From: Gammaproteobacteria bacterium
GTDB taxonomy: Bacteria; Pseudomonadota; Gammaproteobacteria; Nevskiales; Nevskiaceae
Direction: 5' to 3'
Length of the DNA: 64,000 bases
NCBI GenBank assembly: GCA_016182805.1
Contig: JACPFV010000027.1
Coordinates: 1 to 64,000, forward strand
How positions within the stretch are numbered: the stretch's first letter is position 1; each line of letters starts with the position of its first letter. The notes under the pieces were generated by a model that saw nothing but the letters and a program-made list of their open reading frames with translations, ran no database searches and was not told where the DNA came from. The position numbers and the translations under genes were made by a program. Below, one piece after another: positions 1-64,000 of the stretch.

Positions 1-77
1 CAACGTCAACGGCATGTGCGCGGTGACAGGGTTTGGTTTTTGCCTTTGGGCCCCGTGGGCGTGGCCGAGCACTGGAG

Positions 78-191
78 CGAATGGGGCGTGGGCCCGGCAC
101 GATGCCGGGCCAGCGCAAGACTGGGCAGGATGCCCAGTTTGCGCGTTAGCCCCATTCGCGAAGCGCGCAGGGCACCGACGCGCAGCGTCGG
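78..191. repeat. Nested inverted repeats in the non-coding left end
   Basis: No credible gene lies in 1-428. An outer 10-bp inverted repeat (78-87 with 149-158) encloses two perfect hairpins: a 9-bp stem at 91-99/103-111 and an 8-bp stem at 120-127/131-138, each with a 3-nt loop. A further 7-bp hairpin lies at 175-181/185-191. The cloverleaf-like fold, with short open frames on both strands that match no family I know, suggests a dispersed REP/BIME-like intergenic element rather than a gene. Copy number cannot be judged from one window. Confidence 0.6.
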
Positions 192-217
192 ACACGCCGT
201 CGGGGTGCGCTTTCTTT

Positions 218-253
218 GGTTCCTTTCTTTACCCCATAGCAAAGAAAGGAACC
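218..253. repeat. Perfect 13-bp inverted repeat
   Basis: GGTTCCTTTCTTT (218-230) is repeated inverted at 241-253 around a 10-nt loop. The T-rich/A-rich stem stands out in very GC-rich DNA. It could end transcripts arriving from narI on the minus strand, since a hairpin here would lie about 175 nt beyond the narI stop, or it could be the conserved end of the repeat element to its left. Confidence 0.6.
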
Positions 254-341
254 CGCCCAGGAAGGGCGGAACAAAACGTCACTGACGGAGAACCACACGA
301 CCCGAAAGCGGAGCGTAACCACCGCACCCTGTTAGAACGAA

Positions 342-375
342 CCCCTCCCCCAACCCCCTCCCACAAGGGGAGGGG
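342..375. repeat. C-rich/G-rich inverted repeat after narI
   Basis: CCCCTCCCC at 342-350 pairs with GGGGAGGGG at 367-375. A second C-tract at 354-362 can compete for the same partner. It lies about 55 nt beyond the narI stop codon. It may act as a transcript end, but no run of T follows on the minus strand, so this is only a candidate. Confidence 0.4.
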
Positions 376-428
376 GAATGAAAGAAGTTGCTCCACCAGC
401 ATCGCCATCCCCGCCGCCGCACCGACCC

Positions 429-1124
429 TTACCGCGCCGCCACCTGCTTGACGCGCACCACCTGGTACGCGCGCGTGATATAGGACAGCGGCACGCTCCA
501 GATATGGACCAGGCGCGTGAACGGGAACAGCAGGAACACGGTCATGCCGAAGAACAGGTGCACCTTGTAGATGGTGTCCACGCCGCGGATCAGGCTGGGA
601 TCGACCGAAAGCGTCGCCACGCTCTTGACCCACGACGCCAGCGCCAGCATCACCGAAGGATCGCCCTGCTGCGCGTGGTGCCAGGACGTCGGGATGGTGG
701 ACAGGCCCAGGCACAGCGTGGTCAGCAGCCAGGCCAGGATGAAGATGTCCATGAAGCGGCTGACGGCGCGCACGCGGCGGTTGAGCAGGCGGCGCAGCAG
801 CAGGATGGTCGCGCCGATCAGGCACATCGTACCGAACACCAGGCCGGCGTAGATGGCGACGTACTGGTGCGTCAGGTCGGACACGCCCATGGCATGGAAC
901 CAGGACTCCGGCGTCAGCATGCCGCCCAGGTGGCCGAAGAAGATCATGATGATGCCGACGTGGAACCAGTTGCTGGCCAGCCGCATGTACTTCTTGGACA
1001 AGAGCTGACTCGAATCGCTCTTCCAGGTGTACTGCTCGCGCTCGAACCGGAGCAGGCTGCCGAGCAGGAAGATCGTGCCGGCCAGATACGGGTAGGCGCC
1101 GTAGATGAATTGGTGCAGGTCCAT
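429..1124 (-). CDS. narI: Respiratory nitrate reductase gamma subunit (cytochrome b)
   Basis: 231 aa, the family's usual length. It is the membrane dihaem cytochrome b that takes electrons from quinol and passes them to NarH. There are five hydrophobic segments. Four histidines, H55, H65, H189 and H207, sit where E. coli NarI has its haem ligands (56, 66, 187, 205). The ATG follows AGAGGA at good spacing. It is the last gene of the minus-strand nar operon, 13 nt after narJ. Confidence 0.97.
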   Translation of the reverse strand: MDLHQFIYGAYPYLAGTIFLLGSLLRFEREQYTWKSDSSQLLSKKYMRLASNWFHVGIIMIFFGHLGGMLTPESWFHAMGVSDLTHQYVAIYAGLVFGTMCLIGATILLLRRLLNRRVRAVSRFMDIFILAWLLTTLCLGLSTIPTSWHHAQQGDPSVMLALASWVKSVATLSVDPSLIRGVDTIYKVHLFFGMTVFLLFPFTRLVHIWSVPLSYITRAYQVVRVKQVAAR

Positions 1125-1137
1125 GTTGGGAGTCCTC

Positions 1138-1665
1138 TCAAGCGGCTTGCGCCAGCCGGCCGCGGCCGGCGACGAAGCGGATCAACGGGGCATAGGGGTT
1201 GTCGGCCTGTTCGAGGCGCGTGGCGATCGTACCGACGATCGCCGCGGCATCGCGCAGGAACACCTCGGCCTCGACCGGGTCGAGGCGCGCGGCGTATTCC
1301 AGCATCAGCGGCAGGTAGTCCGGCAGCTCGCCGTCCACCGCCTGCAAGCCCAGTGCCTTGTAGTGCTCGGCCAGCTCCGCGAGCGCCGGTCCGCGCTCGC
1401 GGCTGTCGCCGAAGGTGTGATGCGTCAGGTGCAGGCTGTGCTCGGGCGTGAGGTCGAAGGTCTGGGTGTACTCGGCCTGCAGATCCAGCAGGTCCTGCCG
1501 TTGCATCCAGGCGATCGCGCCGAGCAGGCGCTCGCGCTCGACCGGGTCGAGATCGCGGTCCTGCTCGACGCGGGCGGCCGCGTGCGCGAGGTTCCCCTTC
1601 AGCTCCTCGGTGGGGTAGTCGAGCAGGCGCGCCGCCACCGCATACACGCTGGCGGATGCGCTCAT
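1138..1665 (-). CDS. narJ: Nitrate reductase assembly chaperone
   Basis: 175 aa. NarJ/TorD-family chaperone that holds apo-NarGH while the molybdenum cofactor is inserted and before attachment to NarI; it is not part of the finished enzyme. The N-terminal ARLLDYP and the central LTHHTFGDSRERG followed by AEHY are typical of NarJ. The ATG overlaps the narH stop (ATGA), so the two are translationally coupled. The protein is shorter than E. coli NarJ (about 236 aa): the variable C-terminal extension is absent. Confidence 0.95.
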   Translation of the reverse strand: MSASASVYAVAARLLDYPTEELKGNLAHAAARVEQDRDLDPVERERLLGAIAWMQRQDLLDLQAEYTQTFDLTPEHSLHLTHHTFGDSRERGPALAELAEHYKALGLQAVDGELPDYLPLMLEYAARLDPVEAEVFLRDAAAIVGTIATRLEQADNPYAPLIRFVAGRGRLAQAA

Positions 1666-3218
1666 GACCCCTCCCCCTTTTCCGGCGGCGGCACGATGGT
1701 CAGCGGCACCTGCGAGGCAGTGCGCCGGCGCGGGAACAGCGATACGCCGCTGGAGCCGTGCGCGCTGACGTTGCCGGGCGAGAAGCCCATCTGGCCCTGG
1801 AACGCGTAGTAGTCCTCGTGCCGCAGCTCCTCGTTGGCGGTCGGCAGCACGAAACGGTCCTCGTAGTTGGCGACCGCGAGGTAGCGGTACATCTCTTCCG
1901 CCTGCTCCGCGGACAAGCCGACCGTCTGCAGGACTTCGGGGCGCGGCTGGTTGAGCACGCGCTTGGTGCGCTGGTACGAGCGCATCGCCAGCAGCCGGCG
2001 CAGCGCGGACAGGATCGGCGCCTCGTCGCCCGCGGTCAGCAGGTTGGCCAGGAACTTGGCCGGGAAGCGCAGCGCCTCGGCCTTCGGGATCATGCCGTCG
2101 GCCTCGGTCGGCAGCTTGCCCTGGTCGAGCTGGCTCTGCACCGGCGACAGCGGCGGCACGTACCACATCATCGGCAGCGTGCGGAACTCGGGATGCAGCG
2201 GGAACGCGATCTTCCACTCCATCGCCATCTTCCACACCGGCGAGTTGCGGGCGGCGTTGAGCCAGTTCTCCGGGATGCCCTGCTTGAGCGCCTCGGCGGC
2301 GACCGCGGGATCGTTCGGGTTCAGGAAGATGTCGAGTTGCGCCTGGTACAGGTCGGTGGCGCCGTCGGCAGCGGCCGCGTCCTTGATGCGGTCGGCGTCA
2401 TACAGCACCACGCCCATGTAGCGGATGCGGCCGACGCAGCTCTCGGCGCAGGCCGGCGGCATGCCGGACTCGATGCGCGGGTAGCACAGGATGCACTTCT
2501 CCGCCTTGCCCGACTCCCAGTTGTAGTAGACCTTCTTGTACGGGCAGCCGGACACGCACATGCGCCAGCCGCGGCAGCGGTCCTGGTCGACCAGCACCAC
2601 GCCGTCCTCGGCGCGCTTGTAGATCGCGCCGGACGGGCAGCTCGCCACGCACGCCGGGTTGAGGCAGTGGTTGCACAAGCGCGGCAGGTACAGGTGGAAG
2701 GTGTTCTGGAACTGCGCGTACATCTGCTTCTCGATGTCCGCGAAGTTGACGTCCTTCGAACGGTTGGCGAACTCGCCGGCCAGGTCGTCCTCCCAGTTCG
2801 GGCCCCACTGGATCTTGTCGATGCGCGAGCCGTCCACCTGCGAGCGCGGGCGCGCGGTGGGCGCGGCCTCGGACAGCGGCGCGTTCTGCAGGTGGGCGTA
2901 GTCGTAGTCGAACGGCTCGTAGTAGTCGTCGATCTCCGGCAGGTTGGGGTTGGAGAACAGCTCGGCCAGCTTGAGCACGCGGCCGCCGGCCTTGAGGTCC
3001 AGCTTGCCGTTCTTCTTCTGCCAGCCGCCCTTCCACTTCTCCTGGTCTTCCCAGTTCTTCGGGTAGCCGACGCCGGGCTTGGACTCGACGTTGTTGAACC
3101 AGGCGTACTCGACGCCCTTGCGGTTGGTCCAGATGTTCTTGCACGTCACCGAGCAGGTGTGGCAGCCGATGCACTTGTCCAGGTTCAGGACCATCGCGAC
3201 TTGCGCGCGGATTTTCAT
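1662..3218 (-). CDS. narH: Respiratory nitrate reductase beta subunit (Fe-S)
   Basis: 518 aa. Carries electrons from NarI haem to NarG through three [4Fe-4S] clusters and one [3Fe-4S] cluster. Four cysteine groups are visible: C16/C19/C22/C26; CNHCLNPAC with its distal CP; CRGWRMCVSGCP, where Trp replaces a cysteine as expected of the [3Fe-4S] site; and CILC with a distal CAESC. The tail is extended by about 20 residues rich in Arg and Pro. It starts 9 nt after narG and overlaps narJ by 4 nt. Confidence 0.97.
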   Translation of the reverse strand: MKIRAQVAMVLNLDKCIGCHTCSVTCKNIWTNRKGVEYAWFNNVESKPGVGYPKNWEDQEKWKGGWQKKNGKLDLKAGGRVLKLAELFSNPNLPEIDDYYEPFDYDYAHLQNAPLSEAAPTARPRSQVDGSRIDKIQWGPNWEDDLAGEFANRSKDVNFADIEKQMYAQFQNTFHLYLPRLCNHCLNPACVASCPSGAIYKRAEDGVVLVDQDRCRGWRMCVSGCPYKKVYYNWESGKAEKCILCYPRIESGMPPACAESCVGRIRYMGVVLYDADRIKDAAAADGATDLYQAQLDIFLNPNDPAVAAEALKQGIPENWLNAARNSPVWKMAMEWKIAFPLHPEFRTLPMMWYVPPLSPVQSQLDQGKLPTEADGMIPKAEALRFPAKFLANLLTAGDEAPILSALRRLLAMRSYQRTKRVLNQPRPEVLQTVGLSAEQAEEMYRYLAVANYEDRFVLPTANEELRHEDYYAFQGQMGFSPGNVSAHGSSGVSLFPRRRTASQVPLTIVPPPEKGEGS

Positions 3219-3227
3219 GTATCGCTC

Positions 3228-6200
3228 CTACTTGTTGATGCCCGGCGGGTTGAGTGCGGCCTCGCGTTCCGGCGTCAGCGGACGCTCCAGCCAGTCGACC
3301 GCTCCATCCTCGATCTTGTGGATCGCGACGTACTCGTCGCGCTGCGAGCCGACCGTGCCGTAGTAGTTGAAGCCGTACGCAAGCTGCGCGTAGCCGCCAA
3401 TCATGTGCGTCGGCTTGACCACCACGCGGGTCACGGAGTTGAGAATGCCGCCGCGCTTGCCGGTGCTCGGCGAGCCCGGCACGTTCACGATCTTCTCCTG
3501 CGCGTGGTACATCAGCGCCATGCCGCGCGGCACGCGCTGGCTGACCACCACGCGCGCCACCGTGGCGCCGTTGGCATTGACCGCCTCGACCCAGTCGTTG
3601 TCCTTGAGGCCGATGGACTTGGCGTCGTCCTCCGCCACCCACATCGTCGGGCCGCCGCGGAACAGGTTGAGCATCCGCAGGTTGTCGTTGTAGGTGGAAT
3701 GGATGCCCCACTTGGAGTGCGGCGTGATCCAGTTCAGCACCAGGTGCGGCTTCTTCTTCACGCGCTCAGGCAGCGCCTGGTGCGCCTTCAGGTCCACCGG
3801 CGGGCGGTAGGCGCAGAAGCCCTCGCCGAAGTCCAGCATCCATTCGTGGTCCTGGTAGAACTGCGCGCGCCCGGTCAGCGTGCGGAACGGGATGTGCTCG
3901 TGGACGTTGGTCCAGCCGGCGGTGTAGCTGACGTGCTCCGACTCGATGCCGGACCAGGTCGGCGCGGTGATGATCTTGCGCGGCTGCGCCTGGATGTCGC
4001 GGAAGCGGATCTTGTCGTCGCGCCGCGGGTCGCACAGGTGCAGGTGGTCGATGCCGGTCTTCTGCGACAGCGCCTTCCACGACTTGTGCGCGACCTCGCC
4101 GTTGGTCTCGGGCGCCAGTTGCAGGATCGCCTCGCACACCGAGATGTCCTCTTCCAGCGAAGGCATGCCCTTGGACACGCCCTCCTCCGTCACCGTGCGG
4201 TTCAGCTCGCGCAGCTCCTCGTACTCCTGCTCGGTCTTCCAGTCGATGCCCTTGACGTTGTTGCCGAGCTTCTCCAGCAGCGGTCCCAGGCCGATGAACT
4301 TGTTGTAGGTCTGGCCGTAGTTGCGCTCGACCACCTTCAGGATCGGCAGCGACTTGCCGGGCACCGGTTCGCACTCGCCCTTCTTCCAGTCCTTGACGCC
4401 GAGCGGCTGCGCCAGCTCGGCCGGGCTGTCGTGCATCATCGGGATGGCGACGAGGTCCTTGCGCGTGCCCAGGTGCTTGGCTGCCAGCTCCGAGAACCGC
4501 TTGGCGATGCGCTTGAAGATCTGCCAGTCGGTCTTGCTCTCCCACGCCGGGCTCACCGCCTCCGACAGCGGGTGGATGAACGGGTGCATGTCCGTGGTGT
4601 TGAGGTCGTGCTTCTCGTACCACGTCGCCGTCGGCAGGATGATGTCGGAGTACGCGCCGGTGGTGTTGAGGCGGAAGTTGATGTCCACCATCAGGTCCAG
4701 CTTGGCGATCGGCGCGTCCTCGCGCCACTTGATCTCCTTGCAGGCGGCGCCTTCCTTGCCCTCGGACAGCACACCGTTCTGCGCGCCCAGCAGGTGCTTG
4801 AGGAAGTACTCGTGGCCCTTGGCCGAGCAGCCGAGCAGGTTCGCGCGCCACACGAACAGGTTGCGCGGCCAGCTTTCCGGCGCGTCGATGTCCTCCGCGG
4901 CAAAGCGCAGCGCGCCGCTCTTGAGCTGGCTCACGACGTGCTTGGCCACGCCCGCCTCGTCGGTGGCGCCGGCCTTGGCGGCCTCGTCGCAGACGTCCAG
5001 CGGGTTCTTGTTGAAATGCGGCGCCGACGGCAGCCAGCCCAGGCGCTGCGAAATGACGTTGTAGTCGGCGAGCTGCAGGCCGCGCGTGCGGCCCGTGGCG
5101 GTGGGCGACAGCAGGCTGTCGGCCTCGACCTTCTCGTAGCGCCACTGGTCGGTGTGGAAGTACCAGTAGCTGGTCGCGTTCATCTGCCGCGACGGCCGGT
5201 GCCAGTCCAGGCCGAACGCAATCGGCGCCCAGCCGGCCTGCGGACGCAGCTTCTCCTGGCCCACGTAATGCGCCCAGCCGCCGCCGGACTGCCCGATGCA
5301 CCCGCACATGTGCAGCAGGTTCATGATGGCGCGGTAGTTCATGTCGTTATGGAACCAGTGGTTGATCGCCGCGCCCAGGATCACCATGGATTTGCCGTTC
5401 GTGCGCGAGGCGTTGTCCGCGAACTCGCGCCCGGTACGGATGATGAGATCGCGCTTCACGCCGGTGATCTTTTCCTGCCAGGCCGGCGTGTACGGCACGT
5501 TCTCGTCGTCGTACGACGTGGCGACGTTGCCGCCGCCCAGGCCGCGGTCGATGCCGTACTGCGCGACCTGCATGTCGAACACCGTCGCGACGTACGCCTC
5601 CTCGCCGCCGGCGAGCCGCAGCTTGCGCACCGGCACGTTGCGCGGCAGCACCTCGCCCTGCCCCGGCACGAAGTGCGGGAAGGCGACCGGCACCACCGCG
5701 TCGCGCCCGTCGATGCACGAGAGCTGGGCGGCGATGTCCTTGCCGTCGGCCGCGTTCTTCGGCAGCAGGTTCCAGCGGCCGTCCTCGCCCCAGCGGAAGC
5801 CGATGGAGCCGTTGGGCGCGACGAAGGCCTTGGAGGTCTCGTCCCAGACGATGGTCTTCCACTCCGGGTTGTTCTTCTCGCCCAGCGCGCCGTCAAAGTC
5901 GCTGGCGCGCAGGAAGCGGTCGCTGACGTAGCTCTCGCCCTGCTTGCGCAGCAGCACCTGCACCGGAAGGTCGGTGTATTTGCGTGCGTACTGGGTGAAG
6001 TAGGGATCCTGCCGGTCGATGTGGAATTCCTTGAGCGCCACGTGGCCCATGGCGAGGAACGCCGCCGCATCCGTGCCCTGGCGCACCGGCATCCATAGGT
6101 CGGCGAACTTCACGTACTCCGCATAGTCCGGCGCCATCGACACGATCTTGGTGCCCTTGTAGCGCGCCTCGACCGCGAAGTGGGCGTCCGGCGTGCGCGT

Positions 6201-6974
6201 CATCGGCAGGTTGGCGCCGCAGACGATGATGTAGCCCGAGTTGTACCAGTCGGCCGCCTCCGGCACGTCGGTCTGCTCGCCCCAGACCTGCGGCGAGGCC
6301 GGCGGCAGGTCGCAGTACCAGTCGTAAAAGCTGCCGCAGGGCGCGCCCAGCAGCGACAGGTAACGCGAGCCGGCGGCGTAGGAAATCATGGACATCGCCG
6401 GAATCGGCGAGAAGCCGAAGATGCGGTCCGGTCCCCACTTCTTGATCGTGTAGACGTTGGCCGCGGCAATGATCTCGTTGACCTCGTCCCAGTTGCTGCG
6501 CACGAAGCCGCCCAGGCCGCGCACCGCGGTGTAGCGCTTGCGCTTGGCCGGGTCGGCCTGGATCGCCTCCCAGGCCGCGACCGGGTCCTTGCCCGCGGCG
6601 CGCTCGGCGCGGTACAGCTCCAGCAGGCGCCCGCGCACCATCGGGTGCTTGATGCGGTGCGGGCTGTACAGGTACCAGGAGAACGACGCGCCGCGCTGGC
6701 AGCCGCGCGGCTCGTGGTTGGGCATGTCCGGCCGCGTGCGCGGATAGTCGGTCTGCTGCATCTCGAACGCGACCAGGCCGTTCTTGACGTGGATTTTCCA
6801 GCTGCACCCGCCGGTGCAGTTCACGCCGTGCGTCGAGCGCACGATCTTGTCGAAGCGCCAGCGGTTGCGGTACGCGTCCTCCCAGCCGCGGTCCTCGCAG
6901 GTGGTCGCGCCGTGGCCGTCGGAAAACGGCTCGGCTTTCTTGAAGAAGTTCAGGCGATCAAAGAAGTGACTCAT
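3228..6974 (-). CDS. narG: Respiratory nitrate reductase alpha subunit (molybdopterin)
   Basis: 1248 aa, full length. Cytoplasm-facing catalytic subunit that reduces nitrate to nitrite at a Mo-bis-MGD centre. The FS0 cluster ligands H49, C53, C57 and C92 match E. coli NarG, within THGVNCTGGCSW and NHEPRGCQRG. There is no twin-arginine signal, in line with a cytoplasmic-side enzyme. It lies between a porin gene and narH in a single minus-strand operon. Long reading frames on the opposite strand here are GC-driven shadows. Confidence 0.98.
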   Translation of the reverse strand: MSHFFDRLNFFKKAEPFSDGHGATTCEDRGWEDAYRNRWRFDKIVRSTHGVNCTGGCSWKIHVKNGLVAFEMQQTDYPRTRPDMPNHEPRGCQRGASFSWYLYSPHRIKHPMVRGRLLELYRAERAAGKDPVAAWEAIQADPAKRKRYTAVRGLGGFVRSNWDEVNEIIAAANVYTIKKWGPDRIFGFSPIPAMSMISYAAGSRYLSLLGAPCGSFYDWYCDLPPASPQVWGEQTDVPEAADWYNSGYIIVCGANLPMTRTPDAHFAVEARYKGTKIVSMAPDYAEYVKFADLWMPVRQGTDAAAFLAMGHVALKEFHIDRQDPYFTQYARKYTDLPVQVLLRKQGESYVSDRFLRASDFDGALGEKNNPEWKTIVWDETSKAFVAPNGSIGFRWGEDGRWNLLPKNAADGKDIAAQLSCIDGRDAVVPVAFPHFVPGQGEVLPRNVPVRKLRLAGGEEAYVATVFDMQVAQYGIDRGLGGGNVATSYDDENVPYTPAWQEKITGVKRDLIIRTGREFADNASRTNGKSMVILGAAINHWFHNDMNYRAIMNLLHMCGCIGQSGGGWAHYVGQEKLRPQAGWAPIAFGLDWHRPSRQMNATSYWYFHTDQWRYEKVEADSLLSPTATGRTRGLQLADYNVISQRLGWLPSAPHFNKNPLDVCDEAAKAGATDEAGVAKHVVSQLKSGALRFAAEDIDAPESWPRNLFVWRANLLGCSAKGHEYFLKHLLGAQNGVLSEGKEGAACKEIKWREDAPIAKLDLMVDINFRLNTTGAYSDIILPTATWYEKHDLNTTDMHPFIHPLSEAVSPAWESKTDWQIFKRIAKRFSELAAKHLGTRKDLVAIPMMHDSPAELAQPLGVKDWKKGECEPVPGKSLPILKVVERNYGQTYNKFIGLGPLLEKLGNNVKGIDWKTEQEYEELRELNRTVTEEGVSKGMPSLEEDISVCEAILQLAPETNGEVAHKSWKALSQKTGIDHLHLCDPRRDDKIRFRDIQAQPRKIITAPTWSGIESEHVSYTAGWTNVHEHIPFRTLTGRAQFYQDHEWMLDFGEGFCAYRPPVDLKAHQALPERVKKKPHLVLNWITPHSKWGIHSTYNDNLRMLNLFRGGPTMWVAEDDAKSIGLKDNDWVEAVNANGATVARVVVSQRVPRGMALMYHAQEKIVNVPGSPSTGKRGGILNSVTRVVVKPTHMIGGYAQLAYGFNYYGTVGSQRDEYVAIHKIEDGAVDWLERPLTPEREAALNPPGINK

Positions 6975-7004
6975 CGTTGTCTCCGCGGTCTCATGCCGGC
7001 CAGC

Positions 7005-8213
7005 TCAGAATCGGTACTCGACCCAGGCCCAGGTCTTGGTCGTGTCGAACGAGAAGTCCTTGGCGTCGTAGTTGGCGTACTTGGCGCCGACGCTGAGCGT
7101 GTCCAGGAACGCCCAGGTGAGCTGAGCGTCCAGTTCCTTGCCGTAGTCCGCGCTGCCGGTGTCGGCGTCGAAACGGTGGCTGCGCACCATCCAGCCGAGT
7201 TTCTGGAACGCGGTGCCGCCTGCCTGCAGGTAGACGTCGCGCAGGCCGGTGGCCGGCGTGGACAGGAACAGGTCGGCCCAGCCGTTGAAGGCGTGCAGCG
7301 TCGCCAGCGGCGTCTGGAAGGCGCTCGCGCCGTCGCCGCCCAGCAGCTCGTAGCCGAGCTTGACCCCCACGGCGGGAACGCCGTAGCCCAGCTCGGCCAG
7401 GGAGTAGCCGTGGCTGTCGAAGCTGGCGTCGGCGTAGTCCGACTGCTGCGCGTACTCCAGCGCGTAACCGAACTTGCCCGCTCCCAGCGCGACTGCGCCG
7501 GTGGCGCGCAGACCCAGGGTGCGGCTATCGGCCGGCGGCGTCGGGACGCCGCCGGTCGCCCAGTCCAGCAGGTAGCCGTAGGCGACCAGATTCAGCTCCG
7601 GCGCCAGCGCATAGGACACGTTCAGCAGATGCCCGTGCAGCGGCCGGTCGGTCGCGATGATGGTGTTGGCGTCGGTCAGGAACGCGTAGCGCACCGTGGT
7701 CTTCGGCAGCCAGGTGGCGCCCGTGACGGACAGGGCGTCGTAGGTCTGCTCGTTCTGGCGCCAGCCGACGTTGCCGACGAAGCGCGCGTTGTCGAGCACG
7801 ATGCGCTGGCGCCCGTACTTCAGCGTGGTGCCGGCAATGCCGGTGTAGCGGATGTAGGCCTGATTCAGCTCGTTGGAGTCCGGATCGGCCACCACCGCGT
7901 AGCTGCCCGCGGGCGTCGGGCTGTAGTTAGCCGAGCCGATGTGCGACACGCCCTCGAACTCGATGCCGGCGTCGAAGCCGTTCCAGGCGCCGGTCGTGTA
8001 ACCCAGGCGCGTACGCACGGTGTTGGCCTCGGCATCCTTCTTCGCCGGGTTGTCGGTATCCACGCTCTCATGGCGCAGCCGGAGATCCAGGTTTGCGCGC
8101 CCGCCTTCCAGGGCGGCGCGCAGCGTCGGCGCCTGGTCTGCGGCGTTGGCGCCGGGCGCGGCCAGCGTGATCCCGGCAAGCAGCCCCAGTAACGCGTTCT
8201 TGTGTTGTTTCAT
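7005..8213 (-). CDS. Outer-membrane porin of the nar operon (alginate-export-like)
   Basis: 402 aa. An N-terminal signal peptide (about residues 1-24, ending GANA) precedes a barrel-like sequence of alternating hydrophobic strands, and the last residue is Phe (EYRF), as in Omp85-assembled barrels. The ATG is preceded by AGGA. It resembles the alginate-export porin family, members of which often sit beside narK/narG; a role in letting nitrate or nitrite across the outer membrane is inferred from position only. It lies 30 nt before narG and 23 nt after narK2. Confidence 0.8.
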   Translation of the reverse strand: MKQHKNALLGLLAGITLAAPGANAADQAPTLRAALEGGRANLDLRLRHESVDTDNPAKKDAEANTVRTRLGYTTGAWNGFDAGIEFEGVSHIGSANYSPTPAGSYAVVADPDSNELNQAYIRYTGIAGTTLKYGRQRIVLDNARFVGNVGWRQNEQTYDALSVTGATWLPKTTVRYAFLTDANTIIATDRPLHGHLLNVSYALAPELNLVAYGYLLDWATGGVPTPPADSRTLGLRATGAVALGAGKFGYALEYAQQSDYADASFDSHGYSLAELGYGVPAVGVKLGYELLGGDGASAFQTPLATLHAFNGWADLFLSTPATGLRDVYLQAGGTAFQKLGWMVRSHRFDADTGSADYGKELDAQLTWAFLDTLSVGAKYANYDAKDFSFDTTKTWAWVEYRF

Positions 8214-8236
8214 GGCAATGGTCCTGTCGAATCCGA

Positions 8237-9853
8237 TCAAGGGTTGCGGAATTCGGCCTTGGGGCCGAGGTAGTACCACCAGTTCAGCGCGAGGCACAGC
8301 AGGTAGAAGGCGGAAAAGCCGTAGAGCGCGTACTCCGGCGTGCCGGCTTTGATCTGCTCGCCGATCACCTGCGGGATCACGAAGGCGCCGTAGGCGGCGA
8401 CCGCCGAGGTCCAGCCCAGCACCGGGCCGGCCTGCTCCTTCGGGAACACCATCGCGATGGTGCGGAACGTGGAGCCGTTGCCGACGCCGCTGGCGGCGAA
8501 CAGCACCAGGAACAGCAGGAAGAACGGCACGAAGTACTGTTCCGGGCTCGGCGACAGGTAGGCGGCGTGCATGTAGTACGCCGCGCCCAGCGCCGCCGCG
8601 ATCATGACCACCGTCGTGACCTGTGTGATAAGGGCACCGCCCAGCTTGTCGGCGATCCAGCCGCCGACCGGCCGCACCAGCGCGCCGACAAAGGGTCCCA
8701 TCCACGCGTACATCAGCGCGCTGGGCGCGCCGGGGTTGGGCGTGTTGTGGGTGAAGACGCCGTCGGCGCCGGGGATGTGCTGGTAGCCGAAGATCACCTG
8801 GATCGCCAGCGCGAAGGCCGCCGAATAGCCGATGAACGAGCCGAAGGTCATGGTGTAGATCACGCTCATGACCCAGGTGTGCTTGTGCCCGAAGATGCGG
8901 TACTGGCGGTCGAGGTTCTTGCGGATGGTGCCGGGGATCAGGCGCAGCATGAACACGGTGGCTGCGATGACGCCCGCGATCACGAACCACTTGGTCCAGT
9001 CGGGCAGGCCCAGCCCGCTCGGCGCCGGCAGGATCAGATACACCCCCAGGCCGGCGGCGACAAAACCGATCAGCAGCATGCCCGCAACCTTCGCGACGGC
9101 CGACAGCGGCGAACCGATGTTCGGCGACACCTCGTCGGTGCGGATGTTGTTCATGCCGAACCAGGCCGCGAGCGACAGCGGCGCCAGCAGCAGCAGCCAG
9201 ACGAATCCGGCGTTCTGGATCCAGGTCTGCGACCCCGCCGGTATCTTGCCGATCAGCGTCCCGGAATCGGACTTCAGCGTCATCGAGACACCGCCGAAGT
9301 CGCCGAACAGCGGAACCGTCATGACCAGGGGCACCAGGATCTGCATCGTGGTGACGCCGAAATTGCCCAGGCCCGCGTTCAGGCCCAGGGCGAGGCCTTG
9401 CGTGCGCTTCGGGAAGAAGAAGCTGATGTTGGACATCGAGGAGGCGAAGTTGCCGCCGCCGATGCCGGACAGCATCGCCAGCAACTGGAACACCCACAGC
9501 GGCGTGTCGGCGTGCTGCAAGGCCAGCCCGGTGCCGAGCGCCGGGATCATCAGCAGGGCGGTGGTGAAGAAGATCGCGTTACGGCCGCCCGCGATGCGGA
9601 TGAAGAAGCTGGACGGGATGCGCAGCGTGGCGCCGGTCAGGCCCGCGATCGCCGACAGCGTGAACAGTTCCGCCGGCTTGAACGGGAAGCCCAGGTTCAG
9701 CATCTGGACCGTGATGACGCTCCAGTAGATCCAGACCGCGAAGCCGCACAGCAGGCTCGGAATGGAGATCAGCAGGTTGCGGTTGGCGATCGGGCGGCCC
9801 TTCTCTTCCCAGAAAGTGGCGTCTTCGATCGTCCAGTGGTTGATGGTCGACAT
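8237..9853 (-). CDS. narK2: Nitrate/nitrite transporter, NarK2 type
   Basis: 538 aa, major facilitator superfamily, about 12 transmembrane segments. A nitrate-signature stretch, GIGGGNFASSMSNISFF (about residues 125-142), and a second Gly-rich one, SGVGNGSTFR, are present. The longer, E. coli NarK-like form is generally a nitrate/nitrite antiporter that exports the nitrite made by NarG. It starts 24 nt after narK1. A NarK1/NarK2 pair in tandem is common in denitrifiers. Confidence 0.93.
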   Translation of the reverse strand: MSTINHWTIEDATFWEEKGRPIANRNLLISIPSLLCGFAVWIYWSVITVQMLNLGFPFKPAELFTLSAIAGLTGATLRIPSSFFIRIAGGRNAIFFTTALLMIPALGTGLALQHADTPLWVFQLLAMLSGIGGGNFASSMSNISFFFPKRTQGLALGLNAGLGNFGVTTMQILVPLVMTVPLFGDFGGVSMTLKSDSGTLIGKIPAGSQTWIQNAGFVWLLLLAPLSLAAWFGMNNIRTDEVSPNIGSPLSAVAKVAGMLLIGFVAAGLGVYLILPAPSGLGLPDWTKWFVIAGVIAATVFMLRLIPGTIRKNLDRQYRIFGHKHTWVMSVIYTMTFGSFIGYSAAFALAIQVIFGYQHIPGADGVFTHNTPNPGAPSALMYAWMGPFVGALVRPVGGWIADKLGGALITQVTTVVMIAAALGAAYYMHAAYLSPSPEQYFVPFFLLFLVLFAASGVGNGSTFRTIAMVFPKEQAGPVLGWTSAVAAYGAFVIPQVIGEQIKAGTPEYALYGFSAFYLLCLALNWWYYLGPKAEFRNP

Positions 9854-9877
9854 GGCTAGCTCCAGGGGACGAGGGGT

Positions 9878-11155
9878 TTATTCGAGGGTATCGGTGGCGA
9901 ACTGGCCGAACTTCATGCGCGAGGTCTGGCCGCGGTCGAGCGCGCGCTCGTCGGTCAGGTGCATCCAGGCCAGCGACACCAGGGTCACGCCGAACAGCAG
10001 CATGAAGGCGGTGCTGTTGACGCCAGTGAAGTCCAGCGCGATGCCGAACATGATCGGCAGCAGGAACCCGCCGAGGCCGCCGACCAGGCCGACGATGCCG
10101 GAAACCACGCCCATGTCCTTCTGGTATTCGTCGGACAGGTACTTGAACACCGAGGCCTTGCCGAAGCCCCAGGCGATTCCGACCGTGAACAGCAGCGCGG
10201 TGAACACCCATTCATGCAGCGCGATGCTCATGTTCAGCTGGCCGCCGCCGACGGTGTGAACGACCAGGTCGGTGCGCGGATAGGACATGAAGAACAGGCA
10301 GGCCAGCGACACCCACATCACCCACCAGGTGACGGTGTGCGCGCCGAAGCGGTCGGACAGCCAGCCGCCCAGCGCGCGGATCACGCCCGAGGGCAGCACG
10401 AAGATCGAGGCCAGCAGCGCCGCCGTCTGGATGCTGTGGCCGTACTCGCCGATGTAGTACTTGGTCATCCACAGCGACAGGCCCACGTAGCCGCCGAACA
10501 CCAGCGAGTAGTACTGGCAGTACTTCCAGATCCGCGGGTCCTTGAGCACCTTGAGCTGGTCGCGCACCTTGACGTGCGACTCGACGTGGTGCTTGGGGTC
10601 GGTGTAGGTGAACATCCAGAACAGGACGGCCATCACCGACATCGCCAGCGCGTAGACCTTGGGCACCGACTGCCAGCCCCAGGCGACCACCAGCGTCGGC
10701 GCGACGAACTTGGTCACCGCCGCGCCGGCGTTGCCGGCGCCGAAGATGCCCATGGCGAAGCCCTGGTGCTTCTTGTCGAACCAGCGCGCGGTGTAGGCGA
10801 TGCCGACCGAGAACGCCGCGCCGGCCACGCCGACGAACAAGCCGAGCACCAGGAACTGCCAGTACTGCGTGGCGTAGGCGATCAGGTAGAGCGGCACGAT
10901 CACCGACAGCATCAGCGCGAAGAACACCGGGCGGCCGCCGAAGCGGTCGGTCATCAGGCCCAGCGGCAGGCGCAACAGCGATCCGGTCAGGATCGGCGTC
11001 GCCGCCATCAGGCCGAACTGCGTGTCGTTGAGGGCCAGGCCGGTCTTGATCGGGATGCCGATGATCGAAAACATCACCCACACCGCGAAGCACGCCGTGA
11101 AGCCGAGCGTGTTCATCGTCAGCACCGACAACTGCTGCGTTCTGAGGGTCGCCAC
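9878..11155 (-). CDS. narK1: Nitrate transporter, NarK1 type
   Basis: 425 aa, major facilitator superfamily with 12 predicted membrane segments. The shorter NarK1 form usually brings in nitrate with protons when nitrite is not yet available. It begins with GTG, supported by AAGGAG 7-8 nt upstream; the next ATG is 13 codons in. It is the first gene of narK1-narK2-porin-narGHJI. An FNR-type box is centred 73 nt before the start and a NarL-like site lies about 115 nt before it. Confidence 0.93.
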   Translation of the reverse strand: MATLRTQQLSVLTMNTLGFTACFAVWVMFSIIGIPIKTGLALNDTQFGLMAATPILTGSLLRLPLGLMTDRFGGRPVFFALMLSVIVPLYLIAYATQYWQFLVLGLFVGVAGAAFSVGIAYTARWFDKKHQGFAMGIFGAGNAGAAVTKFVAPTLVVAWGWQSVPKVYALAMSVMAVLFWMFTYTDPKHHVESHVKVRDQLKVLKDPRIWKYCQYYSLVFGGYVGLSLWMTKYYIGEYGHSIQTAALLASIFVLPSGVIRALGGWLSDRFGAHTVTWWVMWVSLACLFFMSYPRTDLVVHTVGGGQLNMSIALHEWVFTALLFTVGIAWGFGKASVFKYLSDEYQKDMGVVSGIVGLVGGLGGFLLPIMFGIALDFTGVNSTAFMLLFGVTLVSLAWMHLTDERALDRGQTSRMKFGQFATDTLE

Positions 11156-11221
11156 TGCCGTTCTCCTTCAACTGCGGGACGTTGCGTGGCGCGACTGTCG
11201 CCAATCGCGCGCGGCCGGCAA

Positions 11222-11235
11222 TTGACGCAGATCAA
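11222..11235 (-). promoter_or_regulatory. FNR-type box before narK1
   Basis: TTGACGCAGATCAA, a close match to TTGAT-N4-ATCAA. It is centred about 73 nt before the narK1 GTG, the same distance as at several other boxes in this window, consistent with activation of a promoter reading into the nar operon. Confidence 0.8.
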
Positions 11236-11261
11236 GTGCCGAGACGGCGGCGCGGGCCGTC

Positions 11262-11277
11262 TACACCCAAAGGGGTA
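11262..11277. promoter_or_regulatory. NarL-like 7-2-7 site in the narK1/narX intergenic region
   Basis: TACACCC, two bases, then AGGGGTA. The right arm read on the minus strand is TACCCCT, fitting the TACYNMT heptamer; the left arm is one or two bases off. The 7-2-7 inverted arrangement is that bound by NarL and NarP. It lies midway between two FNR-type boxes, beside narXL, so nitrate-responsive control of both divergent operons is likely. Confidence 0.5.
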
Positions 11278-11310
11278 ATCCTTCGGACAGCGCCAAGAGC
11301 TTGTTTTGCC

Positions 11311-11324
11311 TTGACTTGGATCAA
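11311..11324 (+). promoter_or_regulatory. FNR-type box and promoter of narXL
   Basis: TTGACTTGGATCAA, centred about 74 nt before the narX ATG. A possible -10 hexamer TACGAT (11346-11351) begins about 29 nt beyond the box centre, the spacing expected when FNR binds near -41.5. Confidence 0.75.
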
Positions 11325-11391
11325 CGCGGGGCGGCGTTCGGGCGGTACGATCCTGGTGTCGCTTTCATTGGAGGTAGTTCGAACAAATCCG

Positions 11392-13290
11392 ATGTCGCCC
11401 GATCAGTCGATGCCGGCCTTGCCGGCCGCCAAGAGCCTGCTGCTGCGGCTCGCCTTCGCGATGGGAACCATCACGGCGCTGGCGTTCGTCAGCATGCTGG
11501 GGTCGGTGCTGTTCGCCGAAGCGATGGGCGGCGCGGCCGGCGCCATCAACCACGCCGGCACGCTGCGCTTCCACGCCTACCGCATCGCGGCAACGCTGGC
11601 CGCGTCGGACACGGCCGACGTCGAGCTGCGGCGGCGGCTCGCCGCCGACTACGACGCGCGGCTCGGCAGCCCGCGCCTGCTCCCCATGCTCCCCCTGGAC
11701 CCCGCCGACGAGGTGCGCGCGGCCTACGCCGCGCTGACCGCGGAATGGGCGCAGCGCATCCGGTCGCGCCTGCTGGCCGACTCGCCGCTGGCACCGCGCG
11801 AGCTGCTCGCCGACACCGAGGCGTACGTGGCAGATGTGGACCACTTCGTCGGCCTGCTCGAGCAGAGGACCGAGGCCAAGGTGCGCTGGCTGCGGCTGAT
11901 GCACATCGTCACGCTGTTCCTGACCGTGACCGTGGTCGTCCTGACCATGTACATGATGCACACGCGCGTACTGGTGCCGCTGCGCGAGCTGCTCGCCTGC
12001 GCAAGACGCACGCGGCGCGGCGACTTCAGCCACCGCACGCCGTACGAGACCGAGGACGAGCTGGGGCACCTGGGACACGCCTTCAACGCGATGGCGGAGG
12101 ACCTGTCGAAGATGTATGCGGAGCTGGAGCAGCGCGTGCGCGAGAAGACGGTCGGCCTGGAGCGCAGCAACCGTTCGCTGGAGTTGCTGTACGGCGCCGC
12201 CATGCGCCTGAACCAGGACCCGCTGTCGGGCGACAGCCTGCAACCGCTGCTGCGCGACCTGGAGGCGGCCACCGGCATCGGGCCGACCGCGATCTGCATG
12301 ACCGCCGCCGATGGCCACCGCTCCTACTTCGTGGCCGGTACCGCCCGCCGCCATGCGGGCGACGGCGGCGCCTGCATGGATGGCCAGTGCACCGGCTGCG
12401 CGCCCGTCGGCGCGGCGGCGACCGGCCTGCCGGCAGACTGCCTGCGCGAGAGCGGCCACTGCTTCGCCATCCGCGACCGCGACCAGACCTACGGCATGCT
12501 GCTGGCGGGCACGCCGGCGCAGGGCCTGGAGCCGTGGCAAAGCCGGCTGCTGGAAGCGGTCGCGGCGCAGATCGGCAACGCCATCACCATCGGCCGCCGC
12601 AGCGAGCAGAGCCGCCGCCTGGCGCTGTTCGAGGAGCGCGCCGTGATCGCGCGCGAGCTGCACGACTCGCTGGCGCAATCTCTCTCCTACCTCAAGATCC
12701 AGGCCAGCCGGCTGGACGCGGCGCTGCGCGACACCGCCGCCGGCGAGGTGGCGCGCGGCGTGCTGGACGAGCTGCGCGAGGGAATCTCCAGCGCGTACCG
12801 CCAGCTGCGCGAGCTGCTCAGCACCTTCCGCCTGCGCATGGACGGGCGCGGCCTGGCATCCGCGGTGGCGGCGACGGTGCGCGAATTCCACGAGCGCAAC
12901 CACCTGCCGATCGAGCTGCGCTACAACCTGGACCGTTGCTCGCTGTCGCCGAACCAGGAAATCCACGTGCTCCAGGTCGTGCGCGAGGCCCTGAGCAACG
13001 TCGTGCGGCACGCGCAGGCGTCGCGCGCCGCCGTCGCCCTCGCCTACGACGCCGGCCGCGACCGCATCACCGTGACCATCGACGACGACGGCGTCGGCAT
13101 CCCGCCCAGCCCGCTGCGCACGCACCATTACGGCCTGGCGATCATGGACGCGCGCGCGCGCAGCCTCGGCGGCGAGGTCTGCGCGATCGCGCGGCACGGC
13201 GGCGGCACGCGGGTCGAGATGGTGTTCTCGCCGTCCGCGCCGGCCCCGATGGCGTCCCGCATCCCCACCGAAGCGTCCTCCCATGGCTGA
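11392..13290 (+). CDS. narX: Nitrate/nitrite sensor histidine kinase
   Basis: 632 aa. Membrane sensor that phosphorylates NarL in response to nitrate. The first membrane segment is at about 20-42, then a periplasmic domain opening with the P-box INHAGTLRFHAYRI (52-65), a second membrane segment near 185, a HAMP linker, a cysteine-rich central module (CMDGQCTGC), and a HisKA_3/ATPase module with H424 in ARELHDSLAQ. The ATG has GGAGG 17 nt upstream, longer than ideal; no better start is visible. It overlaps narL by 8 nt. Confidence 0.95.
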   Translation: MSPDQSMPALPAAKSLLLRLAFAMGTITALAFVSMLGSVLFAEAMGGAAGAINHAGTLRFHAYRIAATLAASDTADVELRRRLAADYDARLGSPRLLPMLPLDPADEVRAAYAALTAEWAQRIRSRLLADSPLAPRELLADTEAYVADVDHFVGLLEQRTEAKVRWLRLMHIVTLFLTVTVVVLTMYMMHTRVLVPLRELLACARRTRRGDFSHRTPYETEDELGHLGHAFNAMAEDLSKMYAELEQRVREKTVGLERSNRSLELLYGAAMRLNQDPLSGDSLQPLLRDLEAATGIGPTAICMTAADGHRSYFVAGTARRHAGDGGACMDGQCTGCAPVGAAATGLPADCLRESGHCFAIRDRDQTYGMLLAGTPAQGLEPWQSRLLEAVAAQIGNAITIGRRSEQSRRLALFEERAVIARELHDSLAQSLSYLKIQASRLDAALRDTAAGEVARGVLDELREGISSAYRQLRELLSTFRLRMDGRGLASAVAATVREFHERNHLPIELRYNLDRCSLSPNQEIHVLQVVREALSNVVRHAQASRAAVALAYDAGRDRITVTIDDDGVGIPPSPLRTHHYGLAIMDARARSLGGEVCAIARHGGGTRVEMVFSPSAPAPMASRIPTEASSHG

Positions 13291-13930
13291 GCCGGAAGCG
13301 CCCGCAACGCTCGTCGTCATCGACGACCACCCCCTGTTCCGGCGCGGCGTCGCCGATCTGATCCAGATGTCGCGCAGCCTGCGGCTGGCCGGAGCGGCCT
13401 CATCCGGCGCCGAGGGCGTCGAGCTGGTGCGCCGGCACGCGCCGGCGCTGGTGCTGCTGGACCTCAACATGAAGGGCATGGACGGCATCGAGACGCTCAA
13501 GGCGATCAAGGCGCTGGACGTCGACAGCCGCGTGGTCATGCTGACCGTATCCGACCACGAGGAGGACGTGGTCGCCGCCCTGCGTGCCGGCGCCGACGGC
13601 TACCTGCTCAAGGACATGGAGCCGGAGGAAATCCTGGCGCAGCTCGAGCAGGCGGCCGAGGGCCGCCTGGTCATCAGCGCCAAGCTGACCGAGCTGCTGG
13701 CGCGCGCCCTGCGCGCCCAGCCGGCGCCGCCGCTGGAGGCGCTCACCGCGCGCGAGCGCGACATCCTGCGGCTGCTGGCCGTCGGCAAAAGCAACAAGCA
13801 GATCGGCCAGCAGCTCGACATCGCCGAGGCGACCGTCAAGGTCCACGTCAAGAGCCTGCTCAAGAAGCTGCGCATGCGCTCGCGCGTCGAAGCCGCCGTG
13901 TGGGCGGTGGAGAACATCGAGCGCGGCTGA
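13283..13930 (+). CDS. narL: Nitrate/nitrite response regulator
   Basis: 215 aa. Receiver domain (about 1-125) with acidic residues D14/D15, phospho-acceptor D60 in VLLDLNMKGMDG, and the switch Lys in GYLLKD. A LuxR/FixJ helix-turn-helix at about 153-205 (LTARERDILRLLAVGKSNKQI) binds NarL heptamers. It is translationally coupled to narX. Likely targets in the window include the narK1/narX intergenic site. Confidence 0.95.
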   Translation: MAEPEAPATLVVIDDHPLFRRGVADLIQMSRSLRLAGAASSGAEGVELVRRHAPALVLLDLNMKGMDGIETLKAIKALDVDSRVVMLTVSDHEEDVVAALRAGADGYLLKDMEPEEILAQLEQAAEGRLVISAKLTELLARALRAQPAPPLEALTARERDILRLLAVGKSNKQIGQQLDIAEATVKVHVKSLLKKLRMRSRVEAAVWAVENIERG

Positions 13931-13956
13931 ACGCGCCGCGGAAATCCCCGGTTTTG

Positions 13957-13970
13957 TTGATCTAGGTCAA
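13957..13970 (+). promoter_or_regulatory. FNR-type box before ftrA
   Basis: TTGATCTAGGTCAA, nearly a perfect palindrome, centred about 67 nt before the ftrA start. The predicted -10 (AATAAT, 13993-13998) begins about 29 nt from the box centre and lies inside the Fur-like palindrome. Confidence 0.75.
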
Positions 13971-13983
13971 TACCGTTCATCTT

Positions 13984-14008
13984 AGTAATGCGAATAATTC
14001 GCATTACT
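13984..14008 (+). promoter_or_regulatory. Fur-like 25-bp palindrome over the ftrA promoter
   Basis: Two perfect 12-bp arms, AGTAATGCGAAT and ATTCGCATTACT, around a single A. The core (GCGAAT-N-ATTCGC flanked by AAT/ATT) resembles Fur boxes of proteobacteria. It covers the predicted -10 of the iron operon, where a repressor would block RNA polymerase. Identity as a Fur site is inferred from sequence and from the function of the genes downstream. Confidence 0.65.
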
Positions 14009-14030
14009 ACAACAACCGCCGGAGTGAATC

Positions 14031-14579
14031 GTGAATCGACTTTCCTCGCCTGCCCTGCTTGCTGGCGCGAGCCTTTTGTACATGTCATCCGCTGGGGCTA
14101 TCGAATACCCGATCGGCGTGCCGGAGCAACGCTTCGGCATGGAGATCGCGGCGGTCTACTTGCAGCCGATCGGCATGGAGCCGGACGGGATGATGCGGCC
14201 GGCCGAGCAGTCCGACGTGCACCTCGAAGCCGACATCCGCGCCATGGACATCAACCCCAACGGCTTCGCCGAGGGCGAATGGATCCCGTACCTGCAGGTG
14301 CAGTACGAGGTCGTCAAGGCCGACAGCGGGGAGAAAATTGCCGGCGACTTCATGCCCATGGTCGCCAACGACGGGCCGCACTACGGCGACAACGTCAAGC
14401 TGTTCGGCTACGGCAAGTACCGCGTCAAGTACACCATCCACGCGCCGGTGGACCACCCTGCCGGCCACCATTTCGGCCGCCACACCGACCGTCTCACCGG
14501 CGTGCGGCCGTGGTTCAAGCCGTTCACCGTCGAATGGGAGTTCATCTACTCCGGCATCGGCAAGAAGGGTGGCTACTGA
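14031..14579 (+). CDS. ftrA: Periplasmic iron-binding protein, P19/FtrA family
   Basis: 182 aa. An N-terminal signal peptide (about 1-23, ending SSAGA) is followed by the P19 fold, recognisable from IEYPIGVPEQRFGMEIAAVY. His and Met residues in DVHLEAD, FMPMVANDGPHYGDN and HHFGRH are candidates for the copper and iron sites. In Bordetella and Brucella, FtrA works with FtrB, FtrC and FtrD in ferrous iron uptake. It starts with GTG after GGAG. Its stop overlaps the next start (TGATG). An FNR-type box and a Fur-like palindrome precede it. Confidence 0.88.
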   Translation: MNRLSSPALLAGASLLYMSSAGAIEYPIGVPEQRFGMEIAAVYLQPIGMEPDGMMRPAEQSDVHLEADIRAMDINPNGFAEGEWIPYLQVQYEVVKADSGEKIAGDFMPMVANDGPHYGDNVKLFGYGKYRVKYTIHAPVDHPAGHHFGRHTDRLTGVRPWFKPFTVEWEFIYSGIGKKGGY

Positions 14580-16003
14580 TGCGCGCCGCAAGCTTCGCGG
14601 CGGCGCCGCTGCTGGCCGTCGCCTGCGCGGCGTCGGCCGCCGGCGCGGGTGCCGGCAAGACCGACACGCTGCAAGCCGAACTGGAGCGCCTGTCCGCCCG
14701 CGTCGCCGAGCTGGAGCGCGAGCGCGCGGAGCAGCAGAGCGCGCTGGACGAGCCGAGCATCAGCGCCGACGAGCCGCCCCTGGCGGCGCGCCTGAAGGCG
14801 GTCGAGTCGCAGGCCAGCGGCTACCGCAGGACCGTCGGCGCCCTCGAGGGCCTGGACGGCATCGAGGTCGAGGCCGGCCTGACGCTGGTCGGCCAGGGCG
14901 CGCGCGGCGGCGAAGCCGCCACCGGCCGCGAGCTGAATTACCGCGCCGACGTCGAAGTGACGGTCCCGGCCGGCTCGCTGGGCAACGCCTCCGAATCGTT
15001 CTTGTTCGGCCATTTCCGCATGGGCCAGGGCCGCGGCCTGCAAGCGCCGGGGCCGGCATTCGCCTCGACCAACGCCAGCAGCTTCCAGCGCCCCGGCACG
15101 GAGCCCTCGGACTCGACGGTGCTGCTGGCACAGGCCTGGTACCAGGTGAACCTGCCGCTGCCGCTGGGCGGCAATCCGACCCTGTCGCGCCGCCATGTCG
15201 AGTTCAACGTCGGCAAGATGGACCCGTTCGGCTTCTTCGACCAGAACGCCGTCGCCGACGACGAGACCCGCGCCTTCAACAACCAGGCCTTCGTCCACAA
15301 TCCCCTGCTGGACGTGGGCGGCGACATCGGCGTGGACGCCTTCGGCTTCACCCCCGGCATCCGCCTGGCGTACGTGGACGACTCGCGCAAGCCGGCCAGC
15401 TACGGCGTTTCCGCGGCGGTATTCGGCGCCGGTTCCGGCGCCGGTTACGAGGATGCGCTGCGCTCGCCGCTGGCGATGGTCCAGGCCGAGACCAGCCAGC
15501 GCATCCTGGGCCTGACCGGCCGCTACCGCCTGTACGCCTGGCGCAACGGTCGCGGCGGCGATTTCGACGGCGCGCAGGCGCGCCACGCCGGCGTCGGCCT
15601 GAGCCTGGACCAGCAGGTACACGACTACCTCACGCTGTTCGCGCGCGTGGGCGCCCAGTTGGAGGGGCGCGTGCGCTTCGACCGCGCCGCGACGGTGGGC
15701 GCGGAGTTCGGCGGCAGCTACTGGAATCGCGGCGCCGACGCGCTGGGGCTGGCGATAGGCCAGATGCAGGTCGGCGATGAGTTCGAACGTGAATCCGCGA
15801 CCGTGGACGGCGACGCCGACGGCACGCCGGACTTCGGCTACGCCGCGCGCGGAGCGGAGACGGTGGCGGAGCTGTATTACCGATACTTCGTCGGCCCGGC
15901 GTTCGTGGTCTCCCCGTCCGTGCAGCACCTGCGGCGCCCCGGCGGCGACGCGGCGGCCGACGACGTGTCGGTCGTCGGCCTGCGCCTGCAACTGAGCTAC
16001 TGA
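14579..16003 (+). CDS. Outer-membrane porin with coiled-coil N-terminus
   Basis: 474 aa. A signal peptide (about 1-24) is followed by a Leu/Glu-rich coiled coil (about 28-50, LERLSARVAELERERAEQQ) and then a long beta-barrel ending in LQLSY, with a terminal aromatic residue. The pattern resembles OprB-type carbohydrate-selective porins. It is coupled to ftrA by a TGATG overlap and runs into ftrB, where Ftr operons normally carry no porin. The substrate is unknown; passage of ferrous iron or a chelate is inferred from the operon. Confidence 0.75.
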   Translation: MRAASFAAAPLLAVACAASAAGAGAGKTDTLQAELERLSARVAELERERAEQQSALDEPSISADEPPLAARLKAVESQASGYRRTVGALEGLDGIEVEAGLTLVGQGARGGEAATGRELNYRADVEVTVPAGSLGNASESFLFGHFRMGQGRGLQAPGPAFASTNASSFQRPGTEPSDSTVLLAQAWYQVNLPLPLGGNPTLSRRHVEFNVGKMDPFGFFDQNAVADDETRAFNNQAFVHNPLLDVGGDIGVDAFGFTPGIRLAYVDDSRKPASYGVSAAVFGAGSGAGYEDALRSPLAMVQAETSQRILGLTGRYRLYAWRNGRGGDFDGAQARHAGVGLSLDQQVHDYLTLFARVGAQLEGRVRFDRAATVGAEFGGSYWNRGADALGLAIGQMQVGDEFERESATVDGDADGTPDFGYAARGAETVAELYYRYFVGPAFVVSPSVQHLRRPGGDAAADDVSVVGLRLQLSY

Positions 16004-16005
16004 CC

Positions 16006-16356
16006 GTGGCCGCCAAATTCGCGAAGGCGCGGGCGCTCGCCGCCGCATTGATGCTGGCGACGGGTGCCGCGGCGGCCGATGCGGGGCAGGACGTGGTGGA
16101 GCGCGAGCTGGTCATCCGCGACGGCCGCTTCCAGCCGGAGCTGATCGAGGTTCCGGCCGGCCGGCGCATCCGGCTGGTGGTGCGCAACGAAGGCCCCGGC
16201 CCGGAGGAATTCGAGATCCCGGACCTGCGCAAGGAAGTCGTGCTCAACCAAGGCACGACGCGCAGGGCCGTGCTCGCGCCGCTGCGCCCCGGCGAGTACC
16301 CGTTCCTGGGCGAGTTCCACCCGGATACCGCCCGCGGCCGGCTCGTCGCCCGATGA
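16006..16356 (+). CDS. ftrB: Cupredoxin-domain periplasmic protein, FtrB-like
   Basis: 116 aa. A signal peptide (about 1-26) precedes a single cupredoxin-like domain; the motif ELIEVPAGRRIRLVVRNEGPGPEEFEI shows the beta-sandwich. In Ftr systems FtrB is thought to oxidise or hand over iron together with FtrA. I see no complete His-Cys-His-Met type-1 copper set. It begins with GTG two bases after the porin stop, with a weak ribosome site, and overlaps ftrD by 4 nt (ATGA). Confidence 0.75.
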   Translation: MAAKFAKARALAAALMLATGAAAADAGQDVVERELVIRDGRFQPELIEVPAGRRIRLVVRNEGPGPEEFEIPDLRKEVVLNQGTTRRAVLAPLRPGEYPFLGEFHPDTARGRLVAR

Positions 16357-17771
16357 AGACGGCGCCCGTCGCTTTCGCGCAAGGGGGATGCGGCGGCACC
16401 GCCGCTCCCGCTTCCGGTCGATTGCGGCGGGCGCTGGAGCGCATGGGGCATGCGATGGCACGCCACCGCGGCGCCATCGTCGGCATCCAGGCGGCCGTCG
16501 TCGTCGGTTATGCCGTGCTGCTGATCGCCCCCGCGTTCATGCCCTTGCCGGCGCAGGACGCCCACCTGTGGAACAACCTGCGCCTGTTCGCACAGTTCGT
16601 GTTCTGGGGACTGTGGTGGCCGTTCGTGATGGTCACGACCATGCTGCTGGGCCGCGTCTGGTGCGGCGTGTTCTGCCCGGAAGGCGCAATCACCGAGCTG
16701 GCCAGCCGGCACGGCCTGCGCCGCCGCATTCCGCGCTGGCTGCGCTGGGGCGGCTGGCCGTTCATCGCGTTCGCCGGCACCACGGTGTTCGGCCAGCTGG
16801 TCAGCGTGTACGAGTACCCGCAGGCGGCGTTGCTGGTGCTGGGCGGCTCGACCGTGGCAGCGGTGACAATCGGATTCCTCTACGGACGCGGCGTGCGCGT
16901 GTGGTGCCGCTACCTGTGCCCGGCCAACGGCGTGTTCGCGCTCCTGGCGCGGCTGGCGCCGGTGCACTTCGCGGTCAGCGATGCCGCCTGGCGCGCGGCG
17001 CCGCGCTCGACGCCGGCGGTGGACTGCCCGCCGATCCTGGACGTGCGCCACCTGGCCGGCACCGGCGCCTGCCACGCCTGCGGCCGCTGCAGCGGGCACC
17101 GCGGCGCCGTCGCCCTGCGCGCCCGTTCGCCGAACGCGGAAATCCTGGGCCGCACACCCGACTCGCGCTGGGAAGCGGTCCTGATCGCGTACGGGCTGCT
17201 CGGACTCGCAGTCGGGGCGTTCCAATGGAGTTCCAGTCCCTGGTTCGTGCGCCTGAAGCAGACCTTGGCGGAATGGGCGGTGATGCACGACTGGGCCTGG
17301 CTCCTGTCGGACCAGGTGCCCTGGTGGCTGCTGACGCCCTACCCCGAGGCCAACGACGTGTTCACGCGCCTCGACGGGCTGTGCATCCTGCTTTACATCG
17401 GCGCCACGGCCCTGGCGGTCGGCGGCTGGATCACGGGCTGGCTGGCGGTGGCCGGCCGCCTGCTGCGCAACCCCGCCCTGTCCGCGCGCCTGACGTTTGC
17501 GCTGACGCCGCTGGCGGGCATCTCGGTGTTCCTGGGCCTGACCATGCTGACCTTCGGCCAGCTCGCCGCCGAGCGCATCCGCGTGCCCGGCGTGCCGGCG
17601 CTACGCATCGCCTTGCTGGCCCTGGCGGTCGGGTGGTCGCTCCATCTGGCCTGGCGCATGCTCGCGCCACAACCCATCGCCGCCGCGCGCAAGGCCGGCG
17701 CCCTTACGGCTGTTGCCGTGGGTCTGGCGGTGGTACCGGCGGCCTGGGGGCTGATGTTCCACGTCTGGTGA
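16353..17771 (+). CDS. ftrD: Polyferredoxin membrane protein, FtrD/NapH-like
   Basis: 472 aa. About eight or nine membrane segments with cysteine motifs WCGVFCPEG (about 104-112), WCRYLCPANG (about 189-198) and CHACGRC near 240. This fits the NapH/NosR/RdxA family and the FtrD protein, which is proposed to pass electrons across the membrane during ferrous iron uptake. The last gene of the operon. The expected FTR1-type permease FtrC is absent from the operon and from the rest of the window. Confidence 0.8.
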   Translation: MKTAPVAFAQGGCGGTAAPASGRLRRALERMGHAMARHRGAIVGIQAAVVVGYAVLLIAPAFMPLPAQDAHLWNNLRLFAQFVFWGLWWPFVMVTTMLLGRVWCGVFCPEGAITELASRHGLRRRIPRWLRWGGWPFIAFAGTTVFGQLVSVYEYPQAALLVLGGSTVAAVTIGFLYGRGVRVWCRYLCPANGVFALLARLAPVHFAVSDAAWRAAPRSTPAVDCPPILDVRHLAGTGACHACGRCSGHRGAVALRARSPNAEILGRTPDSRWEAVLIAYGLLGLAVGAFQWSSSPWFVRLKQTLAEWAVMHDWAWLLSDQVPWWLLTPYPEANDVFTRLDGLCILLYIGATALAVGGWITGWLAVAGRLLRNPALSARLTFALTPLAGISVFLGLTMLTFGQLAAERIRVPGVPALRIALLALAVGWSLHLAWRMLAPQPIAAARKAGALTAVAVGLAVVPAAWGLMFHVW

Positions 17772-17814
17772 GACGCGCGCGGCGCCTTGTCCCGGCCACG
17801 TCGGCACCGGCTTT

Positions 17815-17828
17815 TTGATCCAGGTCAA
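17815..17828 (+). promoter_or_regulatory. FNR-type box before nrdD
   Basis: TTGATCCAGGTCAA, centred about 79 nt before the nrdD ATG. FNR control of class III ribonucleotide reductase is established in enteric bacteria and Pseudomonas. Confidence 0.8.
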
Positions 17829-17853
17829 ATCGCCGCAGCCCGCTTCCGTTAGC

Positions 17854-17880
17854 CTGAAACCACAATTAGTGGTGTTTCAG
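17854..17880 (+). repeat. Imperfect inverted repeat in the nrdD leader
   Basis: CTGAAAC (17854-17860) is mirrored by GTTTCAG (17874-17880), with inner CCAC/GTGG arms offset by one base. It lies between the FNR-type box and the ribosome site. It does not fit the 16-bp NrdR box well. It may be an operator or a leader hairpin. Confidence 0.35.
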
Positions 17881-17900
17881 AAGCGACGGAGGCACAAGAT

Positions 17901-19931
17901 ATGGGAAACAATGGGGGCAGGACCGTTCCTGCGTACATCCGCAAGCGCGACGGGCGACTGGAAACTTTCGAGGCGGACCGCATCCACCAGGCGCTGCTCA
18001 AGGCGGGCGCCGCCACCTCGGAGTACGGCGCGGACGCGGCCGCCGCACTGACCCAGGCCGCGGTCAAGGTCATCGCGCACCGCTACGGCGGCGGCGACAT
18101 TCCCACCGTCGAGCAGGTGCAGGACATCGTCGAACAGACCCTGATCGCCGCCGACTATTTCGACACCGCCCGCGCCTACATCGTCTACCGCGAGCAGCGC
18201 GCGCGGCTGCGCGCCGACCGGCGCACGGTGGTGGAGGTCGAGCGCTCGGTCAACGAGTACCTGACGCGCGCGGACTGGCGCGTCAACGCCAACGCCAATC
18301 AGGGCTATTCCCTGGGCGGCCTGATCCTGAACACCTCCGGCAAGGTGATCGCCAACTACTGGCTCAACCACGTCTACCCCGCCGAGGCCGGCGTCGCGCA
18401 CCGCGAGGCGGACATCCATATCCACGACCTCGACATGCTGTCCGGCTACTGCGCCGGCTGGTCGCTGCGCACGCTGCTGCGCGAAGGCTTGAACGGCGTG
18501 CCGGGCAAGGTCGAGGCGGGGCCGCCGCGGCACATGTCGTCGGCCGTGGGCCAGATCGTCAACTTCCTCGGCACGCTGCAGAACGAATGGGCCGGCGCGC
18601 AGGCTTTTTCGTCTTTCGACACCTACATGGCGCCGTTCGTGCGCAAGGTCCGTCTCGGATACGCCGAGGTCAAGCAGTACATCCAGCAGCTGATCTACAA
18701 CCTCAACGTACCCTCGCGCTGGGGCACGCAGACGCCATTCACCAACCTCACCTTCGACTGGGTCTGCCCGGAGGACCTGCGCAAGGAAGTGCCGGTGGTC
18801 GGCGGCGAGGAGATGCCGTTCACCTACGGCGAGCTGCGCCGGGAGATGGACCTGATCAACCGCGCCTACATCGAAGTGATGACCGCGGGCGACGCCAAGG
18901 GGCGCGTGTTCACCTTCCCGATCCCGACCTACAACATCACGCGCGACTTCGACTGGGACTCCGACAACGCCGGCCTGCTGTTCGCCATGACCGCGAAGTA
19001 CGGCCTGCCGTACTTCCAGAACTTCATCAACTCGGACATGCAGCCCAACCAGGTGCGCTCGATGTGCTGCCGCCTCCAACTGGACCTGCGCGAGCTGCTC
19101 AAGCGCGGCAACGGCCTGTTCGGCTCGGCCGAGCAGACCGGCTCCATCGGCGTGGTCACGATCAACTGCGCGCGCCTGGGATTCCTGCACGCCGGCAACG
19201 AGGCCGGCCTGCTCAAGCGCCTGGACGAGCTGCTGGCGATCGCGCGCGACTCGCTGGAGATCAAGCGCAAGGTCATCCAGCAGTTCATGGACATGGGTCT
19301 GTACCCGTACACCAAGCGCTACCTGGGAACGCTGCGCAACCACTTCTCCACCATCGGCGTGAACGGCATCAACGAGATGGTGCGCAACTTCACCCGCGAC
19401 GCCCACGATCTCACGACGGACGACGGCCACCGCATGGCCTGCCGCCTGCTGGATCATGTGCGCGCACGGATGACCCAGTTCCAGGAACAAAGCGGGCATC
19501 TGTACAACCTGGAGGCGACTCCGGCGGAAGGCACCACCTACCGCTTCGCCAAGGAGGACCGCAAGCGCTTCCCCGGCATCGTGCAGGCCGGCACGGCGGA
19601 GGCGCCGTATTACACGAACTCGTCGCAACTGCCGGTGGGCTTCACCGACGACGCCTTCGAGGCGCTGCGACGGCAGGACGAGCTTCAGTGCAAGTACACC
19701 GGCGGCACGGTGCTGCACCTGTACATGGGCGAGCGCCTGTCCTCGCCGGAGGCCTGCAAGCGCCTGGTGCGCCGCGCGCTGGAGAACTTCCGCCTGCCGT
19801 ACATCACGGTCACGCCGACTTTCTCGATCTGCCCCAAGCACGGCTACCTGTCGGGCGAGCACGAGTTCTGCCCGCGCTGCGACGAAGAGCTGCTGGCGAA
19901 GAAATTCGGCCAGGACTGCACCTGCGCCTAG
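17901..19931 (+). CDS. nrdD: Anaerobic ribonucleoside-triphosphate reductase, catalytic core
   Basis: 676 aa. Class III ribonucleotide reductase that makes dNTPs without oxygen. An ATP-cone domain (about 1-100, opening VPAYIRKRDGRLETFEADRI) is followed by the ten-stranded barrel, with NCARLGFLHAG, and a zinc site CPKHGYLSGEHEFCPRC near the end. The chain then stops at CTCA. The usual C-terminal glycyl-radical loop is missing here and is found on the next small gene. ATG follows GGAGG by 8 nt. An FNR-type box lies upstream. Confidence 0.95.
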   Translation: MGNNGGRTVPAYIRKRDGRLETFEADRIHQALLKAGAATSEYGADAAAALTQAAVKVIAHRYGGGDIPTVEQVQDIVEQTLIAADYFDTARAYIVYREQRARLRADRRTVVEVERSVNEYLTRADWRVNANANQGYSLGGLILNTSGKVIANYWLNHVYPAEAGVAHREADIHIHDLDMLSGYCAGWSLRTLLREGLNGVPGKVEAGPPRHMSSAVGQIVNFLGTLQNEWAGAQAFSSFDTYMAPFVRKVRLGYAEVKQYIQQLIYNLNVPSRWGTQTPFTNLTFDWVCPEDLRKEVPVVGGEEMPFTYGELRREMDLINRAYIEVMTAGDAKGRVFTFPIPTYNITRDFDWDSDNAGLLFAMTAKYGLPYFQNFINSDMQPNQVRSMCCRLQLDLRELLKRGNGLFGSAEQTGSIGVVTINCARLGFLHAGNEAGLLKRLDELLAIARDSLEIKRKVIQQFMDMGLYPYTKRYLGTLRNHFSTIGVNGINEMVRNFTRDAHDLTTDDGHRMACRLLDHVRARMTQFQEQSGHLYNLEATPAEGTTYRFAKEDRKRFPGIVQAGTAEAPYYTNSSQLPVGFTDDAFEALRRQDELQCKYTGGTVLHLYMGERLSSPEACKRLVRRALENFRLPYITVTPTFSICPKHGYLSGEHEFCPRCDEELLAKKFGQDCTCA

Positions 19932-19960
19932 CGGCGCGATCACACCACAAGGAGACGACC

Positions 19961-20152
19961 ATGGATGCACAGCAACTGCTCACGAGCGAAGAACGCACCC
20001 GCTGCGAAGTGTGGACCCGGGTGATGGGGTACCACCGCCCGGTTTCCGAGTTCAATCCCGGCAAGCGCAGCGAGCACCACGAGCGCCAGCATTTTGCCGA
20101 ACGGCCGGAAGGGGCATGCGCCCGCACGCCGGAACCGGCGGCGGCCTGTTGA
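19961..20152 (+). CDS. Separate glycyl-radical peptide of class III ribonucleotide reductase
   Basis: 63 aa. The sequence RCEVWTRVMGYHRPVSEFNPG (split here: RCEVWTRVMGY, then HRPVSEFNPGK) matches the C-terminal glycyl-radical segment of NrdD, with G23 as the likely radical residue. It begins with ATG after AAGGAG at 6 nt, 29 nt after the nrdD stop and in a different frame, so it is translated independently. It overlaps nrdG by 37 nt. I infer that it docks on the NrdD core, as GrcA does on pyruvate formate-lyase; this is not shown by sequence. Confidence 0.85.
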   Translation: MDAQQLLTSEERTRCEVWTRVMGYHRPVSEFNPGKRSEHHERQHFAERPEGACARTPEPAAAC

Positions 20153-20901
20153 CGGCCTGTCTGCCCGCGCCGGCCGCCGCCGGCAACGCGGCGCGCGCCG
20201 CCGCCGCGCTGCGCATCGGCGGCCTCGTCCCGCTGACCGGCGTGGACTACCCCGGCGAGCTGGCGGCGGTGGTGTTCTGCCAGGGCTGCCCCTGGCGCTG
20301 CCGCTATTGCCACAACCCGCACCTGATCCCGGCGCGCGGCGCCGTCGCGATTCGGTGGGAGGATGTGGAGCGGTTTCTGGAAACGCGCCGCGGGTTGCTG
20401 GATGCGGTCGTGTTCAGCGGCGGCGAGCCGACCGCACAGGGCGCTCTCGTCGCCGCCTGCCGGCGCGTGCGCGAGCTGGGGTTCCGCGTGGGCCTGCACA
20501 CCGCCGGCGCCTGTCCGGAGAGGCTGCGCAGGCTGCTGCCGCATTGCGACTGGGTGGGCCTGGACATCAAGTCCCTGCCCGAGGATTACGGCGCTCTGAC
20601 CGGCGCGGCCGGCGCCGCCGGGCGTGCCTGGCGCAGCCTCGACCTGCTGCTGGAGTCGGGGATCCGCTACGAAGTGCGCACCACGGTCCACTCCGAGTTC
20701 GCCAGCGCGCCCGGCCTGCGGCGGCTGGCCGACGCATTGTGGCAGCGCGGCGTGCGGCACTGGGCCCTGCAGCTGTGCGAAACGAGCCGCGGCGAGGCGC
20801 GCGCCCTGGGTTCCAACCGCTGGCGACCGGCGGACCTGGATTCGATCGGGCCGGAATGGCGCGAACGCTTCGACACGCTGGCGCTGCGCGGCGCCGGCTG
20901 A
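20116..20901 (+). CDS. nrdG: Anaerobic ribonucleotide reductase activating enzyme (radical SAM)
   Basis: 261 aa. Uses a [4Fe-4S] cluster and S-adenosylmethionine to make the glycyl radical on NrdD. The cluster motif CPWRCRYC gives C58, C62 and C65. VFSGGEPTAQ is the SAM-binding GGE motif. Longer than E. coli NrdG (154 aa), with an Ala-rich extension of about 30 residues. The chosen ATG has GGAAGGGG just upstream and lies inside the glycyl-radical peptide gene, so expression of the two is tied. Confidence 0.92.
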   Translation: MRPHAGTGGGLLTACLPAPAAAGNAARAAAALRIGGLVPLTGVDYPGELAAVVFCQGCPWRCRYCHNPHLIPARGAVAIRWEDVERFLETRRGLLDAVVFSGGEPTAQGALVAACRRVRELGFRVGLHTAGACPERLRRLLPHCDWVGLDIKSLPEDYGALTGAAGAAGRAWRSLDLLLESGIRYEVRTTVHSEFASAPGLRRLADALWQRGVRHWALQLCETSRGEARALGSNRWRPADLDSIGPEWRERFDTLALRGAG

Positions 20902-20995
20902 ACCGTCGGCGGCTCATGGTCCACGGGCCTTGCCGGGCGCATACTGGCCGCGCGCGGCGAGGCGTTCAACCAAGCTGTGAACGGAGGACGTGACG

Positions 20996-21460
20996 ATGAA
21001 AGGCGACCCGCAGGTCATTTCCTATCTGAACCAGTACCTCTCCATCGAACTGACCGGTCACAAGCAGTACCTGCTCCACTCCAAGTTGTGCGAGCACGCC
21101 GGCCTGCACCGGCTCAAGGAGATCCAGCACCAGTACAGCGCCGAGGAGACGAACCACGCCGCGAAGCTGCTGGAGCGCATCCTGTTCCTGGAGGGACAGC
21201 CCGCCTTGCAGGACGCGCGGCAAATCGTCGTGAGCGCCACGGTCGCCGACCAGTTGCAGCTCGACCTGAGCCTGATCGGCCACGCCATGCCGCTGCTGCG
21301 CAAGGCCGTGCTGGAATGCGAAAGCCGCAACGACTACGTCAGCCGCGACCTGTTCCGGGAAATGCTGGCGGACGAGGAAAAGCATTTCCATTGGCTGGAA
21401 ACGCAACTGGAGCTGATCCAGAAAGTCGGCGTGCAGAACTACGTGCAGTCGCAGATGTAA
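20996..21460 (+). CDS. bfr: Bacterioferritin
   Basis: 154 aa from the ATG; GGAGG lies 8 nt before it, whereas an in-frame GTG two codons earlier is too close to that site. Four-helix 24-mer iron store. Ferroxidase ligands are seen as E18-type (YLSIELTGHKQYLLH), EIQHQYSAEETNHAAKL, and a late ADEEKHFHWLE. The haem-ligand Met (about residue 52 in Bfr) lies in a region here reading LLERILFLEG, so no haem Met is evident. Stands alone after nrdG. Confidence 0.92.
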   Translation: MKGDPQVISYLNQYLSIELTGHKQYLLHSKLCEHAGLHRLKEIQHQYSAEETNHAAKLLERILFLEGQPALQDARQIVVSATVADQLQLDLSLIGHAMPLLRKAVLECESRNDYVSRDLFREMLADEEKHFHWLETQLELIQKVGVQNYVQSQM

Positions 21461-21482
21461 CACGGCCCGCGCCGCGGCGTGC

Positions 21483-22508
21483 TCAGCCGTCGGCGCCCTG
21501 CCCGTAACCCAGCGCGTATCGGACGTAGTCGCGCACCTGCGCGAAGCCTTGCTCGTAGCCGATTTCCGGCCGGTAGCCGAGCTGCACGCGCGCCTTGTCG
21601 ATGGGGATGCGGTGCTCGGCGCCGACCAGGCCCAGCGCCTCGCGCGTCAGCGGCGGCGCTCCGGACAGGCGCAGCAGTCGCCACAGCAGCTCGCCGGCGC
21701 CGGCGCCGAAGCGCGCGACGGGAAGCGGCAGCGAGCGGACGCGATCGCCCCGACCCGCCGCCGCGGCAAGGTCGGTGAAATAGCGGCGCCAGGTGATGTC
21801 CGATCCGTCCAGCGCGTTGTAGGTCTCGCCGGCGGCCTGCGGCAGGGCGGCGGCGCGCACGATCGCGTCCACCACGTTGTCCACGTACGCCAGGCCGGCG
21901 TTGAACTCCCCGCCGCCGATCAGGATCGGCAGCTTGCTCTTGAGCTTGTCCAGCACCGTGTGCACCCAGGGGGTGCGGCCGGGGCCGTAGACGTTGCCGG
22001 GCCGCACGATGGACACGGCCAGCCCCTCGCGCTCGGCCAGGCGCCGGGCGACCCGCTCCTGCGCCTGCTTGGCGCGCGAGTACGGGCCGGCGGCGGCGCC
22101 GTGCGGATGCGCCTCGTCGCAGCGGTCGCGCGCGATGGCATCGCCGTACACCGCGATGCTCGATACCAGCACGGCGCGCGCCTTTTCGCGCGCGGCGCAG
22201 CCGAGTACGTTTTCCGTCCCCTGCACGGTCACGCGCTGGTGTGCCGAGTCGGGAAAATGGTCGCCGACCAGGCAGGCCAGGTGCAGCACGGTGCCGGCGC
22301 CGCGCATCGCCGCCTGCACGCTCGCAAGGTCGGTGACGTCACCGCGGCAGATGTCGACCGTGGCCGGCATCTGCGGGCCGACCGTCTCGCCGGGCAGCAC
22401 CAAGGCACGGATCGTGTTGCCGTCGGCCGCCAGGCGCCGGACCAGCCGCAGGCCGATGAAGCCGTTTGCCCCGGTGACGAGCACCGGATTGTCGAATCGG
22501 AATTGCAC
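21483..22508 (-). CDS. NAD-dependent epimerase/dehydratase (extended SDR)
   Basis: 341 aa. Rossmann motif TGANGFIG at the N-terminus, catalytic Ser in LVSSIAVYGD and the YxxxK pair in GPYSRAKQAQ. These mark an extended short-chain dehydrogenase of the UDP-glucose epimerase / 3-beta-hydroxysteroid dehydrogenase type. The substrate cannot be told. GTG at 22508 is chosen because AGGGGGT lies about 6 nt before it; an ATG at 22532 has no ribosome site. Convergent with bfr, 22 nt apart. Confidence 0.85.
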   Translation of the reverse strand: MQFRFDNPVLVTGANGFIGLRLVRRLAADGNTIRALVLPGETVGPQMPATVDICRGDVTDLASVQAAMRGAGTVLHLACLVGDHFPDSAHQRVTVQGTENVLGCAAREKARAVLVSSIAVYGDAIARDRCDEAHPHGAAAGPYSRAKQAQERVARRLAEREGLAVSIVRPGNVYGPGRTPWVHTVLDKLKSKLPILIGGGEFNAGLAYVDNVVDAIVRAAALPQAAGETYNALDGSDITWRRYFTDLAAAAGRGDRVRSLPLPVARFGAGAGELLWRLLRLSGAPPLTREALGLVGAEHRIPIDKARVQLGYRPEIGYEQGFAQVRDYVRYALGYGQGADG

Positions 22509-22598
22509 GCGGATACCCCCTGCATCGCACATGGCGGTTATTGTCGTCGGGCGATTCTCTCCAAGTTCCCAGTCTGCTGCGCGCCCGGCATCGCGCAT

Positions 22599-22612
22599 CT
22601 GATCTGCGTCAA
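22599..22612 (+). promoter_or_regulatory. FNR-type box (one mismatch) before the haem-c propeller gene
   Basis: CTGATCTGCGTCAA departs from the consensus at the first base only. Its centre is 74 nt before the gene start at 22680, the same spacing as the narK1, narX and 33256 boxes, which supports it as a real site. Confidence 0.5.
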
Positions 22613-22679
22613 AATGTCGGCCGCGAGGCTGCCACACCATTCCAGCGCCGCGGCTCGCGGCGGCGATTCGGGGGAACGC

Positions 22680-24443
22680 ATGAAGAAGACCTTTGCGGCC
22701 GGGCTGGTGCTCGCGCCCGCCCTGTTCCAGGCCGCCGCGGCGGCAAGCCTGCAAGGTGTCGTCAACGCACCGGACGGCCGCCCGGTGGCCGGCGCCGTCG
22801 TCAGCCTGACCCGCGGCGACGGCGTGCTGCGCGAGTCGGCGTACAGCGGCGCGGACGGGCGCTTCGCCCTGTCCACCGCGCAGTCCGGCGCGGCCACGCT
22901 GCGCATCCGCGCGGCGCGCTTCGCCGACGACGCGCGCGAGCTGAACCTCGACGACGCCCAGCGGGTGGAGCTGCGCGTGGCGCTGCGCCCGCTGACCGAT
23001 CCGGCACAGATCTCGGACGCTCTGCCCGCCTCGGCGCACGCGGCCCGCGTCCAACTCGACGACGCGCGCGTCCGCCAGAGCTACCGCAGCCAGTGCTTCT
23101 ACTGCCACCAGATCGGCAACGCCTGGACGCGGCGGCCGAAGTCCGAGGACCGGTGGAGCGACACGCTCGACCGCATGCAGCGCTACGGCGCGCTGATTAC
23201 CTGGGACAGCGAGCGCGACATCGTGCGCACGCTGGCGGCCACCTTCGACGGCCGCCCGATCCCGGACCGGCAGACGCAGGCCTACGATCCCGCCCTCGCC
23301 AGCGCCAAGCTGACCGAGGTCGCGGTGGCCGGCGGCATGTCGTTCGTGCACGACCTGGAGCTGGGGCTGGACGGCCGCTTCTACAGCGTCGACATGGCCA
23401 ACGACATCGTTTACGTCACCGACCTGGCCAGCGGGCGCTCGGAGCCGGTGCCGATCCCGGACAAGGGCCTGCCGCTGCACGCCGAGCTGGCCGGCGCCTC
23501 CGCGCCGGTCGCCGCGTTCAACGCACACCACGGCCCGCACAGCATCGTGCGCGGGCCGGACGGCCGCTTCTACACCACCCACTCGATGTCGGCCGGGATC
23601 GGCGTGCTCGACCCGAAGACGCGGCGGTTCGAGTTCCACAAGGTCGGCGGCGGCGCGGTGTACCCGCACACGCTGCGCTTCGACCGCGACGGCGTGTTGT
23701 GGTTTTCCATCGCCCTGTCCAACCAGCTCGGGCGCTTCGACCCGCGCACCGGCGCGATGCGGGTGATCGCCCTGCCCTCCGGCGACTTCTGGCGCTGGCT
23801 GTCGGACAAGACCCTGGCCGGCATGCTCAAGGTAACGTCGTGGTTCCCCGGCAAGGACCTGCACCTGATCCTGTCGCACCATAAGTGGAGCGGCCAGGGC
23901 CATCGCATCCTCAACCTGCCGTACGGCCTGGACATCAACCCGCTGGACGGCAGCGTGTGGTACTCCAAGCTCTACGCCGACCGCATCGGCCGCTACGACC
24001 CCGGGACCGGCGCGATCGAGGAATGGCCGACGCCGCTGGAGGGGCCGCGGCGCATGCGCTTCGCGTCCGACGGCACGCTGTGGATCCCGGCCTTCGGCGG
24101 CAGCGGGCTGATGAAGTTCGACCCGCGCAGCGAGCGCTTCGAATCCTATCCGCTGCCGGTGCTCGCCGACGGCGAGTTCGAGACGCCGTACGCGCTGAAC
24201 GTGCATCCGGCCACCGGCGACGTGTGGATCACCTCGAACCTGTCGGACCGCATGTTCCGCTTCATCCCGGCGACGGCGAAATGGATCGCCTACCCGATGA
24301 GCACGCGCACGACGTACATGCGCGACATCGTGTTCGCACCGGACGGCGCGGTCTGCTCGACCAACTCCAACCTGCCCGCACCGGCGATCGAGGGGCAGGT
24401 CCAGGCGATCGTCTGCCTGCAACCGGGCGCGGCGCCCGGCTGA
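22680..24443 (+). CDS. Secreted haem-c protein with Vgb-like beta-propeller
   Basis: 587 aa. Signal peptide (about 1-22), a carboxypeptidase-regulatory-like beta-sandwich (about 24-105), one c-type haem motif CFYCH (C139, C142, H143), and a C-terminal six-bladed propeller (about 215-580) with repeats such as LGLDGRFYSVD, RGPDGRFYTTH and RFDRDGVLWFS, as in virginiamycin B lyase (Vgb) and SMP-30 relatives. A haem suggests periplasmic electron transfer or an oxidation linked to anaerobic respiration; the substrate is unknown. A near-consensus FNR-type box lies upstream. Convergent with fabB. Confidence 0.75.
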   Translation: MKKTFAAGLVLAPALFQAAAAASLQGVVNAPDGRPVAGAVVSLTRGDGVLRESAYSGADGRFALSTAQSGAATLRIRAARFADDARELNLDDAQRVELRVALRPLTDPAQISDALPASAHAARVQLDDARVRQSYRSQCFYCHQIGNAWTRRPKSEDRWSDTLDRMQRYGALITWDSERDIVRTLAATFDGRPIPDRQTQAYDPALASAKLTEVAVAGGMSFVHDLELGLDGRFYSVDMANDIVYVTDLASGRSEPVPIPDKGLPLHAELAGASAPVAAFNAHHGPHSIVRGPDGRFYTTHSMSAGIGVLDPKTRRFEFHKVGGGAVYPHTLRFDRDGVLWFSIALSNQLGRFDPRTGAMRVIALPSGDFWRWLSDKTLAGMLKVTSWFPGKDLHLILSHHKWSGQGHRILNLPYGLDINPLDGSVWYSKLYADRIGRYDPGTGAIEEWPTPLEGPRRMRFASDGTLWIPAFGGSGLMKFDPRSERFESYPLPVLADGEFETPYALNVHPATGDVWITSNLSDRMFRFIPATAKWIAYPMSTRTTYMRDIVFAPDGAVCSTNSNLPAPAIEGQVQAIVCLQPGAAPG

Positions 24444-24504
24444 CGCGCATAGCGCGCCTCGTCCCGGAGGAGGCCCACATAGGGGCCGACGCTGGGACTG
24501 GAAG

Positions 24505-25740
24505 CTAAGCGGCGGCGCCGTCGTCCAGGCGCCGGAACACCAGGCAGGCGTTAGTGCCGCCGAAGCCGAAGCTGTTGGACAGCACGGTGTTCAGGCGCAC
24601 GCCGTCGCGGCGCTCGCGCACGATCGGCATGCCGGCGGCCGCGTCGTCCAGCGTCTCGATGTTGGCCGAAGCGGCGATGAAGCCGTGGCGCATCATCAGC
24701 AGGCTGTAGATCGCCTCGTGCACGCCGGCCGCGCCCAGCGAGTGGCCGGACAGCGACTTGGTCGAGCTGATCGGCGGCGCGCCCTCGCCGAACACCTCAC
24801 GGATCGCGCGCAGCTCGGCGATGTCCCCGACCGGCGTGCTGGTGCCGTGCGCGTTGATGTAGTCCACCGGCCCGGCGACGGTCGACAGCGCCTGGCGCAT
24901 GCAGCGCACCGCGCCCTCGCCCGAGGGCGCGACCATGTCGGCGCCGTCGGAGGTCGCGCCGTAGCCGACCAGTTCCGCATGAATCTTGGCGCCGCGGGCG
25001 CGCGCGTGCTCCAGATCCTCCAGCACCAGGATGCCGCCGCCGCCGGCGATCACGAAGCCGTCGCGGTCGCGGTCGTAGGCGCGCGAGGCCGTTTCCGGGC
25101 GTTCGTTGTAGCTGGAGGACAGCGCGCCCATGGCGTCGAACAGCATCGCCATGGACCAGTGCTCCTCCTCGCCGCCGCCGGCGAAGACGATGTCCTGCGC
25201 GCCGGCGCGGATCTGCTCGGCGGCGTGGCCGATGCAGTGCGCGCTGGTGGCGCAGGCCGAACTGATCGAGTAGTTCAGGCCCTTGATGCCGAAGCCGGTC
25301 GCCAGGCAGGCGGAAACCGTGCTGCCCATGGTGCGCGGGACCATGTACGGGCCGACGCGCTTGATGCCGCGCGCGCGCAGGTTGTCGGCGGCCTCCACCA
25401 GGTTGGACGGCGAGGCACCGCCGGTGCCGGCGATCAGGCCGGTGCGCGGATGCGCGACCTCGGCCGGCGTCAGCCCGGCGTCGGCGATCGCCTGCTGCAT
25501 CGCCAGGTAGGCGAACATCGCCGCCTCGCCCATGAAGCGGCGCAGCTTGCGGTCGATCAGCGCCTCGCAGTCGATCTGGATCTGGCCGGCGACCTGGCTG
25601 CGCAGCCCGGCGTCGCGGTATGCGGGGCTGAAGCGGATGCCGGAGCGGCCCTGCCGCAGCGATTCGGCGACGGTCTGTGGATCGTTGCCCAGGCACGACA
25701 CGATGCCCAGGCCGGTGACGACGACGCGGCGCGGTTGCAT
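24505..25740 (-). CDS. fabB: Beta-ketoacyl-ACP synthase I
   Basis: 411 aa. Elongates unsaturated acyl-ACP made by FabA. Catalytic residues C163, H298, K328 and H333 fall at the same numbers as in E. coli FabB ([30 protein letters not shown]). It overlaps fabA by one base (TGATG). With FabA it gives the oxygen-independent route to unsaturated membrane lipids. A separate fabF is present at 56501. Confidence 0.97.
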
Positions 25741-26291
25741 CAGAAGCCCTCGGTGGAATTGAACAGGCCGACCCGCAGGTCCTTGGCCGTGTAGATCTCG
25801 CGGCCGTCCACCGACAGCCTGCCGTCGGCGATGCCCATGATCAGCTTGCTGACGAACACGCGCTTGATATCGAGCCGGTACGAGACCACCCGCGCCGAGG
25901 GCAGCACCTGACCGCGGAAGCGTACCTCGTCCACGCCCAGCGCGCGCCCGCGCCCGCCGTGGCCGCTCCAGGCCAGGAAGAACCCGACGAGCTGCCACAT
26001 CGCGTCCAGCCCCAGGCAGCCGGGCATGACGGGATCGTCCGGAAAGTGGCAGTCGAAGAACCAGAGGTCCGGGCGGATGTCCAGCTCGGCCAGCAGCTCG
26101 CCCTTGCCGTGGGCGCCGCCCTCCGCCGAAATCCGCGTGATGCGGTCGACCATCAGCATGTTCGGCGCCGGCAGGCTCGCGAAGCCGGGGCCGAACACTT
26201 CGCCGCGCGAGCAGCGCAGCAGGTCGGCCTGGTCGTAGGACGCCCGGCGCTCGCGCGGCGGGCCGGAGGGCTGGGACGGCGTGGCAGTCAT
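25740..26291 (-). CDS. fabA: 3-hydroxydecanoyl-ACP dehydratase/isomerase
   Basis: 183 aa. Dehydrates and isomerises C10 acyl-ACP to the cis-3 form, the branch point to unsaturated fatty acids. The active-site His82 ([15 protein letters not shown]) and Asp96 ([11 protein letters not shown]) are intact. An N-terminal extension of about 12 residues is present. AAGG lies 8 nt before the ATG. An FNR-type box is centred 125 nt upstream. Confidence 0.97.
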
Positions 26292-26607
26292 GACAATACC
26301 TTGTGGTGGCGCCGGGGGTTCGGTTGCAGCGGCGGCCGCGGCGCTGGCGCGCTGTCGCGGTCCTTCGGACGCGCCCGCGGCAGGATGCGCGAATCGGACC
26401 GGCGCGCCTTTGACGTAGATCAAGATGGGGTCGGAATGTTCCGGCCGGCATCCGCACGCGGCGACGCGCCCGCCGCGGCATGTTACAGGCACCCATGGGC
26501 GCCGGCGACCGCGCCGGCCGGCATCGGGCTTTCCAGGTGAAGCGGCAGGGCGCGCCCCGGCCCGGCCCCGACTCCACCCGGATACGGCCGCCGGCGCGGC
26601 CGGCGGA
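26292..26607. other. Intergenic region between fabA and the downstream end of the decarboxylase operon
   Basis: No gene is evident in these 316 bases. They hold the fabA leader, an FNR-type box (26410-26423) and, just beyond the stop of the decarboxylase-like gene, a 7-bp GC hairpin (26588-26594 with 26600-26606) without a T-run, a weak candidate for the end of that operon's transcript. Confidence 0.4.
26410..26423 (-). promoter_or_regulatory. FNR-type box before fabAB
   Basis: TTGACGTAGATCAA, full match to TTGAY-N4-ATCAA. It is centred about 125 nt before the fabA ATG. On the minus strand a possible -10 (CATCCT, 26387-26382) begins about 29 nt from its centre. Confidence 0.65.
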
Positions 26608-27390
26608 TCAGTCGGCCGGCTCGCCGAACGGCAGGATCACCCGCAGCGCATCGTTGCGGAACACGGCGAACGGCTTGGCGCGGTCCAGCCCCAGCGCCCG
26701 CACGGTGCGCGCGCAGGGGCCGTCGCCGAGCGTTTTCAGCTTCAGCGAGGCGGCACCGCCGAAGCGCAGGCGGCCGTCGGTCGGGATCGCCGTGTGCAGC
26801 AGCCGGCCGCGCAGCGCCGAGAAGGTCGTGACCGGAAATGCGGCCAGCGACAGCCCCGGCCCGCTGCGGCACTCGAGACTCAGCTCGCCTTCGAGGCCGA
26901 TGCTCACGGCGTCGCGCCCGAACTGCGTGCGGATCGGCTTGACGTATTTCGGGTAGCCCCAGAACTCGACGCCGGCGGCGCGCGCCAACTCGGTGGTCAC
27001 AGGCAGGTTGACGACGTGGAACGCCGCGTCCGGCTCCCGCTCCGGGCGGCGCAGCAGGCGCCACAGCGACGGCGCGCTGCCGCGCCGGCGCACCAGGATC
27101 ACCAGCCCGATCTCGTTGTAGGAACCGATGGTGGTGCCGCGGTACTCGAACGCGGCGAAGCCGGCCACGGCCTTGCCGAACACCGGCAGCGGCTCCAGCC
27201 GGCCGTCGGGCACCAGCGCGGCCGCCGCGGCCAGCGGCACCCGCCAGAACGCGAACAACTGGCTGACGTCGTCGTACAGGATCGGCATGTCGCAGCGGCC
27301 GGCCGAGCAGTGCGCCTCGACCTGCCGCGCGCCGGCCAGGAAGGGATGGGAATAGCGGCTCGCGGTCTTGCCTGCGCCGTCGGCATTCAT
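26608..27390 (-). CDS. Acetoacetate decarboxylase-family protein
   Basis: 260 aa. Matches the acetoacetate decarboxylase fold: [19 protein letters not shown] and [12 protein letters not shown], where the first Lys is in the place of the Schiff-base Lys; its usual neighbour Lys is Tyr here. Many such relatives do not decarboxylate acetoacetate but act on other keto acids. It overlaps the upstream acyl-CoA dehydrogenase gene by 4 nt (ATGA), so it shares that operon. Function within a degradation pathway is inferred. Confidence 0.7.
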
Positions 27391-28772
27391 GGTCGGGTGC
27401 TCCTCGTCATGGACTGGATCAGTTCTTCCTGCATGTCCTCGATCACCGCCAGCCGGTTGATCTGGTTGGTGCCCTCGAAGATCTGGGTGAGGCGCGCGTC
27501 GCGGAACAGCTTCTCCACGCCGCGGTGATGCAGCATGCCGTGGTTGCCCAGCAGGTCCATCGCGCGCTCGCACACGCGCACGGCGACGTCGGTGCAGTGG
27601 AACTTGCAGATCGAGGCTTCGGCCTGCACCGGGGTGAAGCTGCGCCCCTTGTTCCACACCAGCGCGCGGATGGCGGCGGTCTCGGCGAGCATGTCCGCCA
27701 GCATCAGCTGGATCTCCTGGTGGTGGATCAGCGGCTTTCCGCCCAGGCGGTAGCGGCAGGCGAAGTCGGTGGCGATCTCCACCGCCCGCTGCGCGAAGCC
27801 GACCGCCATCGACGCCACCGGGATGCGGGACAGGTTCAGGGTGGCGCGGTTGAGCGCCCAGCCCTTGCGCAGCCCGCCGATGACGTGGTCGTCGGGGACG
27901 TAGACGTCCTGGAAATGCAGCTCGGCCGCGCCGGAGGCGCGCATGCCCATCTTCAGCTCCGTGCGCGCCACCGCATAGCCGGGCATGTCGCTGCGCACCA
28001 GGAACGCGGTCCAGGACGCCATGCCCTCGTGCTCCAGCGCCGCGAACACGACGATGCTGCGGGCGATGTCGCCGCCGCTGATAAAGCACTTGCGGCCGCT
28101 CAGCCGCCAGCCGCCGTCGGCGCGCCGTGCGACCACGGTGGGCTTGTAGACGCGCGCGCCGGCGCCGTCCTCGACGTCGGAGCCGGCCGCCGGCTCGGTG
28201 ATGGCGAAGGCGAACACGTGCGGCCGCCCGGCGCGGATGTCGCGGAACGCCGGCACCACGAAGCGGCGCAACGCACCCAGGTCGCCGGACAGCAGGATCG
28301 GAGCCAGCCCGAGCTGGTGCGCGCTCAGGTACAGCATGAGCCCGCCGCAGGCGCGCGCCAGTTCCTCGGTCTTGATGGACACCGCCCAGGCGAAGGGATG
28401 ATGGACGCGGCTCCAGCTCATGGAGCCCAGCGGCCAGGGCAGCATGTCGGTCATCAGCCCGGCCGCGCCCGCCTTGCGCAGTATCGCGTCGAGCGTCGCC
28501 GCGTCGGCGTCGTGCCCGGCGGCATCGATCGCCAGCGCGTGCGGCATGAGTTCGCGCTCGGCGAACTCCCGCGCCTGCCGCCGCAGGCGGCGCAGGGCCC
28601 ACGGCAGGCGCGCGGTTTCGCGCCGCCACAGCGCGTCGGCGTCGTAGCGGACCAGCGGCCGGGTAAGCGCGGATATTTCCTCGAAGGCCGCGCGCGGCGA
28701 CAGCGGATGGCAGGGCGGAAGGTGGCCGTCGAGGGACGGCAGGCTCGGTGTCGGCAGGCCGGCGCTATCCAT
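27387..28772 (-). CDS. Acyl-CoA dehydrogenase (catalytic member of a pair)
   Basis: 461 aa, longer than the usual 380-400. The FAD/substrate motif FAITEPAAGSDVED and the C-terminal FEGTNQINRLAVIEDM, with the catalytic Glu of EGTNQ, are intact. An N-terminal extension of about 70 residues is present. The ATG overlaps the preceding gene by 8 nt, so the two dehydrogenase-like proteins are made together. The substrate is unknown; an acyl-CoA of a side chain or cyclic compound is possible. Confidence 0.8.
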   Translation of the reverse strand: MDSAGLPTPSLPSLDGHLPPCHPLSPRAAFEEISALTRPLVRYDADALWRRETARLPWALRRLRRQAREFAERELMPHALAIDAAGHDADAATLDAILRKAGAAGLMTDMLPWPLGSMSWSRVHHPFAWAVSIKTEELARACGGLMLYLSAHQLGLAPILLSGDLGALRRFVVPAFRDIRAGRPHVFAFAITEPAAGSDVEDGAGARVYKPTVVARRADGGWRLSGRKCFISGGDIARSIVVFAALEHEGMASWTAFLVRSDMPGYAVARTELKMGMRASGAAELHFQDVYVPDDHVIGGLRKGWALNRATLNLSRIPVASMAVGFAQRAVEIATDFACRYRLGGKPLIHHQEIQLMLADMLAETAAIRALVWNKGRSFTPVQAEASICKFHCTDVAVRVCERAMDLLGNHGMLHHRGVEKLFRDARLTQIFEGTNQINRLAVIEDMQEELIQSMTRSTRP

Positions 28773-29919
28773 GCAGGCGCTCCCACTCCGCGGCGAACAG
28801 ATGCAACTCGGCGGGCGTGCCCGCCAGCAGCCGCAGGGTGTTGTTGTCGCGCACGATCTTCTCCATGCCGACGTCGCGCATGTAGCCGGTGCCGCCGAAG
28901 GTCTGCAAGGCGTCGTTGGCGGCACGGCACAGCCGCAGATGCAGCTCGGCGCGCAGGCTGAACACCCGTGCAAGATGCGCCGGCGCCGGCGCCAGGCCGC
29001 ACAGCCCGGCGAGCGCCGCCTCGGCGGTTTCGACCGCGCCGCGCGCGCCCGCCAGCAGCAACTGCACCGCCGGGTGGCGGGCGATGGCCGCCCCGCCTTG
29101 CCTGCGCGTGGCCGTGTACTGCCGCGCCAGCGCCAGCGCCTTGCCGGTGCATCCCAGCGCGATCGACATCAGGCCCAGCGCGTTCAGATGCAGCGCGCCG
29201 GCATAAAGGCCGCGCGCGGCGATGGCATCGCAGTCCAGGCGGCCCGCGTCGGCGCCGCACCAGCCGAAGCTGCGCAGCTCGTCGAAACCGTGGCTGTGCG
29301 GGAACAGCGTCAGATCGAGATCGGCGCGGGAGTACAGGTGCCAGCCCAGTTGCCCGTCCGCCGTCATGCGCGGCGCCATCAGGTGCCGCCACACGTCGGC
29401 ACTGTGCAGCGGAATCGGCGTATCGCCAGCGGGCGCGAGCCAGTCGTGCAGGAAAGCGCCATCCGCGCCGGCGAATTCCCGGCCGGAGAAATAGCGGGCC
29501 AGGGCGTGGCGGCCGAGGCCGTAATGCCCTTGCAGGGACGGCAGGACGCCACCTTCCGGCAGCGGCGCGCCGGCCGCGCGCACCAGCCACCGCCCCAACG
29601 CAAGCTGGTGCAGCTGGAACGCCACGCCGGCGTTGACCGCCGCCAGGCGCACCAGGATTTCCACCGACAGGCGCAGGCCGCCGCCGTCGAGGTTTTCCCA
29701 CAGGCCGACGCCTTCTTCGTCGCCGGTGCCAAGCAGGCCCGCGTCCACCGCCTGGCTAACGATTTCCGCCAGTTTCTCCGCCGCGAGCGGCTGCTCGGGG
29801 CGCTCCACGGCCGGCGCGATGAAGCGCTGGGCGTACTGCTCGACCTGCTGGACGATCAGCGCGATGTCGTCCTGCGCAAGAGGAGACAGCGAGACCGAAC
29901 CTGCACCGGCAACCGGCAT
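28765..29919 (-). CDS. Acyl-CoA dehydrogenase-like protein lacking the catalytic Glu
   Basis: 384 aa. N-terminal helical domain and C-terminal domain of the family are clear (TFGGTGYMRDVGMEKIVRDNNTLRLL). The next residues read AGTPAEL where active enzymes have EGT, so the general base is replaced by Ala. The middle domain is also divergent. It probably pairs with the following complete dehydrogenase in a heteromer, as in steroid side-chain enzymes, where one subunit lacks the base. This is inference. Confidence 0.7.
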   Translation of the reverse strand: MPVAGAGSVSLSPLAQDDIALIVQQVEQYAQRFIAPAVERPEQPLAAEKLAEIVSQAVDAGLLGTGDEEGVGLWENLDGGGLRLSVEILVRLAAVNAGVAFQLHQLALGRWLVRAAGAPLPEGGVLPSLQGHYGLGRHALARYFSGREFAGADGAFLHDWLAPAGDTPIPLHSADVWRHLMAPRMTADGQLGWHLYSRADLDLTLFPHSHGFDELRSFGWCGADAGRLDCDAIAARGLYAGALHLNALGLMSIALGCTGKALALARQYTATRRQGGAAIARHPAVQLLLAGARGAVETAEAALAGLCGLAPAPAHLARVFSLRAELHLRLCRAANDALQTFGGTGYMRDVGMEKIVRDNNTLRLLAGTPAELHLFAAEWERLHG

Positions 29920-30055
29920 TAATTTCCTCCGCCGTGTCCGTTGGCGAACCTGTGTATGGCGGAACTGATGCTAGTCAGCCGGACGCGCGCTCGGAATGAG
30001 GTTTTCCGACAAGAACTTGATCTTTTCGGACGACGGCCCGCCGGGGCGCCAGGCG

Positions 30056-31054
30056 TCAGCGCAAGGAGCCGGGCGGTACGCCCTTCCAGCGCTTGAACGC
30101 ATGGATGAAGCTCGACGCCTCCGCATAGCCGAGCCGCTCGGCGATTTCCTCCACGCTCAGCCGGGCGCGCAGCAGTTCCTCGGCCAGCGCCTCGCGCACC
30201 TCGTCCACCAGCTCGCGATACGAAGTGCCCGCGGCCGCCAGGCGCCGGTGCAGCGTGCGCGGAGTCATGTGCAGCGACTCGGCGATATCCGCCATGCCGC
30301 GGATCGCGCCGGGGCTGCGCAGCAGGCGGTCGCGCACCTCCCCAACGACGCCGCTGCGCGCCTTGCGCCGGTTCAGCAACTCCCGGCATTGCTGCTCGCA
30401 GAGCTGCGCGGTGGCCTCGTTGGCCTGCGGCAGGGGCAGGTCCATGATGGCCGCGTCCAGCACGGCGACGTTCGCCGGCCGGTCGAACAGCGGCATCACG
30501 CCGAAGACCTCGACGAATCGCTCCGCGTAGCGCGGCCGGGGAAAGCGGCATTCCACCCGACGCAGCGGCAAGGCGACGGAGAACAGCTCCTTCTGGATCA
30601 GGCGGATCGCGGCGGAGTCGCGCTCGACCATGAATTGCCGCACGTCCGGCGGAACGCCGGCGTCGTCCATCCACAGCCGGAACTCCTGCGCGTCCTCGTC
30701 GCTGCGCAGGCGCGTGAAGACGTAGGTGAGGTCGAGATAGCGCATGCCCAGGCTGGCCGCGCTGCGCAGGCTGCGGCTGCTGATCAGGGCGAAGCCCCAG
30801 ATACCGTAGGCGGTGAGGTGATAGCGCAGGCCGGCGTCGAGTCCCAGGCCCTCGGCGTCCGGCAGGTGCCGCTGCAGGTTGCGCACGATCTGCAACTCCT
30901 GCCGAGCCTCGACGTCGGACGCCGGGTTCTTCAGCGTCGGCTCGTCCAGGCCGGTGCCGTCCAGGCACTGCGCCATGGTCAGGCCGCGCTCGCAGCCGAG
31001 CTGCGCCAGCAGGCGGGCGCTGCTGGTGCTGCGGCGGAAATCCCATTGAGGCAT
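30056..31054 (-). CDS. AraC-family transcription regulator
   Basis: 332 aa. N-terminal arabinose-binding-type domain (OruR/ArgR-like, about 20-210) and a C-terminal AraC helix-turn-helix pair with VEEIAERLGYAEASSFIHAFKRWKGVPPG. It lies 136 nt upstream of the acyl-CoA dehydrogenase operon on the same strand and is the likely regulator of that operon; the effector is unknown. Confidence 0.85.
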   Translation of the reverse strand: MPQWDFRRSTSSARLLAQLGCERGLTMAQCLDGTGLDEPTLKNPASDVEARQELQIVRNLQRHLPDAEGLGLDAGLRYHLTAYGIWGFALISSRSLRSAASLGMRYLDLTYVFTRLRSDEDAQEFRLWMDDAGVPPDVRQFMVERDSAAIRLIQKELFSVALPLRRVECRFPRPRYAERFVEVFGVMPLFDRPANVAVLDAAIMDLPLPQANEATAQLCEQQCRELLNRRKARSGVVGEVRDRLLRSPGAIRGMADIAESLHMTPRTLHRRLAAAGTSYRELVDEVREALAEELLRARLSVEEIAERLGYAEASSFIHAFKRWKGVPPGSLR

Positions 31055-31111
31055 GGGCCGAAGAATAGCGCGCCGGCTACGCGGGCTCGACGGCGGACGC
31101 CGCGGCGCGGG

Positions 31112-32611
31112 TCAGGCCGGCGGCGGCGCAGCGGAGCTGTCGAAGATCTGCGCCCACAGCGCGTCCACCCGCCGCACCACGTCCTCGCGCATGACGATCG
31201 GCCGGCCCCACGGCCGGCTGGACTCCGCCGGACCTTTCGTGGTGGCGTCGAAGCCGATCTTGCCGCCGAGGTTGGGCACCGGGCTGGCGAAGTCGAGGTA
31301 GTCGATCGGCGTGCGGTCCAGGACCAGCGTGTCGCGCGCGGGGTCCATGCGGGTGGAAAGCGCCCACATCACCTCCTTCCAGTCGCGCACGTTGATGTCC
31401 TCGTCGGTCACGATCACGAACTTGGTGTAGGTGAACTGCCGCAGGTACGACCAGACGCCCATCATGATGCGCCGCGCGTGTCCGGGGTAACGCTTGCGGA
31501 TGCTGACGCAGGCGATGCGGTACGAACACGCCTCCGGCGGCAGGTAGAAGTCGACGATTTCCGGAAACTGCTTTTGCAGCAGCGGCACGAACACCTCGTT
31601 GAGCGCCGCCGCCATCACCGACGGCTCGTCGTACGGCGAGCGCCCCATGTAGGTGCTGTGGTAGATCGGCGCGTCGCGGTGGGTGATGCACTCGATCGTC
31701 ATCACCGGGAACATGCCCTGCGCGTTGTAGTAGCCGGTGTGGTCGCCGAACGGCCCTTCCAGCGCCTCCTCGCCCGGCTCGATGTAGCCTTCGAACACGA
31801 TCTCCGCCGTCGCCGGCACCTGCAAGTCGTTGGTCAGGCAGCGCGCCACCTCGCTGCGCGCCCCGCGCAGCAGGCCGGCGAACTGGTATTCCGAGATCGT
31901 GTCCGGCACCGGCGTCACCGCGGCCAGCGTGGTCGCGGGGTCGGCGCCGATCGCCACCGCGATCGGAAATCGACGGCCGGGCCGCGCCTCGCGCCAGTCC
32001 TGGAAGTCGATCGCGCCGCCGCGGTGGGGCAGCCAGCGCATGATCACCTTGTTCGGCGCCAGCACCTGCTGGCGGTAGATGCCGATGTTCTGGCGCTCCT
32101 TGTACGGCCCGCGCGTGATGACCAGGCCGAAGCTGATCAGCGGGCCGGCGTCCTCCGGCCAGCAGGTCTGGATCGGGAAGCGGTTGACGTCGACCTCGCC
32201 GCCGCGCAGCACGTGCTGCCGGCACGGCGCCTCGTTGACCACCCGCGGCGTGGTGTTCAGCGCGTGGCGCAGTTGCGGGAAGCGCTCGATCGCCTCGGTC
32301 AGGTCGCGCGGCCACTGCGGTTCCTTGAGGAAGGCCAGCAACCGCCCCAGCTCGCGCAGTTCCTCCACCGACTCGCGGCCCATGCCCAGCGCCACGCGCT
32401 GGGTCGTGCCGAACAGGTTGCCCAGCATCGGCATCGAGCCGCCGACCGGGTTTTCGAACAGCAGCGCCGGTCCGCCGGCCTTGAGCGCGCGCTGGCAGAT
32501 CTCGGTGACTTCCAGGCGCGGGTCCACCGGCTGCGCGACTCGCCGCAGGCTGCCGTCGCGCTCGAGCGCGCGCAGGAAGTCCCTCAGGCTGTTGAAGGAA
32601 GCGCCGCGCAC
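31112..32611 (-). CDS. ubiD: 4-hydroxy-3-polyprenylbenzoate decarboxylase
   Basis: 499 aa. Uses prenylated FMN to remove the carboxyl group from the ubiquinone precursor. Matches UbiD along its length: [35 protein letters not shown], and the Glu-rich centre near [24 protein letters not shown]. It begins with GTG; the N-terminus fits E. coli UbiD at this point. It is not in an operon with a UbiX gene in this window. A UbiU/V/T operon lies 2 kb to the right. Confidence 0.95.
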
Positions 32612-32630
32612 GCCAGGGCCGCCCGCCCTT

Positions 32631-33011
32631 TCAGATTGCCCAGGGCGTGGCGCTGTGCGCGCGAGCCACCCAGGCGATGTAGATCAGGCACGCCAGGCTG
32701 CCGGCGACGGCCGGGGCGCGCAGCGGCGTGGACACGGCCGGCGCCATGGCGACGCGCGCGAGCACGATGTAGGCGACGAAGCCCAGCAGCTTGGCGGTGA
32801 GCCAGCCCTGCGCAAAGGGGTACTGGCCGGATGCCCACATCAGCGCCAACGCGCTGGCCAGCAGCAGGCCGTTGTTGGCCAGCGTCAGCCGCTGGACCGC
32901 CGGTTGCCGCAGGCGCTCCGGCGCCAGCCAGCCGAGGTAGCTGACGAAAAACAGCGAAAACAACGCCCCCACGACCGTGGCGAGATGCACGGTCTTCAGT
33001 GCGAAGTACAT
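32631..33011 (-). CDS. SirB2-family membrane protein
   Basis: 126 aa, with four predicted membrane segments over almost its full length: about 5-27, 45-60, 68-87 and 101-120. The opening [10 protein letters not shown] followed by [12 protein letters not shown] is typical of SirB2 proteins, whose function is unclear. The ATG has GGGAG 7 nt upstream. It lies 20 nt before ubiD on the same strand and divergent from the operon at 33256. Confidence 0.75.
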
Positions 33012-33151
33012 TGCGACTCCCGATGGCGATGCCGGAATGCAGAAGCAGGTGAGGATTCCCGGGCCCACGCGTTCGGAGGGCGAGGCGTGGGGAAGGAGGG
33101 GTACCCGGGAATCCTCGAGGCAAATCGTGATCGATCCGGAGATGGCCCGTA

Positions 33152-33165
33152 TTGATCTATATCAA
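33152..33165 (+). promoter_or_regulatory. FNR-type box 1 of a tandem pair
   Basis: TTGATCTATATCAA, perfect half-sites. It lies 23 bp before box 2, on nearly the same face of the helix (about two turns). It could also serve the divergent sirB2/ubiD genes, whose start is 147 nt away. Confidence 0.8.
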
Positions 33166-33174
33166 GAGCGGGTA

Positions 33175-33188
33175 TTGATCTACATCAA
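33175..33188 (+). promoter_or_regulatory. FNR-type box 2 and promoter of the radical SAM/ubiUVT operon
   Basis: TTGATCTACATCAA, perfect half-sites, centred 74 nt before the start at 33256. A -10-like TAAGGT (33211-33216) begins 29 nt from the centre, as at narX. Confidence 0.85.
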
Positions 33189-33255
33189 GAATCCGCCGGA
33201 CCCGCGCTGGTAAGGTCCGCGCCCTCTTCGCGGGCGGGCTCCCGGTTTTTCTTCC

Positions 33256-34173
33256 ATGCAGCTGGCGCAGGTGGTCAATACCTTCGGGCGGGCGATGCGC
33301 CGGCGCTACGGCTACAAGGTGCACAAGCTGCCGATCGACGCCGGCTTCACCTGCCCCAACCGCGACGGCAACCGCGGCCGCGGCGGCTGCACCTTCTGCA
33401 ACAACCGCTCGTTCTCGCCCAACGGGCGCCGCGCCTCGATTCCGGACCAGCTCGACACCGGCGCGCGCATCGTCCGCCGCCTGACGCGGGCCGCGCGCTA
33501 CCTGGCGTATTTCCAGGCCTACACCAATACATATGCCGCGGTGGAGGAACTGGCGCCGCTGTACGACGAGGCGCTGCGCCACGACGACGTCATCGGCCTG
33601 TCGGTCGGCACGCGGCCGGACTGCGTGCCGGACGAGGTGCTCGACCTGCTGTGCGCCCACCGCGACCGGGGCCGCGAGGTGTGGCTGGAGCTGGGGCTGC
33701 AATCGGCGTTCGACGACAGCCTTCGGCGCGTCAACCGCGGCCACGGCTTCGCCGAGTACGCCGACGCCGTGCGGCGGGCGCGCCGGCGCGGCCTGCAGGT
33801 GTGCACCCACCTGATCGTGGGCCTGCCCGGCGAGCGCGCCGCCGACAGCCTGGTCAGCCTGGAGCGCGTGCTGGAGCACGGCGTGGACGGACTCAAGGTC
33901 CATCCTCTGCACGTGGTCCGCGGCACCAAGCTGGCGCTCGAGTGGCGCCGCGGCGGCTACCGGCCGCTGGCGCTGGAGGATTACGCCGAGGTCGCCGCCG
34001 AGATCGTGCGGCGCAGCCCGCCGCAGATCGTGTTCCACCGCCTCACCGGGACGGCGGGGCGGACGCTGCTGTTGGCGCCCGAATGGTGCGCCGGAAAATG
34101 GGCGGTGCTGAACCGCATCGCCCGCATCCTGGACCCGGCGTGCGCCGGCGCAGCGGCGCCGGCCGCGCCCTGA
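33256..34173 (+). CDS. Radical SAM protein, YhcC/TIGR01212 family
   Basis: 305 aa. Cluster-binding cysteines C33, C45 and C48 form CX11CX2C, the unusual spacing that marks this family and separates it from HemN. GFTCPNRDG, LELGLQSAFDD and HLIVGLPGE are conserved family blocks. E. coli YhcC is of unclear function. It is the first gene of a plus-strand run to ubiT and follows two FNR-type boxes, so it is probably made without oxygen. The ribosome site is weak. Confidence 0.88.
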   Translation: MQLAQVVNTFGRAMRRRYGYKVHKLPIDAGFTCPNRDGNRGRGGCTFCNNRSFSPNGRRASIPDQLDTGARIVRRLTRAARYLAYFQAYTNTYAAVEELAPLYDEALRHDDVIGLSVGTRPDCVPDEVLDLLCAHRDRGREVWLELGLQSAFDDSLRRVNRGHGFAEYADAVRRARRRGLQVCTHLIVGLPGERAADSLVSLERVLEHGVDGLKVHPLHVVRGTKLALEWRRGGYRPLALEDYAEVAAEIVRRSPPQIVFHRLTGTAGRTLLLAPEWCAGKWAVLNRIARILDPACAGAAAPAAP

Positions 34174-34189
34174 CGAGGAGGACCCCGCC

Positions 34190-34813
34190 ATGTCGCAACG
34201 CCTTGCCGACCCGCCGCCGCTGAACGTATCCGACCTCACCGCCGACCCGCTGGTGCAGTTCGAGCGCTGGCTGCAGGACGCCCACCAGACCGGCGCGCCG
34301 GTAGACACGCCGATGACGCTGGCCACGATCGGCGGCGGCGGCCTGCCGTCCGCCCGCATCGTGCTCTACAAGGGCTTGTACCAGGGCGGCCTGACGTTCT
34401 ACACGAACTACGAGTCGCGCAAGGGCGCCGAGCTGGAGCGCAACCCGCGCGCCGCGTTGGTGTTCTGGCTGGAGGCGCTGGCGCGCCAGATCCGCGTCGA
34501 GGGCAACGTCGAGAAGCTGCCGGCGGCGGTGTCGCAGCGCTACTTCAGCAGCCGCCCGCGCAACAGCCAGCTCAGCGCGTACATCTCGCGCCAGAGCCGG
34601 GTGGTGGATACCCGCGCCGAGCTGCAGGCGCGCATGGAAGAAGCCACCGAGCGATTCACCGGCAAGCCGGTGCCCTGCCCCGCCGATTGGGGCGGCTACC
34701 GCGTGGTCCCCGCCATGTTCGAGTTCTGGCAGGGCCGCCCCGGCCGCCTGCACGACCGCCTGGTGTACCGCCGCAAGGCGGACGCCTGGACCATCGAGCG
34801 ACTGGAGCCGTAA
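34190..34813 (+). CDS. pdxH: Pyridoxamine 5'-phosphate oxidase-like protein
   Basis: 207 aa, the usual PdxH length. Motifs ARIVLYKG, FYTNYESRKGAEL, ARQIRVEG and WGGYRVVPAMFEFWQGRPGR (ending RLHDR) cover the FMN and PLP sites. The enzyme normally uses oxygen to make pyridoxal phosphate. Its stop overlaps the ubiU start (TAATG), so it is coupled to oxygen-independent ubiquinone genes, an odd setting for an oxygen-dependent enzyme. Confidence 0.88.
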   Translation: MSQRLADPPPLNVSDLTADPLVQFERWLQDAHQTGAPVDTPMTLATIGGGGLPSARIVLYKGLYQGGLTFYTNYESRKGAELERNPRAALVFWLEALARQIRVEGNVEKLPAAVSQRYFSSRPRNSQLSAYISRQSRVVDTRAELQARMEEATERFTGKPVPCPADWGGYRVVPAMFEFWQGRPGRLHDRLVYRRKADAWTIERLEP

Positions 34814-35808
34814 TGGAACTCGTCTGTCCCGCCGGCAACCTGCCGTCCCTGCAAGCCGCCATCGACAACGGCGCCGACGCCGTCTACATCGGCTTCCAGG
34901 ACGACACCAACGCGCGCCACTTCCCCGGCCTCAACTTCACCGAGGACACCGCCGCCCGCGGCGTGGCCTACGCGCACGACCGCGGCCGCAAGGTGTTCGT
35001 CGCGATCAACACCTACCCGCGGCCGAGCGGCTGGGAGCGCTGGCGCGCCGCGGTGGATCGCGCCGCCGCGCTTGGCGCGGACGCGCTGATCATGGCCGAC
35101 ATGGGGCTGATGGGCTACGCGCACGAGCGCCACCCGAACCTGGCGCTGCACCTGTCGGTGCAGGGCTCGGCGACCAACCACCAGGCGCTGCGCTTCTACC
35201 GGGAGCGCTTCGGCGTGCGCCGCGCGGTGCTGCCGCGGGTGCTGTCGCTGGCGCAGGTGCGCCGCGTCGCCTCGCGCAGCCCGGTGCCGATCGAGGTGTT
35301 CGGCTTCGGCAGCCTGTGCATCATGGCCGAGGGCCGCTGCCACCTGTCGTCCTACCTCACCGGCAACTCGCCCAACATGAGCGGCGTGTGCTCGCCGGCC
35401 TGGGCGGTGCGCTGGGAGCAGACCGGCGAGACGCTGGAGGCGCGCCTCAACGGCGTGCTCATCGACCGCTACGGCCCCGGCGAGAAGGCAAGCTACCCGA
35501 CGCTGTGCAAGGGCCGCTTCGAGGTCGGCGGCCAGGTCGCGCACGCGCTGGAGGAGCCGACCAGCCTCAACACCCTGGAGCTGCTGCCGGAGCTGCACAG
35601 CGCCGGCGTGCAGGCGGTCAAGATCGAGGGCCGGCAGCGCAGCCCGGCGTATATCGCGCAGGTCGCGCGGGTGTGGCGCCAGGCGCTGGACCTGCTCGAG
35701 CGGCAACCGGGCTCGTTCGCGGTGCGCGACGACTGGATGCGCGCGCTGGCCGCGCTGTCGGAGGGCTCCCAGACCACGCTGGGCGCCTATCACCGCCCCT
35801 GGCAATGA
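34813..35808 (+). CDS. ubiU: Oxygen-independent ubiquinone hydroxylation protein UbiU
   Basis: 331 aa, peptidase U32 family. With UbiV it hydroxylates ubiquinone intermediates without oxygen. The four cluster-ligand cysteines C169, C176, C193 and C232 have the same numbers as in E. coli UbiU (GSLCIMAEGRCHL, GVCSPAW, TLCKGRF). Coupled to pdxH upstream and 10 nt from ubiV. Confidence 0.95.
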   Translation: MELVCPAGNLPSLQAAIDNGADAVYIGFQDDTNARHFPGLNFTEDTAARGVAYAHDRGRKVFVAINTYPRPSGWERWRAAVDRAAALGADALIMADMGLMGYAHERHPNLALHLSVQGSATNHQALRFYRERFGVRRAVLPRVLSLAQVRRVASRSPVPIEVFGFGSLCIMAEGRCHLSSYLTGNSPNMSGVCSPAWAVRWEQTGETLEARLNGVLIDRYGPGEKASYPTLCKGRFEVGGQVAHALEEPTSLNTLELLPELHSAGVQAVKIEGRQRSPAYIAQVARVWRQALDLLERQPGSFAVRDDWMRALAALSEGSQTTLGAYHRPWQ

Positions 35809-35818
35809 CCCACGCGCC

Positions 35819-36709
35819 ATGAAGATCTCGCTCGGACCCATGCAGTTCTACTGGCGCCGCGCCGCGGCGCTCGACTTCTACCGGCGCGTCGCGCAGGCGC
35901 CGGTAGACATCGTCTACCTCGGCGAGACGGTCTGCTCGAAGCGGCGCGAGCTGACGCCGGAGGACTGGCTTGAGGTCGCGCAAAATCTGGCGCAGGCCGG
36001 CAAGCAGGTCGTGATGTCGACGCTGGCGCTGATCGAGGCGGAGTCCGAACTTTCGTCGCTGCGCCACTACTGCGACAACGGCCGCTTCCTGGTCGAGGCC
36101 AACGACATGGCGGCGGTCCAGCTGATGAGCGAGCACGGCCTGCCGTTCGTCGCCGGCCCCACCATCAACAACTACAACGCCAGCAGCCTGGCGATCCTGC
36201 ACCGCGGCGGCCTGCGGCGCTGGGTGATGCCGGTGGAGCTGTCGGCGCAGGCGCTGCGCGACATCCTGGCGGAGCTGGCGCCGCTCGACCTCGCGCCGCG
36301 CCTGGAGACCGAGGTGTTCGCGCACGGGTACCTGCCGCTGGCGTACTCCGCGCGCTGCTTCACCGCGCGTGCCAACAACCTGCCCAAGGACCGCTGCGAG
36401 TTCCGCTGCATCGAGTATCCGCAGGGCATGCCGCTGACCACGCAGGACGGCCGCCCCCTGTTCACCGTCAACGGCATCCAGACCATGTCCGGGCTGGTCC
36501 ACAACCTGTGCGCGCGCTGGCAGGACCTGGCCGCCGCCGGCGCCGACATCCTGCGCATCAGCCCGCAGGGCGACGACACGCTGGAGCTGGTCGCCGAGCT
36601 GGCCGCCGCGATCCGCGAGGGCCGCCCGGCCAAGGTGGCGGGCGGCGCCGGGCACGACTGCAACGGCTACTGGCAGGGCGCCTCCGGCATGGACTGGCAG
36701 GCGCGATAG
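35819..36709 (+). CDS. ubiV: Oxygen-independent ubiquinone hydroxylation protein UbiV
   Basis: 296 aa, peptidase U32 family, partner of UbiU. Cysteines C39, C180, C193 and C197 match the [4Fe-4S] ligands of E. coli UbiV (GETVCSKRREL, YSARCFT, DRCEFRCIEYP). It lies between ubiU and ubiT. With these, the cell can make ubiquinone while respiring nitrate. Confidence 0.95.
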   Translation: MKISLGPMQFYWRRAAALDFYRRVAQAPVDIVYLGETVCSKRRELTPEDWLEVAQNLAQAGKQVVMSTLALIEAESELSSLRHYCDNGRFLVEANDMAAVQLMSEHGLPFVAGPTINNYNASSLAILHRGGLRRWVMPVELSAQALRDILAELAPLDLAPRLETEVFAHGYLPLAYSARCFTARANNLPKDRCEFRCIEYPQGMPLTTQDGRPLFTVNGIQTMSGLVHNLCARWQDLAAAGADILRISPQGDDTLELVAELAAAIREGRPAKVAGGAGHDCNGYWQGASGMDWQAR

Positions 36710-36719
36710 GAGCTTACCC

Positions 36720-37208
36720 ATGGCCTTTCCCTACCCTTCCTTCCTGCCGCCGCCGGAGCGCCTGCGCCCGGCGCGCCTGATCCCCTTCCCCCTTCAGCGC
36801 GCCGCGCTGGAGAAGGCGCTCGCCGTCGTGTTCCGCGACCAGCTCGCCAGCGGCGCGCTGGACTTCCTGGAGCGGCGCTGGGTGGCGATCGTCATCGAGG
36901 ACGCCGGCATCGAGTGGTACATCACGCGCGGCACCGGCGGCCTGCTGGTGCTGGATGGCGGCGTCAAGGCCGACGTCACGTTCCGCGGCCGGCTGCGCGA
37001 GTTCGTGCTGCTGGCGAGCCGCACCGCCGACCCGGACACGCTGTTCTTCCAGCGCCGCCTGAGCGTCACCGGCAGCACCGAACTTGGGCTGGCGTGCAAG
37101 AACGTGATGGACACGGTGGAATGGGACCGCTGGCCGCCCCTGCTGCGGCGCGTGCTGCACGGGGCCGGCGAGTGGCTGTCGCGCCAAGCCGGCCCCGCGG
37201 GCCCGTAG
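36720..37208 (+). CDS. ubiT: Ubiquinone biosynthesis accessory factor UbiT (SCP2 domain)
   Basis: 162 aa. An SCP2 sterol-carrier domain (about 25-145) with DVTFRGRLREFVLLASRTADPDTLFFQRRLS (family core, two blocks) and GSTELGLACKNVMD, typical of YhbT/UbiT. Thought to bind lipid intermediates for the anaerobic pathway. Ends the operon; convergent with fnr. Confidence 0.92.
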   Translation: MAFPYPSFLPPPERLRPARLIPFPLQRAALEKALAVVFRDQLASGALDFLERRWVAIVIEDAGIEWYITRGTGGLLVLDGGVKADVTFRGRLREFVLLASRTADPDTLFFQRRLSVTGSTELGLACKNVMDTVEWDRWPPLLRRVLHGAGEWLSRQAGPAGP

Positions 37209-37218
37209 CCCGCATGTA

Positions 37219-37290
37219 GTAGCGCAGCGGAATGCGGGGAATGGCCGGGGCGCCTATCCCCCGGATTCCGCCGCGCCGCCTCCGCGCTAC
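37219..37290. repeat. Inverted repeat between convergent ubiT and fnr
   Basis: GTAGCGC (37219-37225) pairs with GCGCTAC (37284-37290), and GCGGAAT (37227-37233) with ATTCCGC (37265-37271). The right arm overlaps the fnr stop codon. It sits where both convergent transcripts should end; no T-run follows, so it may be a dispersed intergenic repeat that also acts as a bidirectional terminator. Confidence 0.5.
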
Positions 37291-38048
37291 AGGTTCACCG
37301 CCGGCACGCGGCGGGCCATGTACTGCAGGCCCTGCATGTCCAGGATGCGCATCACGCGGTGCTCCAGGGCGATCAGGCCCTGCTCCTGGAACCGTGCCAG
37401 CGCGCGGCTCAGGGTCTCGCCGGCCAGACGCAGGTGGTTGGCGATATCGGCGCGCGACATCGGCAGCACCACGCGCGTGCTGAGCTGGCCGCGCGGGTGC
37501 ACCCGCATCGCGATGCCGAGCAGGAACGCCGCCAGCCGCTCCTCCGCCATGTAGTCGCCGATCGCCGCCATGCTGGTGGCGACGTCCTTGCCCATCAGCT
37601 TGAGCAGGCGCTCCATCAGCGCGGTGACGTCGTGCGCCAGCTCCAGCAGCGGCTTGTACGGTATGACGCAGACCGCGCTGTAGGTCAGCGCGATGGCACT
37701 GCACTGGTGGATGCCGGAGAAAATCCCGTCCAGGCCGAACATCTCGGTCTGCAGGTGGAAGCCGATCACCTGCTCGTAGCCGTCGCAGTCGATCGCGGTG
37801 CTCTTGAACGCGCCGGACCGTACCGCGTAGATCGCCTTGAGCGGCTCGCCGGCATGGAACAGGTACTGCTTCGACTGCATCGGCCGGCTGATGCGCATGA
37901 TCCGGTCCAGCCGCTCCGACTCCGCCGGAGAAAGCCCCAGCGGCAGGCAGAACGATCCCCGCGGGCAACGGCTGCAGCGATGATCGCCGCCCAGCGGCGC
38001 GGCCTCGGCACCGGTGTCCTCGTCCTCATCCATCACGTTCGTATTCAT
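37287..38048 (-). CDS. fnr: Oxygen-sensing regulator FNR/ANR
   Basis: 253 aa. Cysteines C25, C28 and C34 keep the FNR spacing (CX2CX5C), and C127 (SAVCVIPY) is the fourth ligand of the oxygen-labile [4Fe-4S] cluster. The recognition helix ETLSRALARF has E211, S214 and R215, the residues that read TTGAT half-sites. Start chosen at the ATG with GGAGGG 8 nt upstream. It is the likely master of the ten FNR-type boxes in this window. Confidence 0.95.
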   Translation of the reverse strand: MNTNVMDEDEDTGAEAAPLGGDHRCSRCPRGSFCLPLGLSPAESERLDRIMRISRPMQSKQYLFHAGEPLKAIYAVRSGAFKSTAIDCDGYEQVIGFHLQTEMFGLDGIFSGIHQCSAIALTYSAVCVIPYKPLLELAHDVTALMERLLKLMGKDVATSMAAIGDYMAEERLAAFLLGIAMRVHPRGQLSTRVVLPMSRADIANHLRLAGETLSRALARFQEQGLIALEHRVMRILDMQGLQYMARRVPAVNL

Positions 38049-38112
38049 CGATCGTTCCCTCCGCTTGATCGAGCGTCGCAAACAATTTCAGCGACCGCGC
38101 GCGCCCGCGCGG

Positions 38113-38607
38113 TCATTGCTCCACGTCGAGGCGCGCCGGCGGCGCGTGGCGGACCGGCCGCCGGCCGGCCGCCCGCGCCAGCCCGAGGTCGCGGCACAGC
38201 GCCGGCCCGGGGCCGCCGACCAGCTCGGCGATGGTGCAGGCGTCGAGCGCCGCCCAGAACGACTGCATGGCGCCCGCCAGCACGCCCTTCAGGCGGCAGC
38301 TCGCCGTGATCGCGCAGCCGTTGTCCGCGCCGAAGCACTCCACCAGCCGCCAGTCCGGCTCCATCGCGCGCAGCACCTCGCCGACACGGATCTCCGACGC
38401 CGGGCGCGCCAGGCTCATGCCGCCGGCCTTGCCGCGCGCGGTCTGGATCAGCCCCTGGCGGTGCATCCGGTGCGTGACCTTCATCAGATGGTTGTGCGAA
38501 ATGCCGAACGCGGCGGCGATCTCGCGGATCGTCGCCATTTCGCCCTCGCGCAGCGCCAGGAACATCAGCACGCGCAGGGAGTAGTCGGTGCAAGCGGCGA
38601 TACGCAT
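38113..38607 (-). CDS. nsrR: NO-responsive Rrf2-family repressor NsrR
   Basis: 164 aa. Winged helix opening MRIAACTDYSLRVLMFLA with ISHNHLMKVTHRM, and three cysteines C91, C98 and C104 (CX6CX5C), the spacing of Neisseria NsrR, for an NO-sensitive Fe-S cluster. It follows nnrS by 8 nt on the same strand. It is probably the repressor of nnrS and ric. An ACATGT triple repeat between those genes is a candidate operator. Confidence 0.9.
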   Translation of the reverse strand: MRIAACTDYSLRVLMFLALREGEMATIREIAAAFGISHNHLMKVTHRMHRQGLIQTARGKAGGMSLARPASEIRVGEVLRAMEPDWRLVECFGADNGCAITASCRLKGVLAGAMQSFWAALDACTIAELVGGPGPALCRDLGLARAAGRRPVRHAPPARLDVEQ

Positions 38608-38615
38608 GGCGGGCC

Positions 38616-39803
38616 CTATCCCGGCCGGCCGTCGACGCGCGGCGCCGCCAGCATGCGGCCGTAGCGCAGCAGGAACAACAGGTACGCGGCCAGCCACAGG
38701 GCGGCGGCGGCGAGCAGCCCGGCGCGCCACGGCAGGCCGTCCACGGCGACCAGCACGCGCGCCGCGGCCGCGGCCAGCACGGCGGCGAAGGCCCAGCGCA
38801 TGCCGGCCGGCAGGCGCAGCGGGCGGCCGGTGTGCGCCAGCGCCACGCGGCTCATCACGCCCAGGATCAGGCCGCCCATGGCGCCGGCACCGGCCGCGTG
38901 CACCCAGGCGGTGGGCGCGACCCAGCCGAGCGCGGACGCCGCCAGCAGCGCCAGCGCCACGGGAATCCAGGCCATCGCCAGGTGCAGGACCCACAGCAGC
39001 GGCTCGCGGCGGACGGTCCAGCCGCGCCACAGAACCAGGCGCGCCCCGCTGGCGACCGCCGCCAGCGCAGCAACCGCGGCGCGCAGCGGCGCCGGCTCCT
39101 CCAGCAGCACAGTCGCCAGCAGCACCGCCATCGCGCCGATCGTCGCGCGCTCCAGCGCCGGCACCACCCGGATGGCGTCGGCGGCGGCGCCGCCGCCGGT
39201 CATGCGCAGCCAGGCATCGGAGAAGTTGGGCGTGATGCGCCCGCCGATCACCAGCATCAGGGTCATCAGCATGAGCAGCGCGCCGTGCGCGTACGGGCCG
39301 CCCGGAGCGACGTGGAAGCCGACGTCCATCAGCCACAGCAGCGTCAGCACCGCGATCAGGATGAACTGGCGGCTCTGGCGCTCGCGCCAGATGCGCCGCC
39401 CGGCGTCCAGCGCGACCAGCGGCAGGAACGCCAGGTCGACAACGTGTACCAGCCATGCCGGCAGCGCGCCGCCGCCGAGCATGAGTAGGCGCCCGCCCAG
39501 CCACACCGCCCACAGTGCGAGCAGCGACGCGCCGTGCAGCCGGTCGGTGCGGGTCCAGTTGCATACCGCCGTGAGCAGGAACCCCGCGACCGCGGCACTG
39601 CCGAAACCGAACAGCATTTCGTGCCGGTGCCAGTACGGCGGCGCCAGCGCCAGCGGCGGCTGGCCGCCGCCGAGCAGCATCAGCAGCCACGCCGGCACCG
39701 CCAGGGCCGCCAGCAGCGCGGCGGAAAGGAAGAACACCCGGAACGGATAGGCGAACAGGCTGGACAGGCGGGGTCCCAAGGTTGGTACGGCGGCTTCCCT
39801 CAA
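38616..39803 (-). CDS. nnrS: NnrS haem-copper membrane protein, NO stress
   Basis: 395 aa with about 12 membrane segments. The NnrS family protects against nitric oxide-related iron stress. Typical blocks are YPFRVFFLSAALLA near the start, WHRHEMLFGFGSAAVAGFLLTAV and GGRITPNFSDAWLR. It appears to begin with TTG, since GGAG lies about 8 nt upstream and no ATG is near. Divergent from ric, co-directional with nsrR. Confidence 0.9.
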   Translation of the reverse strand: MREAAVPTLGPRLSSLFAYPFRVFFLSAALLAALAVPAWLLMLLGGGQPPLALAPPYWHRHEMLFGFGSAAVAGFLLTAVCNWTRTDRLHGASLLALWAVWLGGRLLMLGGGALPAWLVHVVDLAFLPLVALDAGRRIWRERQSRQFILIAVLTLLWLMDVGFHVAPGGPYAHGALLMLMTLMLVIGGRITPNFSDAWLRMTGGGAAADAIRVVPALERATIGAMAVLLATVLLEEPAPLRAAVAALAAVASGARLVLWRGWTVRREPLLWVLHLAMAWIPVALALLAASALGWVAPTAWVHAAGAGAMGGLILGVMSRVALAHTGRPLRLPAGMRWAFAAVLAAAAARVLVAVDGLPWRAGLLAAAALWLAAYLLFLLRYGRMLAAPRVDGRPG

Positions 39804-39836
39804 GCTGAATCTCCGGCGCGCGGCACGGCCGGCGCA

Positions 39837-39874
39837 AACATGTACGAGCTGAACATGTATGAGAAAAACATGTC
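39837..39874. promoter_or_regulatory. Three AACATGT repeats, candidate NsrR operator
   Basis: AACATGT occurs at 39837, 39852 and 39867, spaced exactly 15 bp. The central copy reads AACATGTAT, close to NsrR half-sites (AAnATGTAT-like). The array lies just before the nnrS start and beside an FNR-type box, with nsrR in the same operon. Assignment to NsrR is inferred. Confidence 0.55.
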
Positions 39875-39889
39875 TGGTCGCCGACCGTC

Positions 39890-39903
39890 TTGACCTAGAT
39901 CAA
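39890..39903. promoter_or_regulatory. FNR-type box between nnrS and ric
   Basis: TTGACCTAGATCAA. Its centre is 93 nt before nnrS and 103 nt before ric, so it could serve either. A -10-like TACGGT (39926-39931) is about 29 nt away on the ric side. Confidence 0.75.
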
Positions 39904-39999
39904 TACCGCGCCGGGGACCGCACGGTACGGTACCGGCCCGCCCCGCCGCGGCGCTTTGCGTCGCGCGCCGTAGGCACCCCAATCCGCCGAGACGCCCCG

Positions 40000-40761
40000 A
40001 TGACGCAACTGACGCTTCACACCACGATCACCGACATCATCGCCAGCCGCCCCAGCCTGACGCGCGTGCTGGACGAGTTGGGGCTCGACTACTGTTGCAG
40101 CGGACCGCAGACGCTGGAGCAGGCTTGCCGCCGCAAGTCGCTCGACGCCGACCGCATCCTGGCGATGCTGCACGCCGCCGCGAACGACGCGCCGGCGGCG
40201 GAGGTCGATGTCACCGATCTGTCGCTCGCCGCGCTCGCCGACCACATCGAGCGCACGCATCACGCTCCGCTCAAGCTGGAACTGCCGCGGCTGGAAGGGC
40301 TGATGTTCAAGGTTGCCGGGGCGCACGGCGGCGGCGACGCCCGGCTGCTGCAGGCGTACGCCGTGTTCCACGGCTTCGCTCACGAGTTGCTGGAGCACCT
40401 GCAGAAAGAGGAGCGCGTGCTGTTCCCGATGATCCGCGAGCTGGAGGCGGCCGACGGGGCGCCGTCGTTCCATTGCGGCCCGCTGGCCAATCCGATCGGG
40501 CGCATGCTGGCGGAACACGACAACGCCGACGCCGCGATGCGCGAGCTGCGGTCCCTGACTGACGGCTTCAAGGCGCCCGGCCATGCCTGCAATACCTACC
40601 GCGCGCTGCTGGACGGCTTGGCGCGCCTGGAACAGGACCTGGAGCGCCACACCCGCAAGGAAGCCGAGCATCTGTTCCCGCGCACGATCGAGCTGGAGCG
40701 CCGCCGCATGGAGCCCGCGGCCGGGACCTGCGGCTGCGGCGGGCGCGGTGGCTGCCGCTGA
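40000..40761 (+). CDS. ric: Di-iron protein for repair of NO-damaged Fe-S clusters
   Basis: 253 aa. N-terminal DUF542/ScdA domain with YCCSG (C32, C33), then a hemerythrin domain with His at about 84-88, 124, 128, 133 and 173 and a distal HTRKEAEHLFP. Matches YtfE/Ric/ScdA, which repairs or protects Fe-S clusters after nitric oxide. The tail is rich in Cys and Gly (CGCGGRGGC). Divergent from nnrS, overlapping the next gene by 14 nt. Confidence 0.92.
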   Translation: MTQLTLHTTITDIIASRPSLTRVLDELGLDYCCSGPQTLEQACRRKSLDADRILAMLHAAANDAPAAEVDVTDLSLAALADHIERTHHAPLKLELPRLEGLMFKVAGAHGGGDARLLQAYAVFHGFAHELLEHLQKEERVLFPMIRELEAADGAPSFHCGPLANPIGRMLAEHDNADAAMRELRSLTDGFKAPGHACNTYRALLDGLARLEQDLERHTRKEAEHLFPRTIELERRRMEPAAGTCGCGGRGGCR

Positions 40762-41125
40762 CGCAAGGAGCGGCCTGCCGCTCGTCTACGCCTGCGCCGG
40801 CTGCTCGCCGGTCGCGCGGCTGGCGTACGACCTCGCCCAGCATCTGGACCGGCGCGGCTTGGCCGAGATGTCCTGCCTGGCCGGGCTGGGGGCGGCGCTG
40901 CCGAAATTCATGAAACAGCTCGACGGCCGCGAGGCCTGGGTGATCGACGGCTGCCCGCTCGAATGCGGCAAGGCGGTGTTCGCCCGCAACGGCCGGCCGG
41001 TCGAGCACTACGTGCGGCTGGACCGCCTGGGCTTCCGCAAGCGCCAGCCGGTGGGCGCCTCGTTCGACATGGACGCGCTGGTAGCGCGCGTCGTGCCGAG
41101 CCGCGCGCCCGAAGCCGTCGGGTGA
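40748..41125 (+). CDS. DGC-domain protein, putative zinc binder
   Basis: 125 aa. YACAGCSPVARLAYDLAQHL near the start and VIDGCPLECG (C69, C73) further on are hallmarks of the DGC/putative zinc-binding family. C16, C19, C43, C69 and C73 could bind metal. It begins with GTG inside ric and its stop overlaps the next GTG (GTGA), so three genes are coupled. Similar genes are found near nitrate and NO genes; function is not known. Confidence 0.75.
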   Translation: MAAADARSGLPLVYACAGCSPVARLAYDLAQHLDRRGLAEMSCLAGLGAALPKFMKQLDGREAWVIDGCPLECGKAVFARNGRPVEHYVRLDRLGFRKRQPVGASFDMDALVARVVPSRAPEAVG

Positions 41126-43128
41126 CGCCGGTGTCGCGCCGCTACCTCGCACCTCTGTTCCTCGGCCCCTACGCCGAGAACGACGACGCCCTGGAGAAGA
41201 TCCTGGTCGAGTTCCTGCGCGACCACGTCTACTGGCGGCGCAACTTCCATCCGGAGGACCTGCCGCCGATCTCCACCTTCGCCTCGTCCTCGCCGGAGTA
41301 CCAGGCCTTCATGGCGCGCATGCGCCGCGAGCTGCACCTGCTGTCCGCGGCGCTCAAGCACTCGGTGCCGTTCTCCAGCCCGCGCTACATCGGGCACATG
41401 GCCTCCGACCTGCTGCTGCCGGGCCTGATCGCGCAGATGATGGCGCTGCCGTACAACCCCAACAACGTGGTCGACGAGGCCGCGCCGGTGACGGTGGAAC
41501 TGGAGATCGAGGCCGGCCTGCAGCTCGCGCGCATGCTCGGCTACGCCACCGACGAGCGGCGCACGCCCTGCGCGTTCGGGCACCTGACCTCCGGCGGCAG
41601 CGTCGCCAACTACGAGTCGCTGTGGCTGCTGCGCGCGGTCAAGTACTTCCCGCTGGCGGCCAAGGCGGCCGGCGCCCGCTGCGGCGACCCGTTCGAGCTG
41701 CGCGGCCGCCCGCTGGCGCAGTGGGACGACTGGTCGCTGCTGAACCTGCCGCTGGCGGAGGCGCTCGACTTCCGCGACACCTGCATGGCGCGGCTGCGCG
41801 CGATGGACGACGTGAACGCGGCCGAGCGCATCGCCGAGGCAATCGAGGCCGAGCGCATCGAGGCGCTGGGCATGGTGACGTTCTGCGCCCGCCACCCGGA
41901 CTGCCCGCCGCCGGTGGTGCTGGCGCCGGTCACGGCGCATTACTCCTGGGAAAAGGCGATGAAGCTGCTGGGCCTGGGCACGGCGCAGCTCGTGCGCGTG
42001 CCGGCGCGCGCCATGCGCATGGACCCGGCGGCGCTGGACGAGGAGCTGTCGCAGGCGAACTGGGAGCGCCGGCCGGTGCTGTGCGTGGTCGGCGTGCTGG
42101 GCACCACCGAGTTCGGCACGGTCGACCCGATCCACCGCATCGTCGCCGCGCGCGACCGCTGGCAGGCGCAGGGCCTGTCCTTCGGCATCCACGTCGACGC
42201 CGCCTGGGGCGGCTACCTGGCCAGCATTTTCCGCGACGAGGACGGCTCGTTCCTGCCGCGCGAGAAGGTGCGGCAGGGGTTCCGCCGCTTCCCCTCCCCG
42301 GACGTCTACGACGCCTTCGCCGCGCTCGGCGGCGCCGACAGCGTCACGATCGACCCGCACAAGCTGGGCTACATGCCGTACGGCGCCGGCGCGCTGGTGT
42401 GCCGCGACCACCGCGCCTTCGACTTCGTGGCGCAGGACGCGCCGTACGCCTTCTCCCGGCCGGCGGGCGAGACCGCCAACCTGCGCGTCAAGTTCCGCAC
42501 GCTGGGACGCTACATCCTGGAAGGCTCCAAGCCCGGCGCGTCGGCGGCCGCGGTCTACGTCACGCACCGCACGCTGCCGCTGGACCACCGCCACTTCGGG
42601 CGCCTGCAGGGCGAGTCGGTGGCCTCCGCCGAGGACTTCTACGAGCGCCTGCGCGCGCTCGCCGCCGGCGTCGCCGACGTGGCCAAGCTGGTGGTGCCGT
42701 TCGAGCCGGACAGCAACCTGATCTGCCTGGCGGTGAACCCCAACGGCAACGTCTCGCTGGCGCGCATGAACGAGTTCATGGAGCGCATCTACGGCCACCT
42801 GCGGGTGGACCGCGCGCAGCCGGTGCAGACGCGCCAGTTCTTCGGCTCGTCGACGAGGCTCTACCGCGGCACGCTGGGCGAGGCCGAGAGCCGCCGCATC
42901 CTGGGCGAGCTGGGCATCGACCCGGCCACCTTCCGCGACGCGCCCGGCGACGACCCCAACGCGGCCGACAGCATCCTGATCCTGCGCCACACGCTGATGA
43001 ACCCGTGGCTCGACGACGAGACCAACGGCGTCAACTACCTCGCCCTGTACTGCGACTACCTCGCGGAGCTGATCCGCGCGGAACTGCCGCCGTCGCGCGT
43101 GCAACTGCTGCGCCAGCGCAGCGCCTGA
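41122..43128 (+). CDS. PLP-dependent decarboxylase, group II
   Basis: 668 aa, longer than most group II decarboxylases but near the size of bacterial tyrosine decarboxylases. PLP Lys K414 lies in DPHKLGYMPYGAG, with HVDAAWGGY for the Asp that binds the pyridine N and HLTSGGSVANYE near the N-terminus. The substrate cannot be told; an amino acid such as tyrosine or glutamate is possible. It begins with GTG overlapping the DGC gene stop; a second GTG at 41131 is possible. Confidence 0.8.
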   Translation: MTPVSRRYLAPLFLGPYAENDDALEKILVEFLRDHVYWRRNFHPEDLPPISTFASSSPEYQAFMARMRRELHLLSAALKHSVPFSSPRYIGHMASDLLLPGLIAQMMALPYNPNNVVDEAAPVTVELEIEAGLQLARMLGYATDERRTPCAFGHLTSGGSVANYESLWLLRAVKYFPLAAKAAGARCGDPFELRGRPLAQWDDWSLLNLPLAEALDFRDTCMARLRAMDDVNAAERIAEAIEAERIEALGMVTFCARHPDCPPPVVLAPVTAHYSWEKAMKLLGLGTAQLVRVPARAMRMDPAALDEELSQANWERRPVLCVVGVLGTTEFGTVDPIHRIVAARDRWQAQGLSFGIHVDAAWGGYLASIFRDEDGSFLPREKVRQGFRRFPSPDVYDAFAALGGADSVTIDPHKLGYMPYGAGALVCRDHRAFDFVAQDAPYAFSRPAGETANLRVKFRTLGRYILEGSKPGASAAAVYVTHRTLPLDHRHFGRLQGESVASAEDFYERLRALAAGVADVAKLVVPFEPDSNLICLAVNPNGNVSLARMNEFMERIYGHLRVDRAQPVQTRQFFGSSTRLYRGTLGEAESRRILGELGIDPATFRDAPGDDPNAADSILILRHTLMNPWLDDETNGVNYLALYCDYLAELIRAELPPSRVQLLRQRSA

Positions 43129-43210
43129 CGTCCGCTCCCCGAAGACTGGCCGCCGGCCGCGGCCCGTAGCATTATTCCGTCCGCGGCAGACGTCCCAGGG
43201 AGACTACGAC

Positions 43211-45388
43211 ATGAGCAGCCGGCAAACGCTGGTGCTGGACGACGTGGAGCGCGCCGTCGACGAGATCATCGCGCGCGTGGGCAAGACGGTGGTGATCGGC
43301 ATGCCGCTGGGCCTGGGCAAGCCGGCCGAGCTTATAAACGCGCTGTACGCGCGCGCGCTGAAGGATCCGGCGATGAAGCTGCGCATCCTGACCGCGCTGT
43401 CGCTGGAGAAGCCCGCGGGGTCCAGCCCGATCGAGAGCGCCTTCCTGGCGCCGTTCGTCGAGCGCGTGTTCGGCGGCGTGCCCGACCTCGACTACATGAC
43501 GGCGCTGCGGCAGAACCGGCTGCCGCCCAACGTCGAGGTCTGCGAGTTCTTCTTCAAGCCGGGCAGCTCCATGGGCAGCACGCATGCCCAGCAGCACTAC
43601 ATCAGCAGCAACTACTCGCATGCTGCGCGCGACGTGTTCAACCAGGGCTGCAACGTCGCGGCGCAGGCGGTCTGCAAGCGCCAGGCGCCGGAGGGCACGC
43701 GCTATTCGCTGTCCTGCAATCCCGACACCGGACCGGAGCTGCTGGACATGCTGCGCGCCAGCGGCCGGCCGCACGTCGCGCTGGCGGCGGTCAACCAGAA
43801 CCTGCCCTATATGTACAACGGCGCCGAGGTCGGGCCGGAGATGTTCGACATCGTCGTCGACCATGCGCGCTACACGGTGCCGCTGTTCTCCACGCCCAAG
43901 CTGCCGGTGACGACGCCGGACTACCACATCGGCCTGAACGCCAGCGCGCTGATCCGGGATGCCGGTACGCTGCAGATCGGCATCGGCGCGCTGGGCGACG
44001 CCATCGTGCACGCCGCGCAACTGCGCCACCGGAACAACGCGGTCTACCGCAACGCGCTCAAGGACTGCGGCATCCTGGACCGCTCCGGCGAGTTGATCCG
44101 CGAGGTCGGCGGCATCGAGCCGTTCCACAAGGGCCTGTACGGGGCCACCGAGATGTTCGTGGACGGCTTCATGCACCTGTACAAGTCCGGGATCCTGAAG
44201 CGCAAGGTCTACGACTTCTGGGCGCTGGAGCAGCTCGTCAACGAGGGCAAGTGCGACCCGGACCGCCTCACCCCCAAGGTGCTCGACGACCTCGAGGCGC
44301 TGGGCGTGCGCGTGATCCGCACCAAGGACTTCGAGACGCTGCAACGCCACGGCCTGTTCAACGACGCCACGCGCTACGACCAGGGCTACATCGTGGCGCC
44401 GGACGGCGAGCGCACGATCGCCAACGTCGCCGATCCGAAGTCGCGCCGGTGCATGGGCGAGAAATGTCTCGGCCAGAGGCTGCGCAACGGCATCCTGCTG
44501 CACGGCGCCTTCTTCCTCGGCCCGCGCGACTTCTACGACGCCCTCAAGGCGATGGGCGAGGACGAGCGCCAGCAGATCTGCATGACCGGCGTGAACCACA
44601 TCAACCAGCTCGACGAGAACCCGCGCCTATACAAGCAGCAGCGCATCCACGCGCGCTTCATCAACACCGGAATCATGGTGACGCTGTCCGGCGCGGTGGT
44701 GTCCGACGGCCTGGCGGACGGCCGCGTGGTGTCCGGCGTCGGCGGGCAGTACAACTTCGTGGCGATGGCGCACCAGCTCCTGACCGGGCGCTCGATCCTG
44801 ATGATCCGCAGCGTGCGCGACAAGGAGGGCAAGACGGCCGAGCCGACCAGCAACGTCGTGTTCAACTACGGCCACATCACGATCCCGCGCCACCTGCGCG
44901 ACATCGTCGTCACCGAGTACGGGATCGCCGACCTGCTGTCCAAGACCGACAACCAGATCGTCAAGGAGCTGCTCAACGTCACCGACTCGCGCTTCCAGGA
45001 GGGGCTCCTCGAGCAGGCCAAGCGCGCCGGCAAGATCGAGAAGAGCTACCGGATCCCCGACCGCTTCCGGCAGAACCTGCCGCAGCGGCTGGAGGACATG
45101 CTCAAGCCGTACCGCGCGCAGGGGCTGTTCCCCGCCTTCCCGTTCGGCACCGACCTCACGGACGAGGAGATCCGCCTGGGCAAGGTGCTCAAGGGCGTGA
45201 AGGCGGCGGCCGGCGCGACGCCGAAGTGGCGGCTGGCGCTCGACGCATGGCGCTTCAAGGAGGCCGACATTCCGTCCGGCGCGCGGCTCTATCTCGACTG
45301 GCTCAAGCTCGGCCGGCCGCAGACGATGCAGGACAAGGTGGCGCGGATGCTGGTGGTGCGCCAGCTCCGGTCCGCCGGCATGGCCTGA
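43211..45388 (+). CDS. Acetyl-CoA hydrolase/CoA-transferase family protein
   Basis: 725 aa, the long form of the family. Blocks AALRQNRLPPNVEVCEFF (in part), SGVGGQYNFV and VVTEYGIADLL mark the CoA-transferase fold and its acyl-CoA site. Likely moves CoA between acetate (or another acid) and acyl-CoA. It follows GGGAG 8 nt before the ATG, 82 nt after the decarboxylase, and is convergent with the kinase gene with 8 nt between stops. Confidence 0.85.
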   Translation: MSSRQTLVLDDVERAVDEIIARVGKTVVIGMPLGLGKPAELINALYARALKDPAMKLRILTALSLEKPAGSSPIESAFLAPFVERVFGGVPDLDYMTALRQNRLPPNVEVCEFFFKPGSSMGSTHAQQHYISSNYSHAARDVFNQGCNVAAQAVCKRQAPEGTRYSLSCNPDTGPELLDMLRASGRPHVALAAVNQNLPYMYNGAEVGPEMFDIVVDHARYTVPLFSTPKLPVTTPDYHIGLNASALIRDAGTLQIGIGALGDAIVHAAQLRHRNNAVYRNALKDCGILDRSGELIREVGGIEPFHKGLYGATEMFVDGFMHLYKSGILKRKVYDFWALEQLVNEGKCDPDRLTPKVLDDLEALGVRVIRTKDFETLQRHGLFNDATRYDQGYIVAPDGERTIANVADPKSRRCMGEKCLGQRLRNGILLHGAFFLGPRDFYDALKAMGEDERQQICMTGVNHINQLDENPRLYKQQRIHARFINTGIMVTLSGAVVSDGLADGRVVSGVGGQYNFVAMAHQLLTGRSILMIRSVRDKEGKTAEPTSNVVFNYGHITIPRHLRDIVVTEYGIADLLSKTDNQIVKELLNVTDSRFQEGLLEQAKRAGKIEKSYRIPDRFRQNLPQRLEDMLKPYRAQGLFPAFPFGTDLTDEEIRLGKVLKGVKAAAGATPKWRLALDAWRFKEADIPSGARLYLDWLKLGRPQTMQDKVARMLVVRQLRSAGMA

Positions 45389-45396
45389 TCGGGGCC

Positions 45397-46545
45397 CTAA
45401 CCTTGCCGCTCCGGCGCGGCGACGGCCGGCAGCGTGAAGCGGAACACCGTCCCGCCGCCGTCGTTGGCGTCGGCGCACAGACGACCGCCGTGCGCCTCGA
45501 CGATCGAATGCGCGACCGACAGGCCGATACCGACGCCGTCGGGCTTGGTGGTGACGAAGGGCATGAACAGTTTCTCGCGCACCTTCGGGGCGAGGCCGTG
45601 CCCGGTGTCGGCCACCGCCACTTCCAGGTGCTCGTCGCCGTTGCGACCGGTGCGCACGACCAGCTCGCGCCGCTCGCAGCCGTCGAACGCGTCCAGGCTG
45701 TTGCGCACCAGGATCAGCATCACCTGCTGGATCTGCGTGCGGTTCATCAGGCACGACGGCAGGTCGGGCGCCAGGTCCAGCGTCACCGCGATGCCCATGT
45801 CGCGCGACCCGGTCAGCGCCAGCGAAGTGGCCTCCTCGACGGTGGGGTTCAGCCGCTCCACCGCGCGATCGGTCTCGCCCGCGCACATCAGGCGCAGCAA
45901 CTGCTGGATGATCTCGGACGCGCTTTGCGCCTGTGCCATGGCCTTGGTCATCATCTCGTCCACGTCGCTCGGCACCGCGCCGGGACCCCGATGGACGACG
46001 CGGTGCGCGGCCGCGATGTAATTGCGCACGGCGGCTAACGGCTGGTTCAGCTCGTGCGCGATCGCGCTGACCATCCCACCCAGCTCGCTGCGGCGCGCCA
46101 CGTGGTACAGCTCGGCTTGCAGCTCCTGGATCATCCGCTCCGCCGCCTGCCGCCGCAGGATGTCGTCGCGCAGCGCCTGCTGGGTGCGCTTTTGCAGGTA
46201 GCACAGGATGCCGGTCGCCCACACCACGCCCAGCGACAGCGCGCGGTTGGTCACTACGATCCATTCCTCGGCAAACGGCTCCGACCAGGCGTAGCCGGCG
46301 ACGGTGAGCAGCGTGGCGACCAGCGCCAGCGCCCACGGCGCCCACAGCCACGGCAGCCACAGGCCGAGCAGGACCAGGGCCACGTAGACCATGCCGTCGG
46401 CCACGCCGCGCGGCGACAGCAGGTCGAAGGCGAACACGGCGAGCGCCACCACGGCGCACAGCGCCAGCATTCCGCGCGGCGCGCGACCAGCCGTCGGGTC
46501 GGGCGGGCGCTCCCGTTCGGCCGGCAACGAGGCCCTGGCGCTCAT
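45397..46545 (-). CDS. Orphan membrane sensor histidine kinase
   Basis: 382 aa. About four membrane segments in the first 115 residues, then a coiled linker, a HisKA helix with H164 in SAIAHELNQPLAAVRNY, and an ATPase domain (NSLDAF, DTGHGLAPKV, GVGIGLSVAHSIVEAHGG). FixL/DctB-like. No response regulator gene is adjacent. It lies 31 nt after the ThDP enzyme gene on the same strand and may share its transcript. Confidence 0.88.
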   Translation of the reverse strand: MSARASLPAERERPPDPTAGRAPRGMLALCAVVALAVFAFDLLSPRGVADGMVYVALVLLGLWLPWLWAPWALALVATLLTVAGYAWSEPFAEEWIVVTNRALSLGVVWATGILCYLQKRTQQALRDDILRRQAAERMIQELQAELYHVARRSELGGMVSAIAHELNQPLAAVRNYIAAAHRVVHRGPGAVPSDVDEMMTKAMAQAQSASEIIQQLLRLMCAGETDRAVERLNPTVEEATSLALTGSRDMGIAVTLDLAPDLPSCLMNRTQIQQVMLILVRNSLDAFDGCERRELVVRTGRNGDEHLEVAVADTGHGLAPKVREKLFMPFVTTKPDGVGIGLSVAHSIVEAHGGRLCADANDGGGTVFRFTLPAVAAPERQG

Positions 46546-46576
46546 GGGCCCGGCACGGCGCGACGCGGCATGGCGC

Positions 46577-48331
46577 TCAGGTCGGCTCGGGCTCGGTCGG
46601 GCGCACCACCCTGCGGTACAGCGCCCGTCCGGCCATGCGCAGCTTCATGTGCGCCGGCATGCGCTCGAAGTTCGACTTGATGATGCCCTTGGTGAAGCGC
46701 GTCGCCTTCGAGTAGTCGATGTTCACGTCCACGATCGCCGGCCGCCCCTCGTCGGCCAGGCGCAGCGCCTCGGCGATGACCGGCGCCACGTCGGCGTTGG
46801 TGTTCATGGACAGGAACGCCGCGCCGGTCGCCTCGGCGACGCCGCGGACCTGGAACGACGGCAACACGGTGCAGGCCTTGCGGTTGTACGGCAGCTTCTG
46901 CGCCTGCGCGATCTGCGACAGCTCGCCGTCGTGGAGCACGAAGTAGACGATGCCGAGCTTCAGCTCGGTCGCGGTCAGCGTTTCCATGCAGGTCATCAGG
47001 AACGCGCCGTCGCCGACGATGCCCACCACCTGCGCCTGCGGGTTGGCCAGGCGCGCGCCGATCGCCGCCGGCACGCAGTAGCCCATGCAGTTGAAGTCGG
47101 TCGGCGAGATGAAGTGCCGGCTGCGCTGCACCGGGAACAGCTCGGCGGCGAGGAAGGTGTGGTTGCCGTCGTCGGCGACCATGATCGCGTCGTCGCGCAG
47201 GCTCGCGCGCAGCTGGCCGAAAAAGCGCGCCGGGTTCACCCGCGCACCGCTGTCGTGCGCCAGCCACTCGGCGACGTAGCGTTCCTTGTCGCGCCGGATC
47301 TGCGCGCGCAGGGCCTCGTCGTCGCGCGAGCAGGACGTACTGCGCTCCGGCAGGGCCGCGAGGAGGCGCTCCAGCACGTCGCGCGCGTCGCCGTGGATCG
47401 CCACGTCGGCCGGGTAGTTGACGTTGAACACGTCGGGGTTGATGTCGACGTGGACCAGGCGCCAGGTCGGCTGGATGCCGTAGCTGCCGGTGGCGATCTC
47501 GCCGAAGCGCACGCCCACCGCCAGCACGCAGTCGCACTGCTTGAACGCCTCCGTCGCCGCAGGGACCGCCGCGGGCCCGAAGCCCATGCCGGTATGCAGC
47601 GGGTGCGAGGCCGGGAACACGCTCAGGCCCTGCAGCGAGGTGGCAACCGGCGCGTTGAGCCGCTCGGCGATCGCCACCGCCACGTCGCTGGCGCCGTGCG
47701 CGCCCCAGCCCAGGAACAGGCCCGGACGGTGCGCGCGGCTCAGCAGGTCGACGGCCTGCGTGATCGCGTCGTCGCTCACCGCGATGCCGGCGCCGTGCTT
47801 GAACGGCGGCGGCTCGTCGACCTCGCCGGGGAACAGCTGGATGTTGGCCGGCACCTCGACGAACACCGGCCCCGGCTCGCCGCCGGTGGCCACGCGGTAC
47901 GCCTCGTACAGCGTCGGCACGATCTCGCGGTGGTCGCGGATGCGGTAGCGCGCCTTGGTGTAGCCCTCGACCATGCGCAGCTGGTCGATCTCGTGCACCT
48001 GGTTGTGGAACTCGCTGTCGGTGCGGATGCCGCCGGAGATCACCAGCATCGGGATGCCGTCCAGGTACGCCTCCGCGATGCCGCTGGACGCCAGCGTGAC
48101 GCCGGCGGCCGGCACGATCAGCAGCGTGCCGATCGAATCGGACGTGCGGCTGACGGCGTCCGCCATGAAGGCGGCGCCAGCCTCGTGCGTCACGCGCACC
48201 GGCCGGATGGTGGGCGAACCGGCCAGTTCGTCGTAGATCTCGGTGTTGTGCACGCCGGGGATCCCGAAGGTGTGGCGCACGCCAAGCTGCTCGAGCGCGT
48301 AGCGCACCAGTTTGGCGCCGGTCCACTTCAT
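46577..48331 (-). CDS. Thiamine diphosphate-dependent enzyme (acetolactate synthase-like)
   Basis: 584 aa with the three ThDP-enzyme domains. The activating Glu lies in VTHEAGAAFMADAV, the ThDP/Mg motif starts at VGDGAFLMTCMETL and would end at HDGE, where most relatives have Asn-Asn or Asn-Asp. NPARFFGQLR opens the third domain. The substrate is unknown; this fits an uncharacterised branch near sulfoacetaldehyde acetyltransferase and benzoylformate decarboxylase. It overlaps the FAD gene by 4 nt (ATGA). Confidence 0.8.
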   Translation of the reverse strand: MKWTGAKLVRYALEQLGVRHTFGIPGVHNTEIYDELAGSPTIRPVRVTHEAGAAFMADAVSRTSDSIGTLLIVPAAGVTLASSGIAEAYLDGIPMLVISGGIRTDSEFHNQVHEIDQLRMVEGYTKARYRIRDHREIVPTLYEAYRVATGGEPGPVFVEVPANIQLFPGEVDEPPPFKHGAGIAVSDDAITQAVDLLSRAHRPGLFLGWGAHGASDVAVAIAERLNAPVATSLQGLSVFPASHPLHTGMGFGPAAVPAATEAFKQCDCVLAVGVRFGEIATGSYGIQPTWRLVHVDINPDVFNVNYPADVAIHGDARDVLERLLAALPERSTSCSRDDEALRAQIRRDKERYVAEWLAHDSGARVNPARFFGQLRASLRDDAIMVADDGNHTFLAAELFPVQRSRHFISPTDFNCMGYCVPAAIGARLANPQAQVVGIVGDGAFLMTCMETLTATELKLGIVYFVLHDGELSQIAQAQKLPYNRKACTVLPSFQVRGVAEATGAAFLSMNTNADVAPVIAEALRLADEGRPAIVDVNIDYSKATRFTKGIIKSNFERMPAHMKLRMAGRALYRRVVRPTEPEPT

Positions 48332-50001
48332 GGAGCGATCCTCTCCGGCATGCGGTCCGGGACGGGCGCCGCCGCCCCGGCCGCCGCACCCTGCACGATG
48401 GCCGCCGCCGCGGCCTGCGCCGTCAGGATGCAGCCGGTCAGGCAGGTTCCTTCCAGCGAGCGCTTGCCGCTGCTGCCGCCGCCGCCGAAGCCGGAGGCCT
48501 CGCCGACCGCGTACAGCCCCGGCACCGGCCGGTCGCCGTCGGCCAGCACGCGGCTGTGCAGATCGGTCTGCATGCCGCCCAGGCTCTTGCGGGTCATCAC
48601 GAACTCGCGGATCGCGATGAGGGGGCCGGCGGCCGGGTCGAGGATCCGCTGGAAGCGGCAGGTGCGCATGCGGTCGCCCAGCCACAGGCGCAGCTGCGCG
48701 ATGCGTCGCAGCTGGTCGTCGTTGTGGTAGCGCGGCCCGCGCGCGATGACGTCGTCGTAGCGGCGGATCTCGCCCTCCAGCACGCCGGCATCCACGTCCG
48801 CCGTTCCGGCCAGGCGGTTCATCCGTTCGGCCAGGCCGGCGACCGTCGTGGCGGAAACGAAGTCCTCGCAGTCCTCGACCATCTCGGCGACCAGGCGGTC
48901 GTTGCCGCCGATGATCTGCGCCAGGAAGGCGAACAGGCGGCGGTCGCGGATCGCGGCGTTGTGCTGGGCGCCCGACACTGCCAGCTCGCGCGCCGCGATG
49001 CGCCAGTTCAGTACCTGCCAGGTGTAGGGCTTCTCCTGCTGCGATACGCGCTCGACCAGGTGGCGCGTGTCGAAGCCCGTGACCAGCGGCTCCGGCCCGA
49101 TGCGGCGGCCGCGGTGGTCCATCCACAGCGCCGACTTGCAGGGGATCAGGCTCAGGCCGTGGCCGGGAAAGCGCGGGCGCGGGTGGTGCACGCCGGCCGC
49201 GTAGTTCCACATATTGTCCAGGTGCGTGACGCGCGCGCCCAGCGCCGCGGCCGCGTCGTGCATGGCGCCGTCGGCGGCCGGGTGCGAGCCGTTGAGCATC
49301 ACGGACGGCGCCGCGCCCCACTCGCGCGGCCAGTTCGCGCGCACCTTGTCGAGGTTGCCGGTGATGCCGCCGCTGGCGAGCACGACGTGCTCCGCCTCGA
49401 CCGTGAACTCCTCGCGGTCGTCGCCGCGCACGCCGACGCAGCCGCAGACCGACTCGCCGCGCCGCAGCATCCCGGTCACGGTGTGGTCGCAGAGGATTTG
49501 CAGACGGTCGCGATGCGCGTGCTCGCGCACCGCGCGCAGCAGGTCCCGCGTCATGCGTTGCGACGTGCCCCACACGACGTGGTAGCGCGGCACGCTGTTG
49601 CCCGCCCGGTACCAGCCGCGCTCCACCCATTGCACCGCAGGAAAGAAGCCGATGCCGTAGCGCCGCAGCCACTCGTAGATGTCCGGCACGCAGCGCTCGA
49701 TGTAGCGCCCGGCCCAGCGGCGCGGCCAGTCGTCGCCGTCGCCGAACTCGGCGAAGCTGTTCCAGTCGGCCAGCGCCAGCTCCGCGCTGTCGAGGATGCC
49801 CTGCCGGCGCTGCAGCGGCGTGTCGACCAGGTGCATGCCGCCGAACGCCTCCATCGCCAGGCCGCCGAGATGGCTTTCCGACTGGCGCTCCACCAGGACC
49901 ACGCGCCGATTGCGGTCGAGCAGTTCGAGCGCCGCGACAATCCCCGCCAGACCGCCGCCGACGATCAGCGCCTCGGTCTGGTACCGTGCCCCGCCGTCCA
50001 T
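48328..50001 (-). CDS. FAD-binding dehydrogenase (KstD/fumarate reductase-like)
   Basis: 557 aa. N-terminal dinucleotide motif IVGGGLAGIVAALELL, LGGLAMEAFGGMHLVDTP in the first part, and the C-terminal GLYAVGEASGFGGGGSSGKRSLEG (two blocks) place it with FAD-binding dehydrogenases related to 3-ketosteroid dehydrogenase and fumarate reductase. No signal peptide. It is the first gene of the FAD-ThDP-kinase run. Substrate unknown; redox of a 2-enoate or ketone is possible. Confidence 0.82.
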   Translation of the reverse strand: MDGGARYQTEALIVGGGLAGIVAALELLDRNRRVVLVERQSESHLGGLAMEAFGGMHLVDTPLQRRQGILDSAELALADWNSFAEFGDGDDWPRRWAGRYIERCVPDIYEWLRRYGIGFFPAVQWVERGWYRAGNSVPRYHVVWGTSQRMTRDLLRAVREHAHRDRLQILCDHTVTGMLRRGESVCGCVGVRGDDREEFTVEAEHVVLASGGITGNLDKVRANWPREWGAAPSVMLNGSHPAADGAMHDAAAALGARVTHLDNMWNYAAGVHHPRPRFPGHGLSLIPCKSALWMDHRGRRIGPEPLVTGFDTRHLVERVSQQEKPYTWQVLNWRIAARELAVSGAQHNAAIRDRRLFAFLAQIIGGNDRLVAEMVEDCEDFVSATTVAGLAERMNRLAGTADVDAGVLEGEIRRYDDVIARGPRYHNDDQLRRIAQLRLWLGDRMRTCRFQRILDPAAGPLIAIREFVMTRKSLGGMQTDLHSRVLADGDRPVPGLYAVGEASGFGGGGSSGKRSLEGTCLTGCILTAQAAAAAIVQGAAAGAAAPVPDRMPERIAP

Positions 50002-50147
50002 GCGCCTACCCGCCTTTCCGGGACGCCGGCCGCACGGCGACGGCGCGGCCTGGCTGATTCTTAACAGTGTTTTCGACGTGCGTGCACACGGGATTTCGGC
50101 TTGCGGCAGGTTCGCGGCGACGGTATGCCATCGCCTGCGCCGCCTCC

Positions 50148-50161
50148 TTGACCTAGGTCAA
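50148..50161 (+). promoter_or_regulatory. Perfectly palindromic FNR-type box
   Basis: TTGACCTAGGTCAA, a perfect 14-bp palindrome. A -10-like TTATCC (50181-50186) lies about 27-29 nt from its centre on the plus side, towards the gene at 50289, which leaves a leader of about 95 nt. The divergent FAD gene starts 153 nt away. This intergenic region (50002-50288) shows no other feature. Confidence 0.75.
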
Positions 50162-50288
50162 GGCTGGCGCCCGGCCTCCCTTATCCGGCGCGGTCGGCGG
50201 CCCGCAGCGGCGTTCCGGTTTTGGGCGCCGGGCCTTTCTGTTATAAAGCGTAATGCGACGAGCCGATCCAATCTGAAACGCCGGGGAC

Positions 50289-51344
50289 ATGAGTTCCGAT
50301 ACCGCAGTCGATCCTGCGCTCTTCACGCACTACGTACCGCTCAACGCGCTCAAGCCGGAGAGCCAGCGCGACTTGGCGAAGAAGGCGTCCATCGCCACGG
50401 CCAAGCCCGGCGACTATCTGTTCCGCATCGGCGACACCGCCAAGGCGGCGCTGTACGTGCTGTCCGGCGAGGTTGCGCTGGAGGACGCCGTCGGCAAGCC
50501 GGTGGCGCGCGTCGCCGGCGGCGACCCCAGCTCCTTTCACCGCCTGGCGCACCAGTCGCCCCGCAAGGTCGGGGCCAAGTGCCTTTCCGCCGTGCGCTAC
50601 CTGACCGTCGACTCCGGCCTGCTGGACGTGATGCTGACCTGGGACCAGACCGGCACCTTCGAAGTCGGCGAGCTGACCACGGCGCAGGACGTGGAGTCCG
50701 GCGACTGGATGACCAAGCTGCTGCAGATGCGCAGCTTCCAGATGGTGCCGCCCTCGAACCTGCAGGCGATGTTCATGCGCATGCAGGAGGTGCAGATCGA
50801 GCCCGGCCACGTGGTCGTCAAGCAGGGCGACGACGGCGACTTTTTCTACGTGGTCATGGAGGGCCGCTGCCTGGTCACGCGCGAGCAGCCCAACCAGAAG
50901 GCGGTGCGGCTGGCGGAGCTGGAGACGGGTTCCTGCTTCGGCGAGGAGGCGCTGATCTCCGACACCAAGCGCAACGCGACCGTCACCATGCTCACGCGCG
51001 GGCGCCTGATGCGCCTGTCGAAGGACGACTTCCGCCACCTGCTCAACGATCCGCTGGCGCGCAAGCTGACCTACGCGCAGGCCAAGGCGCTGGTCGAGTC
51101 CGGCAAGGCCAAGTGGCTGGACGTGCGGCTGCCGAGCGAGTTCCAGGACTACCACCTGCCCGACGCGATCAATCTGCCCCTGTACATCCTGCGCCTGAAG
51201 CTGTCGACGCTGGACCAGAAGATGACCTACATCGCCTGCTGCGACACGGGGCGCCGCAGCTCGGTGGCGGTGTTCGTGCTGACTCAGAAGGGCTACGAGG
51301 CCTACGTCCTCGACAAGGGCCTGCCGCCGCGGCAGAACGCCTGA
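50289..51344 (+). CDS. Fusion of two cyclic-nucleotide-binding domains and a rhodanese
   Basis: 351 aa. Two CRP-like beta-roll domains (about 15-125 and 145-265) are followed by a rhodanese domain (about 267-345). The second nucleotide pocket reads CFGEEALISDTKRNATV, with the Glu and Arg that hold the cyclic phosphate. The rhodanese loop is CDTGRRS with C318 as the active Cys. There is no DNA-binding helix, so this is not a transcription factor. It may couple a cyclic nucleotide to sulfur transfer. An FNR-type box lies upstream. Confidence 0.85.
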   Translation: MSSDTAVDPALFTHYVPLNALKPESQRDLAKKASIATAKPGDYLFRIGDTAKAALYVLSGEVALEDAVGKPVARVAGGDPSSFHRLAHQSPRKVGAKCLSAVRYLTVDSGLLDVMLTWDQTGTFEVGELTTAQDVESGDWMTKLLQMRSFQMVPPSNLQAMFMRMQEVQIEPGHVVVKQGDDGDFFYVVMEGRCLVTREQPNQKAVRLAELETGSCFGEEALISDTKRNATVTMLTRGRLMRLSKDDFRHLLNDPLARKLTYAQAKALVESGKAKWLDVRLPSEFQDYHLPDAINLPLYILRLKLSTLDQKMTYIACCDTGRRSSVAVFVLTQKGYEAYVLDKGLPPRQNA

Positions 51345-51350
51345 AAGCCC

Positions 51351-51700
51351 CTACATCGTGTGCGTCGGCCGGTCCGCGCCCAGCGCGCCGGCCAGCAGGC
51401 CCTCGATCTTCTTCTGGGTGGCGCCGCCGTCCTGGTTGCTGAACTGAACGCCGATGCCCTGCGCGCGCTTGCCCTGCGCCGCCTTCGGTGTCAGCCATAC
51501 CACCTTGCCGGCGACCGGCAGCCGCTCCGGGCTGTCCATCAGGGTCAGCAGGATGAACACCTCGTCGCCGAGCTTGTATTCCTTGGTCGTGGGGATGAAC
51601 AGGCCGCCGTTCTTGATGAACGGCATGTAGGACACGTACAGCGCACTCTTGTCCTTGATGTTGAGCGTCAGGATGCCAGGTTGGACGCCGCCGGGCCTGC

Positions 51701-51704
<4 letters not shown>
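51351..51704 (-). CDS. pilZ: PilZ-domain protein, type IV pilus assembly
   Basis: 117 aa. Matches the short PilZ of gammaproteobacteria (PGILTLNIKDKSALYVSYMPFI, split as two blocks, then NGGLFIPT). This class often lacks the c-di-GMP arginines (RxxxR) and acts in pilus biogenesis. It is coupled to holB by a 4-nt overlap, its standard neighbour. Confidence 0.92.
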
Positions 51705-54304
<2,600 letters not shown>

Positions 54305-55132
54305 TCAGTGCAGTTCCGGATGGACCAGCACGTCCATGAGCTTGCGCGTCAGCGCGCCGGGGACGGGCAGCAGGCGCCCGTCCAGTTCGCGCACCGGCCA
54401 GATGCCGATCAGGCTGTTGGTCAGGAATACCTCGTCCGCCGCTTCCAGCGCCGACCAGGGCAACTCCGTTTCCTCCGGCGCCAGGTTCAAGGTGGTGGCC
54501 AGGTCCAGCACCTTGTCCCGCATCATGCCGGCCACGCCGCAGCGCGCGAGCCGCGGCGTTTGCAGGCATCCGTCGACGGCCCAGAACAGGTTGGTGCGGG
54601 TGCCGCCGACGGGACGCCCCTGCGCATCGCACAGGATCGCCTCGTCCATGTCCGCCGGCCAGTCGGCGCCGGCCAGCACCTGCTCCAGCCGGTTCAGATG
54701 CTTGATGCCCGCCAGCAGCGGCTGCTCCGCCAGCGTCACGCCGGAGCGGAACACGCGCACGCCGTAGCGCGCCGGCTGCGCCGGGTAGCTCGGCGCGTCG
54801 GCCAGGATCAGCAGGCGGTCGCAGTCGTTGGTCGTCGGCCGGTAGCCGCGCGGTCCCGGCTGGCGGCACAGCAGCACCTTGAGCACCGCCCGTGCCCGCC
54901 CTAGCGCCAGCTTGGACATCTCGGCGACCAGCGTCGCGGCCGCCGGCGGATCCAGGCGCAGGCGCCGCGCGTCGCTGAGGAGCTTGTCAATATGCCTATC
55001 TGCATCAACAACCTGCTCCGCGTTTATCAAGCAGGTTCTGAAGACGCCGTCGCCGTAGTTCAAGGCGCGCGACGTGACCAACTGCTCGCGGCAGGGCGCA
55101 CCGTTCAGCCAGGCATCGAAGCGCAGATTCAT
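54305..55132 (-). CDS. pabC: Aminodeoxychorismate lyase
   Basis: 275 aa, fold-type IV PLP enzyme that releases pyruvate to make 4-aminobenzoate for folate. The catalytic Lys is K144 in AGIKHLNRLEQV; RALNYGDGVFRT and GGTRTNLFW are also typical. It overlaps pabB by 4 nt (ATGA). Confidence 0.93.
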   Translation of the reverse strand: MNLRFDAWLNGAPCREQLVTSRALNYGDGVFRTCLINAEQVVDADRHIDKLLSDARRLRLDPPAAATLVAEMSKLALGRARAVLKVLLCRQPGPRGYRPTTNDCDRLLILADAPSYPAQPARYGVRVFRSGVTLAEQPLLAGIKHLNRLEQVLAGADWPADMDEAILCDAQGRPVGGTRTNLFWAVDGCLQTPRLARCGVAGMMRDKVLDLATTLNLAPEETELPWSALEAADEVFLTNSLIGIWPVRELDGRLLPVPGALTRKLMDVLVHPELH

Positions 55133-56487
55133 GGCGGGACTCCCAGGGCCAGGAGCAGCCCCCGCGCCTTGGCCCGCGTCTCCGCCAGCTCCGGCTCCGG
55201 CTGGGAGTCGGCGACGATGCCGGCGCCGGCGCGCAGGCTGGCGCGGCCGTTCTCGACGACGAGGCTGCGGATCAGGATGTTGCTGTCCATGCGGCCGTCC
55301 AGCGAAATGTAGCCCATCGCGCCGGTGTACGGCCCGCGACCGACGCCTTCCAGCTCGGCGATGATTTCCATGGCCCGCACCTTGGGACAGCCGGTGATCG
55401 TGCCGCCCGGGAACACCGCGCGCAGCACCTCGCCCACGCCGGCCTGCGCGCGCAGGCGCCCGCGCACGTTGGACACGATATGGTGCACGTGCGCGTAGCT
55501 TTCCACGGTCATCAGCTCGCTCACCGCCACGCTGCCCGGCTCGCACACGCGGCCGAGGTCGTTGCGCTCCAGGTCGATGAGCATGACATGCTCCGCGCGT
55601 TCCTTGAGGCTTTCGATCAGCATAGCGCGCAGGCGGCGGTCTTCGTCCGCGCCCTGCCCGCGCGGGCGCGTGCCGGCGATGGGCCGGGTCTGCACCCAGC
55701 CGTCCTTTACGTTCGCCAGTCGCTCCGGCGACGAGCTGAGGACGGCCGCGCCGCCCCAGGCCGCCAGGCCGGCGAACGGCGCCGGATTGGTCAGCCGCAG
55801 GCGCCGATAGACGTCGACGTAGCCGACGCCGGGCCGCAGCCGCGCGCGCCAGGCGCGCGACAGGTTGACCTGGAACACGTCGCCGGCGCGCAGGTAGTCG
55901 AGGATGCGGCGCACGCCGTCGAGGAAGCGTTGCGGCGGGTCCTCATCCACCGCTTCGGCCAATGCCGCCGCGTCATCCGTCGCCGTCGCGCCGGCGGCGG
56001 CGGCGAAGTCGCGCCGGAGCCGGTCGAGGCCCGCCGCGCTCTCCGCCACCAGCGTCGTCGCGCGGCGCTCGCGGTCGTAGATCGCGGCACCCGCGCAGCG
56101 CACCGCCAAGGCGTCCGGCAGGCCGTGTGGGCTGGGCGGAAACGCGACGCGCGGCTCGATCTGGCGCGCGGCCTCGTAGCCCATGAACAGGAACCAGCCG
56201 CCGGCGAACGGCAGATCTTCCGGCGCCCCGCCGGCCGCCCTTTCGCTGCGCACCCAGGCCGACAGCGCGCCGAAGAAGTCGTCGCCCGGCCGGGCCTCCA
56301 CGCCGTGCGCTTCGAGGCCACGCGGCGTCAGCGCCAGCCACGCGCGCGGATGCGCGAACAGGATGTCGTAGCGGCCGGACTGCGGATGGCCGGCCACGCT
56401 TTGCAGCAGGAAGGGATACGCGGACGGCGCGCGGGAATGGATTTCCAGCAGGTCGCGCTCGCCGGCGACCGTTTCGCACAGCGCCAT
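55129..56487 (-). CDS. pabB: Aminodeoxychorismate synthase component I
   Basis: 452 aa. Chorismate-binding enzyme (C-terminal two-thirds), with PIAGTRPRGQ, LIDLERNDLGRV and FPGGTITGCPKVRAMEII. It makes aminodeoxychorismate with a PabA glutaminase, which is not in this window. Lies between fabF and pabC, where many gammaproteobacteria have pabC directly after fabF. Confidence 0.94.
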   Translation of the reverse strand: MALCETVAGERDLLEIHSRAPSAYPFLLQSVAGHPQSGRYDILFAHPRAWLALTPRGLEAHGVEARPGDDFFGALSAWVRSERAAGGAPEDLPFAGGWFLFMGYEAARQIEPRVAFPPSPHGLPDALAVRCAGAAIYDRERRATTLVAESAAGLDRLRRDFAAAAGATATDDAAALAEAVDEDPPQRFLDGVRRILDYLRAGDVFQVNLSRAWRARLRPGVGYVDVYRRLRLTNPAPFAGLAAWGGAAVLSSSPERLANVKDGWVQTRPIAGTRPRGQGADEDRRLRAMLIESLKERAEHVMLIDLERNDLGRVCEPGSVAVSELMTVESYAHVHHIVSNVRGRLRAQAGVGEVLRAVFPGGTITGCPKVRAMEIIAELEGVGRGPYTGAMGYISLDGRMDSNILIRSLVVENGRASLRAGAGIVADSQPEPELAETRAKARGLLLALGVPP

Positions 56488-56500
56488 CGGGGCGCCCGGC

Positions 56501-57742
56501 TTAACGAAAGACGCGGAAGGCGAGCGTGCCGTTGGTGCCGCCGAAGCCGAACGAGTTGGAGATCGCCACGTCCAGCTTCCGCGGCCGCGCCTGGTGGGGC
56601 ACGTAGTCGAGGTCGCAGCCTTCGCCCGGATGGTCCAGGTTGATCGTCGGCGGCAGCACCTGGTCGCGCAGCGCCAGCACGCTGAACACCGCTTCGATGC
56701 CGCCGGCGGCGCCCAGCAGGTGGCCGGTCATGGACTTGGTCGAGCTGACCGCGAGCTTGCGCGCATGGTCGCCGAAGGCGCCCTTGACCGCGATGGTTTC
56801 GGCGAGGTCGCCCAGCGGCGTGGAGGTGCCGTGGGCATTGATGTAGCCGACCTCCTCCGGGTTGATGCGGCCGTCCTGGAGGGTGGCGACCATGCAGCGG
56901 CGCGCGCCGTTGCCGTCGTCCGGCGGCGCGGTGATGTGATGGGCGTCGCCGGACATGCCGAAGCCGGCGAACTCCGCGTAGATGCGCGCACCGCGCTTCT
57001 TCGCGTGCTCCAGGTCTTCCAGCACGACCACGCCTGCGCCGTCGCCCAGCACGAAGCCGTCGCGGTCCTTGTCCCAGGGGCGGCTGGCCTTTTCCGGCGC
57101 GTCGTTGCGCTGCGACAGCGCACGCACCGCGCAGAAGCCGGCCAGCCCCGCGGGCGCGGAGCCCGCCTCGGCGCCGCCGGCGACGAACACGTCGGCGTCG
57201 CCCATCTGGATCAGGCGCGCGCCCAGGCCGATCGCGTGCGCGCCGGTGCTGCACGCGGTGACGACCGCCAGGTTCGGCCCGGTGATCTTCAGGTCGATGG
57301 AGATGTACCCGGAGATCATGTTGATGATCGAGGACGGCACGAAGAAAGGCGAGACGCGGCCCGGCCCTTTTTCGTGCAGCTTGCGGCACTCGTCCTCGAT
57401 GGTGCCGATGCCGCCGATGCCCGACCCGACGCAGACGCCGATGCGGTCGCGATTGGCGTCCGTGACTTCCAGGCCGGCGTCCTTCACCGCCATCTTGGCG
57501 GCGGCGACGCCGTAGTGGATGAAGGGATCGGTCTTGCGGACTTCCTTCGGTCCCATCCAGTCCTCGGCCTTGAAGCCTTGCACCAGGCCGGCGAAGCGCG
57601 TCGTGTAGGCCGACACGTCGTACGACCCGATCGGCGCGATGCCGCTCTTCCCGGCCAGGATGTTGTTCCAGGCCGTGGCAAGCTCGCTGCCCACGGGCGA
57701 AACGATACCCAGGCCGGTGACGACGACGCGACGACGGCTCAT
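56501..57742 (-). CDS. fabF: Beta-ketoacyl-ACP synthase II
   Basis: 413 aa. Elongates acyl-ACP, including C16:1. Catalytic C164 (TACSTGAHA), H304 ([11 protein letters not shown]), K336 and H341 (STKSMTGHLLGAAG). It lies 72 nt after acpP and 13 nt before pabB. Distinct from FabB at 24505. Confidence 0.97.
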   Translation of the reverse strand: MSRRRVVVTGLGIVSPVGSELATAWNNILAGKSGIAPIGSYDVSAYTTRFAGLVQGFKAEDWMGPKEVRKTDPFIHYGVAAAKMAVKDAGLEVTDANRDRIGVCVGSGIGGIGTIEDECRKLHEKGPGRVSPFFVPSSIINMISGYISIDLKITGPNLAVVTACSTGAHAIGLGARLIQMGDADVFVAGGAEAGSAPAGLAGFCAVRALSQRNDAPEKASRPWDKDRDGFVLGDGAGVVVLEDLEHAKKRGARIYAEFAGFGMSGDAHHITAPPDDGNGARRCMVATLQDGRINPEEVGYINAHGTSTPLGDLAETIAVKGAFGDHARKLAVSSTKSMTGHLLGAAGGIEAVFSVLALRDQVLPPTINLDHPGEGCDLDYVPHQARPRKLDVAISNSFGFGGTNGTLAFRVFR

Positions 57743-57814
57743 TGCGAGTTCCGCAGGTTTGAACGGATTGGGGCCGCGGACGGCGCGGCGGATGGGTGAA
57801 TCAGAGGCTCAGGC

Positions 57815-58060
57815 TCAGGAGGTCTGGCCGGTGTGAGCCTTGATGTAGGTGATGACATCCTGGAAGGTCACGATCTTTTCGGCTTCCTCGTCCGGGATGT
57901 CGATCTCGAACTCTTCCTCGAGCGCCATCACGAGTTCCACCGTGTCCAGCGAATCGGCCCCCAGGTCTTCCACGAACGATGCTTCCGGCGTGATCTGGTC
58001 TTCGGAGACGGAAAGCTGCTCCGCGATGATCTTTTTAACCTTCTCTTCCAAGCTGCTCAT
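57815..58060 (-). CDS. acpP: Acyl carrier protein
   Basis: 81 aa, very acidic. Ser37 in [10 protein letters not shown] carries phosphopantetheine. AGGAG lies 6 nt before the ATG. The 114-nt gap from fabG upstream may hold its own promoter, as acpP is normally made in large amounts; no clear -10/-35 is offered. Confidence 0.98.
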
Positions 58061-58174
58061 GTGTACTCCTGACGGATCTCATTTGGGAGGGTGCAACTTT
58101 CGCATTGTACGAGATTCCGGACGGCAGCATCCAGCAAGCTTTCATCCGATCTCTAGCGAAAAATCCTTTGCGCG

Positions 58175-58900
58175 TCAAATCATTGCCATGCCGCCATTGA
58201 CGTGCAGCGTCTCGCCGGTGATGTAGCCGGCCTCCTTCGAGGCCAGGAACGCCACCGCCGCCGCGATGTCCTCGGGCGCGCCCATCCGGTTCAACGGAAT
58301 CTGACCGAGCAGCGCGTTGCGGGCATCCTCGCCGAGCTGCCGCGTCATGTCCGTTTCGACAAAGCCGGGGGCCACGACGTTCACCGTGATCCCGCGCGAG
58401 CCGATCTCGCGCGCCAGTGCCTTGGAAAAGCCGACCAGGCCGGCCTTGGCCGCGCAGTAATTGGCCTGGCCGGGATTGCCCATGGCGCCGACCACCGAGC
58501 CGATGCTGACGATGCGGCCGTGGCGCGCCTTCATCATGCCGCGCAGGACGGCGCGGCTGAGCCGGAACACCGAAGTGAGGTCAGTCTGGATCACCGCATC
58601 CCAGTCTTCATCCTTCATTCGGAGGAGCAGCGTGTCGCGCGTCACGCCGGCGTTGTTGACCAGGATGCCGACCGCGCCGATCTCGCCCAGCAGGGCCTCG
58701 ATCGCGGTACCGTCGCGCACGTCCAGCACACGGCCGGCGCCGCCGAGCGGTCGCAGCGCCGCATCGATCGCGTCGGCGCCGACCTGCGTGGTCGCCGTGC
58801 CGTAGACCTTGGCGCCCTCGCGCGCCAGCCGCTCCGCGATCGCCTTGCCGATGCCGCGGCTCGCGCCCGTGACCAGCGCCGTTTCGCCTTGAAGCCTCAT
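58175..58900 (-). CDS. fabG: 3-oxoacyl-ACP reductase
   Basis: 241 aa. NADPH motif TGASRGIGKA, NNAG, and the S135, Y148, K152 triad. The fourth tetrad position reads QTDLTS where E. coli FabG has Asn107. Overlaps fabD by 4 nt. Confidence 0.96.
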   Translation of the reverse strand: MRLQGETALVTGASRGIGKAIAERLAREGAKVYGTATTQVGADAIDAALRPLGGAGRVLDVRDGTAIEALLGEIGAVGILVNNAGVTRDTLLLRMKDEDWDAVIQTDLTSVFRLSRAVLRGMMKARHGRIVSIGSVVGAMGNPGQANYCAAKAGLVGFSKALAREIGSRGITVNVVAPGFVETDMTRQLGEDARNALLGQIPLNRMGAPEDIAAAVAFLASKEAGYITGETLHVNGGMAMI

Positions 58901-59841
58901 GCCGCCTCTCCCTTGACCAGTTTGGACGCCTGCTCGATGCCGGCCGGGTCTTCCAGCGCCACGCCCTTGGCGCCGGCCGCGATGCGCTTGGTCAGGCCGC
59001 TCAGGACCTTGCCCGGACCGCACTCCAGGAACAGGCCGATGCCCTGGCCGCTCATCGCCTGCACCGTCTGCGTCCAGCGCACCGGCCGGTGCAACTGGTC
59101 GCGTAGCGCCGCGCGGATCGCGTCCGCGTTGGACCGCGCCTGCGCGTCAAGATTGTGCAGGACCGGTATTGCGGGCGGATGAATGGTCTGCGCGCGCAGG
59201 CGCTCCGCGAGCTTTTCGGCCGCGTCGCACATCAGCGAGCAGTGCGAGGGCACCGACACCGGCAGGCGCATGACCATGCGCGCGCCCTGTGCCTTGGCGT
59301 TGGCCTCGACCCAGTCCAGGGCCGCGGCGTGTCCCGCGACCACCACCTGGCCCGGCGAGTTGTAGTTCACCGGCTCCAGCACGCCCGGTCCCGGAAACGC
59401 GCCGCAGAATTTCTCGACCGCGGCGTCGTCCAGGCCGATCACCGCCGCCATGCCGCCGCTGCCCTGCGGCACCGCCGCCTGCATCAACCGGCCGCGCAGC
59501 TCGACCAGCTTGAGCGCGTCGGCGAACGGCAGCGCGCCGGCGGCAACCAGGGCCGCGTATTCGCCCAGGCTGTGGCCGGCCAGCGCCTTGGGCGGCGGCA
59601 GGCCCAGTCCCTGCCACACGCGCCAGACCGCGATGCCGGCCGCCAACAGCGCCGGCTGCGTGCGCTCGGTGCGGTTCAACTCCTCGGCCGGGCCGTTCGC
59701 GGCCAGGGCGCCGACGTCCCATCCCAGCGCGGCGGACGCCTCCTGCCAGGTCTGCGCGACGACCGGAAAGGCGGCGGCCAGCTTGCCGAGCATGCCGACC
59801 GCCTGCGACCCCTGCCCGGGAAACACCAGGGCGTAATTCAT
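58897..59841 (-). CDS. fabD: Malonyl-CoA:ACP transacylase
   Basis: 314 aa. Active-site S91 in GHSLGEYAAL and His in VPSHCSLM. FPGQGSQ opens the protein. Overlaps the rhombosortase gene by 4 nt (ATGA). The usual upstream neighbours plsX and fabH are not present here. Confidence 0.96.
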   Translation of the reverse strand: MNYALVFPGQGSQAVGMLGKLAAAFPVVAQTWQEASAALGWDVGALAANGPAEELNRTERTQPALLAAGIAVWRVWQGLGLPPPKALAGHSLGEYAALVAAGALPFADALKLVELRGRLMQAAVPQGSGGMAAVIGLDDAAVEKFCGAFPGPGVLEPVNYNSPGQVVVAGHAAALDWVEANAKAQGARMVMRLPVSVPSHCSLMCDAAEKLAERLRAQTIHPPAIPVLHNLDAQARSNADAIRAALRDQLHRPVRWTQTVQAMSGQGIGLFLECGPGKVLSGLTKRIAAGAKGVALEDPAGIEQASKLVKGEAA

Positions 59842-60467
59842 GCTGCGCTCTCCCTCTTGCGGAATGGAAGCACGATGACCTCCGGCCGCCAGAACGACCG
59901 GAACGCGACACCGTAAACGAATGCGGCCAGCGTGCCGTACAGATGCGATTCCACCAGCACCGAGCCGCCCAGGGCCTGCTCGTCGGACACCGGCGCGCCG
60001 GCGAACAGCTCCCAGCCGATCTTGCCCAGCAGGTACGCCAGGCAGCCGGCGGCGATCAGGTCGCGCTTGAGCGCCTGCGGCACCAGGCCGAGCACGAACA
60101 GGCCGTGGATCGCGCCGGACATGCCGACGTACCAGCGGATGTCCGGCACAAAGTAATAAAGGCCGAGCGTCATCGCCACGCCCAAAAAGACGACCCGTCT
60201 CGTCCAAACGGCCATTGACAGCCGGTCGGGGCACAGCAGCACCAGCACCAGCAGCCCCAGCTCGTTGAGCATCCAGTGATACCAGCCCAGGTGCACGAAA
60301 TTGCCCGTGAGCAGACGCCACCACTCGCCCGATGCGATCGCCGCGCGGTCGTAGCGCAGCAACTCGCGCAGCGGATCGCCGCCCAGCTCGATCAGGGTCA
60401 GCAACAGCATCAGCGCGGCCGGCGGCAGCCACAGCTCGCGGGAGCGGTAGGACGTGTCTGTTATCAT
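59838..60467 (-). CDS. rrtA: Rhombosortase (rhomboid-family GlyGly-CTERM protease)
   Basis: 209 aa with six predicted membrane segments. The catalytic Ser is in GMSGAIHGLFVLG and the His in VESHLYGTLA. The SGAxHG form and short length fit rhombosortase, which cleaves GlyGly-CTERM tails of proteins exported by type II secretion. It lies divergent from gspG, 36 nt away, and is coupled to fabD. No clear GlyGly-CTERM substrate is seen in this window. Confidence 0.82.
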   Translation of the reverse strand: MITDTSYRSRELWLPPAALMLLLTLIELGGDPLRELLRYDRAAIASGEWWRLLTGNFVHLGWYHWMLNELGLLVLVLLCPDRLSMAVWTRRVVFLGVAMTLGLYYFVPDIRWYVGMSGAIHGLFVLGLVPQALKRDLIAAGCLAYLLGKIGWELFAGAPVSDEQALGGSVLVESHLYGTLAAFVYGVAFRSFWRPEVIVLPFRKRESAA

Positions 60468-60503
60468 ATTTGTTTGCTGTCCCGTTTCTCTCGAACTATC
60501 CCC

Positions 60504-60959
60504 ATGAATCGCAAGCAGACAAGCCGTTCCGGCCGCCGCGACGCGGGTTTCACCCTGATCGAAGTGATGGTGGTCGTCGTGATCCTCGGCCTGCTGGCCG
60601 CGCTGGTGGTGCCGCGCATCGTCGGCCGCACGGACGACGCGCGCATCGCCAAGGCCAAGCAGGATATCAGTGCCCTGGAGGGGGCCCTCAAGCTTTACAA
60701 ACTCGATAACTTCTATTACCCGAGCACCCAGCAGGGTCTCGAAGCCCTGGTGCAGCCGCCCAGCGGCGAGCCGCCCGCCAAGAACTGGAAGGCCGGCGGC
60801 TACATCGAGCGCCTGCCCAAGGACCCCTGGGGCAACCCGTACCAGTACCTCAGCCCCGGCGTGAAGGGCGAAGTGGACATCTTCAGCTACGGCGCCGACA
60901 ACCGCCCCGGCGGCGAAGGCTCCGATGGCGACGTCGGCAACTGGAACCTGGAAGGCTGA
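60504..60959 (+). CDS. gspG: Type II secretion major pseudopilin
   Basis: 151 aa. Class III signal, cleaved after G15, then FTLIEVMVVVVILGLLAAL with Glu at +5. The calcium-site region DPWGNPYQYLSPG and the tail GADNRPGGEGSDGDVGNW are typical. First of gspGHIJKL. No good ribosome site is visible. Confidence 0.97.
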   Translation: MNRKQTSRSGRRDAGFTLIEVMVVVVILGLLAALVVPRIVGRTDDARIAKAKQDISALEGALKLYKLDNFYYPSTQQGLEALVQPPSGEPPAKNWKAGGYIERLPKDPWGNPYQYLSPGVKGEVDIFSYGADNRPGGEGSDGDVGNWNLEG

Positions 60960-60980
60960 CGCCGCACAGCACGATTCCGA

Positions 60981-61535
60981 TTGCGACTTCCCCGACCCCA
61001 GTCCCCCGTTCCCCGCCCCCGATCTCAAGCAGGGTTCACCCTGCTTGAGATCATGGTCGTCGTCCTCATCGTCGGCATCATCGCCAGCTTCGCCGTGCTG
61101 TCCATCGGCGACCGCGCGCTGGACGACAAGCTAGACGTCGAGGCGCGCCGGCTGCACCAGCTGCTCGCGCTGGCCGCCGAGGAAGCCGACGTCCAGGGCC
61201 TGGAACTCGGCTTGCAGCTGCGCGAGGACGGCTACGGCTTCCTCGGCCTCGATCCGCACGGCAAGTGGGTCCCGTACGAGGGCGACAGCCTGTTCCGCGA
61301 CCGCAGCGTGACCGAGCCGTTCTACCTGGAACTGCGCGTGGACGGCCGCGCGGTGCCGCCGGCGGAGCGCGGCGACGCGCAGCACGAGGCCAAGCCGCAG
61401 GTCTTCCTCCTGTCCAGCGGCGAGACCACGGTGTTCTCGGTCGACGTGCGCGCGCGCGGCCACCGCCCCTACTACCGCGTCGAATCCGACGCGCTGGGCC
61501 GCATGAAGCTCGAACGCCGCGAAGAGCCGGCATGA
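60981..61535 (+). CDS. gspH: Type II secretion minor pseudopilin GspH
   Basis: 184 aa from a TTG start; the leader to G18 is Pro- and Arg-rich, then FTLLEIMVVVLIVGIIASF with Glu at +5. GspH-type C-terminal domain (FLGLDPHGKWVPYEGD). The upstream start could differ, as no ribosome site is seen. Overlaps gspI by 4 nt. Confidence 0.9.
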   Translation: MRLPRPQSPVPRPRSQAGFTLLEIMVVVLIVGIIASFAVLSIGDRALDDKLDVEARRLHQLLALAAEEADVQGLELGLQLREDGYGFLGLDPHGKWVPYEGDSLFRDRSVTEPFYLELRVDGRAVPPAERGDAQHEAKPQVFLLSSGETTVFSVDVRARGHRPYYRVESDALGRMKLERREEPA

Positions 61536-61909
61536 GACCGGCGCGCGGCTTCACCCTGATCGAAATCCTGGCCGCGGTCGCGATCCTCGCCATCGCGATG
61601 GCGGCGATCCTGTCCGGCATGGCGCGCTACGCCGACAACGCCGCGCACCTGCGCCAGAAGACCGTGGCGCTGTGGGTGGCGCACAACCGGTTGACCGAGA
61701 TCGAGCTGGAACCGGAGTGGCCCAAGATCGGCCGCAGCGACGGCACCGTCGAGACGGCCGGCGCCGAGTGGCGCTGGGAGGCGGCGGTGATCGAGACGCC
61801 GGACCCGGAGGTGCGGCGCGTCAACATCCGCGTGCTGGCGCCGGACGGCAAGGCCGAGGCGGCGGCGCTGTCGGCCTTCATCGCCTCGACCGGGCGGCAG
61901 GGCGAATGA
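61532..61909 (+). CDS. gspI: Type II secretion minor pseudopilin GspI
   Basis: 125 aa. Short leader cleaved after G6, then FTLIEILAAVAILAIAMAAI with Glu at +5. WVAHNRLTEIELEPEWP is the GspI signature. Coupled on both sides by 4-nt overlaps. Confidence 0.95.
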   Translation: MRPARGFTLIEILAAVAILAIAMAAILSGMARYADNAAHLRQKTVALWVAHNRLTEIELEPEWPKIGRSDGTVETAGAEWRWEAAVIETPDPEVRRVNIRVLAPDGKAEAAALSAFIASTGRQGE

Positions 61910-62520
61910 CGCGCGCCCGCGGCTTCACGCTGCTCGAGCTGGTCGTCGTGCTGGCGATCTTTTCGGTGCTGTCGGTGATGGCGTACGGCGGCCTGTCCAG
62001 CGTGCTGCGCACGCGCGACGCCGTGGAACAGGCCCTGCGCCGCACCGGCGAGTACCAGAAGGCCTACACGCGACTGCGCGGCGACTTGCAGCAGGTGCGC
62101 AACCGCCCGGTGCGCGACGGCTACGGCGAGACGCAGCCGGCAGTGCTGCTGACACAGGACGGCTACCTGGAAGTCACGCGCGGCGGCTGGCGCAATCCGC
62201 TGGCCCTGCCGCGCTCCTCGCTGGAGCGCCTGTCGTACCGCCTGGAGGAAAAGAAGCTGATCCGCGCGAGCTGGCGCGTACTGGACCGCGCGCAGGACTC
62301 GCAGCCGGTGGAAACCGTGCTGCTGGACCGCGTGCAGGAGGCGAGCTGGCGCTTCCTCGACGCCCAGCGCGAATGGCAGACGAGCTGGCCGCCGGAAGCG
62401 CAGACCGGCCGCAACGCCGCGTCGGCGCCGCCGCTGGCGATCGAGCTGAACCTCAAGACCGAGGACTGGGGCGAGCTGGTGCTGTTGTTCCGGATCGGCC
62501 TGGAGCAGCGGCCGCCATGA
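61906..62520 (+). CDS. gspJ: Type II secretion minor pseudopilin GspJ
   Basis: 204 aa. Leader cleaved after G6, then FTLLELVVVLAIFSVLSVMAY with Glu at +5. A Gln/Arg-rich stretch RLRGDLQQVRNRPVRDGYG marks GspJ. Together with GspI and GspK it forms the tip of the pseudopilus. Confidence 0.95.
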   Translation: MTRARGFTLLELVVVLAIFSVLSVMAYGGLSSVLRTRDAVEQALRRTGEYQKAYTRLRGDLQQVRNRPVRDGYGETQPAVLLTQDGYLEVTRGGWRNPLALPRSSLERLSYRLEEKKLIRASWRVLDRAQDSQPVETVLLDRVQEASWRFLDAQREWQTSWPPEAQTGRNAASAPPLAIELNLKTEDWGELVLLFRIGLEQRPP

Positions 62521-63458
62521 GGAAGGATCAGTCCGGCGTCGCCCTGATTACGGCCATCCTGGTGGTGGCCCTGGCCAGCATCGCGGCAGCCACCATCCTG
62601 AGTTCCGCGCACGTCGCCATCCGGCGTACCGCGCTGCTGCAAGACACCGAGAAGGCCTGGTGGGTGGCGTACGGCCTCGAATCCTGGGTCAAGAGCATCC
62701 TGCAGCGCGACCGCGCGGACAACCAAGTCGATCACCTCGGCGAGGACTGGGCGCAGCCGGTGGACCACCTGCCGCTGGACGAGGGCTTTGCGCGCGGCGG
62801 CGTGGTCGACCTGCAGGGGCGCTTCAACCTCAACAACCTCGGCGCGCAGAACCCGCAGCCCTACGTGGACCAGTTCCGCCGCCTGCTGCTGGAGCTGGCG
62901 CAGGAGAAGGAAGTCGAGATCCAGGACCCCAACGTCCTGATCGGCGCGATCCGCGACTGGATGGACCGCGACGACCTGCCCGGATCGAAGGAAGGCCCCG
63001 GCGCGGAGGACACCGACTATCTCAACCTGGACCCGCCGTATCGCGCCGCCAACCGGCCGTTCGCCAGCGTCAGCGAGCTGCTGGCGGTCCGCGGCATGAG
63101 CAAGGAGCTGTACGCCGTGCTGCGGCCGTACGTCTGCGCGCTGCCGGAAATCACGCCGGTCAACGTCAACACCGCCAGCCCGGAGCTGCTGCGCGCGCTG
63201 TCGGCGCAGCCGGACGAGGCCAAGCTGAGCGCGTTCGTGGGATCGCAGAAGGAGGAACCGGCCGAGGACAAGCAGACTCCGATCCAGGACGGAGTGTTCG
63301 GCGCCGACCTCGACCCCAACATGATTTCCGTATCGAGCCGCTATTTCCAGCTGCGCGGCGAAATCGTTGTTGGCAGCGGGCGTGTGGCGCTATACAGTTC
63401 GATTTATCGACCCGATCAGGGCAGCCCCGTGGTCCTCGACCACGGCACCGACGAATAA
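62517..63458 (+). CDS. gspK: Type II secretion minor pseudopilin GspK
   Basis: 313 aa. Leader cleaved after G7, then VALITAILVVALASIAA; the +5 residue is Thr rather than Glu, as usual in GspK. The helical domain includes GRFNLNNLG and ITPVNVNTASPELL. Caps the pseudopilus. Confidence 0.95.
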   Translation: MRKDQSGVALITAILVVALASIAAATILSSAHVAIRRTALLQDTEKAWWVAYGLESWVKSILQRDRADNQVDHLGEDWAQPVDHLPLDEGFARGGVVDLQGRFNLNNLGAQNPQPYVDQFRRLLLELAQEKEVEIQDPNVLIGAIRDWMDRDDLPGSKEGPGAEDTDYLNLDPPYRAANRPFASVSELLAVRGMSKELYAVLRPYVCALPEITPVNVNTASPELLRALSAQPDEAKLSAFVGSQKEEPAEDKQTPIQDGVFGADLDPNMISVSSRYFQLRGEIVVGSGRVALYSSIYRPDQGSPVVLDHGTDE

Positions 63459-63461
63459 CAA

Positions 63462-64000
63462 GTGCGCGAAACCCTTTATCTCCGCCTGCGCGGCAACACG
63501 CCGGAGGCCGCCGTCACCTACGCGCTCGCCGCCGGCGCGCCGGGGCCGGCGACGCGCGCCGTCTCCGCCACCCTGGAGCAGGCGCTCGCGCTCGCCGCCG
63601 GCCGGCGCCTGGTCGTGTTCGTGCCGGGCATGGACGTGCGCCTGACGTCCGTAACCGTCGCCGCGCGCCAGGCACAGAAGGTCCTGCAAGCCGCGCCGTA
63701 CGCGCTGGAGGAACAGCTCGCGGAGGACGTGGACACGCTGCACTTCGCGCTCGGGCCGCGCCAGGCCAACGGCAGCCACCCGGTGGCGGTGGTCGCGCGC
63801 ACGCGCATGGACGAGTGGCTGCAACTGTTCCGCGAGAGCGGCCTGCGGCCCGACGCCCTGGTCCCGGAAACGCTGTGCCTGCCCTGGGACGACAACCACC
63901 GCTGGGGCATGCTGGCCGAGGACAACCTCAGCACCGTGCGCACCGGGCCGTTCGGCGGCTTCGCCTGCGCGCCGGAGGACCTGGAGTCGTACTTGCAGCT
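63462..64000 (+). CDS. gspL: Type II secretion GspL, cut by the window end
   Basis: First 179 residues are inside the window. Cytoplasmic actin-like domain that binds GspE; LEQALALAAGRRLVVFVPGMDV (two blocks) and PYALEEQLAEDVDTLHFALG fit GspL. The start is GTG, 3 nt after the gspK stop. The membrane segment and periplasmic part are beyond 64000. Confidence 0.9.
   Translation, partial: MRETLYLRLRGNTPEAAVTYALAAGAPGPATRAVSATLEQALALAAGRRLVVFVPGMDVRLTSVTVAARQAQKVLQAAPYALEEQLAEDVDTLHFALGPRQANGSHPVAVVARTRMDEWLQLFRESGLRPDALVPETLCLPWDDNHRWGMLAEDNLSTVRTGPFGGFACAPEDLESYLQ

Follow-up and report, generated by a model that had tools for sequence, protein, structure and literature searches.

The described systems closest to the locus analysed here are those of the repressor NsrR and of the nitric oxide (NO) defence genes under its control. 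Published NsrR sites follow the consensus gATGyAT-N5-ATrCATc (PMC1274295), and the operator has been described as a 23-bp element made of two 11-bp inverted repeats separated by 1 bp (PMC4432287). The ligands of the NsrR cluster are three conserved cysteines and Asp8 (PMC5411485). In the predictions made for other bacteria, nnrS and dnrN/ytfE are listed as NsrR targets, and an upstream FNR or DNR site is combined with a downstream NsrR site at enterobacterial hcp, C. violaceum norB, nirK and Burkholderia nnrS2 (PMC1274295). Overlapping binding has been considered outside this family; in the case of Fur, overlapping dimers were proposed as a model (PMC10415144), and further sources on the comparison systems are PMC9338935 and PMC2577008.

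The locus that we compare with these systems lies in a window of 64,000 nucleotides (64 kb), the whole stretch of DNA that was analysed, from a member of the Nevskiaceae. Three copies of AACATGT, at 39837-39843, 39852-39858 and 39867-39873, follow one another there at steps of exactly 15 bp beside an FNR-type box, as an earlier sequence-only reading had stated and as the letters themselves confirm. Judged by its motif, its geometry and the genes around it, this array is very probably an NsrR operator region, composed of two overlapping 23-bp operators that have the middle half-site in common. The sequence, the geometry and the gene neighbours are direct observations, and the features are as follows.

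37287 to 38081, minus strand: gene of an FNR-type regulator, whose best NCBIfam model is Fnr (178.7 bits, under the 228-bit cut-off).
38113 to 38607, minus strand: nsrR, gene of an Rrf2-family repressor, whose best PDB match is named NsrR (5n07, E 7.8e-24).
38616 to 39803, minus strand: nnrS (PF05940, E 2.9e-97), with a TTG start and GGAG 7 bp before it.
39837 to 39859, no strand assigned: predicted NsrR-type operator 1, AACATGTACGAGCTGAACATGTA, half-sites 1 and 2, with ATGT-N9-ACAT geometry; score 19.8 out of 23.2, the second best of the window.
39852 to 39874, no strand assigned: predicted NsrR-type operator 2, AACATGTATGAGAAAAACATGTC, half-sites 2 and 3; score 21.2 out of 23.2, the best of the window.
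39890 to 39903, no strand assigned: FNR/ANR-type box, TTGACCTAGATCAA, an exact match to TTGAY-N4-RTCAA, 16 bp beyond the last AACATGT.
40000 to 40761, plus strand: ric/ytfE, gene of a di-iron Fe-S cluster repair protein (TIGR03652, E 8.3e-58, 195.7 bits for a cut-off of 204.7; ScdA_N and Hemerythrin domains).

The sequence-only reading had noted the resemblance of the motif to NsrR half-sites, and had opposed a direct array to the inverted pair of about 23 bp that NsrR usually binds. The resemblance holds: the CATG positions in the two halves of the consensus are 15 bp apart, which is the step of the array, and the array supplies the two best-scoring NsrR-type sites of the window. The opposition is mistaken. 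Because CATG reads the same on both strands, copies that appear direct at 15-bp steps can equally be taken as inverted pairs, and a triple with such cores and such steps is therefore equivalent to two overlapping operators with copy 2 in common. Of the unusual operator that had been suggested, the direct geometry disappears; what stays out of the ordinary is the third half-site, through which two operators come to use one half, half-site 2. The 11-bp inverted repeats 1 bp apart that define the NsrR operator are present here as two overlapping and imperfect matches, both departing from the consensus at position 23, and they stand before NO-defence genes, with nnrS and nsrR on one side and ric on the other. 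The site score has a maximum of 23.2 and uses a single set of weights, chosen by hand with the published consensus and general background as guides and not fitted. The next-ranked NsrR-type sites of the 64-kb window reach 18.6 and 18.5, which is chance level, and a score of 18.5 elsewhere is therefore weak evidence. The stricter pattern ATGYA-N7-TRCAT is not matched by the array and occurs at two other places in the genome, versus one in the reversed control; no second NO gene of this 80% complete assembly could be confirmed to carry the motif.

The number of AACATGT copies is by itself unremarkable, because 30 of 100 shuffles of the window reach the three that it contains, for an expectation of 1.72. 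The significant aspect is their arrangement, every copy being inside the array. AACATGT is the sole 7-mer of the window to occur three times at period 15, and in the 2.07-Mb, 80% complete assembly ACATGT-N9-ACATGT is found only as the two overlapping registers of the array, the reversed-pattern control giving 0. Furthermore, when the 196-bp intergenic region was resampled with a Markov model, an equally spaced 7-mer triple (periods 7 to 30) appeared in 0 of 3000 resamples, and an NsrR-type palindrome equalling the best one, at 39852-39874, in 0 of 20000.

That the array precedes nnrS, with nsrR alongside, is borne out by the PF05940 and NsrR-type matches. The start of nnrS is 33 bp from the array, nsrR follows nnrS on its strand after 8 bp and would form an operon with it, and the order on the minus strand is nnrS, nsrR and the FNR-type gene. 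The nsrR product has an Rrf2 domain (E 1.9e-33), an Asp at position 8 and the cysteines 91, 98 and 104, which align with three cysteines of the NsrR of entry 5n07, a structure that we take to be that of the S. coelicolor protein; the complete ligand set of an NsrR protein is thus found. Its best NCBIfam model is NsrR (E 4.8e-37, 127.1 bits), whose equivalog cut-off of 182 is not reached, and the name is therefore used in the sense of NsrR-type, by domain, ligands and neighbours. The FNR-type regulator has Cys36, 39, 45 and 127 and an ETLSR stretch in its HTH, residues with presumed functional roles, and it is likely to read the FNR box at 39890-39903. The divergent ric/ytfE, another known NsrR target, was missing from the sequence-only reading. 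Half-site 3 is 126 bp from the ric ATG at 40000. The frame would be longer from an upstream ATG at 39859, but the family matches begin 8-10 residues past the ATG at 40000. Lying between nnrS and ric, the array is thus in the divergent promoter region of two genes that are predicted NsrR targets elsewhere. Downstream of ric, positions 40963-43128 of the window encode a pyridoxal-dependent decarboxylase whose C-terminal domain is of the tyrosine-decarboxylase type.

The FNR/ANR box has the pattern TTGAY-N4-RTCAA, and the 64 kb contain nine perfect boxes of this type versus 0.04 expected from shuffles. They lie at 11222, 11311, 13957, 17815, 26410, 33152, 33175, 39890 and 50148, among narXL-like genes, anaerobic ribonucleotide reductase, ubiV, ubiT and the NO genes, and the stretch is probably an anaerobic regulon cluster. 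At 33152-33188 two boxes 23 bp apart, TTGATCTATATCAA and TTGATCTACATCAA, are flanked on one side by a divergent SirB-family gene, itself followed by a UbiD gene, and on the other by a radical SAM tRNA-modification gene, and the box at 50148 stands in front of a protein with cyclic-nucleotide-binding and rhodanese domains (50289-51344). Read towards nnrS, the FNR box comes first, then after 16 bp the array, and then the gene. A sigma-70 promoter scan of both strands of 39780-40010 gave none at threshold; the predicted start sites are those deduced from the FNR box: a class II FNR site is centred at -41.5, and this geometry would put the nnrS start near 39855, within the array.

From these motifs and genes we infer NsrR binding, repression, the operon, the start sites and a role for the third half-site, and the model that would best explain the locus combines the repression of nnrS-nsrR by NsrR with activation by FNR. 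In the absence of NO, the [Fe-S] NsrR dimer would occupy 39852-39874, the better match, or 39837-39859, and would cover the region in which the nnrS-nsrR transcript is predicted to start, thereby blocking its transcription; nsrR would consequently be self-repressed as well. NO would damage the Fe-S cluster and cause NsrR to leave the DNA, and at low oxygen the binding of FNR to 39890-39903 would activate transcription. The repression of ric from the same predicted sites is plausible, and less clear because its start is 126 bp off, beyond the FNR box. As for the third half-site, our guess is that it offers NsrR two alternative registers on one promoter and so raises occupancy. Simultaneous occupancy by two NsrR dimers would be sterically hard, since both would read the common half-site.

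The sequence-only reading had held that the absence of the array from close relatives with the same genes would speak against it. The exact triple is indeed confined, in the relatives set of 61 genomes, to the genome under study (0 of the 60 others); on the other hand, few relatives carry the genes, and one that has nsrR, nnrS and ric (G002) keeps a single perfect 23-bp site, AACATGTATAAATCATACATGTT, 51 bp before nnrS. In the family, Rrf2/NsrR matches at 1e-12 were obtained in 32 of 58 genomes and Ric matches at 1e-10 in 7 of 58, own genome included in both counts; in the one other genome of the same genus (G001, 76% complete) an nsrR or ric match was not found. The seven other ric loci, from six family genomes, comprise three with a site of at least 20 just before ric, two with a weak one (18.5) and two with none of at least 18.5. 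An exact FNR box lies at most 50 bp from an NsrR-type site at two of eight family loci (L010 and L011) and not before the nnrS of G002; before the ric of G080, the two are 2 bp apart. A site pair of G013 (L005) scores 18.8, and genes of NsrR, NnrS, Ric and FNR are absent from the stretch around it. A third half-site (half-score of at least 9.5, 15 bp off) was found at 0 of 6 family loci. The triple is therefore not conserved in relatives, whereas the NsrR site is, and similar single sites occur in some of them before nnrS, ric or nsrR.

The site length was compared at two scales. The comparison made with the resampling run is biased, because its ten relatives were preselected for a site of at least 18.5 (L013, L040 and L044, which have none, were left out, and L038, L039 and L042 repeat other loci); the fair comparison is that of 59 loci of the class. 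NsrR matches at 1e-25 occur in 94 of 350 class genomes and NnrS matches at 1e-30 in 122 of 350; the best 30 nsrR and the best 30 nnrS loci by protein match were retained, and 59 of the 60 were scanned, own included, the own nsrR locus (L007) being omitted because L112 covers the same site. A palindrome scoring at least 20 was present at length 23, that of the NsrR operator, at 16 of the 59 loci, and at 0 or 1 for each other length from 19 to 27. Without the own locus, such length-23 sites were found at 11 of 29 nsrR loci and 4 of 29 nnrS loci, and no site of at least 20 at 18 and 25 of these best class matches, respectively. The length-23 geometry is thus that of the nsrR-linked sites of the class, with many loci having no site at all. 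By hand count, 28, 49 and 52 bp separate three of the four nnrS sites (L113, L136 and L140) from the nnrS match that follows, the matches beginning at residue 7 to 14 and the start codons being accordingly closer to the sites; the site of L114 is about 480 bp upstream of the match. The 15 other loci with a site represent fewer independent cases, because some overlap or share a genus (L092/L093 and L089/L105, for example), and a third half-site by the same definition is present at two of them, L089 and L105, of one lineage.

A stricter version of the triple was detected in 5 of 369 class-sample genomes and 3 of 398 phylum-sample genomes, own genome counted in each, and NO or FNR genes of this kind were found within about 1.5 kb of 0 of the 6 other loci. 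One of these hits, a triple looser than the exact one but of the same spacing, stands at 14454-14489 of contig C232 of G347 (L076), which also carries an nnrS about 10 kb away. A contig search with NnrS returned one locus, from Pseudomonas kuykendallii, with no site of at least 18.5. Among the genomes examined, the clean triple with a common half-site is present only in this one.

Three alternatives retain NsrR as the regulator. The first, which we regard as possible though unlikely, is that the operator at 39852-39874 does the work and that the extra half-site is the remnant, without effect, of a 15-bp tandem duplication. Copies 1 and 2 both contain AACATGTAYGAG (11 of 12 identical), as expected from such an event, to which this identity would point; a tandem duplication would preserve the register unaided, and the relatives that have a site mostly have single ones. 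However, copy 1 keeps all seven positions in spite of a window GC content of 70%, and its operator ranks second in the window. The second alternative, which seems improbable to us, is that at least two NsrR dimers assemble together on the overlapping sites and steepen the NO response. It would account for three clean cores in exact register, and CodY does bind cooperatively to overlapping sites with a common half-site (PMC10415144); but for CodY the offset is 9 bp and the dimers use the minor- versus the major-groove edge of the common half-site (PMC10415144), whereas two NsrR dimers would need the same half-site core. Moreover, the S. coelicolor protein has been described as occupying its 23-bp site in the form of a homodimer (PMC4432287), and the triple lacks conservation. 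If true, cooperative assembly over three half-sites would give an NsrR/Rrf2 repressor a binding mode that is new, and the control of nnrS, nsrR and ric by NO would become a sharp switch instead of a graded response. Harder still to credit is the binding of the half-sites singly, which the E. coli and B. subtilis NsrR proteins are reported to use in the control of many targets and for which the array offers three candidates: S. coelicolor NsrR failed to bind half-site probes (PMC4432287 for both reports), and the exact 15-bp register would be left without a reason.

To the two remaining alternatives, which dispense with NsrR, we give next to no credence. A chance or coding repeat (15 bp being 5 codons) could be invoked since a loose triple pattern occurs in 38 of 85 genomes of the order, own included, versus 9 of 85 for the reversed control, and since the window has two more 7-mer triples, one at period 21 and one at period 27. 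The loose matches are GC-rich by eye and many resemble coding repeats, their excess being taken as coding periodicity, and homologues of NsrR, NnrS, Ric and FNR (blastp, 1e-5) were found near none of the 29 loci, other than the own one, whose surroundings were compared. The array, in contrast, precedes the chosen start of either gene and sits where the GC content dips to 52%, and resampling of the intergenic region does not reproduce it. The sigma-54 activator NorR typically has three operators. Tandem NorR sites would thus suit three sites before NO genes, and NorR control of nnrS and dnrN (ric) is predicted elsewhere (PMC1274295), but they were rejected, as both strands of 39780-40009 contain no GT-N7-AC, no ATGT-N7-ACAT (the array spacing is N9) and no -24/-12 element of a sigma-54 promoter.

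The reading as two overlapping NsrR operators carries a lesson beyond this locus. Half-sites with a CATG core pass for direct repeats and yet are inverted pairs, a misreading that is easily repeated, and 15-bp 'direct' arrays near NO genes therefore deserve to be checked as NsrR operators. The layout with a common half is also a clean natural test: can a dimeric Rrf2 repressor use, or cooperate on, overlapping sites? Apart from this layout, the region is a standard NO-defence control region, a switch of known kind.

In comparison with the published NsrR operator (PMC4432287 and PMC1274295), the array has the same half-site sequence, the same 15-bp core spacing, an adjacent regulator and the targets nnrS and ric/dnrN, and differs by its three half-sites, which form two overlapping operators with one half in common. 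The tandem NsrR sites predicted at B. subtilis hmp (PMC1274295) are likewise a case of one promoter with more than one NsrR site, and Burkholderia nnrS2 (PMC1274295) has the same succession of FNR-family box, NsrR site and nnrS gene, but with a single NsrR site, as described, and with DNR replacing FNR. The CodY sites and the overlapping-dimer model of Fur (PMC10415144) have the overlap in common with the array and, in the case of CodY, also the common half-site; they belong to other protein families, have another offset (9 bp for CodY), and cooperativity has been shown for CodY. A literature search for overlapping NsrR and NsrR half-site as phrases found no paper, which is a weak absence since most subscription papers were outside the search. 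The nearest parallel to the array is genus g123 (G302, G186 and G401), which also has more than one NsrR-type site before nsrR, with a 15-bp-offset pair in G302 and G186, two genomes that hardly differ there (145 of 160 bases upstream are identical). It differs in that a 26-bp offset separates the better sites, that one core of the 15-bp register has a mismatch and that G401 is without a 15-bp pair. The sites 26 bp apart occur before nsrR in all three genomes (L089, 1992-2040; L105, 1432-1480; L142, 1432-1480), which suggests tandem autoregulatory operators. Set beside these systems, the NsrR/FNR control region is standard, and its overlapping layout is uncommon.
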